DNA of 64,000 nucleotides, taken from Roseomonas sp. (GTDB lineage Bacteria > Pseudomonadota > Alphaproteobacteria > Acetobacterales > Acetobacteraceae). Below the pieces are notes generated by a model. The model saw nothing but the letters and a program-made list of their open reading frames with translations. It did not search any database and was not told the origin of the DNA. Within the stretch, counting starts at the first letter, position 1. Every line of letters starts with the position of its first letter. The translations under genes were made by a program, and so were the position numbers. Shown piece by piece: positions 1 to 64,000 of this stretch. The DNA lies in assembly GCA_020249775.1 (NCBI GenBank), contig JADCFA010000023.1, positions 62,001 through 126,000 of the forward strand. The letters are read 5' to 3'.

Positions 1-720
1 CAGCATATCGGCGATGGAGGCTTCCAGGAACCCGATGGTGATATGGAGCGATGGCGCATCGCCCGATTGCGCCGCCGCTTCATGCATGACGCCGCGCGGC
101 AGGTAAAGCGCATCGCCGGGATGAAGGGTCAGGGCATGCGGCGTGCCGGCGGGGTTTTGCTTATTCGCCCAAGGTGTCGCGCGGCTTGGTAAAGGGAAGG
201 GGATGTCATCCCAAACGCGCCAGGATTTGGCGCCCGATACCTGCATCACCAGCACATCATGCGTATCAAAATGCACCCGGAAGCCCTGCGCGCCGGGGGG
301 CGTCAGATAGATATTTGCCTGCACCGGATGCAGGAAGACCTTTTCGAGCCCTCGGCAGAATTGCGCGAGTGGCGCATGCAATTCGTGGAATTGCGAGACA
401 ACCAGGCTGCCCCCCGCATCATGGCGGGCGAGCAGGCGGGGCAGATCAATGCGGCTGCCCTCTGCCTGCAGATATTCATCAAGCGGAATGGCCGCGCTGC
501 CCTGGCGCCCGCCATCGGCCATGGTCACGCGCGGATGGCGCGCCGCATCCGTGCGCAAAAAGGCATCGAGATCGGCGATGGAAAGCAAGGCAGCGTAACG
601 ATCCGCCGCGCCGCCTGGAAAAAGCCGCCAAGCGGAGCCTTCGCGTAGCGCAAAGACCTGTTCGGGCGTCAGGCCACCAAAGGCCAGGCGCCAGGCGGCT
701 TCGCCCAGGGTTTCGTTCAT
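1..720 (-). CDS. JmjC/cupin-type 2-oxoglutarate oxygenase, C-terminus beyond the window
   Basis: The reading frame is open from an ATG at 720 to the window edge, 240 codons, so the C-terminus is missing. It resembles the cupin_4/JmjC ribosomal-oxygenase group, Fe(II)/2-oxoglutarate hydroxylases that modify protein side chains. The iron triad is visible as HFD in HFDTHD (His150, Asp152) and His213 in PRGVMHEA, with beta-strand-rich sequence between. The region from about residue 125 to 240 is the JmjC barrel. The start lies 8 bases after the stop of the repeat-protein gene upstream, so the two are probably co-transcribed. In known families the substrates are ribosomal proteins or other polypeptides. 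The repeat protein next door is an obvious candidate substrate here, but that is inference. The fold call is firm; the exact substrate class is not. Confidence 0.85.
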   Translation of the reverse strand, partial: MNETLGEAAWRLAFGGLTPEQVFALREGSAWRLFPGGAADRYAALLSIADLDAFLRTDAARHPRVTMADGGRQGSAAIPLDEYLQAEGSRIDLPRLLARHDAGGSLVVSQFHELHAPLAQFCRGLEKVFLHPVQANIYLTPPGAQGFRVHFDTHDVLVMQVSGAKSWRVWDDIPFPLPSRATPWANKQNPAGTPHALTLHPGDALYLPRGVMHEAAAQSGDAPSLHITIGFLEASIADML

Positions 721-728
721 GCCTTGCT

Positions 729-1253
729 TCAGGTGCCGCGACGGCCGCGGCCTGCTTCATCACGCGGGTCTGAATCGGTCATGGCCTTGCGCTGCGTGCC
801 GCGCCCATTGCCGGGACCATCGCCGGGATCGGCATCGGTCAGCCCCGTGCCGCGCCGCGCGCCGCGCCCATTGCCGGGGCCATCGCCGGGATCGGCATCG
901 GTCAGGCCCGTGCCGCGCCTTGTGCCGCGACCATTGCCGGGACCATCACCGGGATCAGCATCATTCAAGCCGGTGCCGCGCCTTGTGCCGCGACCATTGC
1001 CGGGGCCATCGCCGGGGTCGGAATCGGTCAGCCCGGTGCCACGCGGGCGCCCGCGGCCACGCCCGGGCCCGTCCACCGGATCCGCATCCGTGACCACGGG
1101 GATGGCCTTGGGCTGCTGGAGCGGTTCGGCAGAGGCGCTGCGCGCTGCACCCAGAAGGGCAGGGGCCGCCGCCAGGTGCAAGACCAAAAGCCTGCGCCCC
1201 AGGGGGTTTTGCGGCGATTCCGCCAGTGCTTCGTCTTGTTTGCTACTTGGCAT
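729..1253 (-). CDS. Exported tandem-repeat protein (six D-x-D-P/GxGRG units)
   Basis: This 174-residue protein has a long basic N-region, twin arginines (GRRLLVLH), a hydrophobic stretch and an Ala-Ser-Ala site near residue 42, so it looks exported by Tat or Sec. The mature part is almost only repeats: six units of about 21 residues with consensus TDADPGDGPGNGRG followed by TRRGTGL; the last two are shorter. The units carry many Asp, Gly and Arg residues and no Cys. I chose the ATG at 1253 because GAGGGG sits 7 bases before it; the in-frame ATGs at 1268 and 1286 have no such site. The JmjC oxygenase gene follows after 8 bases. Function is unknown. The acidic DxDPxD loops could bind Ca2+, or the repeats could be hydroxylation targets. 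Confidence 0.75.
   Translation of the reverse strand: MPSSKQDEALAESPQNPLGRRLLVLHLAAAPALLGAARSASAEPLQQPKAIPVVTDADPVDGPGRGRGRPRGTGLTDSDPGDGPGNGRGTRRGTGLNDADPGDGPGNGRGTRRGTGLTDADPGDGPGNGRGARRGTGLTDADPGDGPGNGRGTQRKAMTDSDPRDEAGRGRRGT
732..1091 (-). repeat. 63-bp in-frame tandem repeats, six units
   Basis: Units begin near 1091, 1028, 965, 902, 839 and 779 (reading on the minus strand). The first four are exactly 63 bp. The fifth is 60 bp and the sixth is 48 bp and ends at the stop. The internal units are nearly identical at DNA level, which points to recent expansion by slippage or unequal recombination. The period is a multiple of three, so copy number can change without breaking the frame. Confidence 0.9.
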
Positions 1254-1519
1254 CGCTTGGCCCCTCATCTCAGACAGCAAGAACATTTGATGGGATTAAA
1301 CCCGGTGATAATCGCGTGGAAAAGTGAATTTTGATTTATCGTTTTCCGAAGTGAAATCATGGCTCACGGCAAAACGCCTCAACCCCATTCGATGATCAAG
1401 GCAAGCCTGCCGGATGCAAGACAAGCCTCTGCATGACAGCCACATCATGGCGCAGGGGCTTGCCGGAGAAGGCGAGGTTCAACAAAGCAAACCCCGCCAA
1501 GTTTAGTGGGTTTGACCGT

Positions 1520-1978
1520 TCAACTCGGCCGCACAAACGCTTGCCGCGCGAGCAGTTTCCAGCCATCGGGCTGGCGCTTCCAAACCTGCAGGATACCGAT
1601 ATTCACGGGGTTCACCCGCCCGCCGCTTTCGGATTCCCCGCGCAGCACATGGCGCACAATGGCGTCATCGCCGACCACATCAATCGTCTGATCCGAAATA
1701 TTCATGGACCGGAAGATCGAGGTCCGATTGGCCAGCGGGTCAATGAATTCCTGGCGGTTTTCGATCCGGCCGGCGGAATGGCCATAGCTTAATCTTTCAT
1801 GAGTCACGGCCATCATCCCGGCGCGATCCCCGGCCAGCATGGCCTTGGTGAGTGCCTCCACCGCTGCGGCGACGGCAGCGGCATCGCTGCCCTGGGCATG
1901 GGCGGCTGAGGTGATAGTTTGGCCGGCAACCAGGGCCGCGGCCCCAGCCAGCGCCAAATGGCGGCGGTTCATGGACAT
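1520..1978 (-). CDS. Exported NTF2/SnoaL-like (DUF4440-type) protein
   Basis: A 152-residue protein with an N-terminal signal (MNRRHLALAGAAALVAG, cleavage near AHAQ) and a mature domain of about 125 residues. The domain pattern of helix-rich start, HERLSYGHS, ENRQEFIDPL and a C-terminal VWKRQPDGWKLLARQ strand is typical of the NTF2-like/DUF4440 fold. These domains often bind small molecules or act as ketosteroid-isomerase-like enzymes, but no specific reaction can be read here. The ATG at 1978 is preceded by GGGAGG; the longer frame to 2092 lacks a good site. It is divergent from the transhydrogenase operon. Its C-terminal neighbour, the repeat-protein gene, is 266 bases away, so co-transcription is doubtful. 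Confidence 0.75.
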   Translation of the reverse strand: MSMNRRHLALAGAAALVAGQTITSAAHAQGSDAAAVAAAVEALTKAMLAGDRAGMMAVTHERLSYGHSAGRIENRQEFIDPLANRTSIFRSMNISDQTIDVVGDDAIVRHVLRGESESGGRVNPVNIGILQVWKRQPDGWKLLARQAFVRPS

Positions 1979-2184
1979 ATGCTTTCCTCCCGCTGCGTTG
2001 ATCGCAGACCATGCAAGTCTGAGCCCGGGAAATGCTGAAGCGCAAGGCATATCCTGCCCAAAAAGCCACGCCTTGGGGTTGCAATTTGGCACTTCGCCCC
2101 CTTTTGGAAGGGCCGGCCTGGGTGGACACCCGGGCGCGGCGCCTGTAGTGCGGCGCGAAATCTATCCTTTTGGGGGTATCCCTT

Positions 2185-3342
2185 ATGAAAGTGGCCGTTC
2201 TGAAAGAACGCCGGGCCGGTGAGACGCGGGTTGCCGCAACGCCGGAGACCGTGAAGAAGCTGATTGGCATGGGCTGCACCCTGGCTGTTGAAGCCGGGGC
2301 GGGCCTGGCTTCTGGCATTACTGATGCGGCCTTCACGGAAGCGGGGGCGAGCCTCGCTGCCGATGCCGCCGGGGCGCTGGCAGGCGCCAATATTGTGCTG
2401 AAGGTGCGCGCGCCGCTCGCCGCCGGCGAAGGTGCTGTGGATGAATTGGCGCTGATCCCGCGCGGGGCGCTGCTGATTGCGACGCTGGCCGCCGATGCCG
2501 ATGCCGCCGGGCGCTATGCGGCTGCCGGCATTGACGCCTGCGCCATGGAATTGCTGCCGCGCATCACCCGCGCGCAATCCATGGATGTGCTGTCTTCTCA
2601 GGCCAATCTCGCGGGTTACCGCGCCGTGGTGGAAGCCTCGACATCCTATGACAAGGGCTTTCCCATGATGATGACCGCCGCCGGCACCGTGCCCGCGGCC
2701 AATGCCTTCATTATGGGTGCGGGTGTCGCCGGCTTGCAGGCGATTGCGACCGCGCGGCGCCTGGGGGGCCGTGTCTCCGCGACCGATGTGCGCCCCGCTG
2801 CCAAGGAAGAAATCAAATCCCTCGGCGCCAGCTTCGTCGGTTACGAGGATGAGGAAAGCAAGGCCGCGCAAACCGCGGGCGGGTATGCGAAGCAGCTATC
2901 GGCGGCCTTCTACGCCAAGCAGGCGGAAGTGGTCGCTGCGCATATCGCCAAGCAGGATGTCGTGGTGTGCACCGCGCTCGTGCAGGGCCGCCGCGCGCCC
3001 ATTCTGGTGACGGCCGAAATGGTCGCTGCCATGAAGCCGGGTTCCGTGATTGTGGATATCGCATCCGACGCGGGCGGCAATTGCGCGCTGACCAAGCCGG
3101 GTGAGCTTTTCGTCACCGAAAATGGCGTGAAGATCCTGGGCTATACCAATTGGCCCGGGCGCATCCCTGCAGCCGCTTCCGCGCTTTATGCGCGCAATCT
3201 GCTGACCTTCCTTTCCACCTTCTGGGACAAGGACGCGAAGGCGCCCAAGCTTTCCGAAGAAGATGAGATTGTGAAGGGTGTTGCACTCACGCGCGGCGGG
3301 GCCGTGGTGCACCCGCAAATGAAGCCGGCCCAGGCAGGCTAA
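2185..3342 (+). CDS. pntAA: Proton-translocating NAD(P)+ transhydrogenase, alpha subunit part 1
   Basis: A 385-residue soluble NAD(H)-binding subunit (domain I) of the membrane transhydrogenase, which uses the proton gradient to drive hydride transfer from NADH to NADP+. The family motif RAQSMD, with [12 protein letters not shown] after it, lies near residue 130, and the Rossmann glycine motif [10 protein letters not shown] is near residue 173. The ATG at 2185 begins the usual KVAVLKER sequence; an in-frame codon at 2170 would add an atypical extension. It heads a three-gene operon with 11- and 4-base gaps. The split alpha subunit is the alphaproteobacterial arrangement. Confidence 0.95.
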
Positions 3343-3353
3343 GGAGAATTCGG

Positions 3354-3749
3354 ATGAACGCGACCGAACTCGCCAATCAGGCGGTCAGCACGGCGCAGCG
3401 CGCCCTTGAATTGGCCGAACAGGCCCGCCGCGCGGCGGAAGCCGTGGCCCCGGTGGCCGCGGCGGCTGAGCCCTTCCTGTATTTGCTCACTATTTTCCTG
3501 CTGGCCTGCTTTGTGGGCTATCATGTGGTGTGGAACGTGACCCCGGCGCTGCATTCGCCGCTGATGGGCGTGACCAATGCCATTTCATCGGTGATCGTGG
3601 TGGGTGCCATCCTTGCCGCCGGCACTGCCGATGGCTGGGTGGCGCGGATTTTCGGCTTCATTGCCGTCACACTTGCTGCCGTGAATATTTTCGGCGGCTT
3701 TATGGTGACGCGCCGAATGTTGGCCATGTTCAAGAAGAAGGGGAGCTGA
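3354..3749 (+). CDS. pntAB: Transhydrogenase alpha subunit part 2 (membrane anchor)
   Basis: A 131-residue membrane protein that supplies the first helices of domain II. An Ala-rich amphipathic N-terminus of about 40 residues is followed by helices around residues 42-60, 72-92 and 97-117, including the conserved [17 protein letters not shown] loop. It joins PntB to form the proton channel. It begins 11 bases after pntAA behind an AGGAGA site and ends 4 bases before pntB. Confidence 0.95.
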
Positions 3750-3753
3750 GATC

Positions 3754-5160
3754 ATGGCGACCACTCTTCTGACCTTGGCCTATCTGGTTGCGTCAGTGCT
3801 GTTCATTCTGGCGCTACGTGGCCTGAGCCATCCGGAGACCAGCCGCCAGGGCAATATGTTCGGCATGATCGGCATGGCGGTGGCCATTGTGGCGACGCTC
3901 CTGAAGCCCGGCATGGATATTGGCGGCATTGCGCTGGTAATCGCGGGGCTTGCCCTTGGTGGCGGCATCGGCACCATTGTTGCGCAACGCATCCAAATGA
4001 CCTCACTGCCGCAGCTTGTCGCGGCCTTCCATTCGTTGGTGGGTCTGGCGGCGGTATTTGTGGCGGCAGCAGCGTTTTATGCGCCGGAGAGTTTTGGCAT
4101 TGGCACGCGCGGCAATATCAAGGGCGCGTCGCTGGTTGAAATGTCACTCGGCCTTGCGATTGGTGCCATTACCTTCTCGGGCTCCGTGATTGCCTTTGCG
4201 AAGTTGGATGGCCGCATGTCCGGCGCGCCGATCATGTTCAAGGGTCAGCATATGCTGAACCTGGGGCTTGGCATTTTGCTGGCGCTGCTGGTGGTGCTGT
4301 TCGTGATTACGGGTAGCGATGTGCTGTTCTGGCTGATTGCGATCCTGTCCTTTGTGCTGGGCTTCCTGCTGATCATCCCGATTGGTGGCGCAGATATGCC
4401 CGTGGTTGTGTCCATGCTGAACAGCTATTCCGGCTGGGCGGCGGCGGGGATTGGCTTCACCATCGGCAATCTGCTGCTGATTGTGACCGGCGCGCTGGTG
4501 GGTGCTTCGGGTGCCATTCTGTCCTACATCATGTGTAAGGGCATGAACCGCAGCATCATCAATGTGCTGTTGGGTGGCTTCGGTTCCGAAGGTGGCGCGG
4601 CGGCAGCGGGTGGTGCGGCGGCGGATCGCCCGCCCGTGAAGGCCGGCAGTCCCGAAGACGCCGCTTATATGATGAAGAATGCGCAGAAGATCATCGTGGT
4701 GCCTGGCTATGGCATGGCGGTGGCGCAGGCGCAGCAGGTGCTGCGTGAAATGGCCGATCTGCTCAAGAAGGAAGGCGCTGAAATCAAATACGCCATCCAT
4801 CCTGTGGCGGGCCGTATGCCGGGCCATATGAACGTGCTGCTGGCCGAAGCCAATGTGCCTTATGATGAGGTGTTTGAGCTTGAGGAGATCAACCCCGAAT
4901 TCGCCGATGCCGATGTGGCCTTTGTGATCGGGGCGAATGACGTGACCAACCCTGCCGCGAAAACCGACAAATCCTCGGCGATTTACGGCATGCCGATTCT
5001 GGATGTGGAACGCGCGAAGACCGTGTTCTTCATCAAGCGCGGCATGGCGAGCGGTTATGCCGGCGTGGATAATGAGCTGTTCTTCCGCCCGAATACCATG
5101 ATGCTGTTCGGCGATGCGAAGAAGGTCACGCAGGAAATTGTGCAGGCCTTGCAGCGCTGA
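3754..5160 (+). CDS. pntB: Transhydrogenase beta subunit
   Basis: A 468-residue integral membrane and NADP(H)-binding subunit. The N-terminal 270 residues or so form eight or nine helices (domain II). After a linker rich in Gly and Ala, the C-terminal domain III binds NADP(H), seen as VPGYGMAVAQAQ near residue 318 and the GANDVTNPAA motif near residue 394. With pntAA and pntAB it completes the enzyme that keeps NADPH high for biosynthesis and glutathione reduction; a glutathione reductase gene lies at 17.7-19.0 kb. A strong hairpin terminator follows the stop codon. Confidence 0.95.
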   Translation: MATTLLTLAYLVASVLFILALRGLSHPETSRQGNMFGMIGMAVAIVATLLKPGMDIGGIALVIAGLALGGGIGTIVAQRIQMTSLPQLVAAFHSLVGLAAVFVAAAAFYAPESFGIGTRGNIKGASLVEMSLGLAIGAITFSGSVIAFAKLDGRMSGAPIMFKGQHMLNLGLGILLALLVVLFVITGSDVLFWLIAILSFVLGFLLIIPIGGADMPVVVSMLNSYSGWAAAGIGFTIGNLLLIVTGALVGASGAILSYIMCKGMNRSIINVLLGGFGSEGGAAAAGGAAADRPPVKAGSPEDAAYMMKNAQKIIVVPGYGMAVAQAQQVLREMADLLKKEGAEIKYAIHPVAGRMPGHMNVLLAEANVPYDEVFELEEINPEFADADVAFVIGANDVTNPAAKTDKSSAIYGMPILDVERAKTVFFIKRGMASGYAGVDNELFFRPNTMMLFGDAKKVTQEIVQALQR

Positions 5161-5181
5161 GAGGCGCGGTTTTCCTGACAG

Positions 5182-5213
5182 CCCCGGCCCGCGCAAGCGT
5201 GCCGGGGTTTTTT
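5182..5213 (+). terminator. Rho-independent terminator of the pnt operon
   Basis: A 7-bp perfect GC stem (ccccggc at 5182-5188 and gccgggg at 5201-5207) is followed by six T. The T-run overlaps the TAA stop codon of the convergent trmJ gene, so this hairpin closes the pnt transcript right at the trmJ end. Confidence 0.85.
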
Positions 5214-6036
5214 ATTCCTCCTGCCAAGGCGCTTTCACATCATCACGCGGCGGGCGGCCACGCTGCATCCGGCCACGCGATAGCTCCGTCACCACGCCAT
5301 GCAGCGTGCGGAGTTCCTGTTCCGTTACCTCGCCCCGCTGGAACCAATGGCGCAGGTTGCGCACCATGCCTGGGCGCTTTTCCTGATTGTCGAGGAAGCC
5401 TGAAGCATCCAATTCCGCGATCAGCCGACCCAGGAATATGTCCAATTCGCCCTTGGTCGCGACATGGGTTTCATTGGTCATCAGATAGCGCGGCGGCGTT
5501 GCCTCAGCCGTCATCCACCATTCATAGGCGAGGATCATCACCGCCTGGGCGAGGTTGAGCGAGTTATGTTCAGGGTTCAGCGGATAGCGCACCAGCGTAT
5601 CGGCGCGGGCGAGGTCCTCGGCTTCCAGCCCGGCGCGTTCGGGGCCAAATAGCACGGCCACGCGCTGGCCCTTGACGTTGATGGCGCGCAAATCCTCGGC
5701 CGCCGCGCGGGCATCACGCACTGGAATGACCACGTGGCGCGGGCGCGGGCAGGTGGCGAACACACGATGGCAATCGGCTACAGCGGCATCGAGTGTGTCA
5801 AACACCTGCGCCGCATGGATGATGGGATCGGCGCCGGAAGCGGCGGGAAGTGCTTCGGGCTGCGGCCAGCCATCGCGTGGTGCGACGATACGCAAGTGAA
5901 ACAAGCCGCCATTGGCCATGGCGCGGGCGGTGCTGCCGATATTGCGCGCCATTTGCGGGCGCACCAGCACGATGATCGGGCTTTCACCCGGTGGCGGCGT
6001 GAGTGGCGCCCCCCCTTCACCGCGCCCGCCCGTCAT
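5212..6036 (-). CDS. trmJ: tRNA/rRNA methyltransferase of the TrmJ (SPOUT) family
   Basis: A 274-residue protein that in its family 2'-O-methylates position 32 of tRNAs. The SPOUT knot features are present: RPQMARNIGSTARAMAN near residue 27, VLFGPERAGLE near 130, and YPLNPEHNSLNLAQAVMI near 152. The C-terminal part after about residue 175 is a small helical domain usual for the group. The start ATG overlaps the stop of the DUF305 gene by an ATGA junction, so translation may be coupled. The N-terminal 15 residues are Gly/Pro-rich and may be unstructured. Confidence 0.88.
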   Translation of the reverse strand: MTGGRGEGGAPLTPPPGESPIIVLVRPQMARNIGSTARAMANGGLFHLRIVAPRDGWPQPEALPAASGADPIIHAAQVFDTLDAAVADCHRVFATCPRPRHVVIPVRDARAAAEDLRAINVKGQRVAVLFGPERAGLEAEDLARADTLVRYPLNPEHNSLNLAQAVMILAYEWWMTAEATPPRYLMTNETHVATKGELDIFLGRLIAELDASGFLDNQEKRPGMVRNLRHWFQRGEVTEQELRTLHGVVTELSRGRMQRGRPPRDDVKAPWQEE

Positions 6037-6380
6037 CGCGCGAGAAAAGCCTTTAGTTGCGCGATTTCCGCTTCCTGTGCGGCGATGATGCTTTCCGCGA
6101 GGCGCTTCATTTCGGGATCCTTGCCATGGCGCAGCACCACGCGCGCCATATCTATCGCGCCCTGATGATGCGGGATCATGCCGGCGGCGAAATCACGATC
6201 CGCATCGCCGGTGAAGCGGATATTCATATCGCGATGCATCCGGTCATTCGCGGCGCGAAATTCGCGTGTGGAGGCAGGTTCATTCGCGCTGGTGCGCGCG
6301 CCATGGCCCTGATGGCCCTGCTGCGCCAAGGCAGGCAGGGCAAGGGCAGCGAGGGTGAGGCAAAGGGCGATGCGCTTCAT
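6033..6380 (-). CDS. DUF305 family exported protein
   Basis: A 115-residue protein with a clean signal peptide (MKRIALCLTLAALALPALAQ) and a DUF305 domain. The signature HHQGAIDMAR is near residue 71, and the helix-rich segments on either side fit the ferritin-like fold of the family. The mature N-terminus holds a His-rich GHQGHG stretch. DUF305 proteins are often linked to metal, especially copper, handling, but no metal gene lies beside it here. I chose the ATG at 6380 because the signal peptide begins there behind a GGGAG site; the frame is open further upstream. Confidence 0.85.
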   Translation of the reverse strand: MKRIALCLTLAALALPALAQQGHQGHGARTSANEPASTREFRAANDRMHRDMNIRFTGDADRDFAAGMIPHHQGAIDMARVVLRHGKDPEMKRLAESIIAAQEAEIAQLKAFLAR

Positions 6381-6441
6381 GCTTAAGGCTCCCGGTTTGG
6401 CGTTCAACCGGAGAAGGTTGCCGCTTGCCATAAGGGGAAGG

Positions 6442-7866
6442 TCAAGCGCGTTTCCAGGTGGTGCCAGCGGCACCATCTTCCAGAATGATGCCTTGGGCCT
6501 TCAAGTCATCGCGAATGCGGTCAGCCTCCGCCCAGTTCTTCGCCTTACGAGCGGCAAGCCGTGCGGCGATGGCGGCTTCAATCGCGGCGGCATCATCGCC
6601 GCCACCTTGCAGCCATTGCGCGGGATCGGATTGCGCCAGACCAAGCACGGAAGCCGCTTCCCGGAACGCAGCGATCACCGAGCCGATCTCCGGCGCCTCC
6701 CGCAGCCCCATGCGTTCCAGGACAACATTGGGCGAACCGCCGACCGTCAACGCATTCGCAAGAGTGCGCAAATCACGTAGGCGCGCCAATGCAAGCGGCG
6801 TATTCAAATCATCGCACAGCGGTTCCAGCACCCATTCCGCCATACGCGCGGCGTCATCATCCGTAACCGCCGCACCGGCGCGCGCCAGCATGGCGTAGTG
6901 ATCATCCAACTCCGCCTTGGCTTCATCCAAACCGGCTTCCGTGTAGTCCAGCGATTGGCGGTAATGGGTGCGGAGCAGCAGCAGGCGAAACGCCTCTCCC
7001 GCCCAGGCACCCTTCTTCAAGATATCCCGCACAGTGAGGAAATTGCCGAGGGATTTCGACATCTTCTCCCCATCCACCTGCAGCATGCCATTGTGTATCC
7101 AATAGCGGGCAAAGGTCGCACCGGGGAAAGCGCAAACAGATTGCGCGATTTCGTTTTCATGATGCGGGAAAATCAGATCACTCCCGCCGCCGTGAATATC
7201 AAAACTCTCCCCAAGATGCCTCCAGGACATGGCAGAGCATTCAATATGCCAACCAGGCCGGCCACGGCCCCAGGGGCTGTCCCAGCCAGGTGTCTCCGCA
7301 TCGCTTGGCTTCCACAGCACGAAATCACCGGCATCGCGCTTATAAGGCGCCACATCCACCCGCGCACCGGCGAGCAATTCATCCGGGGAGCGGCCAGAGA
7401 ATTTGCCGTAACTGGAGAAGGACGGGACCGAGAACAGCACATGCCCATCTGCGGCATAGGCATGGCCATTGGCGATCAACCTTTCGATCAGCGTTATCAT
7501 TTCCGCGATATGGCCGGTGGCGCGCGGTTCCACATCGGGCGGCAGCGCGCCAAGGGCGGCCATATCGGCGTGGAAATCCGCCGTCGTGCGCGTGGTGATG
7601 ACGGCAATCGATTCACCGGTTTCACGCGCGCGCGCATTGATCTTGTCATCCACATCCGTGATGTTACGCGCATAGGTCACGCGCGGATAAAGCCGGCGCA
7701 AAATCCGCGCCAGCACATCAAACACCACCACCATGCGCGCATTGCCGAGATGCGCGAGGTCATACACCGTGACCCCGCAGGCGTAGAACTTCACATGCTG
7801 GGGATCGAGCGGTTCAAATCGCCGCTTCTTGCGCGCTGCGAAATCATGCAGAAAAAAATCAACCAT
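6442..7866 (-). CDS. cysS: Cysteinyl-tRNA synthetase
   Basis: A 474-residue class I aminoacyl-tRNA synthetase that charges tRNA-Cys. The HIGH-type motif reads HLGN near residue 40 and the KMSKS loop is intact near residue 270. Zinc ligands are recognisable at the Cys of YACGVTVYD, the Cys of WHIECSAM and the HHENE segment. Length is normal. It begins 3 bases after gltX, so it is the last gene of the gltX-cysS block. A weak hairpin with no T-run lies in the 61 bases before the DUF305 gene. Confidence 0.96.
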   Translation of the reverse strand: MVDFFLHDFAARKKRRFEPLDPQHVKFYACGVTVYDLAHLGNARMVVVFDVLARILRRLYPRVTYARNITDVDDKINARARETGESIAVITTRTTADFHADMAALGALPPDVEPRATGHIAEMITLIERLIANGHAYAADGHVLFSVPSFSSYGKFSGRSPDELLAGARVDVAPYKRDAGDFVLWKPSDAETPGWDSPWGRGRPGWHIECSAMSWRHLGESFDIHGGGSDLIFPHHENEIAQSVCAFPGATFARYWIHNGMLQVDGEKMSKSLGNFLTVRDILKKGAWAGEAFRLLLLRTHYRQSLDYTEAGLDEAKAELDDHYAMLARAGAAVTDDDAARMAEWVLEPLCDDLNTPLALARLRDLRTLANALTVGGSPNVVLERMGLREAPEIGSVIAAFREAASVLGLAQSDPAQWLQGGGDDAAAIEAAIAARLAARKAKNWAEADRIRDDLKAQGIILEDGAAGTTWKRA

Positions 7867-7869
7867 GAC

Positions 7870-9204
7870 TCAACCCCCTCCCGCAATCTTCAAGCGCAGC
7901 GCCGCGCGATCCCGCCCGATCAGCGGCAGGATGGTGCCGATATCCGGGCCGTGATCTTCCCCGGTCAGCGCAAGCCGCAGCGGCAGGAATAGCGCCTTGC
8001 CCTTGCGCCCGGTGCTGTCTTTCAGCACGGCAGTCCAGGCGCCCCAAGTACTGCCATCCCAGGGTTCCGCCGGCATGGCGGCCAGCGCTGCGCGCAGGAA
8101 ATCGCCCTCATTTTCCAGCACGGGTGGCACGATGGTTCCGCTCACCACATCAAACCAGGGCTTGGCTTCGCGCAGCAGATCAAGATTGCCGCGCACCGCA
8201 AGCCAGAACGCCTCATCAGCGCCTTCGGGCAGCCGTTCCTTCACCGCATCAAAGGCAACGCCATGCAAAAGCTTGCGATTGAGCGCCAGCATATGCCGCG
8301 GATCGAAGCGCGCGGTGGATTGCGACACCTTTCCAAGATCATAGCCAGGCGCGAGATCAGCGGGCATTCCCGCCACCGGATCATTGGATGTGCCAAGTGC
8401 GGCAAGATACCCAACCAACGCGGCCGGTTCGATGCCATCTTTCCGCAAATGGCGAAGCGAAATGGACCCCAAACGCTTGGATAGCGCGCCGCCTTCCGCA
8501 TCCGTCAGCAGCGGCAAATGCCCGAAAGCTAGCGCATTCTGCTTGCCGCCCAGCGCTTCAAAAATATCAATCTGAATGCCGGTATTGGTGACGTGATCCT
8601 CACCGCGCACGATATGCGTGATGCCCATTTCAAGATCATCAACGACGGACGTGAAGGTATAAAGCGGCGAACCATCCGCGCGGATCAGCACGGGGTCTGA
8701 AATCGCCGAAAGCTTCACGCTGCGATCGCCCAATACCTGATCACGCCAGGAAACCGAGCGCATGGAAAGCTTGAAGCGCCAATAGGGCTGCTTGCCGTTC
8801 GCCAAGGCGCGTTCCAATTGCTCGGCCGTCATTTTCAGCGCTTCGCGATCATAAAGCGGCGGCTTGCCTTCGCGCCGACGGCGTTCGCGCTTGTAGGCGA
8901 GTTCTTCTTCCGTCTCGAAGCAGGGATAAAGCCGCCCGGCAGCTTTCAGCTTTTCGGCAGCCTCCGCATAGCGATCCAACCGATCAGATTGCCGCACCAA
9001 CCCATCCCAGGGCAGGCCAAGCCAAGTCAGGTCTTCTTCAATCGCCTCGGCATATTCTGCGCGGGAGCGTTCGGTATCGGTATCATCCAGCCGCAGCAGG
9101 AATTCCCCGCCATGGCGGCGCGCGAGCAGCCAATTGGCGAGTGCGACACGCGCATTGCCAACATGCAAAAGCCCAGTGGGCGAAGGGGCAAAACGGAGTT
9201 TCAT
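7870..9204 (-). CDS. gltX: Glutamyl-tRNA synthetase
   Basis: A 444-residue class I synthetase with APSPTG and HVGN near residues 7-17 and the signature loop ALSKRLGS near residue 235. Many alphaproteobacteria have two GltX copies, one charging tRNA-Glu and the other mischarging tRNA-Gln for the amidotransferase route; which this is cannot be settled here. The start overlaps the unknown small ORF upstream by 4 bases. Confidence 0.94.
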   Translation of the reverse strand: MKLRFAPSPTGLLHVGNARVALANWLLARRHGGEFLLRLDDTDTERSRAEYAEAIEEDLTWLGLPWDGLVRQSDRLDRYAEAAEKLKAAGRLYPCFETEEELAYKRERRRREGKPPLYDREALKMTAEQLERALANGKQPYWRFKLSMRSVSWRDQVLGDRSVKLSAISDPVLIRADGSPLYTFTSVVDDLEMGITHIVRGEDHVTNTGIQIDIFEALGGKQNALAFGHLPLLTDAEGGALSKRLGSISLRHLRKDGIEPAALVGYLAALGTSNDPVAGMPADLAPGYDLGKVSQSTARFDPRHMLALNRKLLHGVAFDAVKERLPEGADEAFWLAVRGNLDLLREAKPWFDVVSGTIVPPVLENEGDFLRAALAAMPAEPWDGSTWGAWTAVLKDSTGRKGKALFLPLRLALTGEDHGPDIGTILPLIGRDRAALRLKIAGGG

Positions 9205-9581
9205 GCCGCGTCCTCAGAATCCTCATCGCGGCGCGGATCAAGAATGCGCCAATTGCGTTCTTCACTGTCTTTTACGGGAGTTTCAGCAAACCCCTTCAAT
9301 TCGCTGCCGCTGATCCAGGCAGCTTCGGCGGCACCGACCACCTCCGCATCCTCGCCAAAGGCGAACCAGGCATCCAGCACAGCCTTCGCATCAAGCCCAG
9401 GCGCGCGGCAGCGCTCAACGGAATCCCGCACATAGCGCCGCGCAAAGGCATTGGCGTGTTCGATAGAAAGAAAACCGCGGATTTCTTCCACCGGGTCGCT
9501 GCCATTGCCGCCCGACAAATCCATGATGCGGACAATCAAATCGCCGCCACCAAAAAGCTGGGGATCGAGACCGCCACTCAT
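9201..9581 (-). CDS. Unknown small protein between nadE and gltX
   Basis: A 126-residue, acidic, Cys-poor protein that I do not recognise. It has no signal peptide or membrane segment. The middle part (EIRGFLSIEHANAFARRYVRDSVERCR) looks helical, and the C-terminus is charged and probably disordered. Both ends overlap neighbours by 4 bases (nadE before, gltX after), which argues strongly that it is translated. No function is proposed. Confidence 0.7.
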   Translation of the reverse strand: MSGGLDPQLFGGGDLIVRIMDLSGGNGSDPVEEIRGFLSIEHANAFARRYVRDSVERCRAPGLDAKAVLDAWFAFGEDAEVVGAAEAAWISGSELKGFAETPVKDSEERNWRILDPRRDEDSEDAA

Positions 9582-11242
9582 GAAATCAACGCCGTGAAGC
9601 CATTGGTGATGGGGTAACGCCGATCCCGCCCAAAGGCGCGCGGCGTGATCTTAACGCCAGGCGGTGCCTGACGGCGCTTATACTCGGCGCGATCCAGCAG
9701 GCGCCAAACGCGCAACACCAAAGCACGATCAAAACCATCCGCCACCAGCGCATCCACGGATTTTTCGCCCTCCACCAGCCCTTCCAGAATGGCGTCCAGC
9801 ACACCATAGGGTGGCAGGCTGTCCTGATCCTTCTGATCCGGCTTCAATTCCGCACTCGGCGGCTTGGTGATCACGCGTTCGGGCATCACCATGCCAAGCG
9901 GCCCCAATGCGCCTGCGGGGCGGTGTTCATTGCGCCAGCGCGACAGCGCGAAGACGGTGGTTTTGTAGACATCCTTGAGCACTGAATAGCCACCGCACAT
10001 ATCGCCATAAATCGTGGCATAGCCCGTGCTCATTTCACTTTTATTGCCGGTGGTCAGCAGCATATCACCAAACTTGTTCGACAGCGCCATCAAGGTCACA
10101 CCACGAATGCGCGATTGCAGGTTTTCTTCGGTGATATCCGGGGGGCGATTGCCGAAGGCCGGCGCCAGCATCCCCGCGAAAGCCTCCATCGCCGGACCGA
10201 TGCCGATATTCTCATAACGAATGCCAAGAAGCTGCGCGCATTCGGCAGCATCTTCCAGGCTTTCAATGCTGGTATAGGGTGAAGGCATCATCACCGCGCG
10301 CACGCGATCTGGCCCCAAGGCATCCACCGCCACCGCTGCAGAAATCGCGGAATCAATCCCGCCAGACAGGCCCAGCACCACGCCGGGAAAGCGGTTCTTG
10401 TTCACGTAATCACGCAGGCCCAGCACCATGGCGCCATAGATTTGCTCAAGCTTTGGCAGATCGGGCGCAATCTCTCCCGGCGCGCACACCAGCACGCCGC
10501 CATCGCGCCGCCATTCGGTAATGCGCAAGCCTTCAGTGAACATGGGCATGACATGCGCAAGCTTGCGATCCGCATTCATCACAAACGATGCGCCTTCGAA
10601 CACCAGCTCATCCTGCCCGCCCACTTGATTGACAAACACAAAGCCAAGCCCGGTTTCCACGCAGCGGGAGACCGCCAGATCAAGCCGCGCCTGATGTTTT
10701 GCTGCCTCAAACGGGGAACCATTGATGGCGATCAGGATTTCAGCGCCGGTTTCACTGAGTGTTTCGGAAACGGCGGGGAACCACCAATCCTCACAAATCA
10801 TCAGGCCAAGACGAAAGCCACGAAAGGGAATGGGGCCAGGCGCGGGGCCAGCATCAAACACGCGCTTGTCGTCAAACACACCGTAATTGGGCAATTCATG
10901 CTTGGCGCGGCGCGCGGTGATCTGCCCGGCTTCCAGCAGGAACAGCGCGTTGAAAACCTTCTCGCCATCCCGCCAGGGGCCGCCCACCACCAGGCCCGGG
11001 CCGCCATCGGCAGTCTCGGCGGCGAGGGCGGCAATTTCCGCTTCGCAGGCGGCGATGAAGGCGGGTTTGCGCACCAAATCTTCCGGCGGATAGCCGGCGA
11101 TGGAGAATTCCGGCGTCACCACCAGATCGGCACCGTGCTTCGCGGCCTCGGCGCGGGCCTTGCGGATCAGCGCCGCATTGGCGGTCAACGCGCCTTCATG
11201 GGGGTTGAGTTGCGCCAGGGCAATTTTCAGGGTCTCGGCCAT
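9578..11242 (-). CDS. nadE: Glutamine-dependent NAD+ synthetase
   Basis: A 554-residue two-domain enzyme making NAD+ from nicotinate adenine dinucleotide. The N-terminal nitrilase-type glutaminase has its Glu (VTPEFSIAGYP), Lys (RAKHELPNYG) and Cys (LMICEDWWFP) residues. The C-terminal synthetase has the PP-loop LGLSGGIDSAISA near residue 292. The next genes upstream include nicotinate phosphoribosyltransferase, which makes an earlier intermediate of the same salvage route. It overlaps the small unknown ORF downstream. Confidence 0.95.
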   Translation of the reverse strand: MAETLKIALAQLNPHEGALTANAALIRKARAEAAKHGADLVVTPEFSIAGYPPEDLVRKPAFIAACEAEIAALAAETADGGPGLVVGGPWRDGEKVFNALFLLEAGQITARRAKHELPNYGVFDDKRVFDAGPAPGPIPFRGFRLGLMICEDWWFPAVSETLSETGAEILIAINGSPFEAAKHQARLDLAVSRCVETGLGFVFVNQVGGQDELVFEGASFVMNADRKLAHVMPMFTEGLRITEWRRDGGVLVCAPGEIAPDLPKLEQIYGAMVLGLRDYVNKNRFPGVVLGLSGGIDSAISAAVAVDALGPDRVRAVMMPSPYTSIESLEDAAECAQLLGIRYENIGIGPAMEAFAGMLAPAFGNRPPDITEENLQSRIRGVTLMALSNKFGDMLLTTGNKSEMSTGYATIYGDMCGGYSVLKDVYKTTVFALSRWRNEHRPAGALGPLGMVMPERVITKPPSAELKPDQKDQDSLPPYGVLDAILEGLVEGEKSVDALVADGFDRALVLRVWRLLDRAEYKRRQAPPGVKITPRAFGRDRRYPITNGFTALIS

Positions 11243-11252
11243 GCGCGCCTTC

Positions 11253-11284
11253 TAGAGCAGATCGCCCCTGGGTGAAATCACCCA
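11253..11284. repeat. Degenerate intergenic palindromic repeat
   Basis: The sequence begins tagagcagatc and contains a 6-bp inverted repeat (tgggtg at 11269-11274, caccca at 11279-11284) around aaat. The same 11-base lead and a similar centre (tgaaatca against tggaatca) occur at 15131-15168, so this appears to be a shortened member of one repeat family. It lies between nadE and pncB. Confidence 0.55.
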
Positions 11285-11294
11285 AAGTGAAGTC

Positions 11295-12488
11295 TCAGCC
11301 CTGCCCGCCATTGCGCCGGCGCGTCTCGCCCCGCTTCAGCAGGAATTCGCGGCCAATCTTCACGCGCGGCACGCCATCATAGGCAACGATATCCGCCGTG
11401 GCATAGGTTTCGGACCAGGTCTCGGGGATGAAGCTGCCCGTGCCCACCACATCAATCGGCGCACGCGCTTCCGCCATGACCCGGCATTTGCTGACCCCAA
11501 AACCGGAGGAGGCAACTATTCGGACACGCGGGAACCCGGCCTCATCGAGCGCTTCGCGCATGCGCCAGATGGCGGCGGCGGAAACGCCGGTGCCGGTCAG
11601 GTGCCTCAGTTCCGTCTCACTCCGGTAGCGGCGGGTGGCCTGGGGGGCGTGGCGTTCCAGAACGGCATAGCTTTCCGCGGGGTTCAGACCTTCAAGGAAG
11701 CGGCCGCCATGGGTATCAAGCCGCATCGCCAGCCGCCCGGCAGCGGCCAATTCGGGGAAGCGGCGGGCCACGGCCAGGCCATCGGTCACTTCCCGGCCGA
11801 AATAATCCACCAATACGGTCAGGTTTTCATCGGGGAAGGTTTCATGGAACATTTCGGCCGCGCGCACCGTGCTGCCGGCATAGCCGATCAACGCATGCGG
11901 CATGGTGCCATAACCGCGCGGCGCGCCGAACCAATGCGCGGTCGCGTCATTGGCGTTGCCGATAAAGCCCTTGGCGCCTTCCGCCTGCGCGGTGCGGCTG
12001 CCCACAGATGCGGCATAGGCCATCATGTCCTGCATTTCCGCCCCGGCGCAGTGGCGCGCTTCCATCGCCAGAAACGCCGTTTGCGGCAATTCGACACACA
12101 TCTGATAGGCGTTATGCGCCGCAACACAGGCCGCGCCCAGCTTTTGCAGCAGCATGGTCTCCAAATCCACCAACTGCACAAAGGACCCGCTGACATAAAG
12201 CAAGGGATCGCCCGCGCCGACCCATTGGCCTTCCTCATGCATCACTTCAATCTGGAAGGCCGTGCCACGAGACGCGGCCACGGCGCGCAACCAATCCAGC
12301 ATCAGCCGGGGCGCCGAAATCACCGGACGACGCAAAAACACCGCATAGGTGACTTCCGCATCGCCAAAACGCTGCACCACGGCCTTGGTGCGGTTGAAAT
12401 AGCTATCCGCGCGGGCGGTAATCACCTGATCCGCCACATCCGCCGCCGCCGAGGGGGTTTCTCCCCCCCGGCTGCTCTGCGTGTTCAC
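11295..12488 (-). CDS. pncB: Nicotinate phosphoribosyltransferase
   Basis: A 397-residue NAPRTase-type protein that couples nicotinate to PRPP in NAD salvage. Recognisable parts are ADSYFNRTK near the start (the family Y-x-F/Y segment), the TMLLQKLGA helix, RLDTHGGRF in the barrel and VGTGSFIPE near the C-terminus that holds the phosphate. Overlap by 4 bases with the DAHP synthase gene upstream suggests coupled translation. Together with nadE it gives a local NAD-salvage pair. Confidence 0.88.
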
Positions 12489-13864
12489 TGCGCTGCCTGA
12501 GCCGGCGCCGTGAGGCCCGCCACGCGCCGCGCCTTCAATTCCTCGGCGATCAGGAAGGCGAGTTCCAGCGATTGTTCGGCATTAAGGCGCGGATCGCAGG
12601 AGGTCGCGTAATTCGCGGCAAGATCGGCTTCCGAAAGCCTATGGGCGCCGCCCAGGCATTCGGTGACATTGCTGCCTGTCATTTCCACATGCACGCCGCC
12701 GGCGAAGCTGCCTTCCGCTTCATGCACATCAAAAAAGCCGCGGACTTCAGCCATGATGGCGTCAAAAGGCCGGGTCTTATAGCCGCCGACGGTGGTGGTA
12801 TTGCCGTGCATCGGATCGCAAAGCCACACGACATTTCGCCCGGCCTTGGTCACGGCACGGACCAGAGGTGCCAGCTTCGCTTCCACCTTATCCGCGCCCA
12901 TGCGGGAAATCAGCGTCAGCCGCCCCTTTTCATTGGCCGGGTTCAGAATTTCCGTGAGGCGCACCAATTCATCGGCGTCCATGCTGGGGCCGACCTTCAT
13001 GCCTATGGGGTTCTTCACGCCCCGCAAAAATTCCACATGCGCCCCATCCGGCTGGCGCGTGCGATCCCCAATCCACAGAAAATGCGCCGAACAGGCATAC
13101 CAATCGCCGGAAGTGGAATCGACCCGCGTCATCGCCTGTTCATAAGGCAGCAACAGGCTTTCATGGCTGGTGTAGAAATCCGTCTCTCGCACTTGCGGCA
13201 GGTCTGACATGCCGCAGGCCTGCATGAAGGCCAGCGTCTGATCAATGCGCGTCGCGAGGTCCGCATAGCGTTCCGCGAGCGGGCTTCTTTCGACAAAGCC
13301 CAGATTCCAGCGATGAACCTCGTGCAAATCCGCATAGCCACCGGTGGCGAAAGCACGCAGCAAATTCACCGTGCCGGCGGATTGCATATAGGCGAATTCC
13401 ATCCGCGACGGATCGGGGATGCGCGACGCCGCATCGAAATCCGGGCCATTGATGATATCGCCACGATAGGAAGGCAGCGTCACGCCATCACGCGTTTCAG
13501 AATCCGAAGACCGCGGCTTGGCGAATTGCCCGGCCATGCGGCCAAGCTTCACCACCGGGGAGGCACCGCCAAAAGTCAGCACCACCGCCATTTGCAGCAG
13601 CACGCGGAACGTGTCGCGGATCACATTGGCGGTGAAATCGCCAAAGCTTTCGGCGCAATCGCCACCTTGCAGGACAAAAGCCTGGCCATCGCCCGCCCGC
13701 GCCAAGGAGGCCTTTAAGCGCCTGGCCTCACCGGCAAAAACCAGCGGGGGAAATCGCGCGATCTTGGCTTCCATTGCGGCCAAAGCCGCCTGGTCGGGAT
13801 ATTCCGGCACCTGCCTGATCGGCATGTTCCGCCATGAATCCGGGCTCCAGCCCCGCGCAGTCAT
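12485..13864 (-). CDS. Class II (plant-type) DAHP synthase
   Basis: A 459-residue enzyme of the first shikimate step, joining phosphoenolpyruvate and erythrose 4-phosphate. The class II pattern is clear: [10 protein letters not shown] near residue 42, GGDCAESF near 67, [13 protein letters not shown] near 160, [15 protein letters not shown] near 257 and [10 protein letters not shown] near 344. The length fits. It heads a minus-strand block that continues with pncB through a 4-base overlap. The gene is divergent from the serine hydrolase at 13970, with 105 bases between. Confidence 0.95.
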
Positions 13865-13969
13865 TTCCGCCTATCTCCTTGTTTCAAGACGGGGCACAAT
13901 AAACACGAGCCCGCGCTTAGGGGAAGAGCAGCCGGGCCTGGCGACAGGCAAGTGAAGGGAAGGCAAGCC

Positions 13970-15133
13970 ATGGATAGGCAGCAAGATATCGCGATCCGGA
14001 TGCAAAAGGCGGTTCAGGCGGGGGCCATTCCGGGCCTGGTGCTGGCTTTGGGTGATAGGCATGGCAGTAGCTGGGATGCCGGTTTTGGCAGCCGGGCGCT
14101 TGGCAGTGCGGAGCTCATGCAGCCTGATGCGGTATTCTGGATTGCGTCCATGACCAAGGCGATTACCGGCGCGGCGGCCATGATGCTGGTGGAAGCGGGC
14201 AAGCTTTCCCTTGATGCGCCGGCGGCATCACTGGTGCCGGGGATCGGTGCGCTTGGCGTGCTGGAAGGCTTTGATGAGGCCGGCCAGCCCAAGCTGCGCC
14301 CGGCCAAGCGGCCCATCACCTTGCGCCATTTGCTGACGCATACTTCGGGCTATGCCTATGACATGTGGAGTGCGGAGATCGCCCGCTTTCGCAAGGCCAC
14401 CGGCACGCCCGCGGTTGGCACCTGCCGCAATGCAGCACTTGCCCTGCCCCTGCTATTCGATCCGGGTGAGGATTGGAGTTATGGCATCGGCATAGATTGG
14501 GCCGGCAAGATGATTGAAGCCGCAACCGGGGAGACACTGGGCGCGCATCTGGCGCGGGTGATTTTTGAACCGCTCGGCATGGTTGATACCTCCTTCAAGC
14601 TGCGCGCGGATCAAAGGGCGCGTTTGGCAGCCATGCATGGGCGCGGTGCGGATGGCGCGCTTTCCGTCATTCCCTTCGAAGTGCCGCAGGAGCCGGAGTT
14701 TGAGACCGGCGGCGGCGGGCTTTACGGCACGGCGCGGGACTATTTGGCTTTCGCGCGCATGATCTTGAATGGCGGGAAGCACGGCAAGATCAGGCTGCTG
14801 AAGCCGGAAACCGTGGCCGAAATGGCGCGCGACCAGATCGCGCCCTTATCGGTGCGCCCGATGATTTCAGCGGTGCCGACTGCCACGCGCGATGCGGATT
14901 TCTTCCCCGGCCTGGCGAATGGCTGGGGCTTGACCTTCCTGGTCAATCGCCGGCCTTCACCGCAGGGGCGGTCGGCCGGGAGCCTCGCCTGGGCAGGGCT
15001 TGGCAATACCTTTTATTGGATCGACCCCGGCCGCGGCACGGCGGGGATTTTCCTGAGCCAAATCCTGCCCTTTTTCGACCCGGAGGCGATCAGCCTGTTC
15101 CGGGAATTCGAGGGTATGGTGAATGGTGTTTAG
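13970..15133 (+). CDS. Serine hydrolase, class C beta-lactamase/family VIII esterase type
   Basis: A 387-residue protein with the nucleophile motif SMTK (Ser-x-x-Lys) near residue 56, a HTSGYAYD segment near 125 and the conserved Tyr in WSYGIGIDWAG near residue 170, as in family VIII esterases. There is no signal peptide, so a cytoplasmic esterase or amide hydrolase is more likely than a beta-lactamase. The ATG at 13970 has GAAGGGAAGG just before it, so it is preferred to the in-frame ATG at 13952. Two palindromes follow the stop. Confidence 0.85.
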   Translation: MDRQQDIAIRMQKAVQAGAIPGLVLALGDRHGSSWDAGFGSRALGSAELMQPDAVFWIASMTKAITGAAAMMLVEAGKLSLDAPAASLVPGIGALGVLEGFDEAGQPKLRPAKRPITLRHLLTHTSGYAYDMWSAEIARFRKATGTPAVGTCRNAALALPLLFDPGEDWSYGIGIDWAGKMIEAATGETLGAHLARVIFEPLGMVDTSFKLRADQRARLAAMHGRGADGALSVIPFEVPQEPEFETGGGGLYGTARDYLAFARMILNGGKHGKIRLLKPETVAEMARDQIAPLSVRPMISAVPTATRDADFFPGLANGWGLTFLVNRRPSPQGRSAGSLAWAGLGNTFYWIDPGRGTAGIFLSQILPFFDPEAISLFREFEGMVNGV

Positions 15134-15168
15134 AGCAGATCACGTTCAGATGGAATCATCTGAACGTG
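15131..15168. repeat. Intergenic palindrome, copy 1
   Basis: tagagcagat is followed by 12-bp perfect arms (cacgttcagatg at 15141-15152 and catctgaacgtg at 15157-15168) around gaat. It begins inside the serine hydrolase stop codon. The lead is shared with 11253. Confidence 0.85.
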
Positions 15169-15193
15169 TGAAGATGCTCGAAAAAAAACGGCT

Positions 15194-15235
15194 TAGAGCG
15201 TGTTGCGTGAACCCACGTGAACGCAACACGCTCTA
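15194..15235. repeat. Intergenic palindrome, copy 2
   Basis: 15-bp perfect arms (tagagcgtgttgcgt at 15194-15208 and acgcaacacgctcta at 15221-15235) enclose a 12-base loop. It lies 26 bases after the first palindrome and 8 bases before the formaldehyde dehydrogenase stop. A run of eight A at about 15180-15188 comes just before it, so on the minus strand it could act as a terminator (stem, then T-run after a short gap). Confidence 0.85.
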
Positions 15236-15243
15236 GCGTAGGG

Positions 15244-16368
15244 CTAAAACACCACTACTGATCGGATGGATTTGCCTTCATGCATCAGATCGAAGGCATC
15301 GTTGATTTTCTCAAGCGGCATGGTGTGGGTGATCAGATCGTCAATATTGATCTTCCCTTCCATGTACCAATCCACGATCTTCGGCACATCGCTGCGCCCA
15401 CGCGCGCCACCAAAGGCGGAACCCTTCCAGACGCGGCCCGTGACAAGTTGGAAGGGGCGGGTCGCGATTTCGGCGCCTGAAGGGGCGACACCGATGATGA
15501 TACTCTCCCCCCAGCCGCGATGGCAGCATTCCAGCGCCTGACGCATAACCGCGACATTGCCGGTGCAATCGAAGGAGAAATCGGCGCCACCGCCCGTGAG
15601 GTCCGTGATGGCCTGCACTACCTTGTCGGCGCCGATCTCATTCGGGTTGATGAAATGCGTCATGCCGAATTTGCGCGCCATTTCCTGCTTGGCGGGGTTG
15701 ATGTCTATGCCGATGATCTTATCGGCGCCCACCATGCGCGCACCCTGAATGACATTGAGCCCAATGCCACCCAAGCCGAATACCGCGACATTGGCGCCGG
15801 GCCAGACCTTGGCGGTATAGATCACGGCGCCAATGCCGGTGGTGACGCCGCAGCCGATGTAGCAAATCTTGTCGAAGGGCGCGTCTTCTCGCACCTTGGC
15901 CAGGGCAATTTCCGGCAGCACCGTGAAGTTCGAAAAGGTGCTGCAGCCCATATAGTGAAACACGGGCTTGCCGGGTGCGGTGGTGTCGCACCGAAAGCGG
16001 CTTGTGCCATCGGGCATGACACCCTTGCCCTGCGTCGCGCGGATGGAGGTGCAAAGATTGCTCCGCCGGCTCAAGCAGGTTTTGCAGGCGCGGCATTCCG
16101 GCGTGTAGAGCGGGATCACGTGATCGCCGGGCTTCACGCTGGTCACGCCGGCGCCGATTTCGCGCACAATGCCGGCACCTTCATGGCCGAGGATGGCGGG
16201 AAATAGCCCCTCGGAATCCAGCCCATCCAGCGTGTAGGAATCCGTATGGCAAACGCCGGTTGCCATGATTTCGACCAGCACTTCGCCGGGCTTTGGGCCA
16301 TCCAGATCAACGGTTTCGATGGAGAGTGGCCGTTTCGCTTCCCAAGCCACAGCGGCGCGCGTTTTCAT
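15244..16368 (-). CDS. frmA: S-(hydroxymethyl)glutathione dehydrogenase (class III alcohol dehydrogenase)
   Basis: A 374-residue zinc alcohol dehydrogenase that oxidises the glutathione adduct of formaldehyde. Catalytic-zinc residues are in [12 protein letters not shown] and GHEGAGIV. The structural-zinc cluster is C-R-A-C-K-T-C-L near residue 96, and [15 protein letters not shown] near residue 196 binds NAD. The ATG at 16368 follows GAGGAG and starts the normal [10 protein letters not shown] sequence; the frame is open to 16476. Glutathione reductase lies two genes upstream, but no S-formylglutathione hydrolase is visible in the window. Confidence 0.94.
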
Positions 16369-16432
16369 GGGGTGAGGCTCCTCATTGCTGACGTGAAAGC
16401 AGTGTGCACGGCTTGGTGATGTGGTGGAAGCC

Positions 16433-17656
16433 TTAAGCAGGAACCGCCTGCGGCGCTGCGCGCGCACCCGCATCACGCGGCAGCGCCATGGCAGCGGCCA
16501 GCATCACCAGCCCAAGGGCGGCCAGCGTCAGGAACAGCGTCGGCGCGCCGCCCGCCGCATCGCCATAGGCCCAGGCGACAAGGTTCACACCAAGCGGCGC
16601 CGCAACAAACCCCATGGCGAATTTCAGCCCAAAGGCCAGGCCGCGGCGCTTGCCGGAGGAATAGCGCGCCAGCAGCAGGTTTTCGACCGGCGCGGCAAAA
16701 TCAAACATGAAGCCAATCACCACCGCGACCAGCAGCGCCCAGGCGCCGCCAAACCAGGCGGCCAGGATCATCAAGGGCAACTTGATCAGGAAGGTTGCCA
16801 CATAAAGCGCCTTCATCGGCATGCGATCCGCAAGCCGCCCGCCAATCAATTGCCCGGCGCTGCCCATCAACATGACCGCACCCACAATCAGGCCAAGCTG
16901 CGCCGCCCTGGTGGAGTCAAGCAGCAGCATGTCGCTCAGCCATTTCGGCAGCGCGGTGGAATAGGCAGTATAGGCGATGGAGCCCAGCATGAAGGTGATG
17001 GCGAGCACGATCAGCACGCCCCAGGGAATACGCGCTGCCTCAGCCGCCGTGGCCTGTGCTGCCTCTGCGCCCGTTTGGCGATTGCTGGCGGCAACACGCC
17101 CAGTCAGCAGGCAGAATAGCAACGCAAGCCCGGCCATGATGGTGATCATGCCTGGAATAATCATCGCCATGCGCCAACCAGCGACCTCGGCCAGACCACC
17201 GGCAATCACGGCGGCGGAGGCAACGCCAATGCTGCCCGCAATGCCCAAAATACCCATCAGCCGCCCACGCGCATCGGGCGGCGCGGTCATGGAAACCCAA
17301 GCCAAGGCAACCGGATGATAAATCGCGCCAAAGCCACCCAGCAGCGCGAGTGCCAGGCCCATTTCCGCACTATCGGTGACTGTTCCAGCGATGATGGAAG
17401 CGCACCCGATACCCAGGAAAAACACCGTCATCATGCGCGCATGGCCGAAGCGATCCGCGAGCCAACCGGCCAGCGGCGCCCCAACGCCGATCATGGCGGC
17501 GCCCAGCGTCCAAAGCGCGATGATTTCCGCATAGGGTCTTTGCCAAATCGCTTCCAGAATAACGGCAAGCGTCAGGAACAAGCCCGTCAGCACATGATGC
17601 AAAAAATGCCCCGCCGAGGCGAAGCCGGTGATCAGGCGCTGCGCGGGCTGCATCAC
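16433..17656 (-). CDS. MFS transporter
   Basis: A 407-residue major facilitator with about 12 predicted helices. The signature between helices 2 and 3 reads [13 protein letters not shown] near residue 64. The family is sugar/drug/metabolite transporters; the substrate cannot be read. The start is a GTG at 17656, or the ATG at 17653 directly after; both overlap the stop of gor, so translation is probably coupled. Confidence 0.85.
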
Positions 17657-19014
17657 GCGCCCACCACGCGCGTGCGGGTGCGCAATGTGACGAATTCCTC
17701 GGCCGCCGTTGGATGAATGCCGATGGTGCGATCAAAATCCTGCTTTGTGGCGCCCATTACCACGGCAATGCCGATGCCCTGCATCATCTCACCGGCATCT
17801 TCGCCGATCATATGTGCGCCCAAGATTTTTTGTGTGCGCTGGCAGACCACCAGCTTCATCAGCGTCTTGCGGCCTTCGCGCTTGCTGATGGTGTGGCGCA
17901 TGGGGGTGAAGCGCGTGACATAGATATCAGCGGGGCCGCGCTTGGCGGCTTCCTGTTCCGTCAGCCCCACCGTGCCGATGGGCGGGTTCATGAAAACTGC
18001 GGTGGGCACGTTTTCATAGCTCACACGGCGCGGGTTATTGCCGAACAGCGTATCGGCCAAAGCGTGCCCGACCGCCGTTGCCATGGGTGTGAGGTTGACG
18101 CGGTCCAGCACATCGCCAATGGCATAGATATGCGGTTGGCTGGTCGCGTGATTTTCATCCACCGCAATCACGCCATTATCGCCCAGGCGCACGCCGGCCT
18201 TTTCTAGCCCAAGCCCCGCTGTGGCGGGTTTGCGCCCAGTACAGAAAAACACCGCATCAACCACCTGCACTGAGCCATCGGAAAGATGCAGCACACGCTC
18301 CGCATCGCGGGCTTCAATACGGACCGGGCTGACGCCGGCATGGCAGACTATGCCCTGTGCAACCAAGGCTTCAGCGGCGGCGCTACGAATATCCTCATCA
18401 AAGCCGCGCAGCGGCAGGGGCGCGCGATGCACCAGCGCAACCTCTGCCCCCAGCCCCTTCAGGATGCAGGCGAATTCCACCGCGATATAGCCCGCTCCCA
18501 GCACCGCAACCCGCTTGGGCAAAGCTTTCAGCGTGAAAAGGTCGTCCGAAATCAGCCCAAGCTCAGCGCCCGGAATATTAAGCCGGGTGGCGACACCACC
18601 GACCGCGATGATGCTACGTTCCGCCGTTACGCGCTTGCCGCCGACATCAAGCGTATGCGCATCTAGGAACGACGCGCGGGCATCGAAGGATGTCACACCT
18701 GCATTCCCCAACAAGCGGCCATAAATGCCCGAAAGTCGCGCCACTTCGGCGTCTCGTGCCGCCGCCAGCTTCGCCCAATCATGCCCATGGGTTTCGATGG
18801 ACCAGCCAAAGGCCGCCGCATCTTCTGCCCAGGCGCCATATTCGGCGGCATTCACCATGATCTTCTTCGGCACGCAGCCGACATTGACACAAGTGCCGCC
18901 CCAGAAGCGTTCTTCCGCAACCCCCACCCGCGCGCCATGGCCGGCCGCGATACGCGCGGAACGCACCCCGGCGGAACCGCCACCAATCACGAAAAGATCA
19001 AAATCATAAGCCAT
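17653..19014 (-). CDS. gor: Glutathione-disulfide reductase
   Basis: A 453-residue FAD flavoprotein that reduces oxidised glutathione with NADPH. FAD binding is seen at FVIGGGSAGVRSAR near residue 10 and the redox disulfide in GGTCVNVGCVPKK near residue 45. The NADPH site is VLGAGYIAVEFA near 173, and the C-terminal HPTAAEE carries the active His. ATG at 19014 follows TGAGGT; the frame is open further up. It belongs to a minus-strand set with the MFS gene and the formaldehyde dehydrogenase. Confidence 0.94.
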   Translation of the reverse strand: MAYDFDLFVIGGGSAGVRSARIAAGHGARVGVAEERFWGGTCVNVGCVPKKIMVNAAEYGAWAEDAAAFGWSIETHGHDWAKLAAARDAEVARLSGIYGRLLGNAGVTSFDARASFLDAHTLDVGGKRVTAERSIIAVGGVATRLNIPGAELGLISDDLFTLKALPKRVAVLGAGYIAVEFACILKGLGAEVALVHRAPLPLRGFDEDIRSAAAEALVAQGIVCHAGVSPVRIEARDAERVLHLSDGSVQVVDAVFFCTGRKPATAGLGLEKAGVRLGDNGVIAVDENHATSQPHIYAIGDVLDRVNLTPMATAVGHALADTLFGNNPRRVSYENVPTAVFMNPPIGTVGLTEQEAAKRGPADIYVTRFTPMRHTISKREGRKTLMKLVVCQRTQKILGAHMIGEDAGEMMQGIGIAVVMGATKQDFDRTIGIHPTAAEEFVTLRTRTRVVGA

Positions 19015-19033
19015 GGAAACCTCAATAAGCCGA

Positions 19034-19486
19034 TCAGGCTGGGCGTTTCGGAACAACAACACGCACGGTGAAAATCTGCACCGGCTCATCATGTTGGTTG
19101 AAGGTGGTATTGCGCATCAGCGCGCTACCGCGATCCGGGCGGGAACGCGAAGGGGCGACTTCCAGCACCTCGATTTCCACGCGCAGCGTATCGCCGGGAT
19201 AGACCGGCTTGGTCCATTGAATTTCGCCGCCGCCACCGACAATGCCGCCGGAAATGCCGCCAATGGCGGCAACCACCATGCGCATGGTCATGCCCGCAGT
19301 GTGCCAGCCACTCGCGGCGAGCCGCCCAAAAAGCGGATGCGCTGCCCCCGCTTCCTCATTCATATGGAAGGGCTGCGGATCATAAAGCGCGGCGAAGCGT
19401 TTGACTTCCTCGGCCTCCACCGTCACCGAGCCTGCGGTAAAGCGCCGGCCCGGAAACAGATCCTCCAGATAGATCGCGGCGCTCAC
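19034..19486 (-). CDS. MaoC-like hot-dog dehydratase
   Basis: A 150-residue single hot-dog-fold protein. The hydratase motif appears as FAALYDPQPFHMNEEAGAAHPLFG near residue 31 (Asp and His of the R-hydratase type), followed by ASGWHTAGM, and KPVYPGDTLRVEIEV near residue 92. Likely an enoyl-CoA hydratase of unknown acyl substrate. The start overlaps the stop of gabD by 4 bases. Confidence 0.88.
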   Translation of the reverse strand: MSAAIYLEDLFPGRRFTAGSVTVEAEEVKRFAALYDPQPFHMNEEAGAAHPLFGRLAASGWHTAGMTMRMVVAAIGGISGGIVGGGGEIQWTKPVYPGDTLRVEIEVLEVAPSRSRPDRGSALMRNTTFNQHDEPVQIFTVRVVVPKRPA

Positions 19487-20961
19487 GTGCCGATGCCACC
19501 AAGGGCGAGGTATTTCACTTCCAGATATTCCTCGATCCCCATGTGGCTGCCTTCGCGCCCAAGGCCCGATTGCTTGAAGCCACCAAAGGGCACTTCGGCG
19601 GTGGAAATGATCCCCTCATTGATGCCGATGATGCCGTATTCCAAAGCCTCCGCCACACGGAAGATGCGCCCGACATCGCGGGCGTAGAAATACGCGGCCA
19701 GACCGAATTCGGTATCATTCGCCAACTTGATCGCTTCCTCTTCTGTCTTGAAGCGAAACAAGGGGGCGACGGGGCCGAAGGTTTCCTCACCGAAAATCTT
19801 CGCACCGCGCGGCACATTGGCCAGCACCGTCGGTTCGAAGAAATTGCCGCCGCGCGCATGGCGCTTGCCGCCGGTGATCACGTTCGCACCCTGCGCCAAA
19901 GCATCGGCGATATGTTCTTCAACCTTCGCCACCGCATCGGCATTGATCAGCGGGCCTTGCGTGACGCCAGGTTCCATGCCGTTGCCGACCTTCAAGCCTT
20001 CCACAGCCGTCTTCAGCTTGGCGGCAAAGGCTTCATAGACACCATCCTGCACCAAAAGCCGATTGGCACACACACAAGTCTGCCCGGTATTGCGATATTT
20101 GGACGCCATCGCCCCCGCAACCGCCGCATCCAGATCCGCATCATCAAACACGATAAAGGGCGCATTGCCGCCCAATTCCATCGAGGTCTTTTTCACCGTC
20201 GCCGCACATTGCGCGAGCAATACACGCCCGACTTCCGTGGAACCCGTGAAGGAAAGCTTGCGGATGATCGGATTGCTGGTCAGCTCCTTCCCTGTCTCAC
20301 CGGAAGGCCCGGTGATCACATTGCACACGCCGGAAGGCATGCCGGCGCGTTCCGCCAAAACCGCCAAGGCTAGCGCGGAAAAGGGCGTTTGCGATGCGGG
20401 GCGGATCACGCCGGTGCAGCCCGCCGCCCAGCCCGGCCCGGCCTTGCGGGTGATCATGGCGGCAGGGAAATTCCACGGCGTGATGGCGGCAAAAACGCCA
20501 ATCGGTTCCTTGGTCACCAGAATGCGCCGGCCCTTGGCGTTTTGCGGAATCGTCTCGCCTTGAATGCGCCGGCCTTCATCGGCGAACCATTCAATGAAGG
20601 ATGCGGCATAAACAACCTCGCCCTTGGCTTCGGCGAGTGGCTTGCCCTGTTCCGCCGTCATGATCGCGGCCAGATCATCGGCGTTTTCATGCATCAGCGC
20701 GGCGATCTTATGCAGGATCACCGCGCGATCTTTCGCAAGCATCGCGCGCCAGGCCGGCCAGGCGGCATTGGCGGCTTCAATGGCGCGGCGCGTCTCGGCT
20801 TGGCTCATGGCGGGGACTTCGCCAATCACCTCACCCGTTGCGGGGTTGCGCACGGCAATTTTCTTGCCGCTATCCGCCTGCACCCAGGCGCCGGCGATGT
20901 AATTCGCCTGACGGAACAGGGCAGGGTCCTTCAAGGGCAGCTTCGTGGTGGCGTCGAGCAT
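19483..20961 (-). CDS. gabD: NAD(P)-dependent succinate-semialdehyde dehydrogenase
   Basis: A 492-residue aldehyde dehydrogenase. The GabD-type sequence TPWNFPAAMITRK near residue 160, general-base motif MELGGNAPFIVFDDAD near residue 263 and the catalytic Cys in NTGQTCVCANR near residue 297 are present. Several family members act on related semialdehydes, so the exact substrate is probable, not certain. The ATG at 20961 has AGGAGG before it, so I use it and not the open frame up to 21162. It is divergent from fahA. Confidence 0.88.
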   Translation of the reverse strand: MLDATTKLPLKDPALFRQANYIAGAWVQADSGKKIAVRNPATGEVIGEVPAMSQAETRRAIEAANAAWPAWRAMLAKDRAVILHKIAALMHENADDLAAIMTAEQGKPLAEAKGEVVYAASFIEWFADEGRRIQGETIPQNAKGRRILVTKEPIGVFAAITPWNFPAAMITRKAGPGWAAGCTGVIRPASQTPFSALALAVLAERAGMPSGVCNVITGPSGETGKELTSNPIIRKLSFTGSTEVGRVLLAQCAATVKKTSMELGGNAPFIVFDDADLDAAVAGAMASKYRNTGQTCVCANRLLVQDGVYEAFAAKLKTAVEGLKVGNGMEPGVTQGPLINADAVAKVEEHIADALAQGANVITGGKRHARGGNFFEPTVLANVPRGAKIFGEETFGPVAPLFRFKTEEEAIKLANDTEFGLAAYFYARDVGRIFRVAEALEYGIIGINEGIISTAEVPFGGFKQSGLGREGSHMGIEEYLEVKYLALGGIGT

Positions 20962-21089
20962 CTGGGTCCTCCTGGGCTTTGGCCCAGAATAGGCTGAAAT
21001 CGCGCCTTTTCCCAAGCCTTGCGCGCGCGGGCTTGCGCTTGCGCCCCGGCAGGCCATGATCGGCCCCATAAAACCATAGGAACGCCCGA

Positions 21090-22376
21090 ATGGATGCCAC
21101 CCATGACCCCGGCCTGAAAAGCTGGGTCGTTTCCGCCAATCAGCCGGGGCAGGATTTCCCAATCCAGAACCTGCCCTTCGGCATCTTCAGCCGCGCCGGG
21201 GAAGCGCCGCGCGGCGGGGTTGCGATTGGCGAGATGATTCTGGATTTGCGCGCGGCGATCAGCGCTGGCCTGCTTGCCGGCGCCGCTGCGGAAGCCGCCG
21301 CGCGGCCAAGCCTGAATGCGCTGATGGCGCTGGGTAGGGGCGCCTCGGCCGGCTTGCGCGCGCAAATTTCGGCCTTGCTGGCAGCAGGTTCGCCCGCGGA
21401 AGCCATGGCCACGCGCATCCTTCTGCCCATGCGTGATGCACAGATGCATCTGCCCGCCACGGTCGCGAATTTTTCCGATTTCATGGCGAGTTATGATCAC
21501 TGCGCGCGGCTTGGCGTGCGGCGCGATCCGAAGAACCCTCTGCCCCAGGCCTTTCGGCATTTGCCGGTTGCCTATCATTCCCGTGCCAGTTCCGTGCGCG
21601 TGAGTGGCGAGGATGTGATCCGCCCGCATGGCCAATGGCCACGCAGCGATGGCGAAGTACGCTTCGGCCCATCGGAAGCGATGGATTACGAATTGGAATT
21701 GGCGATTTGGATTGCCGGCGAAAACAAGCTCGGCACGCCGATCACCATGGCGGAGGCACCAAGCCGCATTTTCGGCTTTGGGCTTTTGAATGATTGGTCG
21801 GCACGCGATATCCAGCGTTGGGAAATGCCGCCACTCGGCCCGTTTTTGGCGAAGAGTGTCTCAACCTCGGTCTCGCCCTGGGTGATCACGGCGGAAGCGC
21901 TAGAACCCTTCGCGCGGGCAGCACCAGCGATTGACCCACCGCCCCTGCCCTATCTGGATAGCGCCTGGAATCGCGCGGCGGGCGCGCTTGGCATTCGCAT
22001 GCTGGCCCTGCTGGTGACTGCAAAAATGCGTGCGGACGGTGCAGCGCCCGCGCTGCTGACCGACACCGAATTTGCCCGCATGTATTGGACAGCGGCGCAA
22101 ATGGTGGCGCATCATGGCACCAATGGCTGCAATCTGCTTCCCGGCGATTTGCTCGGCAGCGGCACGGTTTCCGGGCCGGATGATAGCGCTGCCGCGTGTT
22201 TGGCGGAGCTTGGCCTTGGCGGCCCCATCACGCTGCCCAATGGTGAAACCCGCCGCTGGTTGCAGGATGGTGATGAGGTGATTTTCCGCGCTCGCGCCGA
22301 AGCGCCCGGCGCCATCGGCATTGGCTTTGGCGAATGCCGCGGCGCCATCGCGCCCGCCATCGCCTGGCCTGTTTGA
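21090..22376 (+). CDS. fahA: Fumarylacetoacetase
   Basis: A 428-residue enzyme of the last step of tyrosine/homogentisate breakdown, cleaving fumarylacetoacetate to fumarate and acetoacetate. The N-terminal SH3-like domain (FGIFSR near residue 31) precedes the catalytic domain with DFMASYDHCARLG, PVAYHSRASSVR, DYELELAIW and GFGLLNDWSARDIQRWE. No homogentisate dioxygenase or maleylacetoacetate isomerase is nearby. The next plus-strand genes are cyclase-family hydrolases, so it may serve a different aromatic route. Confidence 0.92.
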   Translation: MDATHDPGLKSWVVSANQPGQDFPIQNLPFGIFSRAGEAPRGGVAIGEMILDLRAAISAGLLAGAAAEAAARPSLNALMALGRGASAGLRAQISALLAAGSPAEAMATRILLPMRDAQMHLPATVANFSDFMASYDHCARLGVRRDPKNPLPQAFRHLPVAYHSRASSVRVSGEDVIRPHGQWPRSDGEVRFGPSEAMDYELELAIWIAGENKLGTPITMAEAPSRIFGFGLLNDWSARDIQRWEMPPLGPFLAKSVSTSVSPWVITAEALEPFARAAPAIDPPPLPYLDSAWNRAAGALGIRMLALLVTAKMRADGAAPALLTDTEFARMYWTAAQMVAHHGTNGCNLLPGDLLGSGTVSGPDDSAAACLAELGLGGPITLPNGETRRWLQDGDEVIFRARAEAPGAIGIGFGECRGAIAPAIAWPV

Positions 22377-22397
22377 TCTGAAAAGAAGGAGGAACCC

Positions 22398-23186
22398 ATG
22401 CCCCGTCGCATTGTTGATATTTCTGTCGCACTCAAGGCCGGCATCATCAGTGACCCGCCGCATGCGCTGCCCAAGATTGAGTATCTCGATCATCACATGA
22501 CCGCGCCCGCCATGGCGCAGGATTTCGGCATCAGCGTGGATCAATTGCCCGAAGGCGAATATGCAGCAATTGAGCGTGTGCAAATCAGCACCCATAACGG
22601 CACGCATATTGATGCGCCTTATCATTATTTCAGCCGTATGAATGAAAGGTTGGTACCGGGCGGCGAGCCTTCCTGGCGCATTGATGAAGTGCCGTTGGAT
22701 TGGTGCTTGCAGCCCGGCGTGAAGCTCGATTTCCGGCATTTTGAGCATGGCTATGTTGCCACACCCAATGATGTGCAGGCGGAATTGAAGCGCATTGGCC
22801 ATACGCTCAAGCCGCTGGAGATTGTGGTGGTGAATACCGCCGCCGGCGCGCGCTATGGGGAAGATGACTATATCCATTCCGGCTGCGGCATGGGCAAGGA
22901 AGCAACGCTTTGGCTGCTGGAACAGGGCGTGCGCGTGACCGGCACCGATGGCTGGTCCTGGGATGCGCCGTTTTCACTCACCAAGAAAAAGGTCGCGGCC
23001 ACCGGCGATGTCTCCTTGATCTGGGAAGGCCATCGCGCGGGGCGGGAGATCGGCTATTGCCATATCGAGAAACTTTCGAACCTGGACAAGCTGCCGCCCA
23101 GCGGTTTCACCATTTCCTGCTTGCCGGTGAAGGTGCATCGCGGCTCCGCCGGCTGGACACGCGCTGTTGCGATTTTTGAGGAATAA
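22398..23186 (+). CDS. Cyclase-family (kynurenine-formamidase-like) metal hydrolase, copy A
   Basis: A 262-residue protein of the cyclase/kynurenine formamidase fold. The metal site HNGTHIDAPYH is near residue 66 and a second conserved stretch, IHSGCGMGKEATLWLLEQGV, near 159. It begins 21 bases after fahA behind an AGAAGGAGGAA site. The next gene is the same length and about 80% identical by eye with no gaps, so this is a tandem duplication. Known members hydrolyse formamides, cyclic imides or isatin; the substrate here is unknown. Confidence 0.88.
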   Translation: MPRRIVDISVALKAGIISDPPHALPKIEYLDHHMTAPAMAQDFGISVDQLPEGEYAAIERVQISTHNGTHIDAPYHYFSRMNERLVPGGEPSWRIDEVPLDWCLQPGVKLDFRHFEHGYVATPNDVQAELKRIGHTLKPLEIVVVNTAAGARYGEDDYIHSGCGMGKEATLWLLEQGVRVTGTDGWSWDAPFSLTKKKVAATGDVSLIWEGHRAGREIGYCHIEKLSNLDKLPPSGFTISCLPVKVHRGSAGWTRAVAIFEE

Positions 23187-23196
23187 GGGGGAAGCC

Positions 23197-23985
23197 ATGG
23201 CGCGCCGTTTCATTGATATTTCGGTGGCACTCAAGGGCGGCATCGCGTCCGACCCGCCGCATATGCTGCCCGAGATTGAGTATCACGACCATCACATGAC
23301 CGCGCCGCGTCTCGCGCAGGAATTCGGCATCGGCCTGGATCAGTTGCCCGAAGGCCAATTCGCCGCGCGCGAAGTGGTGCGCATCACAACCCATAGCGGG
23401 ACGCATCTTGATTCGCCCTATCACTTCTTCAGCCGCATGAACGAAAGAACGGTCCCGGGCGGGGAGCCTTCCTGGCGTATTGATGAGGTGCCCTTGGAAT
23501 GGTGCTTTCAGCCAGGTGTGAAGCTTGATTTCCGGCATTTTCCGGATGGCTATGTCGCGACACCTGGCGATGTGCAGGCGGAATTGAAGCGCATCGGCCA
23601 TACGCTGAAGCCCTTGGAAATTGTGGTGGTGAATACGCGCGCGGCCAGCCGCTACGGGCAGGATGATTTCATCCATAGCGGTTGTGGTGTTGGCAAGGCG
23701 GCGACACTTTGGATGTTGGAACAGGGTGTGCGCGTGACGGGCATTGATGGCTGGTCCTGGGATGCGCCGTTTTCGCTGACGAAGAAGAAGGTGCAGGAAA
23801 CCGGCGATGCATCCCTGATCTGGGAAGGCCATCGCGCGGGGCGCGAGATTGGCTATTGCCACATGGAAAAGCTCACGAATCTGGAAAGCCTGCCGCCGGA
23901 TGGCTTCATGATTTCCTGCTTCCCCGTGAAGGTGCATCGCGGTTCCGCCGGCTGGACCCGCGCCGTTGCGATCATTGAGGAATGA
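23197..23985 (+). CDS. Cyclase-family metal hydrolase, copy B
   Basis: Also 262 residues and colinear with copy A. The metal motif is HSGTHLDSPYH near residue 66. Changes between copies cluster near the active-site mouth (residues 32-65 and 147-166), while the C-terminal third (DGWSWDAPFSLTKKK, EGHRAGREIGYCH) is almost constant, which suggests altered substrate range. The ATG at 23197 follows GGGGGAAG and is used instead of the open frame from 23167. The stop overlaps the start of the Bug-type gene. Confidence 0.88.
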   Translation: MARRFIDISVALKGGIASDPPHMLPEIEYHDHHMTAPRLAQEFGIGLDQLPEGQFAAREVVRITTHSGTHLDSPYHFFSRMNERTVPGGEPSWRIDEVPLEWCFQPGVKLDFRHFPDGYVATPGDVQAELKRIGHTLKPLEIVVVNTRAASRYGQDDFIHSGCGVGKAATLWMLEQGVRVTGIDGWSWDAPFSLTKKKVQETGDASLIWEGHRAGREIGYCHMEKLTNLESLPPDGFMISCFPVKVHRGSAGWTRAVAIIEE

Positions 23986-24929
23986 TGCGGATGCAGCGCC
24001 TGTTATGCCTTGCCCTATTGCTGATCCCCTTTGCTGCCAAGGCTTTTCCGGATCGGCCCGTCACCATCATCAACCCCTATGCCACCGGCAGCAGCACGGA
24101 TGCGGCAGCGCGCGCCTTGGCTGAGGCTTTTACGCGCGACTTCGGGCAGAATTTTGTGGTGACCAGCCAATCGGGGGCTTCCGGCGTGGTTGGCATGCGC
24201 GCCTTGATGGCAGCCGCACCTGATGGGCATACGCTGGCCTATGCGCCGCTGGTGCCGCTCGCGTTTCAGCCGCATCTCGTGCGCAATACCGGGCTTGGGC
24301 CGGATGCGGTGGCGCCTGTCTGCAATGTGACCGAGAATATTCTTGGCATCATGGTAAAGGCCGATAGCCCCTGGCGGACGCTGCCCGATATGGTGGCGGC
24401 GGCGAAGCAGCGCCCACTGAGCTATGGTTCGCCCGGGCCGAATTCCGCGCCCTTTCTTGGCGTGCATCGCGTGCAGGTTGCCGCTGGTGGGCAATGGACT
24501 CATGTGCCCTTTCGCGGTGATGGTGCGTCACTGACCGAAGTGATTGCGGGGCGCTTGGACTTTGCCGCGATTGTGGTGGCCTCTGGCGTGCCCATGGCGC
24601 GGGCGGGGCAGACGCGGCTGATCGCGATATTTTCCGAAGGCCGCCACCCGGCCTTTCCGGATGTGCCAACGGCGCGCGAGCAGGGGATTGATGCCTTCCA
24701 GCCTTCCTATGCGGCGCTTTGGGCGACACGCGGCACGCCGGAACCCATTCTGGATCGGCTACAGGAAGCCTGCCGCCGCGCGATGGAAACGGAAGGGTTC
24801 AAGCGCTTCGCGGAAAACTGGGGCGCCGTGCCGCAATTTCGCGGGCGGGCTGATCTTGGGCGCTTGTTGGCGGCGGAATATGAAGCAACCGGCAGGGCGT
24901 TTCGCGAATTGGGGGTGCAGCCGGAATAG
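23982..24929 (+). CDS. Bug-type (tripartite tricarboxylate) substrate-binding protein
   Basis: A 315-residue periplasmic binding protein with a short signal peptide ending AAKAF. Family landmarks are FPDRPVTIINPYATGSSTD near the mature start, the SGASGVVGMRAL helix and THVPFRGDGASLTEVIAG near residue 172. Overlap with the cyclase gene stop places it in the fahA-cyclase transcript. It probably captures the substrate, or a related organic acid or amide, for this pathway. No TctA or TctB membrane partner is in the window. Confidence 0.88.
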   Translation: MMRMQRLLCLALLLIPFAAKAFPDRPVTIINPYATGSSTDAAARALAEAFTRDFGQNFVVTSQSGASGVVGMRALMAAAPDGHTLAYAPLVPLAFQPHLVRNTGLGPDAVAPVCNVTENILGIMVKADSPWRTLPDMVAAAKQRPLSYGSPGPNSAPFLGVHRVQVAAGGQWTHVPFRGDGASLTEVIAGRLDFAAIVVASGVPMARAGQTRLIAIFSEGRHPAFPDVPTAREQGIDAFQPSYAALWATRGTPEPILDRLQEACRRAMETEGFKRFAENWGAVPQFRGRADLGRLLAAEYEATGRAFRELGVQPE

Positions 24930-24932
24930 CGG

Positions 24933-24961
24933 TTGACGCAGCGTGTTCTGACGCGCGTCAA
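24933..24961. terminator. Hairpin between convergent genes
   Basis: An 11-bp stem with one bulged A (ttgacgc-a-gcgt against acgcgcgtcaa) and a 6-base loop sits just after the Bug-type stop and just before the stop of the TauE-type gene. There is no T-run, so the terminator role is probable only. Confidence 0.5.
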
Positions 24962-24970
24962 GCCAAGACT

Positions 24971-25747
24971 TCACCCGAGCAACCAGCTCCGCGTCAGGCC
25001 AAAGACACCGGTTACGAAAAGAATAACCAGCGCGACCTGGCGATAGACTTGCTCATTGCCCAGGCCCTGGAAAGCACGTCCACCGATCCAGGCGCCCAGC
25101 AGCATGACGGGCAGCAGCAGAATGGCGCGGATCAGCGCGTCCATGCCAGCGACGCCAGAAGCCATGACAATGACAATCAGCAGAAACTGCGTCAGAAAAT
25201 AATAGGTAACGATATTGGCTCGGTTGACCTGCGGCGGATCATTCCCGGAGAGCAGATACAGCAGCACCGGCGGTCCTCCCACACTGGTAGTCGCCATCAT
25301 GGCGCCGGAAATGCCACCCACCATGATGGTGGCGGCAGTGCTTCTTCGCCCCTTGTAGCGCCAGCCGGTCCACATGATCACAACAAAAAACACAATCACG
25401 GCCGAAACGCAGGTGACAATCGTATTCTTGTCAACACTCGCCAGTAGCCAGACGCCAAATGGCATGGCTGCGCAGGCGGCGATGCTCATTGGCCGCAAAA
25501 GCTGCCAATCCGCATGCTGGCGAACCTGCGGAAAAAGCTGGAAGGAGACGATAAGTTCTATTGCGACGACGGTGACGACCATATCGGCAGAACCGAAAAG
25601 CATGGCGAAAATTGGCGCCATCAACATAGCGGAACCAAATCCGGCAAAGCCGCGCATTAGCCCAGCGATGAAGGTAACGCCCAGCGCAAGCCATAGGTTG
25701 ATGCCTACAAAAACCGACGCGAGTTCTGACGTCAGCGAGGAGAACAT
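24971..25747 (-). CDS. TauE/SafE-family membrane transporter
   Basis: A 258-residue protein with about eight helices. The repeated family sequences are LMRGFAGFGSAMLMAPIFA near residue 30 and GGISGAMMATTSVGGPPVLLYLL near 143. The family is linked to export of sulfite or organosulfur compounds, but the substrate is not shown here. It is convergent with the Bug-type gene and 39 bases downstream of the CoA-transferase gene. Confidence 0.85.
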   Translation of the reverse strand: MFSSLTSELASVFVGINLWLALGVTFIAGLMRGFAGFGSAMLMAPIFAMLFGSADMVVTVVAIELIVSFQLFPQVRQHADWQLLRPMSIAACAAMPFGVWLLASVDKNTIVTCVSAVIVFFVVIMWTGWRYKGRRSTAATIMVGGISGAMMATTSVGGPPVLLYLLSGNDPPQVNRANIVTYYFLTQFLLIVIVMASGVAGMDALIRAILLLPVMLLGAWIGGRAFQGLGNEQVYRQVALVILFVTGVFGLTRSWLLG

Positions 25748-25786
25748 GCGGCAGATCTTTCTTCCTTGGCGGGGCCGGGTTGGGCG

Positions 25787-27010
25787 CTACCCCCTGATGA
25801 CCCCTGCCGCACATAGCGCATCATAGCGCGCTTCCCCAAGCGCGGCGCCCAGAACTTCCGCATTATGCTCGCCGAGTTTCGGCGCGGGGCGGGCCAGAAT
25901 GCCCGGTGTCGCCGATAGCCGCGGCACCAGCCCATGCATCGGCAGCCAGCCGCCCGGCATATCTGCATCCGGCACTTCAATCAGCGCCTCGCGTTCAATG
26001 GCGTAGGTATCGCTTTCCAACATTTCCGTATCCATAATGGGGCCGATAGTCACACCGGCCTTGTCGAAATGCGCGAGGTTTTCCGCCAAATCGCGCGCCG
26101 CGATGAAGCCGCCGATGATGGCGTCAAGCTCCTGCCAGTTCTTTACGCGCGCTGGGTTATTGGCAAAGCGCGGATCGGTAATCAGCGCCTCCTGCCCGAT
26201 GGAGCGCAGCAGTTTTTCCGTCATGCCCTGGGTTGAAGCGGAAAGGCAGACCCAGCCGCCATCCTTGGTGCGATAGGCGTTGCGCGGTGAGGTGTTGGTG
26301 CTGCGGCTGCCGGTGCGCGGTTTGCGTTGGTGCGTCAGGCGCCAATTCGCCACTTGCGGTTCCAGCACGCTGAAAAGCGGTTCAAATAGCGAAACATCAA
26401 TCACCTGCCCCTGGCCGGTGGCTTCCGCGTGGCGCAGCGCGATCATGGCGGCGGCGGCGCCATAAAGCCCGGCATAGGCATCGCCCATGAACATCGGCGG
26501 CAGCACCGGTTCACGGTCTTCAAAACCATTGATGGCGGCAAAGCCGGAATAGCCTTCGACCAAGGTGCCGAAGCCTGGCTTGTGGCGATAAGGCCCATCC
26601 TGTCCCCAGCCGGAAACTCGCGCGATAACAAGGCGCGGATTGGCGGCGAGGAGGCTTTCGGGATCAAGCCCCATGGCTTCCAGCACGCCGGGGCGAAAGC
26701 TTTCGACCAGCATGGCGGCGTCCTGCGCAAGGGCGCGCACGGCGGCGATACCATCCGCGCTTTTTAAATCAAGGCAGATGCTTTTCTTGTTGCGGCAGAT
26801 GGTCTTCCAGCTTGTCTCCACGCCACCCACGCGCCAGGCGCGCAGCGTGTCGCCTTCGGGCGGCTCCACCTTGATGACTTCCGCGCCGTGATCAGCAAAA
26901 ACCTTGGTCAGGATATTGCCGGCGACAAGGCGTGAAAGATCAATCACGCGCACCCCTTCCATCGCGCCCTTGGCGGTCGGGTCGAAATTCTTGCGATGTA
27001 TCTCGGCCAT
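25787..27010 (-). CDS. CaiB/BaiF-type CoA-transferase (family III)
   Basis: A 407-residue transferase. LEG-type family features: MEGVRVIDLSRLVAGN near residue 15, ADHGAEVIKVEPPEGD, NKKSICLDLKS and the GQDGPYRHKPGFG segment with FGxLV after it. The catalytic Asp is probably in FMGDAYAGLYG near residue 170. Such enzymes move CoA between an acyl-CoA and a free acid. The ATG at 27010 is used because the family N-terminus starts there. Only 4 bases separate it from the Bug-type gene upstream, so uptake and activation of one organic acid is a reasonable inference. Confidence 0.9.
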   Translation of the reverse strand: MAEIHRKNFDPTAKGAMEGVRVIDLSRLVAGNILTKVFADHGAEVIKVEPPEGDTLRAWRVGGVETSWKTICRNKKSICLDLKSADGIAAVRALAQDAAMLVESFRPGVLEAMGLDPESLLAANPRLVIARVSGWGQDGPYRHKPGFGTLVEGYSGFAAINGFEDREPVLPPMFMGDAYAGLYGAAAAMIALRHAEATGQGQVIDVSLFEPLFSVLEPQVANWRLTHQRKPRTGSRSTNTSPRNAYRTKDGGWVCLSASTQGMTEKLLRSIGQEALITDPRFANNPARVKNWQELDAIIGGFIAARDLAENLAHFDKAGVTIGPIMDTEMLESDTYAIEREALIEVPDADMPGGWLPMHGLVPRLSATPGILARPAPKLGEHNAEVLGAALGEARYDALCAAGVIRG

Positions 27011-27014
27011 GGGA

Positions 27015-27986
27015 TCAGTCCAGCTTGATGTTTGCCGCCGCCGCCACTTCGCGCCAGCGGGCGAGTTCAACGCGCAGGATTTCAGTAAAGGCTTGCGGTG
27101 TGGCAGGTGATGGGCGGGCGCCTTCGGTTTGCAGCAGCTTTGCCATTTCCGGATCGCCCAAGGCAGCATTGGCTTCCGTATTCAGGCGCGAGAGGATTTC
27201 CGGCGGCAGGCCGCGCGGCGCAAACAGCCCCCACCAGATATCGCTTTCATAATCTATGCCGGTTTCCTTGACCGTGGGACCGGGCGGAGAGCCATCGGGC
27301 GCGCCCGGCGCCGTATAGGCCAAAAGCCTGACGCGGCCTTCACGCACCACGCCTGCCGCGCTTGGCATGGTGGTGATCAGCACGGGGATATGGCCGGCAA
27401 CCAGATCGGTGACGGCGGGTGGCATGCCGCGATAAGGCACGTGGTTCATTTTGATGCCGGCGCGCAGGCAAAAATACTCAGTGACGAAGTGATTGATGCC
27501 GCCCGGGCCCGATGACCCGTAATCAATCGCGCCCGGCCTTTCACGCGCCATGCGCACCAGATCAGCCACGCTACGCGCCGGGAAATCGGGATGCACCAGC
27601 ACAATGAAGGGTGATCGCGCGAGCAAGGCGACAGGCGTGAAACTCTCCAGAACCCCCCAAGGCACACGCTGCGTGATGGAGGTTGTGGCGAAGGAGGAGG
27701 ATGAGACCATGAGCGTATAGCCATCCGCCGGCGCCTGCGCGACCGCGGTGGCACCAATGGCTCCGCCAGCACCGGCGCGGTTTTCGATCACCACCGGTTG
27801 ACCCAGGCGCGCCTGCAAACGTTCAGCCAATGGCCGCGCGACCACATCATTCGACCCGCCGGGCGGAAAGGGCACCACGATTCGCACCGGCCTTGCGGGC
27901 CAGGGCGCCTGGGCCAAGGCGGGCGCGGCCAATGGGCTCGCGGCCGCCAGCAAAAGGGCGCGGCGGCTTGGGGCAGGGGGCATCAT
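27015..27986 (-). CDS. Bug-type substrate-binding protein
   Basis: A 323-residue binding protein with a Tat-like signal (SRRALLLAAASPLAAPALAQ). Landmarks are WPARPVRIVVPFPPGGSND, ENRAGAGGAIGA and HVPYRGMPPAVTDLVAGHI. Start chosen at the first of two ATGs (27986, 27983) behind GGGAGA. It is paired with the CoA-transferase gene. A TctAB permease is absent locally. Confidence 0.9.
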   Translation of the reverse strand: MMPPAPSRRALLLAAASPLAAPALAQAPWPARPVRIVVPFPPGGSNDVVARPLAERLQARLGQPVVIENRAGAGGAIGATAVAQAPADGYTLMVSSSSFATTSITQRVPWGVLESFTPVALLARSPFIVLVHPDFPARSVADLVRMARERPGAIDYGSSGPGGINHFVTEYFCLRAGIKMNHVPYRGMPPAVTDLVAGHIPVLITTMPSAAGVVREGRVRLLAYTAPGAPDGSPPGPTVKETGIDYESDIWWGLFAPRGLPPEILSRLNTEANAALGDPEMAKLLQTEGARPSPATPQAFTEILRVELARWREVAAAANIKLD

Positions 27987-28136
27987 CACATCTCCCGGGC
28001 GGTCATCATGCCAGTCTCGCCTATTGGCGCCTTTCTGCGAAGCGGGGGCACCCCTATTCAGCCGGGGCGGCATTGGCCATCATGCGCGACGCTTCGGCAC
28101 GCTGGCCGGGCGGCGCGTGAAAAGGATTGGGATTTT

Positions 28137-28646
28137 ATGGCCTCTGACAGGCCTTTCAGGGAATGGCCATTGGAACAGCTCGCCGAACATGCGGCGCAGC
28201 ATAAGACGGATCGCGTTCTGCTATCCCAATTGCTGATCGAAACCGAACGTCGCCCTGGCGCGCGCGCCAAGCTGGTGGCGCGCCGGATTGAGAATTACCT
28301 GACCACGGCTTTGACCAAAATTCCTGGCCGCGGCGCCCCGCCCGAGGAAATGCGCCGCTACCTTGCCATTGCCGCCGAGGAAATCGCGGTGCTGCGCAAG
28401 CGCCTGGAGGATGCGGAGGCCGAGCTCAAACATCTCAAGGAAACCCCGGCGGATGGCAGCCAACATGCGCGGGTCTATCTGGCGCCGAATGCGCCGCTTT
28501 GGTTGATTGTGGAGGTGCGCCGCGCCTTTCGCCGGCGCTATCACCCCGATAAGCAGACCGATCCGATTAAACGCCAAAATGCCGAGGAAATCTTCAAACG
28601 CGCCGAAGAAGTTTTCGAAAACCTCCAAGGGCGTGGAGAAGATTGA
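28137..28646 (+). CDS. Protein with a C-terminal J-domain
   Basis: A 169-residue soluble protein. The N-terminal 75 residues are helical and charged, residues 78-103 look like a coiled coil, and the C-terminal 55 residues resemble a DnaJ domain with the HPD tripeptide at 136-138 (RYHPDKQTDP). J-domains stimulate Hsp70/DnaK; here the domain is terminal, not N-terminal as in DnaJ. The last residues (LQGRGED) differ from the decayed copy at 29401-29590, whose frame ends ALKIDVAR; an equivalent sequence is present in the next frame here, so the extreme C-terminus may have arisen by a small frameshift. Divergent from the Bug-type gene. Confidence 0.75.
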   Translation: MASDRPFREWPLEQLAEHAAQHKTDRVLLSQLLIETERRPGARAKLVARRIENYLTTALTKIPGRGAPPEEMRRYLAIAAEEIAVLRKRLEDAEAELKHLKETPADGSQHARVYLAPNAPLWLIVEVRRAFRRRYHPDKQTDPIKRQNAEEIFKRAEEVFENLQGRGED

Positions 28647-28655
28647 AGTCGCGCT
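28467..28655 (+). repeat. Direct repeat, copy 1 (3' end of J-domain gene)
   Basis: Begins exactly at codon 111 and runs past the stop. It matches 29401-29590 at roughly 75% by eye with small indels only near the end. The two copies flank the lipoprotein gene. Confidence 0.8.
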
Positions 28656-28777
28656 CGGATCGCGTAATCGGTTTGGGTCACGCTGTTGAAGGCCCTCTCA
28701 TTTCTCTTGACATGTTGGGAAATCGCCTCGAGCTTTTATGAAGCGATTTCGAAAAAAATCATCCGAGGAGTGTCAAA

Positions 28778-29347
28778 ATGAAAAATTTTTTTGTTGTTTT
28801 CTGCCTTGTCATTTTGTCTGGGTGCACTTCTTTTCGGGAACGTGAAACTGTAGGCGCGATACCAGCGCAACCGCTTGTTGCGATGCGTGTCGTTGTCCTG
28901 GACACCCAAATCACCAACATCGGCCTCGTCACGGCTTCGTATGGACCAATAGGAGACTTTGGTCCAGCAAGGCGCAAGGCCCAATCTGAGGTACCGCTCC
29001 TTCAGCAGCTACTCAGGCAAGGGGTGGATTCCGACTTCAAGGCTGCGTTGTCGAAGTATGTTGATATTGAGCCAAATACCAGATCGAACAATCGAGCTCC
29101 CAGCCTCAGCTTTAATCCCATTGGTGCCATGGTGGAATGCGGTAATTTGAATTTGGTCTGCCAAGCATCTTTGCGAGTAATGGTTACTTTGACAGGAGAG
29201 GGAAGAAGAACTCTGTGGAGTGCCACATATAAGGTCGGCGCCCCAATGAATGGTACGAACGACGCGGAGGTGATGCGCGTTTTCTTTGCCGATGTCTTGT
29301 CGCGTCTTGAGAGCCACAGAATCATCCGCAAGAGGCCTGCTTCCTAA
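28778..29347 (+). CDS. AT-richer lipoprotein of unknown function
   Basis: A 189-residue protein with a classical lipoprotein signal (MKNFFVVFCLVILSGC, Cys16 as the lipid site). The mature part has alternating strands (MRVVVLDTQITNIG, VMVTLTGEGRRTLWSATYKVG) and two further Cys near residues 117 and 124. No family is recognised. Base composition is near half GC, well below its neighbours, with different codon use, so transfer is likely. GAGGAG lies 9 bases before the ATG. A TTGACA at 28707 may be a -35 box, but no convincing -10 is spaced from it. It stands between the two direct-repeat copies. Confidence 0.75.
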   Translation: MKNFFVVFCLVILSGCTSFRERETVGAIPAQPLVAMRVVVLDTQITNIGLVTASYGPIGDFGPARRKAQSEVPLLQQLLRQGVDSDFKAALSKYVDIEPNTRSNNRAPSLSFNPIGAMVECGNLNLVCQASLRVMVTLTGEGRRTLWSATYKVGAPMNGTNDAEVMRVFFADVLSRLESHRIIRKRPAS

Positions 29348-29400
29348 GCATCAGACCGTGATCAATTCCGCGCAAAGCGCCGGCCTATGGTAGCGCCCAA

Positions 29401-29590
29401 GCGCGGGTCTAATTGAGCCCCAATGCGCCGATGTGGCTGATTGTTGAAGCGTGCCGGGCCTTTCGCCGGCGCTACAATCCAGACCGGCAGACCGACCCCG
29501 CGAAGCGCCAGCAGGTCGAGGAAATCTTCAAGCGTGCCTAGGAAGTATTCGATTCCCTTGGGGGCGCGCTGAAGATTGACGTCGCACGCT
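29401..29590 (+). pseudogene. Decayed second copy of the J-domain gene 3' end
   Basis: The translation in the matching frame parallels the intact gene from residue 111, but it has stop codons at 29410 (TAA) and in FKRA-stop-EVF (TAG near 29539), and HPD is changed to NPD. It ends at TGA near 29590, five bases before the bcp stop. No start codon or ribosome site precedes it. This is a remnant, not a working gene. Confidence 0.85.
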
Positions 29591-29595
29591 GAGAA

Positions 29596-30066
29596 TCAGC
29601 CCAATTCCTTCGCCGCCGCCAGCACCTCGGCGGCATGGGCTTCAGGCTTCACCTTGCGCCAAATTTTCACGATCTTGCCATCGGCGCCGACCAGAAAGCT
29701 GGATCGCTCCATGCCCATGTATTTCTTGCCATACATGGATTTTTCCACCCAAACGCCATAGGCCTCAGCCGTTTTATGTTCCGGGTCTGACGCCAGCGGA
29801 AACTCAAGCCCATATTTCTTGGCGAATTTTTCGATCGGCGGCATGGCATCAGGCGAAACGCCAATCACGGTCAGGCCAAGCTTGCCAAGCTGGGGCAGTG
29901 CTTCCTGCACGCCGCAGGCCTGCTTGGTGCAGCCGGGCGTATCGGCCTTGGGATAGAAATAGAGCAGATAAGGCTTGCCCTTGAGGCTGGCTGAGGAAAC
30001 CTCTCGCCCGCCGCTTGCTGCCATTTTAAAGACGGGCGCCTTTTTGCCTTCGGCCAATTCAGTCAT
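29596..30066 (-). CDS. bcp: Thioredoxin-dependent peroxiredoxin (BCP family)
   Basis: A 156-residue peroxiredoxin Q that reduces hydroperoxides. The active site reads PKADTPGCTKQACG with peroxidatic Cys near residue 46 and a second Cys five residues later, the atypical 2-Cys arrangement. PLASDPEHKTAEAYGVW and ERSSFLVGADGKI follow as usual. Its start overlaps the glnE stop by 4 bases. Confidence 0.93.
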   Translation of the reverse strand: MTELAEGKKAPVFKMAASGGREVSSASLKGKPYLLYFYPKADTPGCTKQACGVQEALPQLGKLGLTVIGVSPDAMPPIEKFAKKYGLEFPLASDPEHKTAEAYGVWVEKSMYGKKYMGMERSSFLVGADGKIVKIWRKVKPEAHAAEVLAAAKELG

Positions 30067-33044
30067 TTCCGATCCCCCTGATCCAACCGGCCAAGCCGGG
30101 CTTCGAAAACCTTGCGCACCAAGGCTGCGCTTTCTTCCATCTGTGCGCGCAGGCCCGGAAGGTCAACGGGCGGTATTGCGCAAAGCGGGCCCGCCACGCG
30201 CAACACGGCAGAGGCGGCGGGTTCGGGCAGCGCATCCTCTCGCCAGGGGCCAAGGGTCAAGCGCAGAATGCCGCTGATTCCGCGCCAGAGCCGTTCGGCG
30301 GCGATCAGCCCTTCGGCTTCGCGGCTTTCCAGCGCACCGATTTTCGCCAGATTGGCGATGGCGACGCGGGTGGTGGTGGCCAGTGCTTCCGGGTGGCGCG
30401 GCGCGTGGTGCAATTGCAGCGCCTGGGCGATGAATTCCACCTCCACCAAGCCACCGGGGCTGAGTTTCACATCCCATGGTCCAGCAGCGGGCAATTCGCG
30501 CAGCATGCGCTGGCGCATGGCAAGCGCATCGGCAATGGCGGTCTTGGCCTTTTCCGGGTTGGACAAGGCAGCGCGAATCGCCACCGCAATGCGGCGTGAT
30601 AGCGCAGGCGGCCCCGCCACCACGCGCGCGCGCGTCAGCGCCATGCGTTCCCAGCTCCAGGCATCTTCCGCCTGATAGCGCTGGAAGGCGCCAAGTGAGA
30701 CCGCCACCGGCCCCTTCGATCCCGAAGGCCTGAGGCGCATATCCACCTCATATAACTTGCCCTCGGCGCCGGGCGCGGTGATGGCGCCGACCATTTGATG
30801 CGCGAGCCGCGTGAAATACTGAATGCTGGGCAGGGGGCGGATCGGCGTTGCGCCGCGCTTGGCCTTGGCTTCGCTGGCTTCAGCTTCGGCGGCGTGATCA
30901 TAAACCAGGATCAGATCAAGATCAGAACCGGGCAGCATTTCCCGCCCGCCAAGCTTGCCAAGCGCTACTACCGCAAGCTGCCCGCCCTTCACCACGCCGT
31001 GCCGCGCGGCGAATTCCGCGGTCACATGCGGCAGCAGGGATGAAATCGCGGCATCGGCGAGCGCACTGCGCGCTTCGCCCGCCGCATCGGGGTCTATGGC
31101 GCCTTCAAGCGTCGCGGCGTCAATGTCGAATTTGCCTTCCTGCACCAGGCGTCGTGAAGCCTCCATGGCCTCTTCGAAATAGCGCGCTTCCTTGACCAGC
31201 GCCGGCAAGGCGGAAGCCGCGCTGCCAATGCCGCCGCCTGCCCCCACCAGCAGCCCTTCAAGCGCTGCGGTGTGATGCGCCAAATGATCGGCCAATTGCG
31301 GCGCGGCACCCAGAATGCCGGCAAGCCGTTCCAACATGGCCGGGTTGCGGTGCAAAAGGCTCAAGACCTGCACGCCCGTTGTCAGACGGCCAAACAGCGC
31401 ATCAAGGCGCATCAGCGCCGCATCCGGGTCCCGTTGCTGGGCGAAGGCCGCAAGCAGGCTTGGCATCAGCGCGGTCAGCAATTCCCGCGCGCGTTCACTG
31501 CGAATGGCGCGCGCATGGCCGTGATGCCAGCCGCGCACCGTGGCCGCGATGCTGCCGGGATTGGCGTAACCCATGGCGCGGAGTGTGGCGATGGTGGCGG
31601 GGTCATCCTCCACGCCGGTAAAAACCAGATCGCCCTGCACCGCATCGGCGGCGAGTGTCGGTTCGGCTTCAAACATGCGCCCGTAATGCTGTTCCACGCG
31701 GCGCAGATGATGCGCGAAATCTTCGGCGAAGGCGGTTGTATCCGCATAGCCCAGGAAGGATGCGATGCGCGCAATGCCTTCCTCATCTTCCGGCAAGCGA
31801 TGCGTCTGCCGATCCGCCACCATTTGCAGCCGATGCTCAAGCCGCCGCAGGAAACCATAGGCATCGGCCAAATCAGCAGCGGCGCGGCGTTCGATCTTGC
31901 CCGCGCCGGCAAGGGCCGAAAGCGCGCCAAGCGTGGTTGGGTCGCGCAAGGCAGGATCGCGCCCGCCCCAGATCAATTGCAGCACCTGCGCGGTGAATTC
32001 AATTTCGCGAACGCCGCCCCGGCCCAGTTTCACATCATGCCCGGCCAATTGCACCGTATCATGCGCGCCCTTCGCCCCCTTATGGGCGTGGATTTGCCGC
32101 TTGATGGAATGGATATCGGCAACGGCGGCGAAATCGAGGTATCGGCGCCAGACGAAGGGCCGGATTTCGCGCAGGAAAGCCTCACCCGCCGCGCGATCCG
32201 CCGCCACAGGCCGCGCCTTGATCATGGCAGCGCGTTCCCAATTCTGGCCCATGCTTTCATAATAGGCGATGGCAGCGGGGATGGAGACCGCCAAGGGTGT
32301 CGCGGCGGGATCGGGACGCAGGCGCAAATCGGTGCGGAATACATAGCCATCGGCGGTGCGTTCTTCCATCAGCCGCACCAAATCGCGCGCGATGCGCACA
32401 TAAATCGCCTGGGCGCGATCCGGGTCCTGCACGGCCGCTGGATCGTAAAGCACCATCAGATCCACATCGGATGAGTAATTCAGCTCCCGCGCGCCAAGCT
32501 TGCCCATGCCAAGAATGACCAGGCCCGATTGGCGACCGATGGATTTGGCATCTGTGCGGCTGCCGCCGGTATGGCGTAAATCACCCCGCGCCGCGGCATC
32601 GCGCAGCAAATGGGCGCAGGCGGTGTCAATGCTGAGCTCCGCCAATTCGGATAAAGCGCCGGTGACGCGATCCAGCCCCCATTGCCCGCGAATATCAGCA
32701 AGCCCCGCCACCAGCGCGCCCTGGCGCTTGGCCTGGCGCAGCAGCGCGGCCAAAGCGGGGCGCGGCGTGGCGGGGTCAAGGCGCAGCAGCGGGTCCATGG
32801 CGCGGGCGAAAGCCTCATCGGGGCCGCGTTCGGCCATGAAAAGCAGGGTGGGTGACTCGCGCACCGCCAAATCGGCTAGATAGGGGCTATGACCACCAAG
32901 CGCTTCCAGTATCGCAGCACCTTCCGCGCTTTCGGCAAAGCGTCGTTCTGCTTCCCCCTTATCGGCGAAATGCGCCTGGGCGAGGGCTGCGGCGGACTTG
33001 TCGAATCCGCGGGGCAGGGGGAAAGCTGCTGGGGCAAGGGTCAT
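30063..33044 (-). CDS. glnE: Glutamine synthetase adenylyltransferase/deadenylase
   Basis: A 993-residue bifunctional enzyme that adds or removes AMP on glutamine synthetase. It has two nucleotidyltransferase domains: the first with YSSDVDLMVLYD near residue 205 and the second with LPGSDLDLILVYD near residue 708, with helical linkers and C-terminal regulatory helices. Together with glnD at 52-54.7 kb it belongs to the PII nitrogen cascade. Its start is only 17 bases from the start of the divergent AsmA-like gene. Confidence 0.95.
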   Translation of the reverse strand: MTLAPAAFPLPRGFDKSAAALAQAHFADKGEAERRFAESAEGAAILEALGGHSPYLADLAVRESPTLLFMAERGPDEAFARAMDPLLRLDPATPRPALAALLRQAKRQGALVAGLADIRGQWGLDRVTGALSELAELSIDTACAHLLRDAAARGDLRHTGGSRTDAKSIGRQSGLVILGMGKLGARELNYSSDVDLMVLYDPAAVQDPDRAQAIYVRIARDLVRLMEERTADGYVFRTDLRLRPDPAATPLAVSIPAAIAYYESMGQNWERAAMIKARPVAADRAAGEAFLREIRPFVWRRYLDFAAVADIHSIKRQIHAHKGAKGAHDTVQLAGHDVKLGRGGVREIEFTAQVLQLIWGGRDPALRDPTTLGALSALAGAGKIERRAAADLADAYGFLRRLEHRLQMVADRQTHRLPEDEEGIARIASFLGYADTTAFAEDFAHHLRRVEQHYGRMFEAEPTLAADAVQGDLVFTGVEDDPATIATLRAMGYANPGSIAATVRGWHHGHARAIRSERARELLTALMPSLLAAFAQQRDPDAALMRLDALFGRLTTGVQVLSLLHRNPAMLERLAGILGAAPQLADHLAHHTAALEGLLVGAGGGIGSAASALPALVKEARYFEEAMEASRRLVQEGKFDIDAATLEGAIDPDAAGEARSALADAAISSLLPHVTAEFAARHGVVKGGQLAVVALGKLGGREMLPGSDLDLILVYDHAAEAEASEAKAKRGATPIRPLPSIQYFTRLAHQMVGAITAPGAEGKLYEVDMRLRPSGSKGPVAVSLGAFQRYQAEDAWSWERMALTRARVVAGPPALSRRIAVAIRAALSNPEKAKTAIADALAMRQRMLRELPAAGPWDVKLSPGGLVEVEFIAQALQLHHAPRHPEALATTTRVAIANLAKIGALESREAEGLIAAERLWRGISGILRLTLGPWREDALPEPAASAVLRVAGPLCAIPPVDLPGLRAQMEESAALVRKVFEARLGRLDQGDRK

Positions 33045-33061
33045 GGGGGATTAGGGAAAGA

Positions 33062-36000
33062 GTGAGGCGGGTCGCAGGTCAAGCGGGGTGGGGGTTGAAG
33101 CTGCTGGCCAGGCTTGCCCTGACCCTGTGTCTGGTGCTGGGCCTTGCCTTGGCCGGGCTGGTTTGGCGGCTGGAACAGGGCCCGATCAGCCTGCCCTGGC
33201 TGGCGCACCAGGCAGAGAACGCCGCCAATCAGGCCCTGGCCGGGCAGAGGGTCGTCGTCGCTGAGGCCGCCATTTCCTGGGCTGGTTGGCGAGAGGGCCA
33301 CCGTTCACCGGTTGCGGTGCGCTTCACCGATATCAGGCTGACCGACAAGGATGATGGGCTGATAGCCGCCTTGCCTCAGGTGGATGCCTCGCTTTCCGCG
33401 GGCGCGCTGCTGCGCGGACATATCGCCTTGCGCGCGCTGGAATTGCGCGGCCTGAATTTACGGGCCTACCGCGATGGTGCGGGCGAGCTTTCGCTGGGCC
33501 TTGCGGCCACCGCGCCGACCGCAAGCACCGAGCCGCCGGAAGCGGCGCTTGATGCCCTGGCCGAGATCATCACCGCCTGGCTCGCCCCCCCCAATGAGGA
33601 TACGGCGCTATCGGCCATCAGGCGTATTGCTTTGCTCGATACCAGGCTGGCGCTTTCCGATCAGCGTTCGGGGCGGGTGATGAGCGCGAGCCTTGCCTCC
33701 CTTATTCTGCAACGCCGCGCCGCTGGTGGGTTGGATGTGGCGGGGCGCGCCGTGCTGGAATTGGCCGATCAGCGCATCCCCGTGGATATCACCGCCAATC
33801 TGGAGCGCGCGCTTTGGCGCGGTGAGGCTTCCGTCACTGCGCGCGGGATCCGCCCTGCGGCGCTTGCTGGTGCAAGCGCGGAATTGGCGCCCTTGGCTGC
33901 CTTGGATGCAGAAGCGGAAGTCGGTCTGGTGGCGCGTTTTGCCGGGGCGCCGCGGCCGGATTTGCTGATGGGGCGGCTGCGCACCGGCGCTGGCGTGCTG
34001 CATATCCCAGGGAATGGCGGGGATCTGCCCTTTGCCAGCATGGCGCTGGATGCGACCCTGGCGGAGGATGTGGTGCGCGTGGAACGCTTGACGCTGGCGC
34101 CCTTGCCATCGCCGCGCCCCGGTGCTGCCCCGCCGCCGGTCATCGGTGCGAGTGCGGAAGCCCGTTTGCAGGATGGCGCCTGGCTGACGGAAGCCGAGGT
34201 GAGTTTGCGCGCGATGGATATCGCCGATCTGCCGCATTATTGGCCGCCGAGCGTCGCGCCCAAGCAACGCGAATGGCTGGCGGAAAACCTGACGGCGGGC
34301 GTGTTGCGCGAAGGCCAATGGCGCCTTGCGGCGCGGATCGGCGCGGATGGCAATGGCGCCGAAATAACCCGGCTTTCCGGCTTAGCGCGGGCGGAGGGCG
34401 TCACGGTCCATTGGCTGAGGCCGATTGCGCCCTTTGAGGATTTAGGCGGAGAGGCGCGTTTCTCACTAGATAAGATAGAGATAGCGGCGACCGGGGGCAA
34501 GCAATCCGGCACTGGGATTGTAACAGATGGTGCCACGGTTTCGATCAGTTTCGCGACCGATCCTGAAATTACCCGAATTGAAGCCAGGCTGCGTGGCCCG
34601 CTGGCGGATGCCTGGAGTATTTTGCGCCATCCGCGGCTGAAGATTTTTGAAAAGCGCCCGCCGCCGATCAATGACCCGACCGGTATATTGGATACTGCGA
34701 CGCTCAAGCTGACCTTCCCGCTGATCAAGACTTTGGACATTGAACAAATTGACATTGAGGCCGAGCTTGAGGTGCGGGATTTGCGCATCCCGCGCATTGC
34801 CTTTGACCGTGATTTGGAACGCGGTGTTGCTTCCGTGTCGCTTCGCAATGCCGGGCTGACCGCAACCGGCACCGCTGCGCTTGGCGATATTGAAGCGCGC
34901 ATCCGGCAAGAGACGGATTTCCGCAGCGGCGCGGCCACAGATATTGTCGCGCGCGAAATCATCTCCGCCCGCGCCGATGCCAGGCAATTGGCGGCACTTG
35001 GCCTGGATGGCCGGCCGCTGCTGGAAGGGCCGGTACAGATTGATCTGCGCAATGAAACACGGCGCAATGGGCAAGCGCGGCTTTCAGTGCGGGCCGACTT
35101 GCGCGCCGCCACGCTGAGCCTTGAGCCCTTGGCCTGGGCGAAACCGCCCGGCACGGCGGGCAGTGCTGAGGCCATGGTGCTGATGCAGGGCGGCGCGGTG
35201 ACGCTGATTGAAAGCTTTCGCATCGAGACACCTGATTCCCTCATTCGCGGCCGCGCGAGTGAGGTGCGCCAGAACCTGCCGCAACGTATCGAATTGAACA
35301 ATGTAACCCTGGGCCGGTCGCGCTTTTCCGGTGACGTGCGCCCGCCTGTCACGCGCGCTGGCGGGCAATGGGCGATTACCTTGCGTGGTCCGGTATTGGA
35401 CATGGCGCCGGCCCTTGCCGCGCATACCTCCCCGGACAAGGCCGCTGAGGAAGGCACCGCGACGCGGCTTGAGGCGCGTTTTGATCGCGTGTTGTTGCCG
35501 CATGGTAAGGAGATTCTTGGGCTGGAAGCGCAGCTCCGCGTCAATGCGCTTGGCGTGATGCAGCAGGCCAGCATCAGCGCGCGGTTGCAGGAGCGCGGCG
35601 GCTTTACGCTGAACATTACGCCTGAAGGCCAGCGCCGAGCCTTCAACCTGACCAGCGATAATGGCGGCGAATTGCTGCGCGCCTTTGATGTGCTGAAGAC
35701 CATTCAGGGCGGCAAGCTGAATGTGACAGGCGCCTATGAAAATACACGACCGGGTGCGACGCTAGCTGGGGATGCGGTGCTGGAAGAATTCGCGGTGCGC
35801 GATGCGCCGGGGCTCGGCAAGTTGTTGCAGGCCATGACGCTATATGGGTTGGTGGATGCGCTGAGCGGTCCGGGGCTCAATTTCACCCGCGCCACCATGC
35901 CCTTCGCTCTCAGCCCCGATGCGCTGGTTTTGCAGGATGCGCGCGCCTTTTCATCCTCCCTTGGCTTGACGGCAAAGGGGCGCATTGATCGCGCGCGCGA

Positions 36001-36250
36001 CACCATGGATATGGAGGGCACTATTGTGCCCGCCTATATCTTCAACACGCTGCTTGGGCGTATTCCAATTTTCGGCCGGCTGTTCAGCCCGGAAGAAGGT
36101 GGCGGGTTGTTTGCCGTTTCCTATCGCATGCGCGGGCCGATGAATGACCCGCAGACCAGTATCAATCCCTTGGCGGCGCTCACCCCTGGTTTTCTGCGCG
36201 GCATATTTGGGATTGGGCAGGAACCGGCGGGGCAGGCGCCGCGGCAATAG
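33062..36250 (+). CDS. Large AsmA/YhdP-like membrane-anchored protein
   Basis: About 1062 residues with one N-terminal transmembrane segment (LLARLALTLCLVLGLALAGLVW) and a long beta-rich periplasmic region. A DUF3971-like central part and an AsmA_2-like C-terminal region (ALSPDALVLQDARAFSSSLGLTAKGRIDRARDTM and PIFGRLF) fit the YhdP group, which bridges the envelope and is linked to phospholipid transport. The GTG at 33062 follows AGGGA and gives the membrane segment near the start; the open frame from 32852 would overlap glnE and lacks a site. Confidence 0.82.
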   Translation: MRRVAGQAGWGLKLLARLALTLCLVLGLALAGLVWRLEQGPISLPWLAHQAENAANQALAGQRVVVAEAAISWAGWREGHRSPVAVRFTDIRLTDKDDGLIAALPQVDASLSAGALLRGHIALRALELRGLNLRAYRDGAGELSLGLAATAPTASTEPPEAALDALAEIITAWLAPPNEDTALSAIRRIALLDTRLALSDQRSGRVMSASLASLILQRRAAGGLDVAGRAVLELADQRIPVDITANLERALWRGEASVTARGIRPAALAGASAELAPLAALDAEAEVGLVARFAGAPRPDLLMGRLRTGAGVLHIPGNGGDLPFASMALDATLAEDVVRVERLTLAPLPSPRPGAAPPPVIGASAEARLQDGAWLTEAEVSLRAMDIADLPHYWPPSVAPKQREWLAENLTAGVLREGQWRLAARIGADGNGAEITRLSGLARAEGVTVHWLRPIAPFEDLGGEARFSLDKIEIAATGGKQSGTGIVTDGATVSISFATDPEITRIEARLRGPLADAWSILRHPRLKIFEKRPPPINDPTGILDTATLKLTFPLIKTLDIEQIDIEAELEVRDLRIPRIAFDRDLERGVASVSLRNAGLTATGTAALGDIEARIRQETDFRSGAATDIVAREIISARADARQLAALGLDGRPLLEGPVQIDLRNETRRNGQARLSVRADLRAATLSLEPLAWAKPPGTAGSAEAMVLMQGGAVTLIESFRIETPDSLIRGRASEVRQNLPQRIELNNVTLGRSRFSGDVRPPVTRAGGQWAITLRGPVLDMAPALAAHTSPDKAAEEGTATRLEARFDRVLLPHGKEILGLEAQLRVNALGVMQQASISARLQERGGFTLNITPEGQRRAFNLTSDNGGELLRAFDVLKTIQGGKLNVTGAYENTRPGATLAGDAVLEEFAVRDAPGLGKLLQAMTLYGLVDALSGPGLNFTRATMPFALSPDALVLQDARAFSSSLGLTAKGRIDRARDTMDMEGTIVPAYIFNTLLGRIPIFGRLFSPEEGGGLFAVSYRMRGPMNDPQTSINPLAALTPGFLRGIFGIGQEPAGQAPRQ

Positions 36251-36326
36251 CGCCTATTCGGCAGGGCTGGACCAAAGCGCCTTCTTTGGGGATGCTGCGT
36301 TCAAACAGATGTGAAGGGAGCGCGCG

Positions 36327-37097
36327 ATGCAGTTCACCAGCGGTGAATGGCGGATTGATGTTCTGATCCAGGGCTATCCCGGCAAATCCACGCAGCATGG
36401 CGGCCTGGGCTGGAGCACGGTTGCGCTGCTGCGCGGCCATGGCCGGATCGTGGTGCTGGATGGCGGCGGCTATGGCATGCGCAAGCCGCTGGTTGAAGTA
36501 CTCGCCAAGCAGGGTGTGAAGCTTTCCGATGTGACGGATTTGCTGGTCAGCCATTTGCATCATGATCATGTGGTGAATTGGCCCATGTTTCGCGATGCGC
36601 GGATTCATGTCGGGCGCAAGGAATTGGCCTGGGCGCTTGGCGTGGGCTGGGGAGAGACCGCCGTACCGGAACATGCGGTGGAAGCGCTCAGCCGTTGGCC
36701 GACCATGCAATTGATGGATGATGGGCAGGAAGTGCTGCCCGGCATCACGGCGCATCTCTCGCCCGGCCATACGCCTGGGCATTTGCTGTTCCTGATTGCA
36801 GGCGCGCCACAAGCCGTTGTGTTGTTGCAGGATGCGGTGAAGAACCGCGTTGAATTGACCACGCGCACCACGGATATGACCTATGACGCAGCCGTGAGCC
36901 GTGCAACGATTGAAATGGTGTGGGAGCTCTGCCGCATCCATCCCGGATGCATCTTGATTCCAGGCCATGATGTGCCGGTGATGGTGGAAAATGGCGTGCC
37001 TCGTGCGCTTTCCAGCCATAGCGCCGGCATCAGGTCCTGGTTCGGCAAGGATTTGCAGGACACGATCCTTTATTCCCTGGCGCCGCCTTCAGCATGA
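36327..37097 (+). CDS. MBL-fold metallo-hydrolase
   Basis: A 256-residue metallo-beta-lactamase-fold protein. Metal motif HLHHDH is near residue 72, with HTPGH near residue 148, an Asp at LLQDAVK near 170 and a final His in IPGHDVPV near 214. There is no signal peptide. Likely a lactonase- or glyoxalase-like hydrolase; the substrate is unknown. It precedes the carboxymuconolactone decarboxylase-like gene by 25 bases. Confidence 0.88.
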   Translation: MQFTSGEWRIDVLIQGYPGKSTQHGGLGWSTVALLRGHGRIVVLDGGGYGMRKPLVEVLAKQGVKLSDVTDLLVSHLHHDHVVNWPMFRDARIHVGRKELAWALGVGWGETAVPEHAVEALSRWPTMQLMDDGQEVLPGITAHLSPGHTPGHLLFLIAGAPQAVVLLQDAVKNRVELTTRTTDMTYDAAVSRATIEMVWELCRIHPGCILIPGHDVPVMVENGVPRALSSHSAGIRSWFGKDLQDTILYSLAPPSA

Positions 37098-37122
37098 ATT
37101 CCGCACCACCTGAAAGGACAGA

Positions 37123-37521
37123 ATGATGGATCAGCAGGAAGCCCATGATGCGCTGCGCGCCGAAGGCCGCGCGGTGATGCATGAAGTGCTGGGTCGCGCC
37201 TATATGGAAAAGCGTGATGCCGGCACCAATCCCTTCAATGCCGCGGTGCGCAGGCTTTCCGAGGAATTCGCCTATGCCACGCTATGGCAAAGGCCGGGGC
37301 TTGATCGGCGCGAACGCAGCCTGATCACGCTTGCCCTGATTTGCGCGCTCAATCGCCCGCATGAGCTTCGCATCCATCTGGTGGCGGCCTTGAATAATGG
37401 CTGCACGGCCGAGGAGATTTCGGAGATTTTCACCCATGCGGTTGCCTATTGCGGATTTCCGGCTGCGATTGACGCGCTACGCGTTGCGGAGGAAGTGCTG
37501 CGCGAACAGGGCAGGCTTTGA
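37123..37521 (+). CDS. Carboxymuconolactone decarboxylase-family protein
   Basis: A 132-residue helical protein with the family pattern LDRRERSLITLALICALNRPHELRIHL and CTAEEISEIFTHAVAYCGFPAA. In the CMD/AhpD group some members are lactone decarboxylases of the beta-ketoadipate route and some are peroxidase partners. There is no CxxC, which favours the decarboxylase type. Two ATGs in a row (37123, 37126) are possible starts. Confidence 0.85.
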   Translation: MMDQQEAHDALRAEGRAVMHEVLGRAYMEKRDAGTNPFNAAVRRLSEEFAYATLWQRPGLDRRERSLITLALICALNRPHELRIHLVAALNNGCTAEEISEIFTHAVAYCGFPAAIDALRVAEEVLREQGRL

Positions 37522-37552
37522 AGATGAGCGGTGGCGCAGTGGAGATCGCCCC

Positions 37553-38362
37553 TCAGTAATGCTGGCGCGGTGCGGCGCGCGATCCGCGCAGTATCAACCA
37601 CGCCCCCACCGCCATCATGGGCAAGGACAGCAATTGCCCCATGGTTGCCCCCGCGAATAAAAACCCAAGATGCGCATCGGGCTGGCGGAAGAATTCGCCG
37701 ATGAAACGCGCAACGCCATAGCCGCCCAGAAACACGCCCGAAAGCACACCCGCACGCGCCCGCATCGCGGGGCGGGAGACCAGCACCATCAGCAGCGCGA
37801 AAAGGCAAAAGCCCTCAAGCCCCGCCTGATAAAGCTGCGACGGGTGGCGCGGATCGGGCCCGGCGCCCGGAAACACCATGGCCCAGGGTGCGACACTCAC
37901 CCGGCCCCAAAGCTCGCCATTGATGAAATTGGCCAGACGCCCGAGGAAAATGCCAATCGGCACCACGCAGACCACGCGATCGGAAAACGCCACCCAATCC
38001 AGCCCCTGACGCCGCGCGAACAGGAATAGCGCCACAATCACCCCCAGCGCGCCGCCATGGAAGGACATGCCGCCCTGCCATAAATACAGCGCCTCCCAAG
38101 GCGCGGTCAGGTAATGGCCGGGGCGATAGAACAACACATAGCCAAGCCGCCCGCCCAGAATAATGCCAAGCGTGACCCAGGTGACGAAATCATCCACCTG
38201 TTCTGGTGTGGCGACCTTCGGCCCCAGCACCACCAACCGCCGCGCGAGCCGCCAGCCCAAAACAATCCCGGCGATATAGGCCAGTGCATACCAGCGAATC
38301 GCAAATGGCCCGATCTGCACCAGCACGGGATCAATCATCGGAAAGGGGAGGGCGAAGAACAT
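37553..38362 (-). CDS. lgt: Prolipoprotein diacylglyceryl transferase
   Basis: A 269-residue, seven-helix inner-membrane enzyme that attaches diacylglycerol to the lipobox Cys. The signature appears as GRLANFINGELWGRV near residue 145, and YALAYIAGIVLGWR near 25. One usual Gly of the signature is Ala here. The start at 38362 overlaps the rfaD stop (TGATG); the ATG at 38338 is an alternative closer to the family N-terminus but has no good ribosome site. It serves lipoproteins such as that at 28778. Confidence 0.93.
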   Translation of the reverse strand: MFFALPFPMIDPVLVQIGPFAIRWYALAYIAGIVLGWRLARRLVVLGPKVATPEQVDDFVTWVTLGIILGGRLGYVLFYRPGHYLTAPWEALYLWQGGMSFHGGALGVIVALFLFARRQGLDWVAFSDRVVCVVPIGIFLGRLANFINGELWGRVSVAPWAMVFPGAGPDPRHPSQLYQAGLEGFCLFALLMVLVSRPAMRARAGVLSGVFLGGYGVARFIGEFFRQPDAHLGFLFAGATMGQLLSLPMMAVGAWLILRGSRAAPRQHY

Positions 38363-39345
38363 CAGATGAAGGGATCCTCGGCCCGCAGCAGCACATCCCG
38401 CACATAGGAAGCCACACCTTCTTCCAGCGTGATCGGGTTTTTGCGAAAGCCTGCGGCGCGCAGGCGTTCCATGCGCGCTTCTGTGAAATACTGGTAATTG
38501 TCCTTCAGATCATCGGGCATCGGCACAAACCGGATATCGGGCGCGCGGCCCAAGGCCGCGTAGATCGCCCGCGTCAGGTCAAGAAAACTCCGCGCGGTGC
38601 CGCTGCCCATATTGAACAGGCCTGAGGTGCCGGGATTGTCGTGCAGCCAGAGCATGGCCGCGACACAATCATCCACATGCACGAAATCGCGCCTCTGTTC
38701 GCCATCCGCGATACCGTCGCGCCCTGAAGCGAAAAGCGTCGCTGCCTCACCGCCCGTGATCTGGCGGAATTTATGCAGCACCACGCTCGACATGCGGCCC
38801 TTATGGAGTTCATTCGGACCATAGACATTGAAGAAGCGCAACCCCGCCCATTGCGGCGGCCGCGCCTGCCCGCGCGCGAGCATCTGCGCCACGCGCCGAT
38901 CGAAAGCGAGTTTCGACCAGCCGTAGAGATTCAAGGGCCGCAATTTCGCCAATGCCGCTTCCGAAGCGTCATCGTCGAAACCCAAGGTGCCATCGCCATA
39001 AGTCGCGGCGGATGACGCATAGATGAAGGGCACGCCGCGCTTGGCGCACCAATCCCAAAGCCGCTGCGACAGGGTGATGTTCACCGCCGCCACCAGATCG
39101 CCATCAGTTTCCGTGGTGGCGCTGATTGCCCCCATATGGAACACCGCTTCCACCGGTGCACCGGCGCCGAGGAATTCCCAAAGCGCCTCGGGCGGGATCA
39201 CGCCGGCAATCGGGTGCTTGGCCAAATTGCGCCATTTCACGCCTTGGCGCAGGCGGTCCACCACCATCACCTCCGCCCCACGGGCGCAAAGCGCGGCAAC
39301 CAGGTTGGAGCCGATGAAACCGGCCCCGCCAGTGACAATATGCAT
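38362..39345 (-). CDS. rfaD: ADP-L-glycero-D-manno-heptose 6-epimerase
   Basis: A 327-residue extended SDR epimerase that completes the heptose precursor for the lipopolysaccharide core. NAD site GGAGFIGSN is near residue 6, catalytic YGWSK near residue 141 and SSAATYGDG near 110, with GLRFFNVYGPNE after it. It is translationally joined to lgt. Confidence 0.93.
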   Translation of the reverse strand: MHIVTGGAGFIGSNLVAALCARGAEVMVVDRLRQGVKWRNLAKHPIAGVIPPEALWEFLGAGAPVEAVFHMGAISATTETDGDLVAAVNITLSQRLWDWCAKRGVPFIYASSAATYGDGTLGFDDDASEAALAKLRPLNLYGWSKLAFDRRVAQMLARGQARPPQWAGLRFFNVYGPNELHKGRMSSVVLHKFRQITGGEAATLFASGRDGIADGEQRRDFVHVDDCVAAMLWLHDNPGTSGLFNMGSGTARSFLDLTRAIYAALGRAPDIRFVPMPDDLKDNYQYFTEARMERLRAAGFRKNPITLEEGVASYVRDVLLRAEDPFI

Positions 39346-39441
39346 GGGCGGTCTTTTGCAGCCTCGGCCTTGAGCGATCAGGCTGAAGCGTATAGGCCGT
39401 GGGTGAGTAGACCGGCAAGCAAGGGCCGAAGGGGCAAGGCG

Positions 39442-39792
39442 ATGAAAGATCAGCGTGGCGGGCGAGCCCGCGTGATGGACGACCTGGCGGGCGTGGCGGG
39501 CGGCGCCTTTTCGGTGCTGACCGGCATCCGTGCGGAAATTGAAGCCATCGCCAAGGCGCAGGCGGAAGCGATTATCCGCAGGCTTGACCTGGTCCGGCGG
39601 GAAGAATTGGACGCGGCCATGGATGTGGCGCGCCGTGCCCGGGAACAGGCGGAAGACCTCGCGGCCCGGGTGGAAGCGCTGGAAGCCAAAGCATTTTCAA
39701 GCCAAGTGGCATCACTTGGCGACTCGGAAAATGCGACAAAACATTCCAAGGCGGTTCCGAAAGCCGGCGGCAAATCCTCATCCAGCACGTGA
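39442..39792 (+). CDS. ubiK: UbiK-type accessory factor (BMFP domain)
   Basis: A 116-residue protein with a helical membrane-interacting N-terminal half (MDDLAGVAGGAFSVLTGIRAEIEAIAKAQAEAIIRRL) and a coiled coil to about residue 85, then a disordered Ser/Lys tail. It helps assemble ubiquinone-synthesis enzymes in the family. The ATG at 39442 follows GGGGCAAGG; the open frame upstream is not used. Confidence 0.82.
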   Translation: MKDQRGGRARVMDDLAGVAGGAFSVLTGIRAEIEAIAKAQAEAIIRRLDLVRREELDAAMDVARRAREQAEDLAARVEALEAKAFSSQVASLGDSENATKHSKAVPKAGGKSSSST

Positions 39793-39924
39793 AGTTCTGG
39801 GGATAAGTTATTCGGGCTTGCGGTGGGATTCCGCACCTGCGTAATCTCCGCTTGTGGTCGCCGGCCCGAATCGCACACCAGATGTTGGGGTGCAGGCTGG
39901 CTGATCGGAAAGGGGGAGTTTCCG

Positions 39925-40428
39925 ATGTCCGCCTCACTACACACTGAAGTTGACCGCATTATCAATCCGTTGGACGTGCTGGAACAGATCATTTCCGGCA
40001 ATGAATGGGTGTTCGAACGCCGTTCTGATGAGGAAATGGCGGCCGAGGCGCCGGGGAAGTGGTGCGATTACGGGCTGCATTTCTCCTGGTCTTCTGAGAT
40101 GAGCGCCATGGCCTTTACCTGCGCCTTTGACCTGAAAGTGCCTGCCGCACGGCGGGAAAAACTCTATGAATTGCTCGCACTTGCCAATGACCGGCTCTGG
40201 ATCGGGCATTTCGGTATTGAAGCCGAGGAAGGCGTGCCCGTATTCCGCCATTCCGTGCTGCTGCGCGGCGCGCCTGGTGCCTCGGCGGAAAGCCTGGAAG
40301 ATATGGTGGATATCGCGCTGACCGAATGCGAACGCTTCTTCCCCGCTTTCCAATTCGTCCTTTGGGGCGGGAAAAGCCCGGCGGATGCGCTGGCCGCGGC
40401 GATGCTGGATTGCATCGGCGAAGCATGA
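39925..40428 (+). CDS. YbjN-domain protein
   Basis: A 167-residue acidic cytoplasmic protein. The sequence NPLDVLEQIISGNEWVFERRSDEEMAAE and the AMAFTCAFDLKVPAARREKLYELLALAN core match YbjN-type proteins, which resemble secretion chaperones and are of uncertain function. AGGGGGAG before 39925 fixes the start. It is 55 bases upstream of proC. Confidence 0.8.
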   Translation: MSASLHTEVDRIINPLDVLEQIISGNEWVFERRSDEEMAAEAPGKWCDYGLHFSWSSEMSAMAFTCAFDLKVPAARREKLYELLALANDRLWIGHFGIEAEEGVPVFRHSVLLRGAPGASAESLEDMVDIALTECERFFPAFQFVLWGGKSPADALAAAMLDCIGEA

Positions 40429-40483
40429 CGCCCCTGGCGCGGGGGTGATTGCCCGCGCCTGATTTCAAAGGCAATCTGCGGGC

Positions 40484-41296
40484 ATGAGCGAAAAACTCCC
40501 CCCGATCCTTCTTATTGGCTGCGGCAAGATGGGCGGCGCGATGCTGTCTGGCTGGCTGGAACAGGGCTTGTCCGACGCCGTGGTGGTTGAACCCCATGCG
40601 CCGGCGGTGGCCGCCTTTGCCAAGCGTGTGCGCGTGGTGGCGGATGCCGCCGCCATCCCGGGCGATTTCCTCCCAGCCGCGGTGGTGGCCGCAATCAAGC
40701 CGCAGGAAGCGCCAGCAAGCCTGCCCGCCTATGCGCGGTTTTCGGGGCAGGGCGCCTTGTTTCTTTCGATCATGGCCGGGCGTTCGGTTGCTTCCATGCA
40801 AGCAGCGCTTGGCGCGGATACGGCGGTGGTGCGCGCCATGCCCAATACCCCAGCGGCCATCCGCCAGGGATTTACCGCCGCTTTTGCCGGGCCTCGTGTT
40901 TCGGCGGCGCAAAGGGGGCTCGCTGATGCGCTGCTGGCTGCGATTGGCGAAGTGGCCTGGGTTGATCAGGAAGATCAGATCAACCCCGTGACCGCGGTCT
41001 CGGGCGGTGGCCCGGCCTATGTGTTCCTGCTGGCCGAGGTTTTGGAAGCCGCTGCGGTGGAACAGGGCTTGCCGCGCGATTTGGCGCGGCGTATGGCGCG
41101 CGCGACGGTGGCGGGTTCCGGCGCGCTGCTGGGTGCGAGTGAACAGGATGCCGCTGATTTGCGCCGCGCTGTGACCAGCCCCAAGGGCACCACGGAACGC
41201 GCGCTGGCGGTGCTGATGGAACCGGATGCCTGGCCCAAGACCATGTCGCGCGCCATTCAGGCGGCCACGAATCGGGCCAGGGAATTGGCGGGGTAA
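40484..41296 (+). CDS. proC: Pyrroline-5-carboxylate reductase
   Basis: A 270-residue enzyme of the last proline step. NADPH site LLIGCGKMGGAMLSGWL is near residue 9, RAMPNTPAAI near 118 and the signature PVTAVSGGGPAYVFLL near 167. It is followed at 13 bases by the radical SAM gene. Confidence 0.93.
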   Translation: MSEKLPPILLIGCGKMGGAMLSGWLEQGLSDAVVVEPHAPAVAAFAKRVRVVADAAAIPGDFLPAAVVAAIKPQEAPASLPAYARFSGQGALFLSIMAGRSVASMQAALGADTAVVRAMPNTPAAIRQGFTAAFAGPRVSAAQRGLADALLAAIGEVAWVDQEDQINPVTAVSGGGPAYVFLLAEVLEAAAVEQGLPRDLARRMARATVAGSGALLGASEQDAADLRRAVTSPKGTTERALAVLMEPDAWPKTMSRAIQAATNRARELAG

Positions 41297-41309
41297 AGGA
41301 AGACAGGCG

Positions 41310-42281
41310 ATGCACCTGGGTCGGGTGGCTTTCAATCCCATTACGGACCGCGAAACGGCGAAGCGATATTTCGCAAACACCGTATCGCGGGTAGAAGTTG
41401 AAACGCATTCCTATTGTAATCGCCGCTGTTCCTATTGCCCCAATGTCGTGGGCGACCGGCTGGGCGAAAATGTGCGGATGGAAGAACCCGTCTGGCGACT
41501 AGTTTTGGATAACCTCGCGGAAATCGGCTACCGGCACAATTTTGTCATGAACAGCTATAATGAGCCCTTGGCGGATCGAGCGATTCTGGATCGCATCCGC
41601 GAAGCACGCGAAGCCATGCCGAATGCCCGGCTGATGATCTATACCAATGGCGATTATCTGGACCCAGCCTATATCGAAGCCCTGGCGGAAGCCGGTCTGA
41701 ATTACATGCATATCTCGATCCATATGCGTAAGAATGATCAGTATTCAGACATTTATGCCATCAACCGCATGCTGGAGATTTCTGTCCGTGCGGGCATTGC
41801 GGCGCGTATCCGCACCATCCGTTCGAATGAGTATATCATCGCAGCCATGCCGCATCCGCGCATGGAGATCGAAACCCGCGCGATCAATTTCATGCGCAAT
41901 GGGACAGATCGTGGCGGGTTGCTGCCGGACATAACGCCGGTGGCGAAACGCACGGCGCCCTGCGTCTTTCCCTTTGCGCATTTCATCATCGGCTTTTCGG
42001 GAAATATCGTGCCCTGTTGCCACATCCGCAGCGACCGGCCAGAGCATGAAGATTATCTGATCGGCAACTTGAGTGATTACGGCAGCATCTTTCAGGCCTT
42101 CGCGAGCCAAAGGGCAGCCGGCTGGCGGCGCGAATTGGTGAGCACGCAGGAAAAGAAAAAGCCCTGCGATACCTGCACCGCAGCCTTTTTGCAGGGCCCG
42201 CAAGCCGCCTCCGCTTTTGACGGGGCTTGGCGGGAATATGTGCTGCCAACTGAAGCCTCAACCCCGGCCTTGGTGAAATAG
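41310..42281 (+). CDS. Orphan radical SAM/SPASM protein
   Basis: A 323-residue protein. The 4Fe-4S cluster motif is CNRRCSYC (Cys36, 40, 43). It is followed by NSYNEPLAD, like the GEP-type motif that holds SAM, and a barrel with LMIYTNGDYLDP and MHISIHM. The C-terminal part has Cys218, the CC pair at 236-237 and CDTC at 286-289, a SPASM or twitch-type auxiliary cluster site. SPASM enzymes often modify peptides or act as dehydrogenases. No precursor peptide, maturase partner or transporter was recognised beside it. The start follows GGAAGACAGGCG. Confidence 0.85.
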   Translation: MHLGRVAFNPITDRETAKRYFANTVSRVEVETHSYCNRRCSYCPNVVGDRLGENVRMEEPVWRLVLDNLAEIGYRHNFVMNSYNEPLADRAILDRIREAREAMPNARLMIYTNGDYLDPAYIEALAEAGLNYMHISIHMRKNDQYSDIYAINRMLEISVRAGIAARIRTIRSNEYIIAAMPHPRMEIETRAINFMRNGTDRGGLLPDITPVAKRTAPCVFPFAHFIIGFSGNIVPCCHIRSDRPEHEDYLIGNLSDYGSIFQAFASQRAAGWRRELVSTQEKKKPCDTCTAAFLQGPQAASAFDGAWREYVLPTEASTPALVK

Positions 42282-42304
42282 GCCTTGGGCGCCATATCCC
42301 AGTC

Positions 42305-42922
42305 ATGAGCGAAACCGCCACCGACGAAGCCCTGATCGCCGCGCTCTGGCGCGTCATTGCCGCGCATGGCTGGCCTGGGCTGACAATGCGTCGGCTTGCC
42401 GCCGAAGCAGGCACCGATACCGCCGCTTTGCGCGAACGCTTCCCGACCCGGCTGGATGTGCTGCTGCTGCACGGCTGGATGATGGATCAGGCCGTGCTGG
42501 CGGGCACCATTCCAGGCCAGGGCGGTTCGGTGCAGGACCGGATTTTTGATGTGCTGATGCGCCGGCTGGATGCCATGCAGCCGCATCGGGAAGGCATTTT
42601 GCGCCTATTCGAAGATATGCGCCGCGACCCCGCCATTGCGCTGGCACTCGCGCCCCATATCGGCATTGCCATGCGCTGGATGCTGGAAGCGGCCGAAGTT
42701 GAGGCGAAAAGCTGCGAAGCGCGGCTATTGGCGCTTGGGCTTGCTGGCGTGTGGCTGGCGACCATTCGCGCTTGGGCGGGCGATGACAGCCCGGATATGG
42801 GTGCGACCATGGCCACGCTTGATTCAGCGCTTGATCGGGCGGAACGGATCGCTCGGCCGCTTGGCCTGCTCCGGGGCGAAGCCGCGCCGCCCCCCTCTGC
42901 GAAAGCTGCCGAAACTTCGTGA
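42305..42922 (+). CDS. TetR-family regulator
   Basis: A 205-residue protein. The N-terminal helix-turn-helix is seen in GWPGLTMRRLAAEAGTDTAALRERFPTRLDVLL near residues 23-55; the rest is an all-helical ligand or dimer domain with a Pro/Ser-rich tail. The C-terminal part also recalls COQ9-like folds. It is upstream of the phasin gene, which it may regulate; no operator is evident. Confidence 0.75.
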   Translation: MSETATDEALIAALWRVIAAHGWPGLTMRRLAAEAGTDTAALRERFPTRLDVLLLHGWMMDQAVLAGTIPGQGGSVQDRIFDVLMRRLDAMQPHREGILRLFEDMRRDPAIALALAPHIGIAMRWMLEAAEVEAKSCEARLLALGLAGVWLATIRAWAGDDSPDMGATMATLDSALDRAERIARPLGLLRGEAAPPPSAKAAETS

Positions 42923-42972
42923 CCTTGGGCCTGGGCGGTCTATACTGGGCATCCATCACAAAAGAGGCCCCC

Positions 42973-43407
42973 ATGACCGACCCCTTCAGCTTCAAGCCCA
43001 ACCTCGACATCGCCAAAATCATGGCCGAGTTCCGCCTGCCCGCCATGCCGGATATGACCGAACTTGCCAAGGCACAGCAGAAGAACCTGGAAGCCATTAC
43101 GGCGGCCAATAAGGTGGCACTGGAAGGGGCGCGCGCGGTTGCCGAACGGCATATGGAAATCGTGCAGCAATCGGTCGCGGAAATGCAGGATGCCATGCGG
43201 TCCATGGCAAGCCCGGGTGATATGCAGGAACAGGCCGCGAAACGCGCTGAGATGGCCAAGGCCGCTTATGAACGCGCCGTTGGGCAGATGCAGGAATTGG
43301 CCGATCTGATCCAGAAATCGAGCGGTGAGGCACTATCCCTGCTGCAGAAGCGCTTTGCTGAAGCGATGGAAGAAGTGAAGAGTTTTTCCACCGACAAGAA
43401 GGCGTGA
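42973..43407 (+). CDS. Phasin-family protein
   Basis: A 144-residue helical protein. FKPNLDIAKIMAEFRLPAMPDM is followed by a long amphipathic helix (ANKVALEGARAVAERHMEIVQQSVAEM) and a coiled-coil C-terminus. Phasins coat polyhydroxyalkanoate granules, and no PHA synthase lies here. GAGGCC before 42973 supports the start. A hairpin follows. Confidence 0.85.
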   Translation: MTDPFSFKPNLDIAKIMAEFRLPAMPDMTELAKAQQKNLEAITAANKVALEGARAVAERHMEIVQQSVAEMQDAMRSMASPGDMQEQAAKRAEMAKAAYERAVGQMQELADLIQKSSGEALSLLQKRFAEAMEEVKSFSTDKKA

Positions 43408-43414
43408 GCTGTGT

Positions 43415-43437
43415 GGCGCGGGGTCCCGCCCCGCGCC
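43415..43437. terminator. GC hairpin between phasin and convergent hydrolase genes
   Basis: Nine perfect base pairs (ggcgcgggg and ccccgcgcc) with a 5-base loop lie between two stop codons. There is no clear T-run, so the terminator call rests on stem strength and position. Confidence 0.55.
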
Positions 43438-43444
43438 GATATTC

Positions 43445-44110
43445 TCAGCCGAGATGCTTGGCAAAAAACGCCAGCGTGCGTTCCTGCGCCAGCGCGGCAT
43501 CCTTTGCAACATAGGAACCACGCTCATCACAGCCAAAGCCATGGCCCGCGCCCAGATAGACGAAGATTTCCACTTCCTTGCGCGCGGCGCGGATGGCGTC
43601 CACGTCGCTCATGGGGATGGAGGCATCGGTTTCGCCGAAATGAAGCTGCGTCGGGCAATTCGGCACCTCATCCTTCGCCGCCGCAATGCCGCCGCCATAC
43701 CAGCCGACCGAGGCCGAGAAGGCGCTGGTGCGTGTGGCACCATGCCAGGCGATCGTGCCGCCCCAGCAATAGCCGACAATGCCGCGCTTGGCCTGGCGGG
43801 GCAGGGCGGCGGCGGCGGCCAGCACATCAAGAACGGTCTTGCCGGCATCAATCTTGCCGCGCAATTCGCGCCCTCGTGCCAGATCGGCGGCGTCATAGCC
43901 AAGCTCCACATTGCGCTCGGCACGATCAAAAAGCTGCGGCGCGATTACCGCATAGCCGGCAGCAGCGAAATCATCGCAAAGCTTACGGATATGGCGGTTC
44001 ACGCCAAAGATTTCCTGCGTCACCACCAAGGCGCGCGCGGCATCCTGCGGGCCGGTGCGATAGGCTTGCAGGCGAAAACCATCAGCAGCAGTGAGTGAGA
44101 TCATGGGCAT
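43445..44110 (-). CDS. Dienelactone-hydrolase-family protein
   Basis: A 221-residue alpha/beta hydrolase. The Cys nucleophile appears in GYCWGGTIAWH near residue 116, with Asp in FGETDASIPM near 165 and His in LGAGHGFG near 196, which matches the Cys-Asp-His triad of dienelactone hydrolases. There is no signal peptide. Substrate may be a chlorinated or aromatic lactone or another ester; this is not determinable here. Confidence 0.88.
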   Translation of the reverse strand: MPMISLTAADGFRLQAYRTGPQDAARALVVTQEIFGVNRHIRKLCDDFAAAGYAVIAPQLFDRAERNVELGYDAADLARGRELRGKIDAGKTVLDVLAAAAALPRQAKRGIVGYCWGGTIAWHGATRTSAFSASVGWYGGGIAAAKDEVPNCPTQLHFGETDASIPMSDVDAIRAARKEVEIFVYLGAGHGFGCDERGSYVAKDAALAQERTLAFFAKHLG

Positions 44111-44151
44111 GGGCGTTTTCCTTCCAAATGAGATGTGCCTATCCTGATGGC

Positions 44152-44328
44152 ATGGCTGAAATCGTCAACCTGAAGCACGCGCGTAAATTGAAGGCGCGCG
44201 AAGCGGCCGAAGCCAAGGCGGCGGAAAACCGTGCCAAATATGGGCAGACCAAGGCCGAACGAGCGCGGGTGGCGGCTGAGAAGGCCAAGCTTCGCGCCGT
44301 GATTGATGGGGCAAAGAAGGAAGACTAG
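44152..44328 (+). CDS. Short DUF4169-like protein
   Basis: A 58-residue, Ala/Lys/Glu-rich single-helix protein: MAEIVNLKHARKLKAREAA followed by a charged helix ending KKED. The pattern of N-L-x-x-A-R-K and R-A-K-Y-G-Q-T-K-A-E matches DUF4169. The function is unknown. It is divergent by 41 bases from the hydrolase gene. Its last 117 coding bases plus 12 beyond the stop recur at 45069-45197. Confidence 0.78.
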   Translation: MAEIVNLKHARKLKAREAAEAKAAENRAKYGQTKAERARVAAEKAKLRAVIDGAKKED

Positions 44329-44340
44329 GCGCTGCCCGCT
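44212..44340 (+). repeat. Direct repeat, copy 1 (3' end of DUF4169 gene)
   Basis: A 129-base block with no gaps against 45069-45197; I count about 12 differences, roughly 91% identity. It includes the stop and gcgctgcccgct after it. Confidence 0.9.
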
Positions 44341-44446
44341 CCCTCAAGCTCCGAACCTACACCGCCGCCGTCGCGATACCCATGCTCTGGATCACGACCG
44401 ACCGGTTCGGCGCAACTTCAAGTATTGGGCCTTTGTGCGCCAGGTA

Positions 44447-44911
44447 TCAGACGGGGCGGACCCCATAGGTAGCGTAGCCACGAGCCTGCTGATCCTCGAC
44501 GCTACGGTCGGGGAACAGCGCATAGCTTGGCGCCCAAATGCGAGAGATCCGGTTCACCGTGACGTGAATCGCGCGGCGCACCTTGAAGTCCGTGCCCGCC
44601 ATCTCCTGCAGGCGCGCGCCGGTAGCGGCACAGTCTGGATGCTCTGGCGGAATCAGGCGCGCCCGTCCGGCAATCTTGAACCCGCGCTGGCGGAACACAT
44701 CGACAAAGCTGACGCAGACGAGCGGCTGGCGGGCGATGTTTCGCACGCTCACCGGCGACGCGATATCAGCGATAAGGATCGCATCATCGCCGTGGTCGGT
44801 GAAGATTTCGTTGGGGCTTACGTTGGGCTGGCCTTTCTCGTCCACGGTCGCGAGCCAGCACAGAACCGAATTGCGTATATCCTCTCGCACAGCATCGTTG
44901 ATCACGGCCAT
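44447..44911 (-). CDS. Pyridoxamine 5'-phosphate oxidase-fold protein
   Basis: A 154-residue split-barrel flavin or F420-type protein. The fold shows in SVLCWLATVDEKGQPNVSPNEIFTDHGDDAILIADI and VSFVDVFRQRGFKIAGRARLI. There is no closely similar operon partner. It may be a flavin-linked reductase or nitroreductase-like protein. It is on the opposite strand to the DUF4169 copies and lies between them. Confidence 0.85.
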   Translation of the reverse strand: MAVINDAVREDIRNSVLCWLATVDEKGQPNVSPNEIFTDHGDDAILIADIASPVSVRNIARQPLVCVSFVDVFRQRGFKIAGRARLIPPEHPDCAATGARLQEMAGTDFKVRRAIHVTVNRISRIWAPSYALFPDRSVEDQQARGYATYGVRPV

Positions 44912-45051
44912 TCACTCCATTTCTCACAACCCGGTGATACCTGATCTGGTCGCACCCCAGACTTCAACCAAAAAATGCGAACAGTGGCCCGAAACGTGGT
45001 CCCCGCAGCTACAGTGAGGGGGACCTGGGCGCCGAAGCCTCGCGTCGACGC

Positions 45052-45071
45052 GGCGCATACGAAAATGCGCC
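45052..45071. repeat. Perfect inverted repeat at the repeat-copy junction
   Basis: 7-bp arms (ggcgcat at 45052-45058, atgcgcc at 45065-45071) enclose acgaaa. It straddles the left end of DUF4169 copy 2, where homology begins. It may be chance. Confidence 0.5.
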
Positions 45072-45197
45072 AAGGCAGCGGAAAACCGTGCCAAATATGG
45101 GCAGACCAAAGTCGAACGCGCACGGCTTGCGGCTGAGAGCGCCAAGCTGCGCGCCGTGATCGATGGGGCGAAGAAGGAAGACTAGGCGCTGCCCGCT
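45069..45197 (+). pseudogene. Second copy of the DUF4169 gene 3' end, no start
   Basis: In frame with the intact gene, it reads AKAAENRAKYGQTKVERARL and on to KKED-stop, with three amino-acid changes (A to V, V to L, K to S). The other differences are silent. The frame is open upstream to about 45018 but holds no ATG or GTG, so it lacks a start. The stop lies 17 bases before the stop of the convergent NAD(P)-binding gene. Confidence 0.85.
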
Positions 45198-45202
45198 TGG
45201 CG

Positions 45203-45847
45203 TTAAGCCGCGACACCGTGGCCGAAGAATACAGCCTCATGCCGATGCAGCCCCTGTTCTGCGCAATCAAGCGCAAGGCCGGCGACTTCCGCTGGCGTCA
45301 CGCTCGATAAACGCGTGCCGGGCGCAATGGCGGTCAGGGTGTGAAACGGCTCATTGCCAGGCCGTGATGTGAAGGGCGCCGGGCGCAGAATGGTCCAGTC
45401 AAGGCGGCTCGCGCGGATGAGTGCCTCCTGCCGATCCTTGTCGGCGTAGAGGTTTTTCGTGAACAGCGGATAGATCAGGAAGTCATAGAAAAAACCGCCA
45501 TGCCCCTTGGTATCGCCCGCGCCAACGCCGGTGATGGCAATCAGGCGCCGCGGCCCGCTGGCCTGCATGGCGGCAATCAGCGCCTTGGTGGTTGCCGAGA
45601 AAAAAGAGACTTCGCCCCGCGCGCGAAAGCCAAGGGCGTAAATCACGGCGTCCTGTCCCGCCAAGGCACCGGCAAGCGCTGCCTTGTCGCTTGGGTCGGC
45701 CTGCACCATCGTGACCGAGGGCGGCAGGCCATGCGAGCTGGTGCTGCGGCTTTGTGCAGTGATGCCATGCCCGCACGTCAGGGCTTGCGCGACAATTTCA
45801 CGCCCAACGCGGCCCGTGCCGCCAAGGACGAGGAGCTTCATCCTCAC
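45203..45847 (-). CDS. NAD(P)-binding (atypical SDR/NmrA-like) protein
   Basis: A 214-residue protein with an N-terminal Rossmann motif (LVLGGTGRVGREIVAQAL) and the pattern GLPPSVTMVQADPSD, VIYALGFRA and LIAITGVGAGD. The C-terminal DWTILRPAPFT is typical of atypical SDRs. Function may be redox sensing or a reductase. The first codon is a GTG at 45847 overlapping the ilvE stop; the ATG at 45841 is equally possible. Confidence 0.82.
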   Translation of the reverse strand: MRMKLLVLGGTGRVGREIVAQALTCGHGITAQSRSTSSHGLPPSVTMVQADPSDKAALAGALAGQDAVIYALGFRARGEVSFFSATTKALIAAMQASGPRRLIAITGVGAGDTKGHGGFFYDFLIYPLFTKNLYADKDRQEALIRASRLDWTILRPAPFTSRPGNEPFHTLTAIAPGTRLSSVTPAEVAGLALDCAEQGLHRHEAVFFGHGVAA

Positions 45848-46917
45848 CCCTTGCGGACGATGCTCATCCAGCCATGCGGGTCATTGCTACGGCCATATTG
45901 CAGGCCGGTGATGGCATCATAAAGCCGGCGCGTGACATCGCCGATCTCACCACCATTGATCAGCACATCCTCGCCCTTATAGCCGAGCGTCCCGACCGGG
46001 GAGACCACCGCCGCCGTCCCCGTGCCCCACATTTCCTTGAGCGTGCCATCGCGGCCAGCGGCCATCACTTCCTCAATCGCGATCTGGCGTTCGGTAACCT
46101 TCAGCCCCCAATCGCGCATCAATTGCATGGTGCTCGCGCGTGTCACGCCATCCAGGATGGTGCCGGTCAGTGGTGGCGTGATTACCTCATCGCCGATCCT
46201 CAGCATGATGTTCATCGTGCCGACCTCATCCAGATATTTGCGATTGACGCCATCCAGATAAAGCACCTGCGAATAACCAGCCTTCGCGGCATCGCGCTGG
46301 CCAGCCAGGCTCGCGGCGTAATTGCCGGCGGTCTTGGCTTCACCGGTGCCGCCCTTGACGGCGCGCACATGTGTGTCTGACGCCAGGATTTTCACCGGCT
46401 TCACGCCTTCCTTGTAATAGGTCCCAACGGGCGAGAGGATCAGGAAGTAAAGGTAATTATGCGCGGGATGCACGCCCAGCATCACATCGGTCGCGATAAT
46501 GGTTGGGCGCAGATAAAGCGCGGTGCCGGGTTTGCGTGGCACCCATTCATGTTCAAGCCCAACCAGCGCATCGAAGCTTTGGCGAATGATATCCACCGGC
46601 AATTCCGGCATGCACATGATCTGGCCAGAGCGATTGAAGCGTTTCGCATGGCGATCCGGGCGGAACAGGCGGATCTGATCATCATCACCACGAAAAGCCT
46701 TGAGGCCATCGAAAATCGCCTGCCCGTAATGCAGCACGGATGTCGCGGGATCGAGGCTGAGCGGCCCATAGGGCACGATCCGCGGGGAATGCCAGCCTTT
46801 GCCTTCCTGATAATCCATCAGGAACATGTGATCGGTCAGCACCTTGCCGAAGGAAAGCTCATCATCGGCGGGCTTCGCCTTGGGGGCGGTGGTGCGGGTG
46901 ATCGGGAAGGAAGCCAT
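45844..46917 (-). CDS. ilvE: Branched-chain amino-acid aminotransferase
   Basis: A 357-residue PLP enzyme of fold type IV for valine, leucine and isoleucine. PLP Lys is in GGTGEAKTAGNYAASL near residue 190; LDGVNRKYLDEVGTMN follows, and SVLHYGQAIFDGLKAFRG is near residue 60. The ATG at 46917 starts the normal N-terminus behind CGAGGAT; the frame extends upstream to 46971. The downstream NAD(P)-binding gene overlaps it. Confidence 0.94.
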   Translation of the reverse strand: MASFPITRTTAPKAKPADDELSFGKVLTDHMFLMDYQEGKGWHSPRIVPYGPLSLDPATSVLHYGQAIFDGLKAFRGDDDQIRLFRPDRHAKRFNRSGQIMCMPELPVDIIRQSFDALVGLEHEWVPRKPGTALYLRPTIIATDVMLGVHPAHNYLYFLILSPVGTYYKEGVKPVKILASDTHVRAVKGGTGEAKTAGNYAASLAGQRDAAKAGYSQVLYLDGVNRKYLDEVGTMNIMLRIGDEVITPPLTGTILDGVTRASTMQLMRDWGLKVTERQIAIEEVMAAGRDGTLKEMWGTGTAAVVSPVGTLGYKGEDVLINGGEIGDVTRRLYDAITGLQYGRSNDPHGWMSIVRKG

Positions 46918-46969
46918 AGCTGCGTATCCTCGGCGTTTTGATTTCTTGCGCGAGATTAGCCTCTGGCGC

Positions 46970-46992
46970 AAAAAAAGGTAAGTAGTCCTTAC
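46970..46992 (-). terminator. Weak terminator after the racemase gene
   Basis: A short 5-bp stem (gtaag and cttac on the plus strand) overlaps the TAA stop and is followed on the minus strand by seven T. The stem is short, so efficiency is uncertain. Confidence 0.45.
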
Positions 46993-47744
46993 TTAGATTT
47001 TGTGTTTTCGTCGGCCATTAACCGCGCAAGGCCCGGTTCAAGCCCGATCTGCGGCGCCTGCGCCACGCGGGCCGGCACCTGCGCGGCGCGGCAGGCCATG
47101 ACCAGGGCGCAATCCAGGCTATCCAGCACCGGCACCGGCAGCAGGGCGGCAAGCTTGGGCGCCAGGCCCACTAAGCCAGCCCCGCCCAGCACCACCACGC
47201 CCGCACCCGCCGCCACTGCCTGGCGGGCTTCCTCGGCAATCAGCCCCAGCGCCGTTTCGGGCTCCCGCGCGATCATATCGCCAGTGGGCGGGACGGAGCG
47301 CACCCGAACGCGGTCCCGCCCATGGCCGCGGATAAGGGCGAATTCTTCCAGCATCGGCACCCAGGCGGCACCCCCAGTAAGCAGCGCAATGCGTGGCGCC
47401 TGTTCCAGGGCAAGCGTGATGGAGGCTTCCGCCATGCCAATCACTGGGATGGGCAGCAATTCGCGCGCCGCTTCAATGGCGGGTTCGCCAAAACAGGCGA
47501 TGATGGCAGCACCAAAACCTTGCGGATTATGCGGGCCGATATGCTCCGCAAGGCCCGCCAGGACCGCATGGCTTGCAATGGCGACCGCGGCGCGGGTTGC
47601 GATATAGCGCGCGCCAAAAGGGGCCGTGGCCGGCACCAGATCGCAAGCGGGCAGGCCAAGGCGGGGCAGGGCGTCCCGCGCTCGGGCGGCGATCAGGGCA
47701 GTGATGGCGGGGTCGGTATTGCCGTTCAGAAGCAGGATGCGCAT
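46989..47744 (-). CDS. Asp/Glu/hydantoin racemase-family protein
   Basis: A 251-residue protein. MRILLLNGNTDPAIT begins the fold. Two Cys sites at IIACFGEPAI near residue 80 and DSLDCALVMAC near residue 209 match the pair used for proton exchange. It may racemise hydantoins or amino acids. The ATG at 47744 is preferred as the N-terminal strand begins there. It is divergent from the ABC importer operon, and the 295 bases between hold a possible structured leader. Confidence 0.85.
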   Translation of the reverse strand: MRILLLNGNTDPAITALIAARARDALPRLGLPACDLVPATAPFGARYIATRAAVAIASHAVLAGLAEHIGPHNPQGFGAAIIACFGEPAIEAARELLPIPVIGMAEASITLALEQAPRIALLTGGAAWVPMLEEFALIRGHGRDRVRVRSVPPTGDMIAREPETALGLIAEEARQAVAAGAGVVVLGGAGLVGLAPKLAALLPVPVLDSLDCALVMACRAAQVPARVAQAPQIGLEPGLARLMADENTKSK

Positions 47745-47886
47745 GGCGCGCTTCTGCCGCTTTGCGCCTGGGCCTGGCAAGGGTGTCTCGCGGTCCCGCA
47801 AACTTGCCTATTGCACCTTGGCGCGCGGCGCCGCATGGTCGGGCAGTGCTGCCGATAATTTAGGCAGGGATGAATATCCTTGACCG

Positions 47887-48012
47887 CTGGCCCAAGGCCA
47901 GGGGGTGGCACGGGCTTTGCTGCCTTCAGATGTTGTTGTGCGCGCCAAGTCGCGGCTTGGCGGGGTGCATGGCTGGTGTGGCCTTAAGGCGGCGGTTTCC
48001 CGTGAAGCCGCC
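47887..48012 (+). promoter_or_regulatory. Possible structured 5' leader of the ABC importer gene
   Basis: Three hairpins lie in about 125 bases before the ribosome site: ctggcc/ggccag (47887-47901), cgccaag/cttggcg (47943-47962) and ggcggttt/aagccgcc with one G-U pair (47991-48012). The palindrome gccttaaggc is at 47981-47990. The hairpins are visible by eye, but a regulatory role is a guess. Confidence 0.4.
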
Positions 48013-48039
48013 CAAATGCGACGAAGGGAGAGTGACGCA

Positions 48040-49656
48040 ATGCGCATGAAACGATTTTTGATGACAGCCTGCCTTGCGGCGCTGCCCATGCTGGGCGCGA
48101 CCGTCGCGCAGGCGCAGGGCACGCTCAGGATTGGCATGACGGCAGCGGATATTCCGCTGACCCATGGCCAGCCCGACCAGGGCTTTGAGGGTAATCGCTT
48201 CACCGGCATTCCGCTGTTTGACAGCCTGACGATGTGGGATTTGTCCTCGGCCGATAAGCCCTCGGTGGTGATCCCGGGGCTTGCGACCGAATGGGCCGTT
48301 GATGCCAATGACAAGACGCGCTGGGTGTTTCGCCTGCGGCGCGGCGTAAAATTCCATGACGGGTCGGATTTCACCGCCGATGCCGTGGTGTGGAATGTGC
48401 GCAAGATCCTGGACCGCGAAGCGCCGCATTATGACCCGCGCCAGGTCGGCATTACCGCGACCCGCATGCCAACATTGCGCCGTGCGGAGAAGATTGACGA
48501 TTACACGGTGGCGCTGTTCACGGCCGAACCTGACAGCCTGCTACCGATCAACCTGACCAATCTGTTCATGGCAAGCCCGACGCAATGGGAAAGGCTGCGC
48601 GCCGCCAATGCCAATGCGGAAGCCACCTGGAACGCCTTTGCGCGTGAGCCATCCGGCACTGGCCCCTTCCGCATGACGCGCTTTGTTCCGCGTGAACGCG
48701 CCGAATATGCGCGTTTCGATGGCTATTGGTCCGACAAGGCGAAGCTTGATCGCATTGTGATCCTGCCGATCCCGGAAGCCAATGCGCGAACCGCGGCCCT
48801 GCTTTCCAATCAGGTGGATTGGATTGAAGCGCCTGCCCCCGATGCCATTCCGCAGCTGCGCCAGCGCGGGATGGTGATCACCAGCAATGCGCAGCCGCAT
48901 GTCTGGCCATGGCAGCCCTGCTTTGCGGAAGGCTCGCCGCTGCGCGATGTGCGTGTGCGTCGCGCCATCAATCTTGGCATTGACCGGGAAGGGCTGCGCA
49001 CCTTGCTGGGTGGGATGATGTCCATCCCCGTCGGCACCGTGCCGCGCGGCCATCCTTGGTTCGGCAACCCAAGCTTCAATATCCGCACCGATAAGGCCGA
49101 AGCGCGCCGCCTGCTTGCGGAAGCGGGCTATACGGCCCAGCGCCCATTGACGCTGAAGGTGCAGATCTCGGCTTCCGGTTCGGGCCAGATGCAGCCGCTG
49201 CCGATGAATGAGTTCCTGCAACAGGACCTGAAGCAAATTGGCGTGAATGTCGAATTCGATGTGGTGGAATGGAACACCCTGTTCGCCAATTGGCGCCAGG
49301 GCTGCACCCATGCCTCGGCACGCGGGGCGCATGCCACCAATGTCTCCTTCGCGGCCATGGACCCCTTCTTTGCCATGGTGCGCTTCTGGGATTCGAAAAT
49401 GGCGCCGCCGGTTTCAAATAATTGGGGCTTCTTCAACGATCCGCGCTTTGACGCGATGATCGCCGAAGCACGCAACGCTTTCGAACCCGCCGCGCGTGAC
49501 GCTGCACTCGCCCGCCTGCATGCGGCGGGGGTGGATGAGGCACTGTTCATCTGGATCGCGCATGACGTTTCCCCGCGCGCCATGAGCCCGCGCGTGCGCG
49601 GTTATGTTCAGCCGCAGAGCTGGTTTGTGGATCTGCGCCTGCCCTTCATTCAGTAA
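48040..49656 (+). CDS. ABC importer periplasmic binding protein (peptide/nickel family 5)
   Basis: A 538-residue family 5 solute-binding protein with a signal peptide (MKRFLMTACLAALPMLGATVAQAQ). Landmarks are WVFRLRRGVKFHDGSDFTADAVVWNV, GTGPFRMTRFVPRERAEYARF and RRAINLGIDREGLRTLLGG. It could take oligopeptides, glutathione or similar. GGGAGAG precedes the ATG. Two permease genes follow, 49 and 4 bases apart. Confidence 0.93.
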   Translation: MRMKRFLMTACLAALPMLGATVAQAQGTLRIGMTAADIPLTHGQPDQGFEGNRFTGIPLFDSLTMWDLSSADKPSVVIPGLATEWAVDANDKTRWVFRLRRGVKFHDGSDFTADAVVWNVRKILDREAPHYDPRQVGITATRMPTLRRAEKIDDYTVALFTAEPDSLLPINLTNLFMASPTQWERLRAANANAEATWNAFAREPSGTGPFRMTRFVPRERAEYARFDGYWSDKAKLDRIVILPIPEANARTAALLSNQVDWIEAPAPDAIPQLRQRGMVITSNAQPHVWPWQPCFAEGSPLRDVRVRRAINLGIDREGLRTLLGGMMSIPVGTVPRGHPWFGNPSFNIRTDKAEARRLLAEAGYTAQRPLTLKVQISASGSGQMQPLPMNEFLQQDLKQIGVNVEFDVVEWNTLFANWRQGCTHASARGAHATNVSFAAMDPFFAMVRFWDSKMAPPVSNNWGFFNDPRFDAMIAEARNAFEPAARDAALARLHAAGVDEALFIWIAHDVSPRAMSPRVRGYVQPQSWFVDLRLPFIQ

Positions 49657-49705
49657 CTTCTGATCGCCGGGCGGCTAACACCGCCCGGCGATTGCCGGAG
49701 AGACG

Positions 49706-50659
49706 ATGTTCTTCTACCTGATCCGTCGCATTGCCTATGCCATCCCCATCGCGCTTGCGGTCGGGTTCGTGTGTTTCATGCTGGTGCAGATCGCACCTGG
49801 TGATCCGATCAACGCCATCGTCCCGCCCGATGCGCCGGGCGATGTGGTGGAACAGGTGCGGCGCGATTACGGGCTGGATAAGCCCTTGCCGGTGCAATTC
49901 GGGCTTTGGCTGCTGAAAGTGGTGCAAGGCGATCTTGGCCGTTCGCTCGCTTCCGGCCGGCCGGTCTGGTCTGATCTTTCAAGTGCCATTGGCAATACGC
50001 TGATGCTGGCGGCTTCCGCTTCGCTGCTCGGCTTCATTCTTGGCTGCGTGCTGGGCGGGCTGGCCGGCACCTTTCGCGGTTCCTGGCTTGATCGTGCGGC
50101 GGTGACGCTGGCGGTGGGTGGTGTTTCCGTGCCGCATTACTGGCTGGGCATGGTGATGGTGGTGATTTTCTCTGTCCAATTGAATTGGCTGCCGGCGATG
50201 GGCGCGGGGCCAGGCGGGTCTTCCGATTGGGCCTGGGATTGGGAACATGTGAAGCACCTGATCCTGCCGACAGTGACGCTTTGCGTCATTCCCATGGGGA
50301 TCGTGACGCGCACGGTGCGAGGCATTATTGCTGAAATCATGAACCAGGAATTTGTGACCGCGCTGCGCGGCAAGGGGCTGACGCGCAGCGGCGTATTCCT
50401 GCATGTGGTGAAGAACGCCGCCCCCACCGCGCTTGCGGTCATGGGCTTGCAGCTTGGCTATCTGATGGGCGGGTCCATTCTGGTGGAGACGGTCTTTTCC
50501 TGGCCAGGCACCGGTCTTTTGCTGAACAACGCCATCTTCCAGCGTGATTTGCCGGTGCTGCAAGGCACCATTCTGGTACTGGCCATGTTCTTTGTTGCGC
50601 TCAATCTTCTGGTGGATCTGATGCAAACCGCGCTCGATCCGCGCATCAAGCGGGGCTGA
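49706..50659 (+). CDS. ABC importer permease (DppB-like)
   Basis: A 317-residue protein with about six helices and the cytoplasmic EAA loop near residue 215 (EFVTALRGKGLTRSGVFLHVVKNAAP). It begins with the family-typical LIRRIAYAIPIALAVGFVCFMLVQIAPGDP. It pairs with the next gene. Confidence 0.95.
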   Translation: MFFYLIRRIAYAIPIALAVGFVCFMLVQIAPGDPINAIVPPDAPGDVVEQVRRDYGLDKPLPVQFGLWLLKVVQGDLGRSLASGRPVWSDLSSAIGNTLMLAASASLLGFILGCVLGGLAGTFRGSWLDRAAVTLAVGGVSVPHYWLGMVMVVIFSVQLNWLPAMGAGPGGSSDWAWDWEHVKHLILPTVTLCVIPMGIVTRTVRGIIAEIMNQEFVTALRGKGLTRSGVFLHVVKNAAPTALAVMGLQLGYLMGGSILVETVFSWPGTGLLLNNAIFQRDLPVLQGTILVLAMFFVALNLLVDLMQTALDPRIKRG

Positions 50660-50663
50660 TGCC

Positions 50664-51578
50664 ATGTCCAATAGCGCAACCACCCCTTCGGCGGCGGAAG
50701 CTGAACTTGCGGTGCAGGCGCGCCAGGCGCCGGAACGTTCCACCGGCTATTGGGCAGGTGTCTGGAAGCGTGTCCGGCGCGATCCGGTGACGATTTTCTG
50801 CGCTGGCGTCCTGCTGCTGATGCTGCTGGCCATCATTTTCGCGCCAATGATCGCACCGCATGATCCCTATCAGGGCAGTATGATCCGCCGGCTGCGCCCC
50901 ATCGGCACGCCGAACTATATCCTGGGCACGGATGAACTTGGGCGCGATATGCTGACGCGCCTTTTATATGGCGGGCGGCTTTCCTGGTTCATGGGTATCA
51001 CGCCCGTCGCACTCGCTTTCGTGATTGGCACGGTGCTGGGCGTGCTGGCGGGCTATGCCGGCGGCAAGACCAATATGGCCATCATGCGCGTGACCGATGT
51101 GTTCTACGCCTTCCCATCCGTGCTGCTGGCGGTGGCGATTTCGGGCGCGCTTGGTGCGGGCATCATGAATGCCATTCTGGCGCTGACGCTGGTCTTCATC
51201 CCGCCCATTATCCGCGTGGCGGAAACCGTCACCACGGGTGTGCGCAATCTGGATTTCGTGGATGCGGCGCGTGCATCTGGCGCCAATGCCTTTACCATTG
51301 TGCGTGTGCATGTGCTGGGCAATGTGCTTGGGCCCATCTTTGTCTATGCGACATCGCTGATCAGCGTTTCGATGATTTTGGCCTCGGGCCTTTCCTTCCT
51401 GGGGCTTGGCACCAAGCCGCCGGAACCGGAATGGGGGCTGATGCTGAATACGCTGCGCACCGCCATTTACGTGCAACCCTGGATTGCGGTGCTGCCGGGG
51501 GTGTGCATTTTCGTCACCTCCATCTGCTTCAATCTGGTGAGCGATGGCCTCAGGCAGGCGATGGATGTGAAGGGCTGA
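50664..51578 (+). CDS. ABC importer permease (DppC-like)
   Basis: A 304-residue permease with a hydrophilic N-terminus, then helices starting near residue 44 and the EAA loop near residue 205 (DFVDAARASGANAFTIVRVHVLGNV). PHDPYQGSMIRRLRPIGTPNYILGTDELGRDMLTRLLYGGR is characteristic of DppC. No ATP-binding gene follows; the next gene runs the other way, so the ATPase must be elsewhere. Confidence 0.95.
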   Translation: MSNSATTPSAAEAELAVQARQAPERSTGYWAGVWKRVRRDPVTIFCAGVLLLMLLAIIFAPMIAPHDPYQGSMIRRLRPIGTPNYILGTDELGRDMLTRLLYGGRLSWFMGITPVALAFVIGTVLGVLAGYAGGKTNMAIMRVTDVFYAFPSVLLAVAISGALGAGIMNAILALTLVFIPPIIRVAETVTTGVRNLDFVDAARASGANAFTIVRVHVLGNVLGPIFVYATSLISVSMILASGLSFLGLGTKPPEPEWGLMLNTLRTAIYVQPWIAVLPGVCIFVTSICFNLVSDGLRQAMDVKG

Positions 51579-51580
51579 GG

Positions 51581-51910
51581 TTATTTGATGCCGTGGCGGC
51601 TAAGTTCCGCACCTAGCCGCCCGGTGATAAAAAAGAAGAACATGCGGAAATCCGCGATCAGCGACCATAGCGGGTGGCGAAAGGTCGCGGGCCGGTTCTT
51701 TTCAATGAAGAAATGCCCGATCCAGGCGGGGCCGTAGCCACAGATCAGCGCCACCAGCAGCAGCCAGTAATTCCCCGACATCAGCCCAAGCAAAAACAGC
51801 AAAAGCCCGGCACCCGTGCCGGCAAAATGCAAGGCGCGCGTGAAGGGTTTGGCGTTTTCGCTCAGATAATAGGGCCAGAATTCCGCGAAGTTCTTGAAAC
51901 TGTCGTTCAT
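51581..51910 (-). CDS. Mpo1-like (DUF962) membrane protein
   Basis: A 109-residue protein with two or three helices. His-containing motifs in RALHFAGTGAGLLLFLLG and GPAWIGHFFIEKNRPATFRHPLWSL match the Mpo1/DUF962 family, a group of iron-type dioxygenases known from 2-hydroxy fatty acid oxidation. Its start overlaps the glnD stop by 4 bases, and it is convergent with the ABC operon. Confidence 0.85.
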   Translation of the reverse strand: MNDSFKNFAEFWPYYLSENAKPFTRALHFAGTGAGLLLFLLGLMSGNYWLLLVALICGYGPAWIGHFFIEKNRPATFRHPLWSLIADFRMFFFFITGRLGAELSRHGIK

Positions 51911-54708
51911 CCCGCCGCTTTCACATCCATTTCCGGCGGCACCAGCGCCGCTTCCAGCGCGGCACGGAGTGCAGCGAGTTTGCGTTCGTTTTCAACCTTA
52001 AGCCCGAAAACATCCTTCACATAAAACACATCAATCGCGCGCACCCCATAGGTGGTGATATGGGCTGAGGCGATTTGCATGCCCTGATCGCTCATCGCCG
52101 CCGTCACATCATGCAAAAGCCCAGGCCGATCGCGGCCATTCACTTCGATCACCGTATGCGTATTGGAGGCGTGATTGTCTATCACCACGCGCGGCGGCAC
52201 GGTCACGGCGCGCAGCCTGGCGGGTTCGCGCTTCAGCTTGCGAATTTCATCGCGCAGTCTAAGGCGCCCTGAAAGCGCCTGTTCCACCAGCACCGAAAGC
52301 CGCGCCAGCCGATGTGGCGCATCCAGGGGCCCGCCCTGATAATCCTGCACCCAGAAAGTATCGAGCGCCATGCCATCGGTCATGGTATGGATGCGCGCAT
52401 CCACAATGCTTGCCCCCGCTACCGCCAGCGCGCCCGCGATTTTGCTGAAAAGCCCCGGGTGGTCGGTGCAATAGACGGTGACTTCCGTCACCGCGCGATT
52501 TTCCAAGACGCGCGTATGTACCGTGAGCGGCGCCTTGGTCGCGCGCGCTTCTTCGATCATCGCCGCATGGCGTGCATGGGTCTCAGGATCAAAGGAGAGC
52601 CAATAGCCCGGGTAACCAAGGCCAAGGAAATGATCCACCTCCGCACGCGCATGGCCGATCAGTAATTTCGCCGCCGCATCCTTGGCGCGCGCCACGCGCA
52701 CATCGCGTTCCGGCACGGAAAGCCCACCCGCCAGCACTTCGGCGACACGCCAGTAAAGTTCGCGCAGCAGCGTTGCCTTCCAGCCATTCCAGACCTTGGC
52801 ACTGACCGCACGCATATCGGCGACCGTCAGCACCAGCAGCAGCCGGAGCCGTTCGGGGCTTTGCACAATCTCGGCAATGTCCAGGATGGTTTTTGGGTCT
52901 TCAATGTCGCGACGGAAGGCGGTTTCGCTGATCAGCAAATGATGCAGCACCAGCCAGGAAACCGTTTCGGTTTCTTCCGGCGTCAGGCCAAGGGCAGGGC
53001 AGATATGCAGCGCCAATTCCGCGCCCAATTCGGAATGATCGCCGCCGCGCCCCTTGGCGGCGTCATGCAGCAGCATCGCAACATAAAGCGCGCGGCGGGA
53101 TTGTACCTGGCCGATCAGCTCGCTCGCCACCGGTGCCACTTCAGTCAATTCGCCGCGCTCCATCGCGCCCAGAACGCCAATGGCTTCGATGGTATGCTCA
53201 TCCACCGTAAATACGTGATAAGTATCGAACTGCATCAGCCCAACCACGCGCTGCCAATCGGGCAAAAGTGCCGCGATCAGCCCGGCTTCATTCAACATGC
53301 GGAGCCAAATATGCGGGTCCTTGCCGGATAGGATATCCAGAAATTCCGCACTCGCTGCCGGATCGCCGCGCAGCCGCGCAAGTTGCCGCGCATGGCGAAT
53401 AATGGCGCGGAAGGCGAGGGGGTGAATCTCCAAACCCCGGTCCCGCGCAAGCCTGAAGATGCGCAGCATCAGCACGGGTTCAACCGTGAAATCAAAGCCG
53501 GGTGCCGCGATGATCTTGCCATCAGCAAGGCCAAAGCCCGCTTCGGTGAGCGCCTTGTCCGGGGCCGGCAGCACGGCAGGGCGGCCCAAGGCGGCGCGGA
53601 TGATGGCGGGTTCCAAAACGCGGGTGAAGCGCGCCACATCGCGCACGGTCAGAAAGAAATGCTTCATGAAGCGTTCAACGCCATCCTGAAGCCCGCGCCG
53701 TGTATAGCCCATGCGGGCACCAACGACTGGCTGCAGATCAAATGTCAGGCGTTCTTCCGCGCGGCCTGTCACCAGATGCAAATGAAAGCGCACAGTCCAC
53801 AGGAAATCCCAGGCGCGGCGAATGGCGCGCGCCTCACTCGCTGTCAGCAGCCCGCCGCCCGGGCTATCGGGCCCGACCAATCCCGGCATGCGCTGCACAT
53901 TGAAGGCGTAGCGCGCCAGCCAATAAAGCGTTTGCAGATCGCGCAACGCGCCGCGGCCTTCCTTCACATGGGGTTCAACCACGTAAGGGCTATCGCCATA
54001 GCGGCGATGGCGCTTTTGGCGTTCCGCAAGCTTCGCTTCCAAAAAGGGCTTCAGCCCCGAACGCGCACGCGCGGCGCGAAATGCTTCATCAAAACGGGCG
54101 AAAATCGCGGGGTCGCCCGCGACCAGCCGCGCATCCAATAGCGCGGTCATCACGGTTGCATCGCGTTTCGCTTCCTGCAGGCATTCGCTGCGCGACCGCG
54201 TGGCATGCCCAACCTTCAGCCCCAGATCCCAGAGCAGATAGAGCATGAATTCAACGGCCTTCCTGCCCTTTGTGCCCATGCTGTTATCGGTCAGGAATAG
54301 CAGATCAATATCGGAAAACGGCGCCAGCACGCCGCGCCCATAACCACCGGTCGCGACCAGGGCGTGGGCTTTCTCCCCGCGATCGGGCGGGTGCAGCGCT
54401 TCGGTATAGCAATGAATGCCAACCATCAGCGTATCCGTCAGCGCCGCCAACCAACGCGCCGCAGCAAGGCCGGATAATTCGCGCGCTTCAAAAGCCTGCT
54501 GCACGCGCGCCTGGATGCGGCCCAGATGCCGGCGCAGCAGCGCGAGCGCCGCATCGCGCGGGATCGGGCGGCCCGCCGGCAGCAATTCCTCCAACAGATC
54601 AGCCAAAAGCAGCGGCTGTTCCGCCACCACGCCAGGACCCATCGGCCCGCGATGGGACGAGGGCTCGGTGAGGGCAGGGGCGGTTTCGGATAGACTCATT
54701 ACTGTCAC
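51907..54708 (-). CDS. glnD: [Protein-PII] uridylyltransferase/uridylyl-removing enzyme
   Basis: A 933-residue four-part sensor of glutamine. The nucleotidyltransferase domain has APFSDIDLLFL near residue 130, the HD domain has LHDAAKGRGGDHSELG near 555, and two C-terminal ACT domains read TVYCTDHPGLFSKIAGALA and EVNGRDRPGLLHDVTAAMS. It modifies PII, which in turn controls the glnE-encoded enzyme. The start is a GTG at 54708 that overlaps mutS, with an ATG at 54699 as the alternative. Confidence 0.95.
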   Translation of the reverse strand: MTVMSLSETAPALTEPSSHRGPMGPGVVAEQPLLLADLLEELLPAGRPIPRDAALALLRRHLGRIQARVQQAFEARELSGLAAARWLAALTDTLMVGIHCYTEALHPPDRGEKAHALVATGGYGRGVLAPFSDIDLLFLTDNSMGTKGRKAVEFMLYLLWDLGLKVGHATRSRSECLQEAKRDATVMTALLDARLVAGDPAIFARFDEAFRAARARSGLKPFLEAKLAERQKRHRRYGDSPYVVEPHVKEGRGALRDLQTLYWLARYAFNVQRMPGLVGPDSPGGGLLTASEARAIRRAWDFLWTVRFHLHLVTGRAEERLTFDLQPVVGARMGYTRRGLQDGVERFMKHFFLTVRDVARFTRVLEPAIIRAALGRPAVLPAPDKALTEAGFGLADGKIIAAPGFDFTVEPVLMLRIFRLARDRGLEIHPLAFRAIIRHARQLARLRGDPAASAEFLDILSGKDPHIWLRMLNEAGLIAALLPDWQRVVGLMQFDTYHVFTVDEHTIEAIGVLGAMERGELTEVAPVASELIGQVQSRRALYVAMLLHDAAKGRGGDHSELGAELALHICPALGLTPEETETVSWLVLHHLLISETAFRRDIEDPKTILDIAEIVQSPERLRLLLVLTVADMRAVSAKVWNGWKATLLRELYWRVAEVLAGGLSVPERDVRVARAKDAAAKLLIGHARAEVDHFLGLGYPGYWLSFDPETHARHAAMIEEARATKAPLTVHTRVLENRAVTEVTVYCTDHPGLFSKIAGALAVAGASIVDARIHTMTDGMALDTFWVQDYQGGPLDAPHRLARLSVLVEQALSGRLRLRDEIRKLKREPARLRAVTVPPRVVIDNHASNTHTVIEVNGRDRPGLLHDVTAAMSDQGMQIASAHITTYGVRAIDVFYVKDVFGLKVENERKLAALRAALEAALVPPEMDVKAAG

Positions 54709-57362
54709 AATATCGTGTCTGGTGGCGCTGGGACAGTCTCCAAAAGCGATTTAACGCGGTAGAGAAACTCCTGCGCTTCTCGCGGGCTGAGTGTGTCAGG
54801 ATCAAGCCCTGCAAGCGCCTGAAGCGCCGGATGGGATGGCGCCGCGGCGGGGCTGGGGCGCGCGAAAAGCGGCAATTCCTCGGACATCGGGTCAAGCCCC
54901 TTGGCGCGGGCTTCAAGAGAAGCGAGCACTGCCTCTGCCCGGCGCAGCACCTCACGCGGCACGCCCGCAAGCTTCGCCACATGCAAGCCCCAGGATTTTT
55001 CGGCGGCACCGGGGCCCACGCTATGGCGGAAAATCACCTGCCCGCGCCATTCGCGCACCTGCATGGTGGCGAGTGTCAGCTCCGGCAATTTGGCGGCGAG
55101 CGAGGTCAATTCATGAAAATGCGTCGCAAAGATGGTGCGGCAGCGGATACGGTCATGCAAGGCTTCCAGCACCGACCAGGCGATAGCCAGCCCATCCCAG
55201 GTCGCGGTGCCGCGCCCGACCTCATCCAGCACCACCAGGGATTGCGCGCTGGCCAGGTTCAATATCGCCGCCGTTTCGGCCATTTCCACCATGAAGGTGG
55301 AACGCCCGCCGGCAATGTCATCCGCCGCGCCAACACGGGAGAAAAGCCGATCCACCAGGCCAAGCCGCGCGGCCTCCGCAGGCAGGAAAAGCCCCGCCTG
55401 CGCCAGGATCACAAACAGCGCGTTCTGCCGCAAATAGGTGGATTTGCCTGCCATATTAGGACCGGTAAGCAAACAAAGCCGCTGCCCCGCCGATAGATCG
55501 CAATCATTGGGCACAAAGGCCGGGCCGCGGGCTCGGGCAAGCGCTGCTTCCACCACCGAATGCCGCCCGGCCTTGATGGCGAAATCCGGCTTTTCGGTGA
55601 TTTCCGGGCGGCACCAGCCGCCACCCGCCGCCAATTCCGCGCCTGCCGCATGCACATCCAATTCCGCCATGGCAGCAGCAGCGGCGGCGATGCCCGGCGC
55701 CGCATTCAGGCAAAGCCGTCGCAAATGTTGCGCGACCATGCGTTCACGCCGCGCTGCCTGATCGCCCGCTTCGGCCACCTTGCGATCAAGTTCTGCCAGC
55801 GCAGGGCAGGTGAAGCGCATGGCATTCGACATGGTCTGGCGATGGATGGGGCAATTGGGGCCTTCGGCGATGGCGGCGCGCAGCAATTTCTCGCCTGCGG
55901 CCAAGGGCATTTCGGCGAGAAAACCGAATTGCTGATGATGGCGGATACGAAGCGCCGCGACCCCCCAGGCCTGCGCCAAATCCAATTGCAAAGCAGCGAT
56001 GGCATCGCGCCCGCCATCACGCAGCCGCCTGAGCGCATCCAATTCGCCATCATAGCCAGCCGCAATCAGCCCACCATCTTCCAGCCGCGCCGGTAGGGTT
56101 TCGGCAAGCGCGCGCTGCAATTCCGCCTGGGGCGAGGCTTCCGGCACCAGCGCGCCGCGCGCGGCTTCAATCAGCGCAGGTTGCAGCCCGCCGGCGGCAT
56201 CAAGCGCTGCGGCCATGGCTTCAGCCCGCGCCAGCCCATCGCGAATGGCGGCGAGGTCTCGTGGTGCAAAGCGATCAAGCGAAAGCCGCGCCAAGGCGCG
56301 CGCCATATCGGGCGAGCCCTTCAGCGCAGCGCGCAGCGCAGCACGTTCGGAAGCGGCGGCGAGCATCCAACCCACTGCCTCATGCCGCGCCAGGATGGGG
56401 GCTGCATCGGCAAGCGGCGAGGCAAGGCGCGCGGCCAATTCCCGCGCCCCGGCGGCAGTCACGGTGCGATCCACGGCGGCGAGAAGCGAATGCCGCGCCT
56501 CCCCCCTCTCGCTTTTCAGGATTTCCAAGGATCGGCGCGTGGCGGCATCCATCTGCAGCAGCCCGCGCCCGCCCATTGGGCTTGGCGGGGCGAGCCGAGG
56601 CAAGGCACCCGCCTGGGTTGCCCGCACATAATCCAAAGCCATGGCAGCGGCGGCGAGTTCTTCCGCGCTGAAACTGCCAAAACCATCCAGGGTTGAGACA
56701 TCGAAAGCCTCGGCGAGGCGCCGCGCGGCATCGCGGGGCGGGTCAAGCGGCGTGATGCGCGCTGCCACTTCCCCTTCAAAAACCCCTTCCGGGGCCAGGA
56801 TTTCAGCCGGTTCCAGCCGCGCAAGCAACGCCTGGATTTCGCCGCGCGGGAGGGATTCCGTGCCAAAAGCGCCGGTTGAAACGTCAAGCCAGGCGGCGCC
56901 GAGCCGATCTTCAAGCGGCGCGAGTGCCAAAAGCCAGGCAGGGCGCGCCGCTTCCAGCAGGGTTTCCTCCGTGACGGTGCCAGCCGTTACCAGCCGCGTG
57001 ATTTCACGCCGGATGGTCGGCGCCTTGCGCGCCTTGGCCTGTTCCGGCGTTTCCGTCTGGTCGCAAATGGCAACGCGGAAGCCCTGGCGAATCAGCCGCG
57101 CCAGATAGCTTTCATGCGCATGGGCCGGCACGCCGCACATGGCCACCTTCTGGCCGCGATGCTCCCCCCTGAAGGATAGTGCGATATCCAAGGCAGCGGC
57201 GGCGGCTTCGGCATCGGCAAAGAACAACTCATAGAAATCGCCCATGCGGAAAAACAACAGCGCATCGGGATGTGCGGCCTTGGCGGCGAACCATTGGGCC
57301 ATGGCCGGCGTTGCGCCGCTGGCATCGGGAATCGGGCCTAGGGGGGCTTGGGCGGGGGACAT
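54705..57362 (-). CDS. mutS: DNA mismatch repair protein MutS
   Basis: An 885-residue mismatch-recognition ATPase. N-terminal FFRMGDFYELFFADA near residue 37 holds the Phe-x-Glu wedge. Walker A is TGPNMAGKSTYLRQ near residue 632 and Walker B is LVVLDEVGRGTATWDG near 707. The ATG at 57362 gives a normal N-terminus; the reading frame extends to 57416. It overlaps glnD by 4 bases. Confidence 0.95.
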   Translation of the reverse strand: MSPAQAPLGPIPDASGATPAMAQWFAAKAAHPDALLFFRMGDFYELFFADAEAAAAALDIALSFRGEHRGQKVAMCGVPAHAHESYLARLIRQGFRVAICDQTETPEQAKARKAPTIRREITRLVTAGTVTEETLLEAARPAWLLALAPLEDRLGAAWLDVSTGAFGTESLPRGEIQALLARLEPAEILAPEGVFEGEVAARITPLDPPRDAARRLAEAFDVSTLDGFGSFSAEELAAAAMALDYVRATQAGALPRLAPPSPMGGRGLLQMDAATRRSLEILKSERGEARHSLLAAVDRTVTAAGARELAARLASPLADAAPILARHEAVGWMLAAASERAALRAALKGSPDMARALARLSLDRFAPRDLAAIRDGLARAEAMAAALDAAGGLQPALIEAARGALVPEASPQAELQRALAETLPARLEDGGLIAAGYDGELDALRRLRDGGRDAIAALQLDLAQAWGVAALRIRHHQQFGFLAEMPLAAGEKLLRAAIAEGPNCPIHRQTMSNAMRFTCPALAELDRKVAEAGDQAARRERMVAQHLRRLCLNAAPGIAAAAAAMAELDVHAAGAELAAGGGWCRPEITEKPDFAIKAGRHSVVEAALARARGPAFVPNDCDLSAGQRLCLLTGPNMAGKSTYLRQNALFVILAQAGLFLPAEAARLGLVDRLFSRVGAADDIAGGRSTFMVEMAETAAILNLASAQSLVVLDEVGRGTATWDGLAIAWSVLEALHDRIRCRTIFATHFHELTSLAAKLPELTLATMQVREWRGQVIFRHSVGPGAAEKSWGLHVAKLAGVPREVLRRAEAVLASLEARAKGLDPMSEELPLFARPSPAAAPSHPALQALAGLDPDTLSPREAQEFLYRVKSLLETVPAPPDTIL

Positions 57363-57472
57363 GCCGCGAGAGGATATAGGCGGCGCGCGCCCAAGCCAAA
57401 CGCCGGGCTGGCGCATTGGCGCGAGAGGTTACACATTGGCGGCAAGAATGATGCATCAGGGAGGGGGTTCCG

Positions 57473-59062
57473 ATGACAGCTTCCGGTATTGGCCGCAGAT
57501 CCATCCTGGCAATGGGGGCGGCGGCGGCTTTGCCTGCGCCGTCTCTCGCGCAGGATATGCGGGCGCAAACGCTCCGCTTCGTGCCGCAGGCCAATCTGAG
57601 CGTATTGGACCCGGTCTTCACCACGGCAACCGTCACCGGCAATCACGGCTGGCATGTGTTTGACACGCTTTTTGGCGTGGATGCGGAATTGAAGCCGAAG
57701 CCGCAAATGGCCGAGGGCGCTGAAGCGCTGGATGATGGCAAGCGCTGGCGGATCACCTTGCGCGCCGGTTTGCGCTTCCATGATAATGAGCCGGTGCGCG
57801 CGCGCGATTGCATCGCAAGCCTGAAGCGCTGGTGCGCGCGTGAGCCCTTTGGGCAATTGCTGTTGCGTCAGGTGGATGAATGGCGCGCGGTGGATGACCG
57901 CACCATCGAAATCCGCCTGAAGCGTGCCTTTCCCCTTCTGTTGGATGCGCTGGCCAAGCCCGATGCCGCGGTGCCCTTCATCATGCCCGAACGCTTGGCC
58001 GAAACCGATCCCAATCGCGGTGTCACGGAAATGATCGGCTCTGGCCCCTATCGCTTCATTACGGGCGAATATAATTCCGGCAGCCGCGTGGTTTATGAGA
58101 AGTTTGATGCCTATCAGCCGCGCCAGGAGGCACCTTCCTGGACATCGGGCGGCAAGATTGCGCATTTCCGGCGTATTGAATGGCACATCCTGCCAGACCC
58201 CGCGACAGCGGCGGCGGCCCTGCAAAATGGCGAGGTTGATTGGTGGGAAAGGCCGCATCCGGATTTGCAACCGCTGCTGGCGCGCGCGCGTGATGTGCGG
58301 CGCGAAGTATCCGACACGGCCGGGCGGCTTGCCGTATTGCGCATGAACAATCTGCACCCGCCCTTTGATGATGTGCGCATCCGCCGCGCGGTCCGGCTTT
58401 CAGTATTGCAGGAAGATTATATGCGGGCGTCGCGCGGGGATGATCGCACCGATTGGGCGCTTTGCCGCAGCCTATGGCCGCGCCATACCCCCTATTATGA
58501 GGATTTGGGTGAGGCGATGATGCCGGGCGATCTGGACCGCGCCCGCGCCGCGCTTCGCGAAGCGGGCTATGCCAATCAGCGCGTTGTCGTGATCAACCCG
58601 ACGGATTTTCCGGATATCGGGCCGCTTGGGCAGGTCACGGCGGATCGGCTGAAGCGGATCGGCATGAATATTGACCTTGCCGAGAGCGATTGGGGCACGG
58701 TGGTGCAGCGCCGCAGCAACCGCGAAACCGTGGATCGCGGTGGCTGGTCCATCCTGCATACGACCGGCGGTGCCACCGCCTGGGCCAATCCCGCCGTATC
58801 CTTCCTGGTGCGCGGCCAGGGCACGGGCGGCTGGTTCGGCTGGTGGAAAAGTGATGAGGCGGAAGCCATGGCCGAAGCCTGGCTATTCGCCCCGAATGAG
58901 GCAGAGCAGAAGCAGATCGCATCCCGCCTTGGGCGCTTGGCCTTGGAAGATGCGGCCTTCATCCCGCTTGGCCAATTCACGATCCGAACCGCCTTCCGGC
59001 GTAATATCACTGGGATTTTGCAGGGATCATCGCCCTATCCCTGGAATGTCCGGCGGGTCTGA
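57473..59062 (+). CDS. Orphan Tat-exported family 5 binding protein
   Basis: A 529-residue solute-binding protein with a Tat signal (GRRSILAMGAAAALPAPSLAQ). WRITLRAGLRFHDNEPVRARDCIASLKRW and MIGSGPYRF identify family 5. No permease or ATPase gene is adjacent, so it may share a transporter elsewhere. GGGAGGGGG precedes the ATG. Confidence 0.9.
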   Translation: MTASGIGRRSILAMGAAAALPAPSLAQDMRAQTLRFVPQANLSVLDPVFTTATVTGNHGWHVFDTLFGVDAELKPKPQMAEGAEALDDGKRWRITLRAGLRFHDNEPVRARDCIASLKRWCAREPFGQLLLRQVDEWRAVDDRTIEIRLKRAFPLLLDALAKPDAAVPFIMPERLAETDPNRGVTEMIGSGPYRFITGEYNSGSRVVYEKFDAYQPRQEAPSWTSGGKIAHFRRIEWHILPDPATAAAALQNGEVDWWERPHPDLQPLLARARDVRREVSDTAGRLAVLRMNNLHPPFDDVRIRRAVRLSVLQEDYMRASRGDDRTDWALCRSLWPRHTPYYEDLGEAMMPGDLDRARAALREAGYANQRVVVINPTDFPDIGPLGQVTADRLKRIGMNIDLAESDWGTVVQRRSNRETVDRGGWSILHTTGGATAWANPAVSFLVRGQGTGGWFGWWKSDEAEAMAEAWLFAPNEAEQKQIASRLGRLALEDAAFIPLGQFTIRTAFRRNITGILQGSSPYPWNVRRV

Positions 59063-59153
59063 GGGTGCGAATTGCTGCGCCTGCGAAGCTGGGGCCTCGC
59101 GGTATGGGCAACAAAACGGCATGATGGGCTTGGTTTGAGGAGTGGTGGCTAGG

Positions 59154-61457
59154 ATGGATGACGCGAAGAAAACGCCGGTTGAGGATACGCGCACGGCGCG
59201 CGTCACCGCCGAAGAAGCGCTGGCAATGCACCGGGAAGGGCGGCCAGGCAAGCTCGAAATCCGCCTGACCAAGCCCTTGATCACGGCGCGGGATTTGAGC
59301 CTGGCCTATTCGCCAGGTGTCGCGGAGCCCTGCCTGCATATTCATCGCGACCCGAGCCTTGCCTATGACTATACGGCGAAGGGCAATTTCGTCGCGGTGA
59401 TTTCCAATGGCACGGCGGTGCTGGGGCTTGGCAATCTGGGCGCGCTGGCATCGAAGCCCGTGATGGAAGGCAAGGCCGCCTTGTTCAAGCGCTTTGCCGA
59501 TGTGGATTCGATGGATCTTTGTGTGGATACCGAAGACCCGGACGCTTTCATCAATGCCGTGCGCTATCTGGGGCCGACTTTTGGCGGGATTAACCTGGAA
59601 GACATCAAGGCGCCGGAATGCTTCGTGATTGAACAGCGTTTGCGCGAATTGATGGATATTCCGGTCTTTCATGATGACCAGCATGGCACGGCGATTGTCG
59701 CCGCCGCCGGCTTGATCAATGCCTGCCATCTGACCGGGCGCGATTTAAAGACGACGAAGCTTGTCATCAATGGCGCGGGTGCGGCTTCCATTGCCTGTGC
59801 CGAATTGGTGAAGGCCATGGGCATGCGGCCCGAGAATGTGATCCTGTGCGATACCAAGGGCGTGATCTGGCGCGGCCGTCAGGAAGGCATGAACCAGTGG
59901 AAATCCGCCCATGCGGTGACGACTGCCGCGCGCACGCTGACACAAGCCTTGGATGGCGCGGATGTATTCTTTGGCCTTTCGGTGAAGGGCGCGCTGACGC
60001 CTGAGATGATCAGGGCCATGGCGCCAAAGCCCATTATTTTCGCCATGGCCAATCCCGATCCGGAAATCACGCCAGATGAAGCACGCGCCGCGCGGCCCGA
60101 TTGCATCATCGCGACCGGGCGTTCGGATTACCCGAACCAGGTCAATAATGTGCTGGGCTTTCCCTTCATTTTCCGTGGCGCCCTGGATGTGCGCGCTTCC
60201 ACCATCAATGACGCGATGAAGATCGCGGCGGCTGAATCACTCGCCATGCTGGCGCGCGAAGATGTGCCGGAAGAAGTCTCGGGCGCAGGTGCCGGCAAGG
60301 CGCTACGCTTTGGCCCCGAATACATCATCCCCAACGCTTTCGATCCACGGCTGATTTCGCGCGTGTCACCCGCTGTTGCCAAGGCCGCGATGGATAGCGG
60401 CGTGGCGCGCCGGCCCTTGCCCGATTTGCAGCGCTATGCGCGGGATTTGGCGAATAGGCTGGACGCGACCGTGGGCGCGCTTGAAGCCATTGCAGAAAGC
60501 GTGCGGCAGAACCCGAAGCGTGTGGTATTTGCGGAGGGCGAGGAAGAAAAAGTGATCCGCGCCGCCATTGGTTTCCGCAATGCGGGCTATGGCACGCCGA
60601 TTCTGGTGGGGCGAGAGGAACGGATTGCGGCAGTGGCGAATGCCATTGGCATTCCGCTGCCTGAGGGCATTGAAATCCAGAATGCGCGGATATCGGAGTC
60701 CACGCGCCGCTATGCGGAGTTTCTCTATGGCAAGCGTCAGCGCGATGGCTTCCTGCAACGCGATTGCCAGCGCCTGGTCAATCAGGACCGCAATGTCTTC
60801 GCTTCCTGCATGGTTGCGACCGGTGATGCTGATGCGGTGGTCACGGGGACCACGCGGTCCTATTCGGCTGCGCTTGAGGGCATCAGCATGGCGATAGACC
60901 CGGTGCCGGGGCGGGTTGCTTTCGGTGTTTCCATCATCATTTCGCGTCAGGCGGGCACGGTGCTGGTGGCGGATACCGCCATTCATGAAAGGCCGGATGC
61001 GGCGACCTTGGCCGGCATTGCGCGCGGTTCAGCGGCGGCTGCGCGGCGCTTGGGGATGGAACCGCGTGTGGCATTTCTTTCCTTCTCAACCTTCGGCGAT
61101 CCGCGCGGCACCATCCCGGGCAGTATTCGTGAAGCGGTGAAGTTGCTGACCGAACGTGGCGCGGATTTTGAGTTCGATGGCGAAATGTCTGCTGATGTCG
61201 CGCTTGATCCCGCGTTGCGGGCCGCGCTTTATCCCTTCTGTCGCCTGACGGGGCCTGCCAATGTGCTGATCATGCCGGGTATTCATGCGGCGCATATCCT
61301 GACGCGCGCTGTGCCGCGCCTCACCAGCAGCACGGTGATCGGGCCCTTGCTGACCGGGCTTTCGCATTCGGCGCAGATTGTGCCCATGCAGGCGGGCGTC
61401 AATCAAATTGTGGATGTGGCCTGCCTGGCCGCGCATGCCGCCCTGCCACGCGGCTAG
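59154..61457 (+). CDS. maeB: NADP-dependent malic enzyme with phosphotransacetylase-like domain
   Basis: About 767 residues in two domains: a malic enzyme from about residue 20 to 430 ([48 protein letters not shown]) and a phosphate acetyltransferase-like domain after about 440 ([32 protein letters not shown]). It decarboxylates malate to pyruvate, giving NADPH. The ATG at 59154 is preferred, with a GTG at 59142 close behind AGGAG as the alternative. Confidence 0.93.
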
Positions 61458-61506
61458 GGCTACCATCGCTTTTTTCTTGACCTTGGCCGGGATTCGGGCA
61501 GCCTTA

Positions 61507-61547
61507 CCCTGAAAGAAGCGGCGCAAAGACCGCTTCCTTCAGGGGAG
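61507..61547 (+). promoter_or_regulatory. Hairpin that covers the Shine-Dalgarno of the next gene
   Basis: A 15-bp stem with one mismatch (ccctgaaagaagcgg at 61507-61521, ccgcttccttcaggg at 61530-61544) and an 8-base loop. The ribosome site aggggag at 61541-61547 begins in the right arm. There is no T-run after it. Pairing would hide part of the site and reduce translation of the gene at 61555. Confidence 0.6.
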
Positions 61548-61554
61548 TAAGCAA

Positions 61555-62538
61555 ATGTCCAAACCGCGTCTTTCGCGTCGCGCTATTCTGGCCGGCGCCA
61601 GCATTTTGGCCATGCCGGGTATTGCCCGCGCGCAAGCTGGCGATTGGCCGCGCCGGCCGGTGCGCTACATCAATCCCTTTCCCGCTGGCGGTTCCACCGA
61701 TGTACTCTCACGCATTTATTGCGCGCGCATGTCGGAAATCACGGGCCAGAGCTTCGTCGTTGAAAATCGCGGCGGTGCGGGCGGCAATGTCGGTGTGGAT
61801 ACGGTCGCGAAATCAGCGCCGGATGGCTATACGATTGGGCTTGGTGGCATTGCCTCCCACGCCATTGCGCCAACCCTTTACAGCAATCTGAACTTCGATC
61901 CCGAGAAGGATTTCACCTTCATCACCGGGCTTTGGCAATTGCCCAATTTGCTTGGCGTCAATCTCGATCTGCCGGTGCGCAGCGTGCCTGAGTTGATTGC
62001 GCTGCTGAAAGCGAATCCCGGCAAATACTCCTTCGGCTCTGCCGGTTCCGGCACCACGCTCCATCTCTCAGGTGAGATGTTCAAGCAATTGGCGGGTGTG
62101 AATATGGAACACGTGCCCTATCGCGGCGCGGCGCCGGGGCTTGTGGATCTGATGGCCGGGCGCATTCACATGATGTTCGATAATATGCCATCCATCCTTG
62201 CGCTATCGCGTCAGGGCAAGGTGCGGGCCTTGGCGGTGACCAGTGAAAAGCGTAGCCCGATTGAACCTGACTTGCCGGCGATTGCGGAATTTCTGCCAGG
62301 GTTTGATGTGATTTCCTGGACCTGTGTTTGCGCCCCCGCCGGGTTGCCCAAGGATGTGACGGATAGGATGTCCCATTTCAGCAAGCAGGCTTTGGAGCAT
62401 CCCGATCTGGTGAAATCCTTCCGCGACCAGGGGGCGATGGCTTGGTACACAAGCGTTGCGGAAATCACCGCCTTTCGTGCAGCGCAGCAGGCGAAGCTTG
62501 CGCCGGTGATCCGTGCATCGGGGGCCAAGGTGGATTGA
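61555..62538 (+). CDS. Bug-type substrate-binding protein
   Basis: A 327-residue binding protein with a Tat-type signal (LSRRAILAGASILAMPGIARAQ). WPRRPVRYINPFPAGGSTDVL, ENRGGAGGNVGVD and MEHVPYRGAAPGLVDLMAGRI are family landmarks. It follows maeB by 97 bases. No TctA or TctB gene is near. Its translation may depend on the upstream hairpin. Confidence 0.9.
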   Translation: MSKPRLSRRAILAGASILAMPGIARAQAGDWPRRPVRYINPFPAGGSTDVLSRIYCARMSEITGQSFVVENRGGAGGNVGVDTVAKSAPDGYTIGLGGIASHAIAPTLYSNLNFDPEKDFTFITGLWQLPNLLGVNLDLPVRSVPELIALLKANPGKYSFGSAGSGTTLHLSGEMFKQLAGVNMEHVPYRGAAPGLVDLMAGRIHMMFDNMPSILALSRQGKVRALAVTSEKRSPIEPDLPAIAEFLPGFDVISWTCVCAPAGLPKDVTDRMSHFSKQALEHPDLVKSFRDQGAMAWYTSVAEITAFRAAQQAKLAPVIRASGAKVD

Positions 62539-62607
62539 AGCACGGTCCTTGCCGGCGGCGCGGCTGATCTGCGACAAGGTCTCAGGATACCTTTTGTCGG
62601 AAACCAC

Positions 62608-63630
62608 ATGACTAGCGCGCTATGCGAATTTGCTGATGCGCCCAAGGGGGCAGAGCGGCTTGACCATTTCATGGCGCGCGCCGCGGCGGCCTATTACGCC
62701 GCGCGTGATCCGTTTCGGGATTTCGCGACTTCGCCCGAAATATCTCAGGCTTTTGGCGAGTGTCTGGGGCTTTGGGCGGCAGTCACCTGGCAGGCCATGG
62801 GGCGGCCTGATCCGGTGTTGTTGGTGGAATGCGGGCCTGGGCGTGGTAGCCTGATGGCGGATGCGCTACGCGCCATCGCCGAAATGATGCCGGATTTTCG
62901 TGCGGCCTTGCGTGCGCATCTGGTGGAAACATCACCGCGTTTGCGCGAAGCACAGGCGGCGAAATTGGGTGATGCTGTGGCTGGCTGGCATGAGGATATC
63001 GGCGCATTGCCGGAAGCACCAATGATCCTTTTGGCCAATGAATTTCTGGATGCGCTGCCCATTCGCCAATTCATCCGCCGAGGCGCCGCTTGGCATGAAC
63101 GCTTCGTATTGAATGGCGCATTCATTGAACAACCAAGCGATCTGACCCTGCCGAAAGACGCGCCCGAAGCCAGTGTACGGGAGGTGAATGAGGCTGCGTT
63201 ACGTTTTGCGCGCTGGCTCGGCGCACGGCTTGCCCGCCATGGCGGCGTGGCATTGTTGATTGATTACGGTCCAGCCGAAAGCGGCTTTGGCGATAGCCTG
63301 CAAGCGATGCACGCGGGCCAGCCGGTTGATCCGCTCAGCGCGCCTGGTCAGGTGGATATCACCGCTCATGTGGATTTCGCGGCCTTCGCCGCCGCTGCGC
63401 GAACGGCTGGCGCCGTGGCGCATGGCCCCTTGCCGCAAGGCGTTTTCCTGCAGCGCCTCGGTTTCATCACACGCGCAGCAATGCTTGCCCGGCTTGATCC
63501 TGCGCGTGCCCAGGCGCAGCTCGCGGCAGCGCATCGGCTGACAGCGCCGGAAGCGATGGGGCGGCTTTTCAAGGCCCTGGCTGTATGCGATTCAAGCCTG
63601 CCGATACCTGCCGGATTCGAAAACGCATGA
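62608..63630 (+). CDS. MidA/NDUFAF7-type SAM methyltransferase
   Basis: A 340-residue protein. Motif I reads LLVECGPGRGSLMADALR near residue 70. AAYYAARDPFRDFATSPEISQAFGE near residue 28 and ILLANEFLDALPIRQF near residue 139 match NDUFAF7/MidA, arginine methyltransferases for complex I assembly. Its stop overlaps the pgeF start by ATGA. Confidence 0.9.
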   Translation: MTSALCEFADAPKGAERLDHFMARAAAAYYAARDPFRDFATSPEISQAFGECLGLWAAVTWQAMGRPDPVLLVECGPGRGSLMADALRAIAEMMPDFRAALRAHLVETSPRLREAQAAKLGDAVAGWHEDIGALPEAPMILLANEFLDALPIRQFIRRGAAWHERFVLNGAFIEQPSDLTLPKDAPEASVREVNEAALRFARWLGARLARHGGVALLIDYGPAESGFGDSLQAMHAGQPVDPLSAPGQVDITAHVDFAAFAAAARTAGAVAHGPLPQGVFLQRLGFITRAAMLARLDPARAQAQLAAAHRLTAPEAMGRLFKALAVCDSSLPIPAGFENA

Positions 63631-64000
63631 GCGCTGAATTCCTTACCGCCGATCCTTTGCGGCACCCGCGCCTGAAGCACGGGTTTTTTACGCGCAATGG
63701 CGGCGTTTCAAAGGGGGCTTTCGCGTCACTGAATTGCTCGCTTTCCGGCAAGGATGATGCTTCGGCGGTGCGGGAAAATCGCACGCGCGCGGCGGCGGCG
63801 CTTGGCCTGCCGCATCAAGCGCTTTGTGGCCTCACGCAAGTGCATGGCAAGCGCGTAGTGGTGGCGGAAGATGCTTGGCCGCAAGATCAACGCCCTGAAG
63901 CGGATGGCGTGGTGACACGTCGCGCTGGCCTGGCACTTGGCATCATCACCGGCGATTGCGCACCGGTCCTTTTCGCCGATCGCTCTGCTGGCGTGATTGG
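63627..64000 (+). CDS. pgeF: YfiH/PgeF-type polyphenol oxidase-domain protein, N-terminal part
   Basis: The frame is open to the window edge, about 124 codons. LKHGFFTRNGGVSKGAF near residue 16, LTQVHGKRVVV near 69 and ADGVVTRRAGLALGIITGDCAPVLFAD near 92 match the Cu-oxidase_4/PgeF family, which edits peptidoglycan precursors or acts as a purine nucleosidase or laccase. The metal His and Cys (VHG, GDCAP) are present in the visible part. The C-terminus is not seen. Confidence 0.9.
   Translation, partial: MSAEFLTADPLRHPRLKHGFFTRNGGVSKGAFASLNCSLSGKDDASAVRENRTRAAAALGLPHQALCGLTQVHGKRVVVAEDAWPQDQRPEADGVVTRRAGLALGIITGDCAPVLFADRSAGVI

Follow-up and report, generated by a model that had tools for sequence, protein, structure and literature searches.

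MINA53 and NO66, two Fe(II)/2OG oxygenases of the JmjC_2 type, are highly selective for His, according to the available excerpt of PMC9994133, and the residues R297, Y328 and S421 of NO66 touch the substrate peptide (excerpt of PMC6006756). Their relative YcfD hydroxylates Arg81 of the ribosomal protein uL16 (excerpts of PMC9994133 and PMC6006756). The nearest functional precedent for the locus described here is JmjC-type hydroxylation in biphenomycin-like RiPP clusters, as presented in the excerpt of PMC12257519. The locus in question pairs a JmjC_2 oxygenase gene with a gene for a tandem-repeat protein and lies at the beginning of the window, by which we mean the whole 64-kb stretch of Roseomonas sp. 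DNA that was analysed. Outside the ribosome and the natural-product peptides, substrates are, to our knowledge, established for few bacterial protein hydroxylases.

The window start cuts the oxygenase gene, whose complete form comprises 392 codons (L005:9543-10721). The features of the locus, together with a second repeat gene from the same genome, are the following:

1..720, minus strand: N-terminal 240 of the 392 residues of a JmjC_2 (PF08007) Fe(II)/2OG oxygenase; the gene runs beyond the window start to G000:C16:61542
721..728, no strand: intergenic gap of eight bases, from the repeat-gene stop (729) to the oxygenase ATG (720), read from the sequence
729..1253, minus strand: repeat-protein gene, 174 residues with six units (reading-frame analysis and alignment of ten upstream regions)
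1128..1253, minus strand: n-region and twin-Arg signal-like peptide PLGRRLLVLHLAAAPALLGAARSASA, RR codons at 1196-1191, cleavage site inferred
1029..1091, minus strand: repeat unit 1, TDADPVDGPGRGRGRPRGTGL (translation and tandem-repeat analysis)
966..1028, minus strand: repeat unit 2, TDSDPGDGPGNGRGTRRGTGL (translation and tandem-repeat analysis)
903..965, minus strand: repeat unit 3, NDADPGDGPGNGRGTRRGTGL (translation and tandem-repeat analysis)
840..902, minus strand: repeat unit 4, TDADPGDGPGNGRGARRGTGL (translation and tandem-repeat analysis)
780..839, minus strand: repeat unit 5, TDADPGDGPGNGRGTQRKAM (translation and tandem-repeat analysis)
732..779, minus strand: repeat unit 6, divergent, TDSDPRDEAGRGRRGT (translation)
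1318..1339, minus strand: upstream element ATAAATCAAAATTCACTTTTCC, given on the gene's strand, with an ACTTTT shared upstream of relatives
G000:C16:211098-211598 (L006:7087-7638), plus strand: another member of the same repeat-protein family, encoded in the genome of the window, 183 residues with five units, no oxygenase gene beside it

The sequence-only reading from which this work started had placed the oxygenase gene eight bases past the stop of the repeat gene, and this spacing was confirmed; in related loci the two genes often overlap or nearly touch. The repeat frame is open on the minus strand from 1286 to 729. An alignment of ten upstream regions, one from the window and nine from close relatives, favours the conserved ATG at position 1253, which the same reading had chosen, as the real start of the gene. 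Eight of these ten regions, that of the window included, carry ACTTTT at a similar distance 5' of the start codon (the other seven are L109, L110, L113, L114, L115, L118 and L126; L112 and L117 are without the element), and the stretch at 1318..1339 is a possible promoter or operator.

A linker separates the signal stretch from the units, whose core in the window protein reads T-D-x-D-P-x-D-x-x-G-x-G-R-G. The earlier count of six units stands, but their supposed uniform length of 21 residues holds only for four of them, which are followed by units of 20 and 16 residues. At the DNA level, the array is a 63-bp tandem repeat (4.1 copies, 87% match). Repeat copy number varies among relatives, as had been anticipated: ten of 13 relatives whose JmjC proteins are 84-92% identical have an adjacent repeat gene, and these carry four, five or six DxDPxD motifs. 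The repeat gene is the sole case in the 64-kb window of a frame with at least two DxDPxD motifs, and no such frame was present in the 248,591 bases that lie beyond position 5,300 in 80 related JmjC loci; the repeat ORF is hence not a product of chance. The window protein matched no Pfam or NCBIfam model, a repeat match to PF21009 fell below the cut-off and concerned L246 only, and profiles of the unit found no match among PDB sequences at E 5. Membership in a known Ca2+-binding repeat family was rejected on the absence of Pfam and PDB matches. Neither Pfam nor NCBIfam has a dedicated family for the repeat unit or for the protein.

The oxygenase of the window matches PF08007 with an E-value of 7.5e-25 (87.4 bits, cut-off 22). 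For the subfamily alignment 99 sequences were gathered, one of which (L169) was removed by a length filter. The Fe(II) triad H150, D152 and H213 is identical in all 98 aligned sequences, and so is K165, which we take to be the 2OG-binding Lys. This degree of conservation is what one expects of an active oxygenase and argues against a scheme in which the repeats serve, unmodified, as a fold or metal sink and have the JmjC protein as their chaperone or sensor. Binding of Ca2+ or Fe by Asp-rich D-x-D-x-x-D loops might do without modification and would fit that scheme, which we nevertheless regard as very improbable. Profile searches of the PDB returned NO66 (4.9e-32), MINA53 (3.0e-30) and, far behind, YcfD (6.5e-8). 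Of the three NO66 contacts R297, Y328 and S421, the subfamily retains only the Tyr; R297 and S421 align with Val/Ile107 and Gly230 (residue numbers counted by hand). Five other bacterial JmjC proteins that we compared also have a Gly at the S421 position, so that this exchange counts against His as the target residue and does not separate Arg from Asp. We assign the enzyme to a JmjC_2 subfamily for which no substrate has been described.

A scan of one genome per species with the JmjC alignment gave 242 relatives, the best 80 of which were kept. At 72 of these best 80 of 242 loci, a repeat ORF with at least two DxDPxD motifs lies upstream of the JmjC gene on the same strand, often accompanied by one or two more repeat genes in tandem; at none of the 80 does one lie elsewhere in the stretch inspected (up to 4 kb on each side, or as far as the contig reached). 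From the end of the nearest repeat gene to the JmjC match, the spacing runs from an overlap of 7 bases to a gap of 231 bases at 71 of the 72 loci, and the gap is 1,057 bases at the remaining one (L134). As for the eight unlinked loci, a genome search detected repeat proteins elsewhere in all eight genomes, and the JmjC tree places the loci in three groups (L116, L119 and L120; L139, L140, L143 and L152; L153), which implies about three losses of linkage, the partner being retained in each case. The pair is also present at five metagenome-bin loci (three labelled Phreatobacter, one Hyphomicrobiales and one Proteobacteria isolate PHREA1). Four of these branch among Acetobacteraceae on the JmjC tree, L169 not being part of the tree, which suggests either joint transfer of the two genes or errors of binning.

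At three loci (L242, L288 and L313) the oxygenase gene comes first, so that gene order has changed and adjacency has been kept. All-against-all BLAST of 27 neighbourhoods revealed no gene besides the pair that is common to nearly all of them, and a larger gene cluster was rejected on this ground; the genes surrounding the pair differ between loci. Three genes recur at about nine loci and are absent from that of the window genome. Judged by size, they are presumably tricarboxylate-transporter genes, and we regard their presence as chance synteny.

Of 200 genomes sampled from the family to which the window belongs, 29 contain repeats and 27 give strong JmjC matches (E 6.1e-44 or better), all 27 being among those 29. 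Both genes thus occur in 27 genomes, repeats only in two, and a strong JmjC match without repeats in none (Fisher's exact test, p about 2e-31, kinship ignored). Since the first look of these searches scored at most 16 repeat and 9 JmjC candidates in each genome, some genes may have been missed. By their positions, the two genes are neighbours in 26 of these 27 genomes, the exception being G005. Two further genomes (G091 and G016) have distant JmjC matches only (31-33% identical) and no repeat match. The two genomes with repeats and no oxygenase match are G177 (78% complete), in which the contig ends inside a repeat gene and the neighbour is not visible, and G106 (97% complete), in which a contig ends 315 bases past one repeat gene and those 315 bases contain no oxygenase start; we treat G106 as an apparent exception to co-occurrence.

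Beyond the family, a two-unit profile (A2) detected repeats in eight of 385 class genomes and in four of 299 genomes of a phylum sample, all four from the same class, and a profile built from a long unit type (A3) did so in ten of 372 class genomes. Taken together, A2 and A3 found repeats in 11 genomes from six families. A JmjC profile (A4) matched 45 of 359 class genomes, 12 of them at 305 bits or more, with the next score at 174.5. All 11 repeat-positive genomes are among these 12 carriers of the subfamily, and an adjacent oxygenase and repeat gene is present in each of the 11, several of which carry unlinked repeat paralogues as well. The 33 genomes with weaker JmjC matches only, all of them within the A2 sample of 385, gave no repeat match, and the twelfth subfamily genome (G407) has the oxygenase and no detectable repeat protein. 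In one family (f16), nine of 17 genomes contain the JmjC subfamily, with ten genes in all; an adjacent repeat gene is seen at seven of these ten loci and, truncated by the start of the contig, at an eighth (G865), and at the other two (G863 and G866) the partner is unlinked and repeats are encoded elsewhere in the genome. Many repeat paralogues sit away from the oxygenase; like G407, G106 and the two unlinked f16 loci, they weigh against a two-gene system. One such paralogue, the 183-residue protein of the window's own genome, may be modified by the window's oxygenase as well.

Conservation of the pairing, by which the sequence-only reading had proposed beforehand to be judged, is very strong across many genera, and so is co-occurrence; the 72 of the best 80 of 242 loci and the 27 family genomes support its suggestion that a dedicated oxygenase and a repeat substrate form a pair. 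This genomic association directs the search for a substrate to the repeat protein, and we judge it probable that the repeats are the substrate of the oxygenase. The best PDB relatives are ribosomal oxygenases, which would fit an enzyme that acts on some other substrate, such as a ribosomal protein, and shares no more than a transcript with the repeat gene. This is improbable, given that co-occurrence is specific to the JmjC subfamily and persists in genomes with unlinked genes, and that adjacency is kept despite changed gene order and differing neighbours.

Several other loci came to light in the course of these searches. A phage or plasmid origin of the pair was rejected, as a search of PHROGs gave no match and plasmid matches were to distant relatives only (44 of 53 records in Streptomyces). 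Just upstream of one such distant oxygenase relative, on the Streptomyces virginiae plasmid NZ_CP108091.1, there is a 45-codon ORF (L247:3755-3892) that is a possible small-peptide partner. At G088:C1:1560484-1561639 (L061, L065), the paired oxygenase is found in two overlapping frames, the result of a frameshift or an assembly error. The window's own genome encodes another JmjC_2 protein on contig C10 (L108:5612-6820), and directly downstream (6817-7245) a small signal-bearing OmpA-domain protein (PF00691, 44.9 bits); a similar arrangement was seen, by eye only, at L074 (6092-7318 with 7135-7737) and L064 (1117-2355 with 695-1297). A JmjC_2 enzyme and an OmpA-domain protein may thus make up a second enzyme-partner pair.

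The loci yielded 153 distinct repeat-protein frames, and in 149 of them a hydrophobic stretch comes after a twin Arg. Pattern matching assigns a lipobox to 44 of the 149, an AxA-type site to 95 and neither to ten. The signal of the window's clade reads LGRRLLVLRLA, which we take to differ from the classical Tat motif; relatives in other families have a SRRSFL or SRRSFV signal. Of seven related repeat proteins compared with the curated model TIGR01409 (TAT_signal_seq), L239 scored 18.1 against a cut-off of 16.7, three scored below the cut-off and three were unmatched, and the window protein gave no match to the curated Tat signal model. The proposed export through Tat is thus supported through the relatives, one of them above the curated cut-off, and not by the window protein's own, non-canonical signal; the window protein is probably exported, and by Tat. 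Modification by a cytoplasmic, 2OG-using enzyme would have to come before export along such a post-translational route. One repeat protein that is unlinked to an oxygenase gene (L251:1096-1938, minus strand; G354:C63) bears a C-terminal peptidoglycan-binding domain (PF01471, PG_binding_1; 67 bits). In some families a motif resembling L-S/T-D-D-D-I was noticed by eye N-terminal to the twin Arg (L286, L287, L288, L308, L311, L313, L314, L251, L260, L242 and L086). This LxDDDI-like motif could be a recognition element for the oxygenase.

A precursor-like repeat gene beside a modifying enzyme is also what one finds in a multicore RiPP system, in which the modified repeats would be cut into small secreted peptides. 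JmjC-type hydroxylases do act in biphenomycin-type RiPP clusters (PMC12257519, in excerpt), and the LxDDDI-like motif could be accommodated in such a scheme. Among the genes common to the 27 neighbourhoods, however, there is no linked protease or transporter-protease for leader removal, and the export-type signals, the lipobox patterns and the one peptidoglycan-binding domain argue for a stable envelope protein, so that we consider a RiPP system unlikely.

If the repeats are the substrate, the question arises which residue is hydroxylated. His is absent from the window's repeats and was dismissed, and Pro was dismissed as a general target since it is missing from a second, long unit type, T-D-S-D-S-G-x-x-A-D-x-x-G-x-G-R-G, which keeps Asp and Arg. 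Across 667 units selected by the pattern DxD[PS]xD, T, S or N occupies position 0, and G9, G11 and R12 are conserved to 99, 100 and 96% (rounded). With an anchor that does not require Asp, Asp1, Asp3 and Asp6 are present in 98.6, 94.7 and 93.4% of 813 matches, and the 54 matches that do not have all three seem, on inspection by eye, to have slipped in register onto an adjacent unit. At L287 (genome G531), a paired repeat protein (SDYDPNDPIGGGSDTDPVDPIGEGTDYD) has a repeat region without Arg, Lys or His, and the triad of the adjoining oxygenase is intact; a second oxygenase of G531 adjoins Arg-containing repeats (L314).

Asp is near-invariant and the paired L287 array is free of Arg, and Asp therefore appears the likelier target. 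It is also the simplest one common to all arrays, in view of L287 and of the long type, which keeps Asp and not Pro. We give this assignment a little better than an even chance. An array without Arg was met with once, and where a genome has two oxygenases, these may not share the same specificity; moreover, the targets of the nearest relatives with solved structures are a ribosomal His (NO66, MINA53) or Arg (YcfD) and not Asp, which counts against the Asp reading. The same pair might instead hydroxylate the Arg of the GxGRG tail to C-3 hydroxyarginine, in the manner of YcfD and uL16. Besides this JmjC_2 precedent, the conservation of Arg at position 12 is compatible with such a target, all the more as 31 of the 32 units without it in a second count of 779 have an Arg a few residues further on. 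Yet Arg is less constant than the Asp residues and is lacking from the L287 array, and the profile score of YcfD is far below that of NO66; we hold Arg to be a possible but doubtful target.

Judged from these genomic patterns, it is probable that the two genes constitute a system in which the oxygenase hydroxylates the repeats of its neighbour in the cytoplasm before their export to the envelope. The JmjC_2 oxygenase would modify the tandem T-D-x-D-P-x-D-x-x-G-x-G-R-G units at many sites, the modified protein would then leave the cytoplasm, probably by Tat, and it would work in the cell envelope in a soluble, lipid-anchored or wall-bound form. The product would be an envelope repeat that binds a metal or has been altered in some other way. 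The most far-reaching version of this proposal, a JmjC aspartyl hydroxylase that generates D-x-D-P-x-D loops modified at multiple sites and thereby exported, hydroxyaspartate-rich, metal-binding envelope proteins in at least six families of the Alphaproteobacteria, and hence a new residue specificity for JmjC_2, is put forward tentatively.

Our literature search, which reached few subscription papers and no preprints, found no description of the pair, and the pair looks like an undescribed protein-modification system of the Alphaproteobacteria. Genomics alone provides a whole enzyme subfamily with a candidate substrate that has repeated sites, and this makes the substrate question directly testable. 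Should Asp be the target, one more amino acid would be added to JmjC_2 chemistry, and a bacterial counterpart to the hydroxylated Asp/Asn modules of animal extracellular proteins would be suggested. EGF-type modules hydroxylated by AspH are linked to Ca2+.

Compared with NO66 and MINA53, the enzyme has the same JmjC_2 domain (PF08007), HxD...H triad and YLTPPxxQGF motif and is of similar size, whereas those two hydroxylate a His of a ribosomal protein and the partner here is a probably exported repeat protein without His in the window's repeats, and the NO66 contacts R297 and S421 are replaced by Val/Ile and Gly. With YcfD/RoxA, the uL16 Arg81 hydroxylase, it has in common that both are bacterial JmjC_2 proteins, YcfD/RoxA being a protein hydroxylase; their similarity is weak (6.5e-8), the substrate of YcfD/RoxA is a ribosomal protein, and the excerpts of PMC9994133 and PMC6006756 make no mention of a repeat partner for it. 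BpmG and PbsQ of the biphenomycin-like RiPP clusters likewise combine a JmjC or cupin-like enzyme with a genetically linked ribosomal peptide, but there a single ornithine is involved in a multi-enzyme cluster with a protease (PMC12257519, in excerpt), whereas the pair described here consists of two genes, with tandem repeats, an export signal and no shared protease found. AspH, the aspartyl/asparaginyl beta-hydroxylase, resembles the proposed system in the C-3 hydroxylation of Asp/Asn in repeated modules, namely EGF domains (excerpt of PMC9994133); it belongs to a different enzyme family and is located in the ER, so that the likeness is one of functional analogy only.
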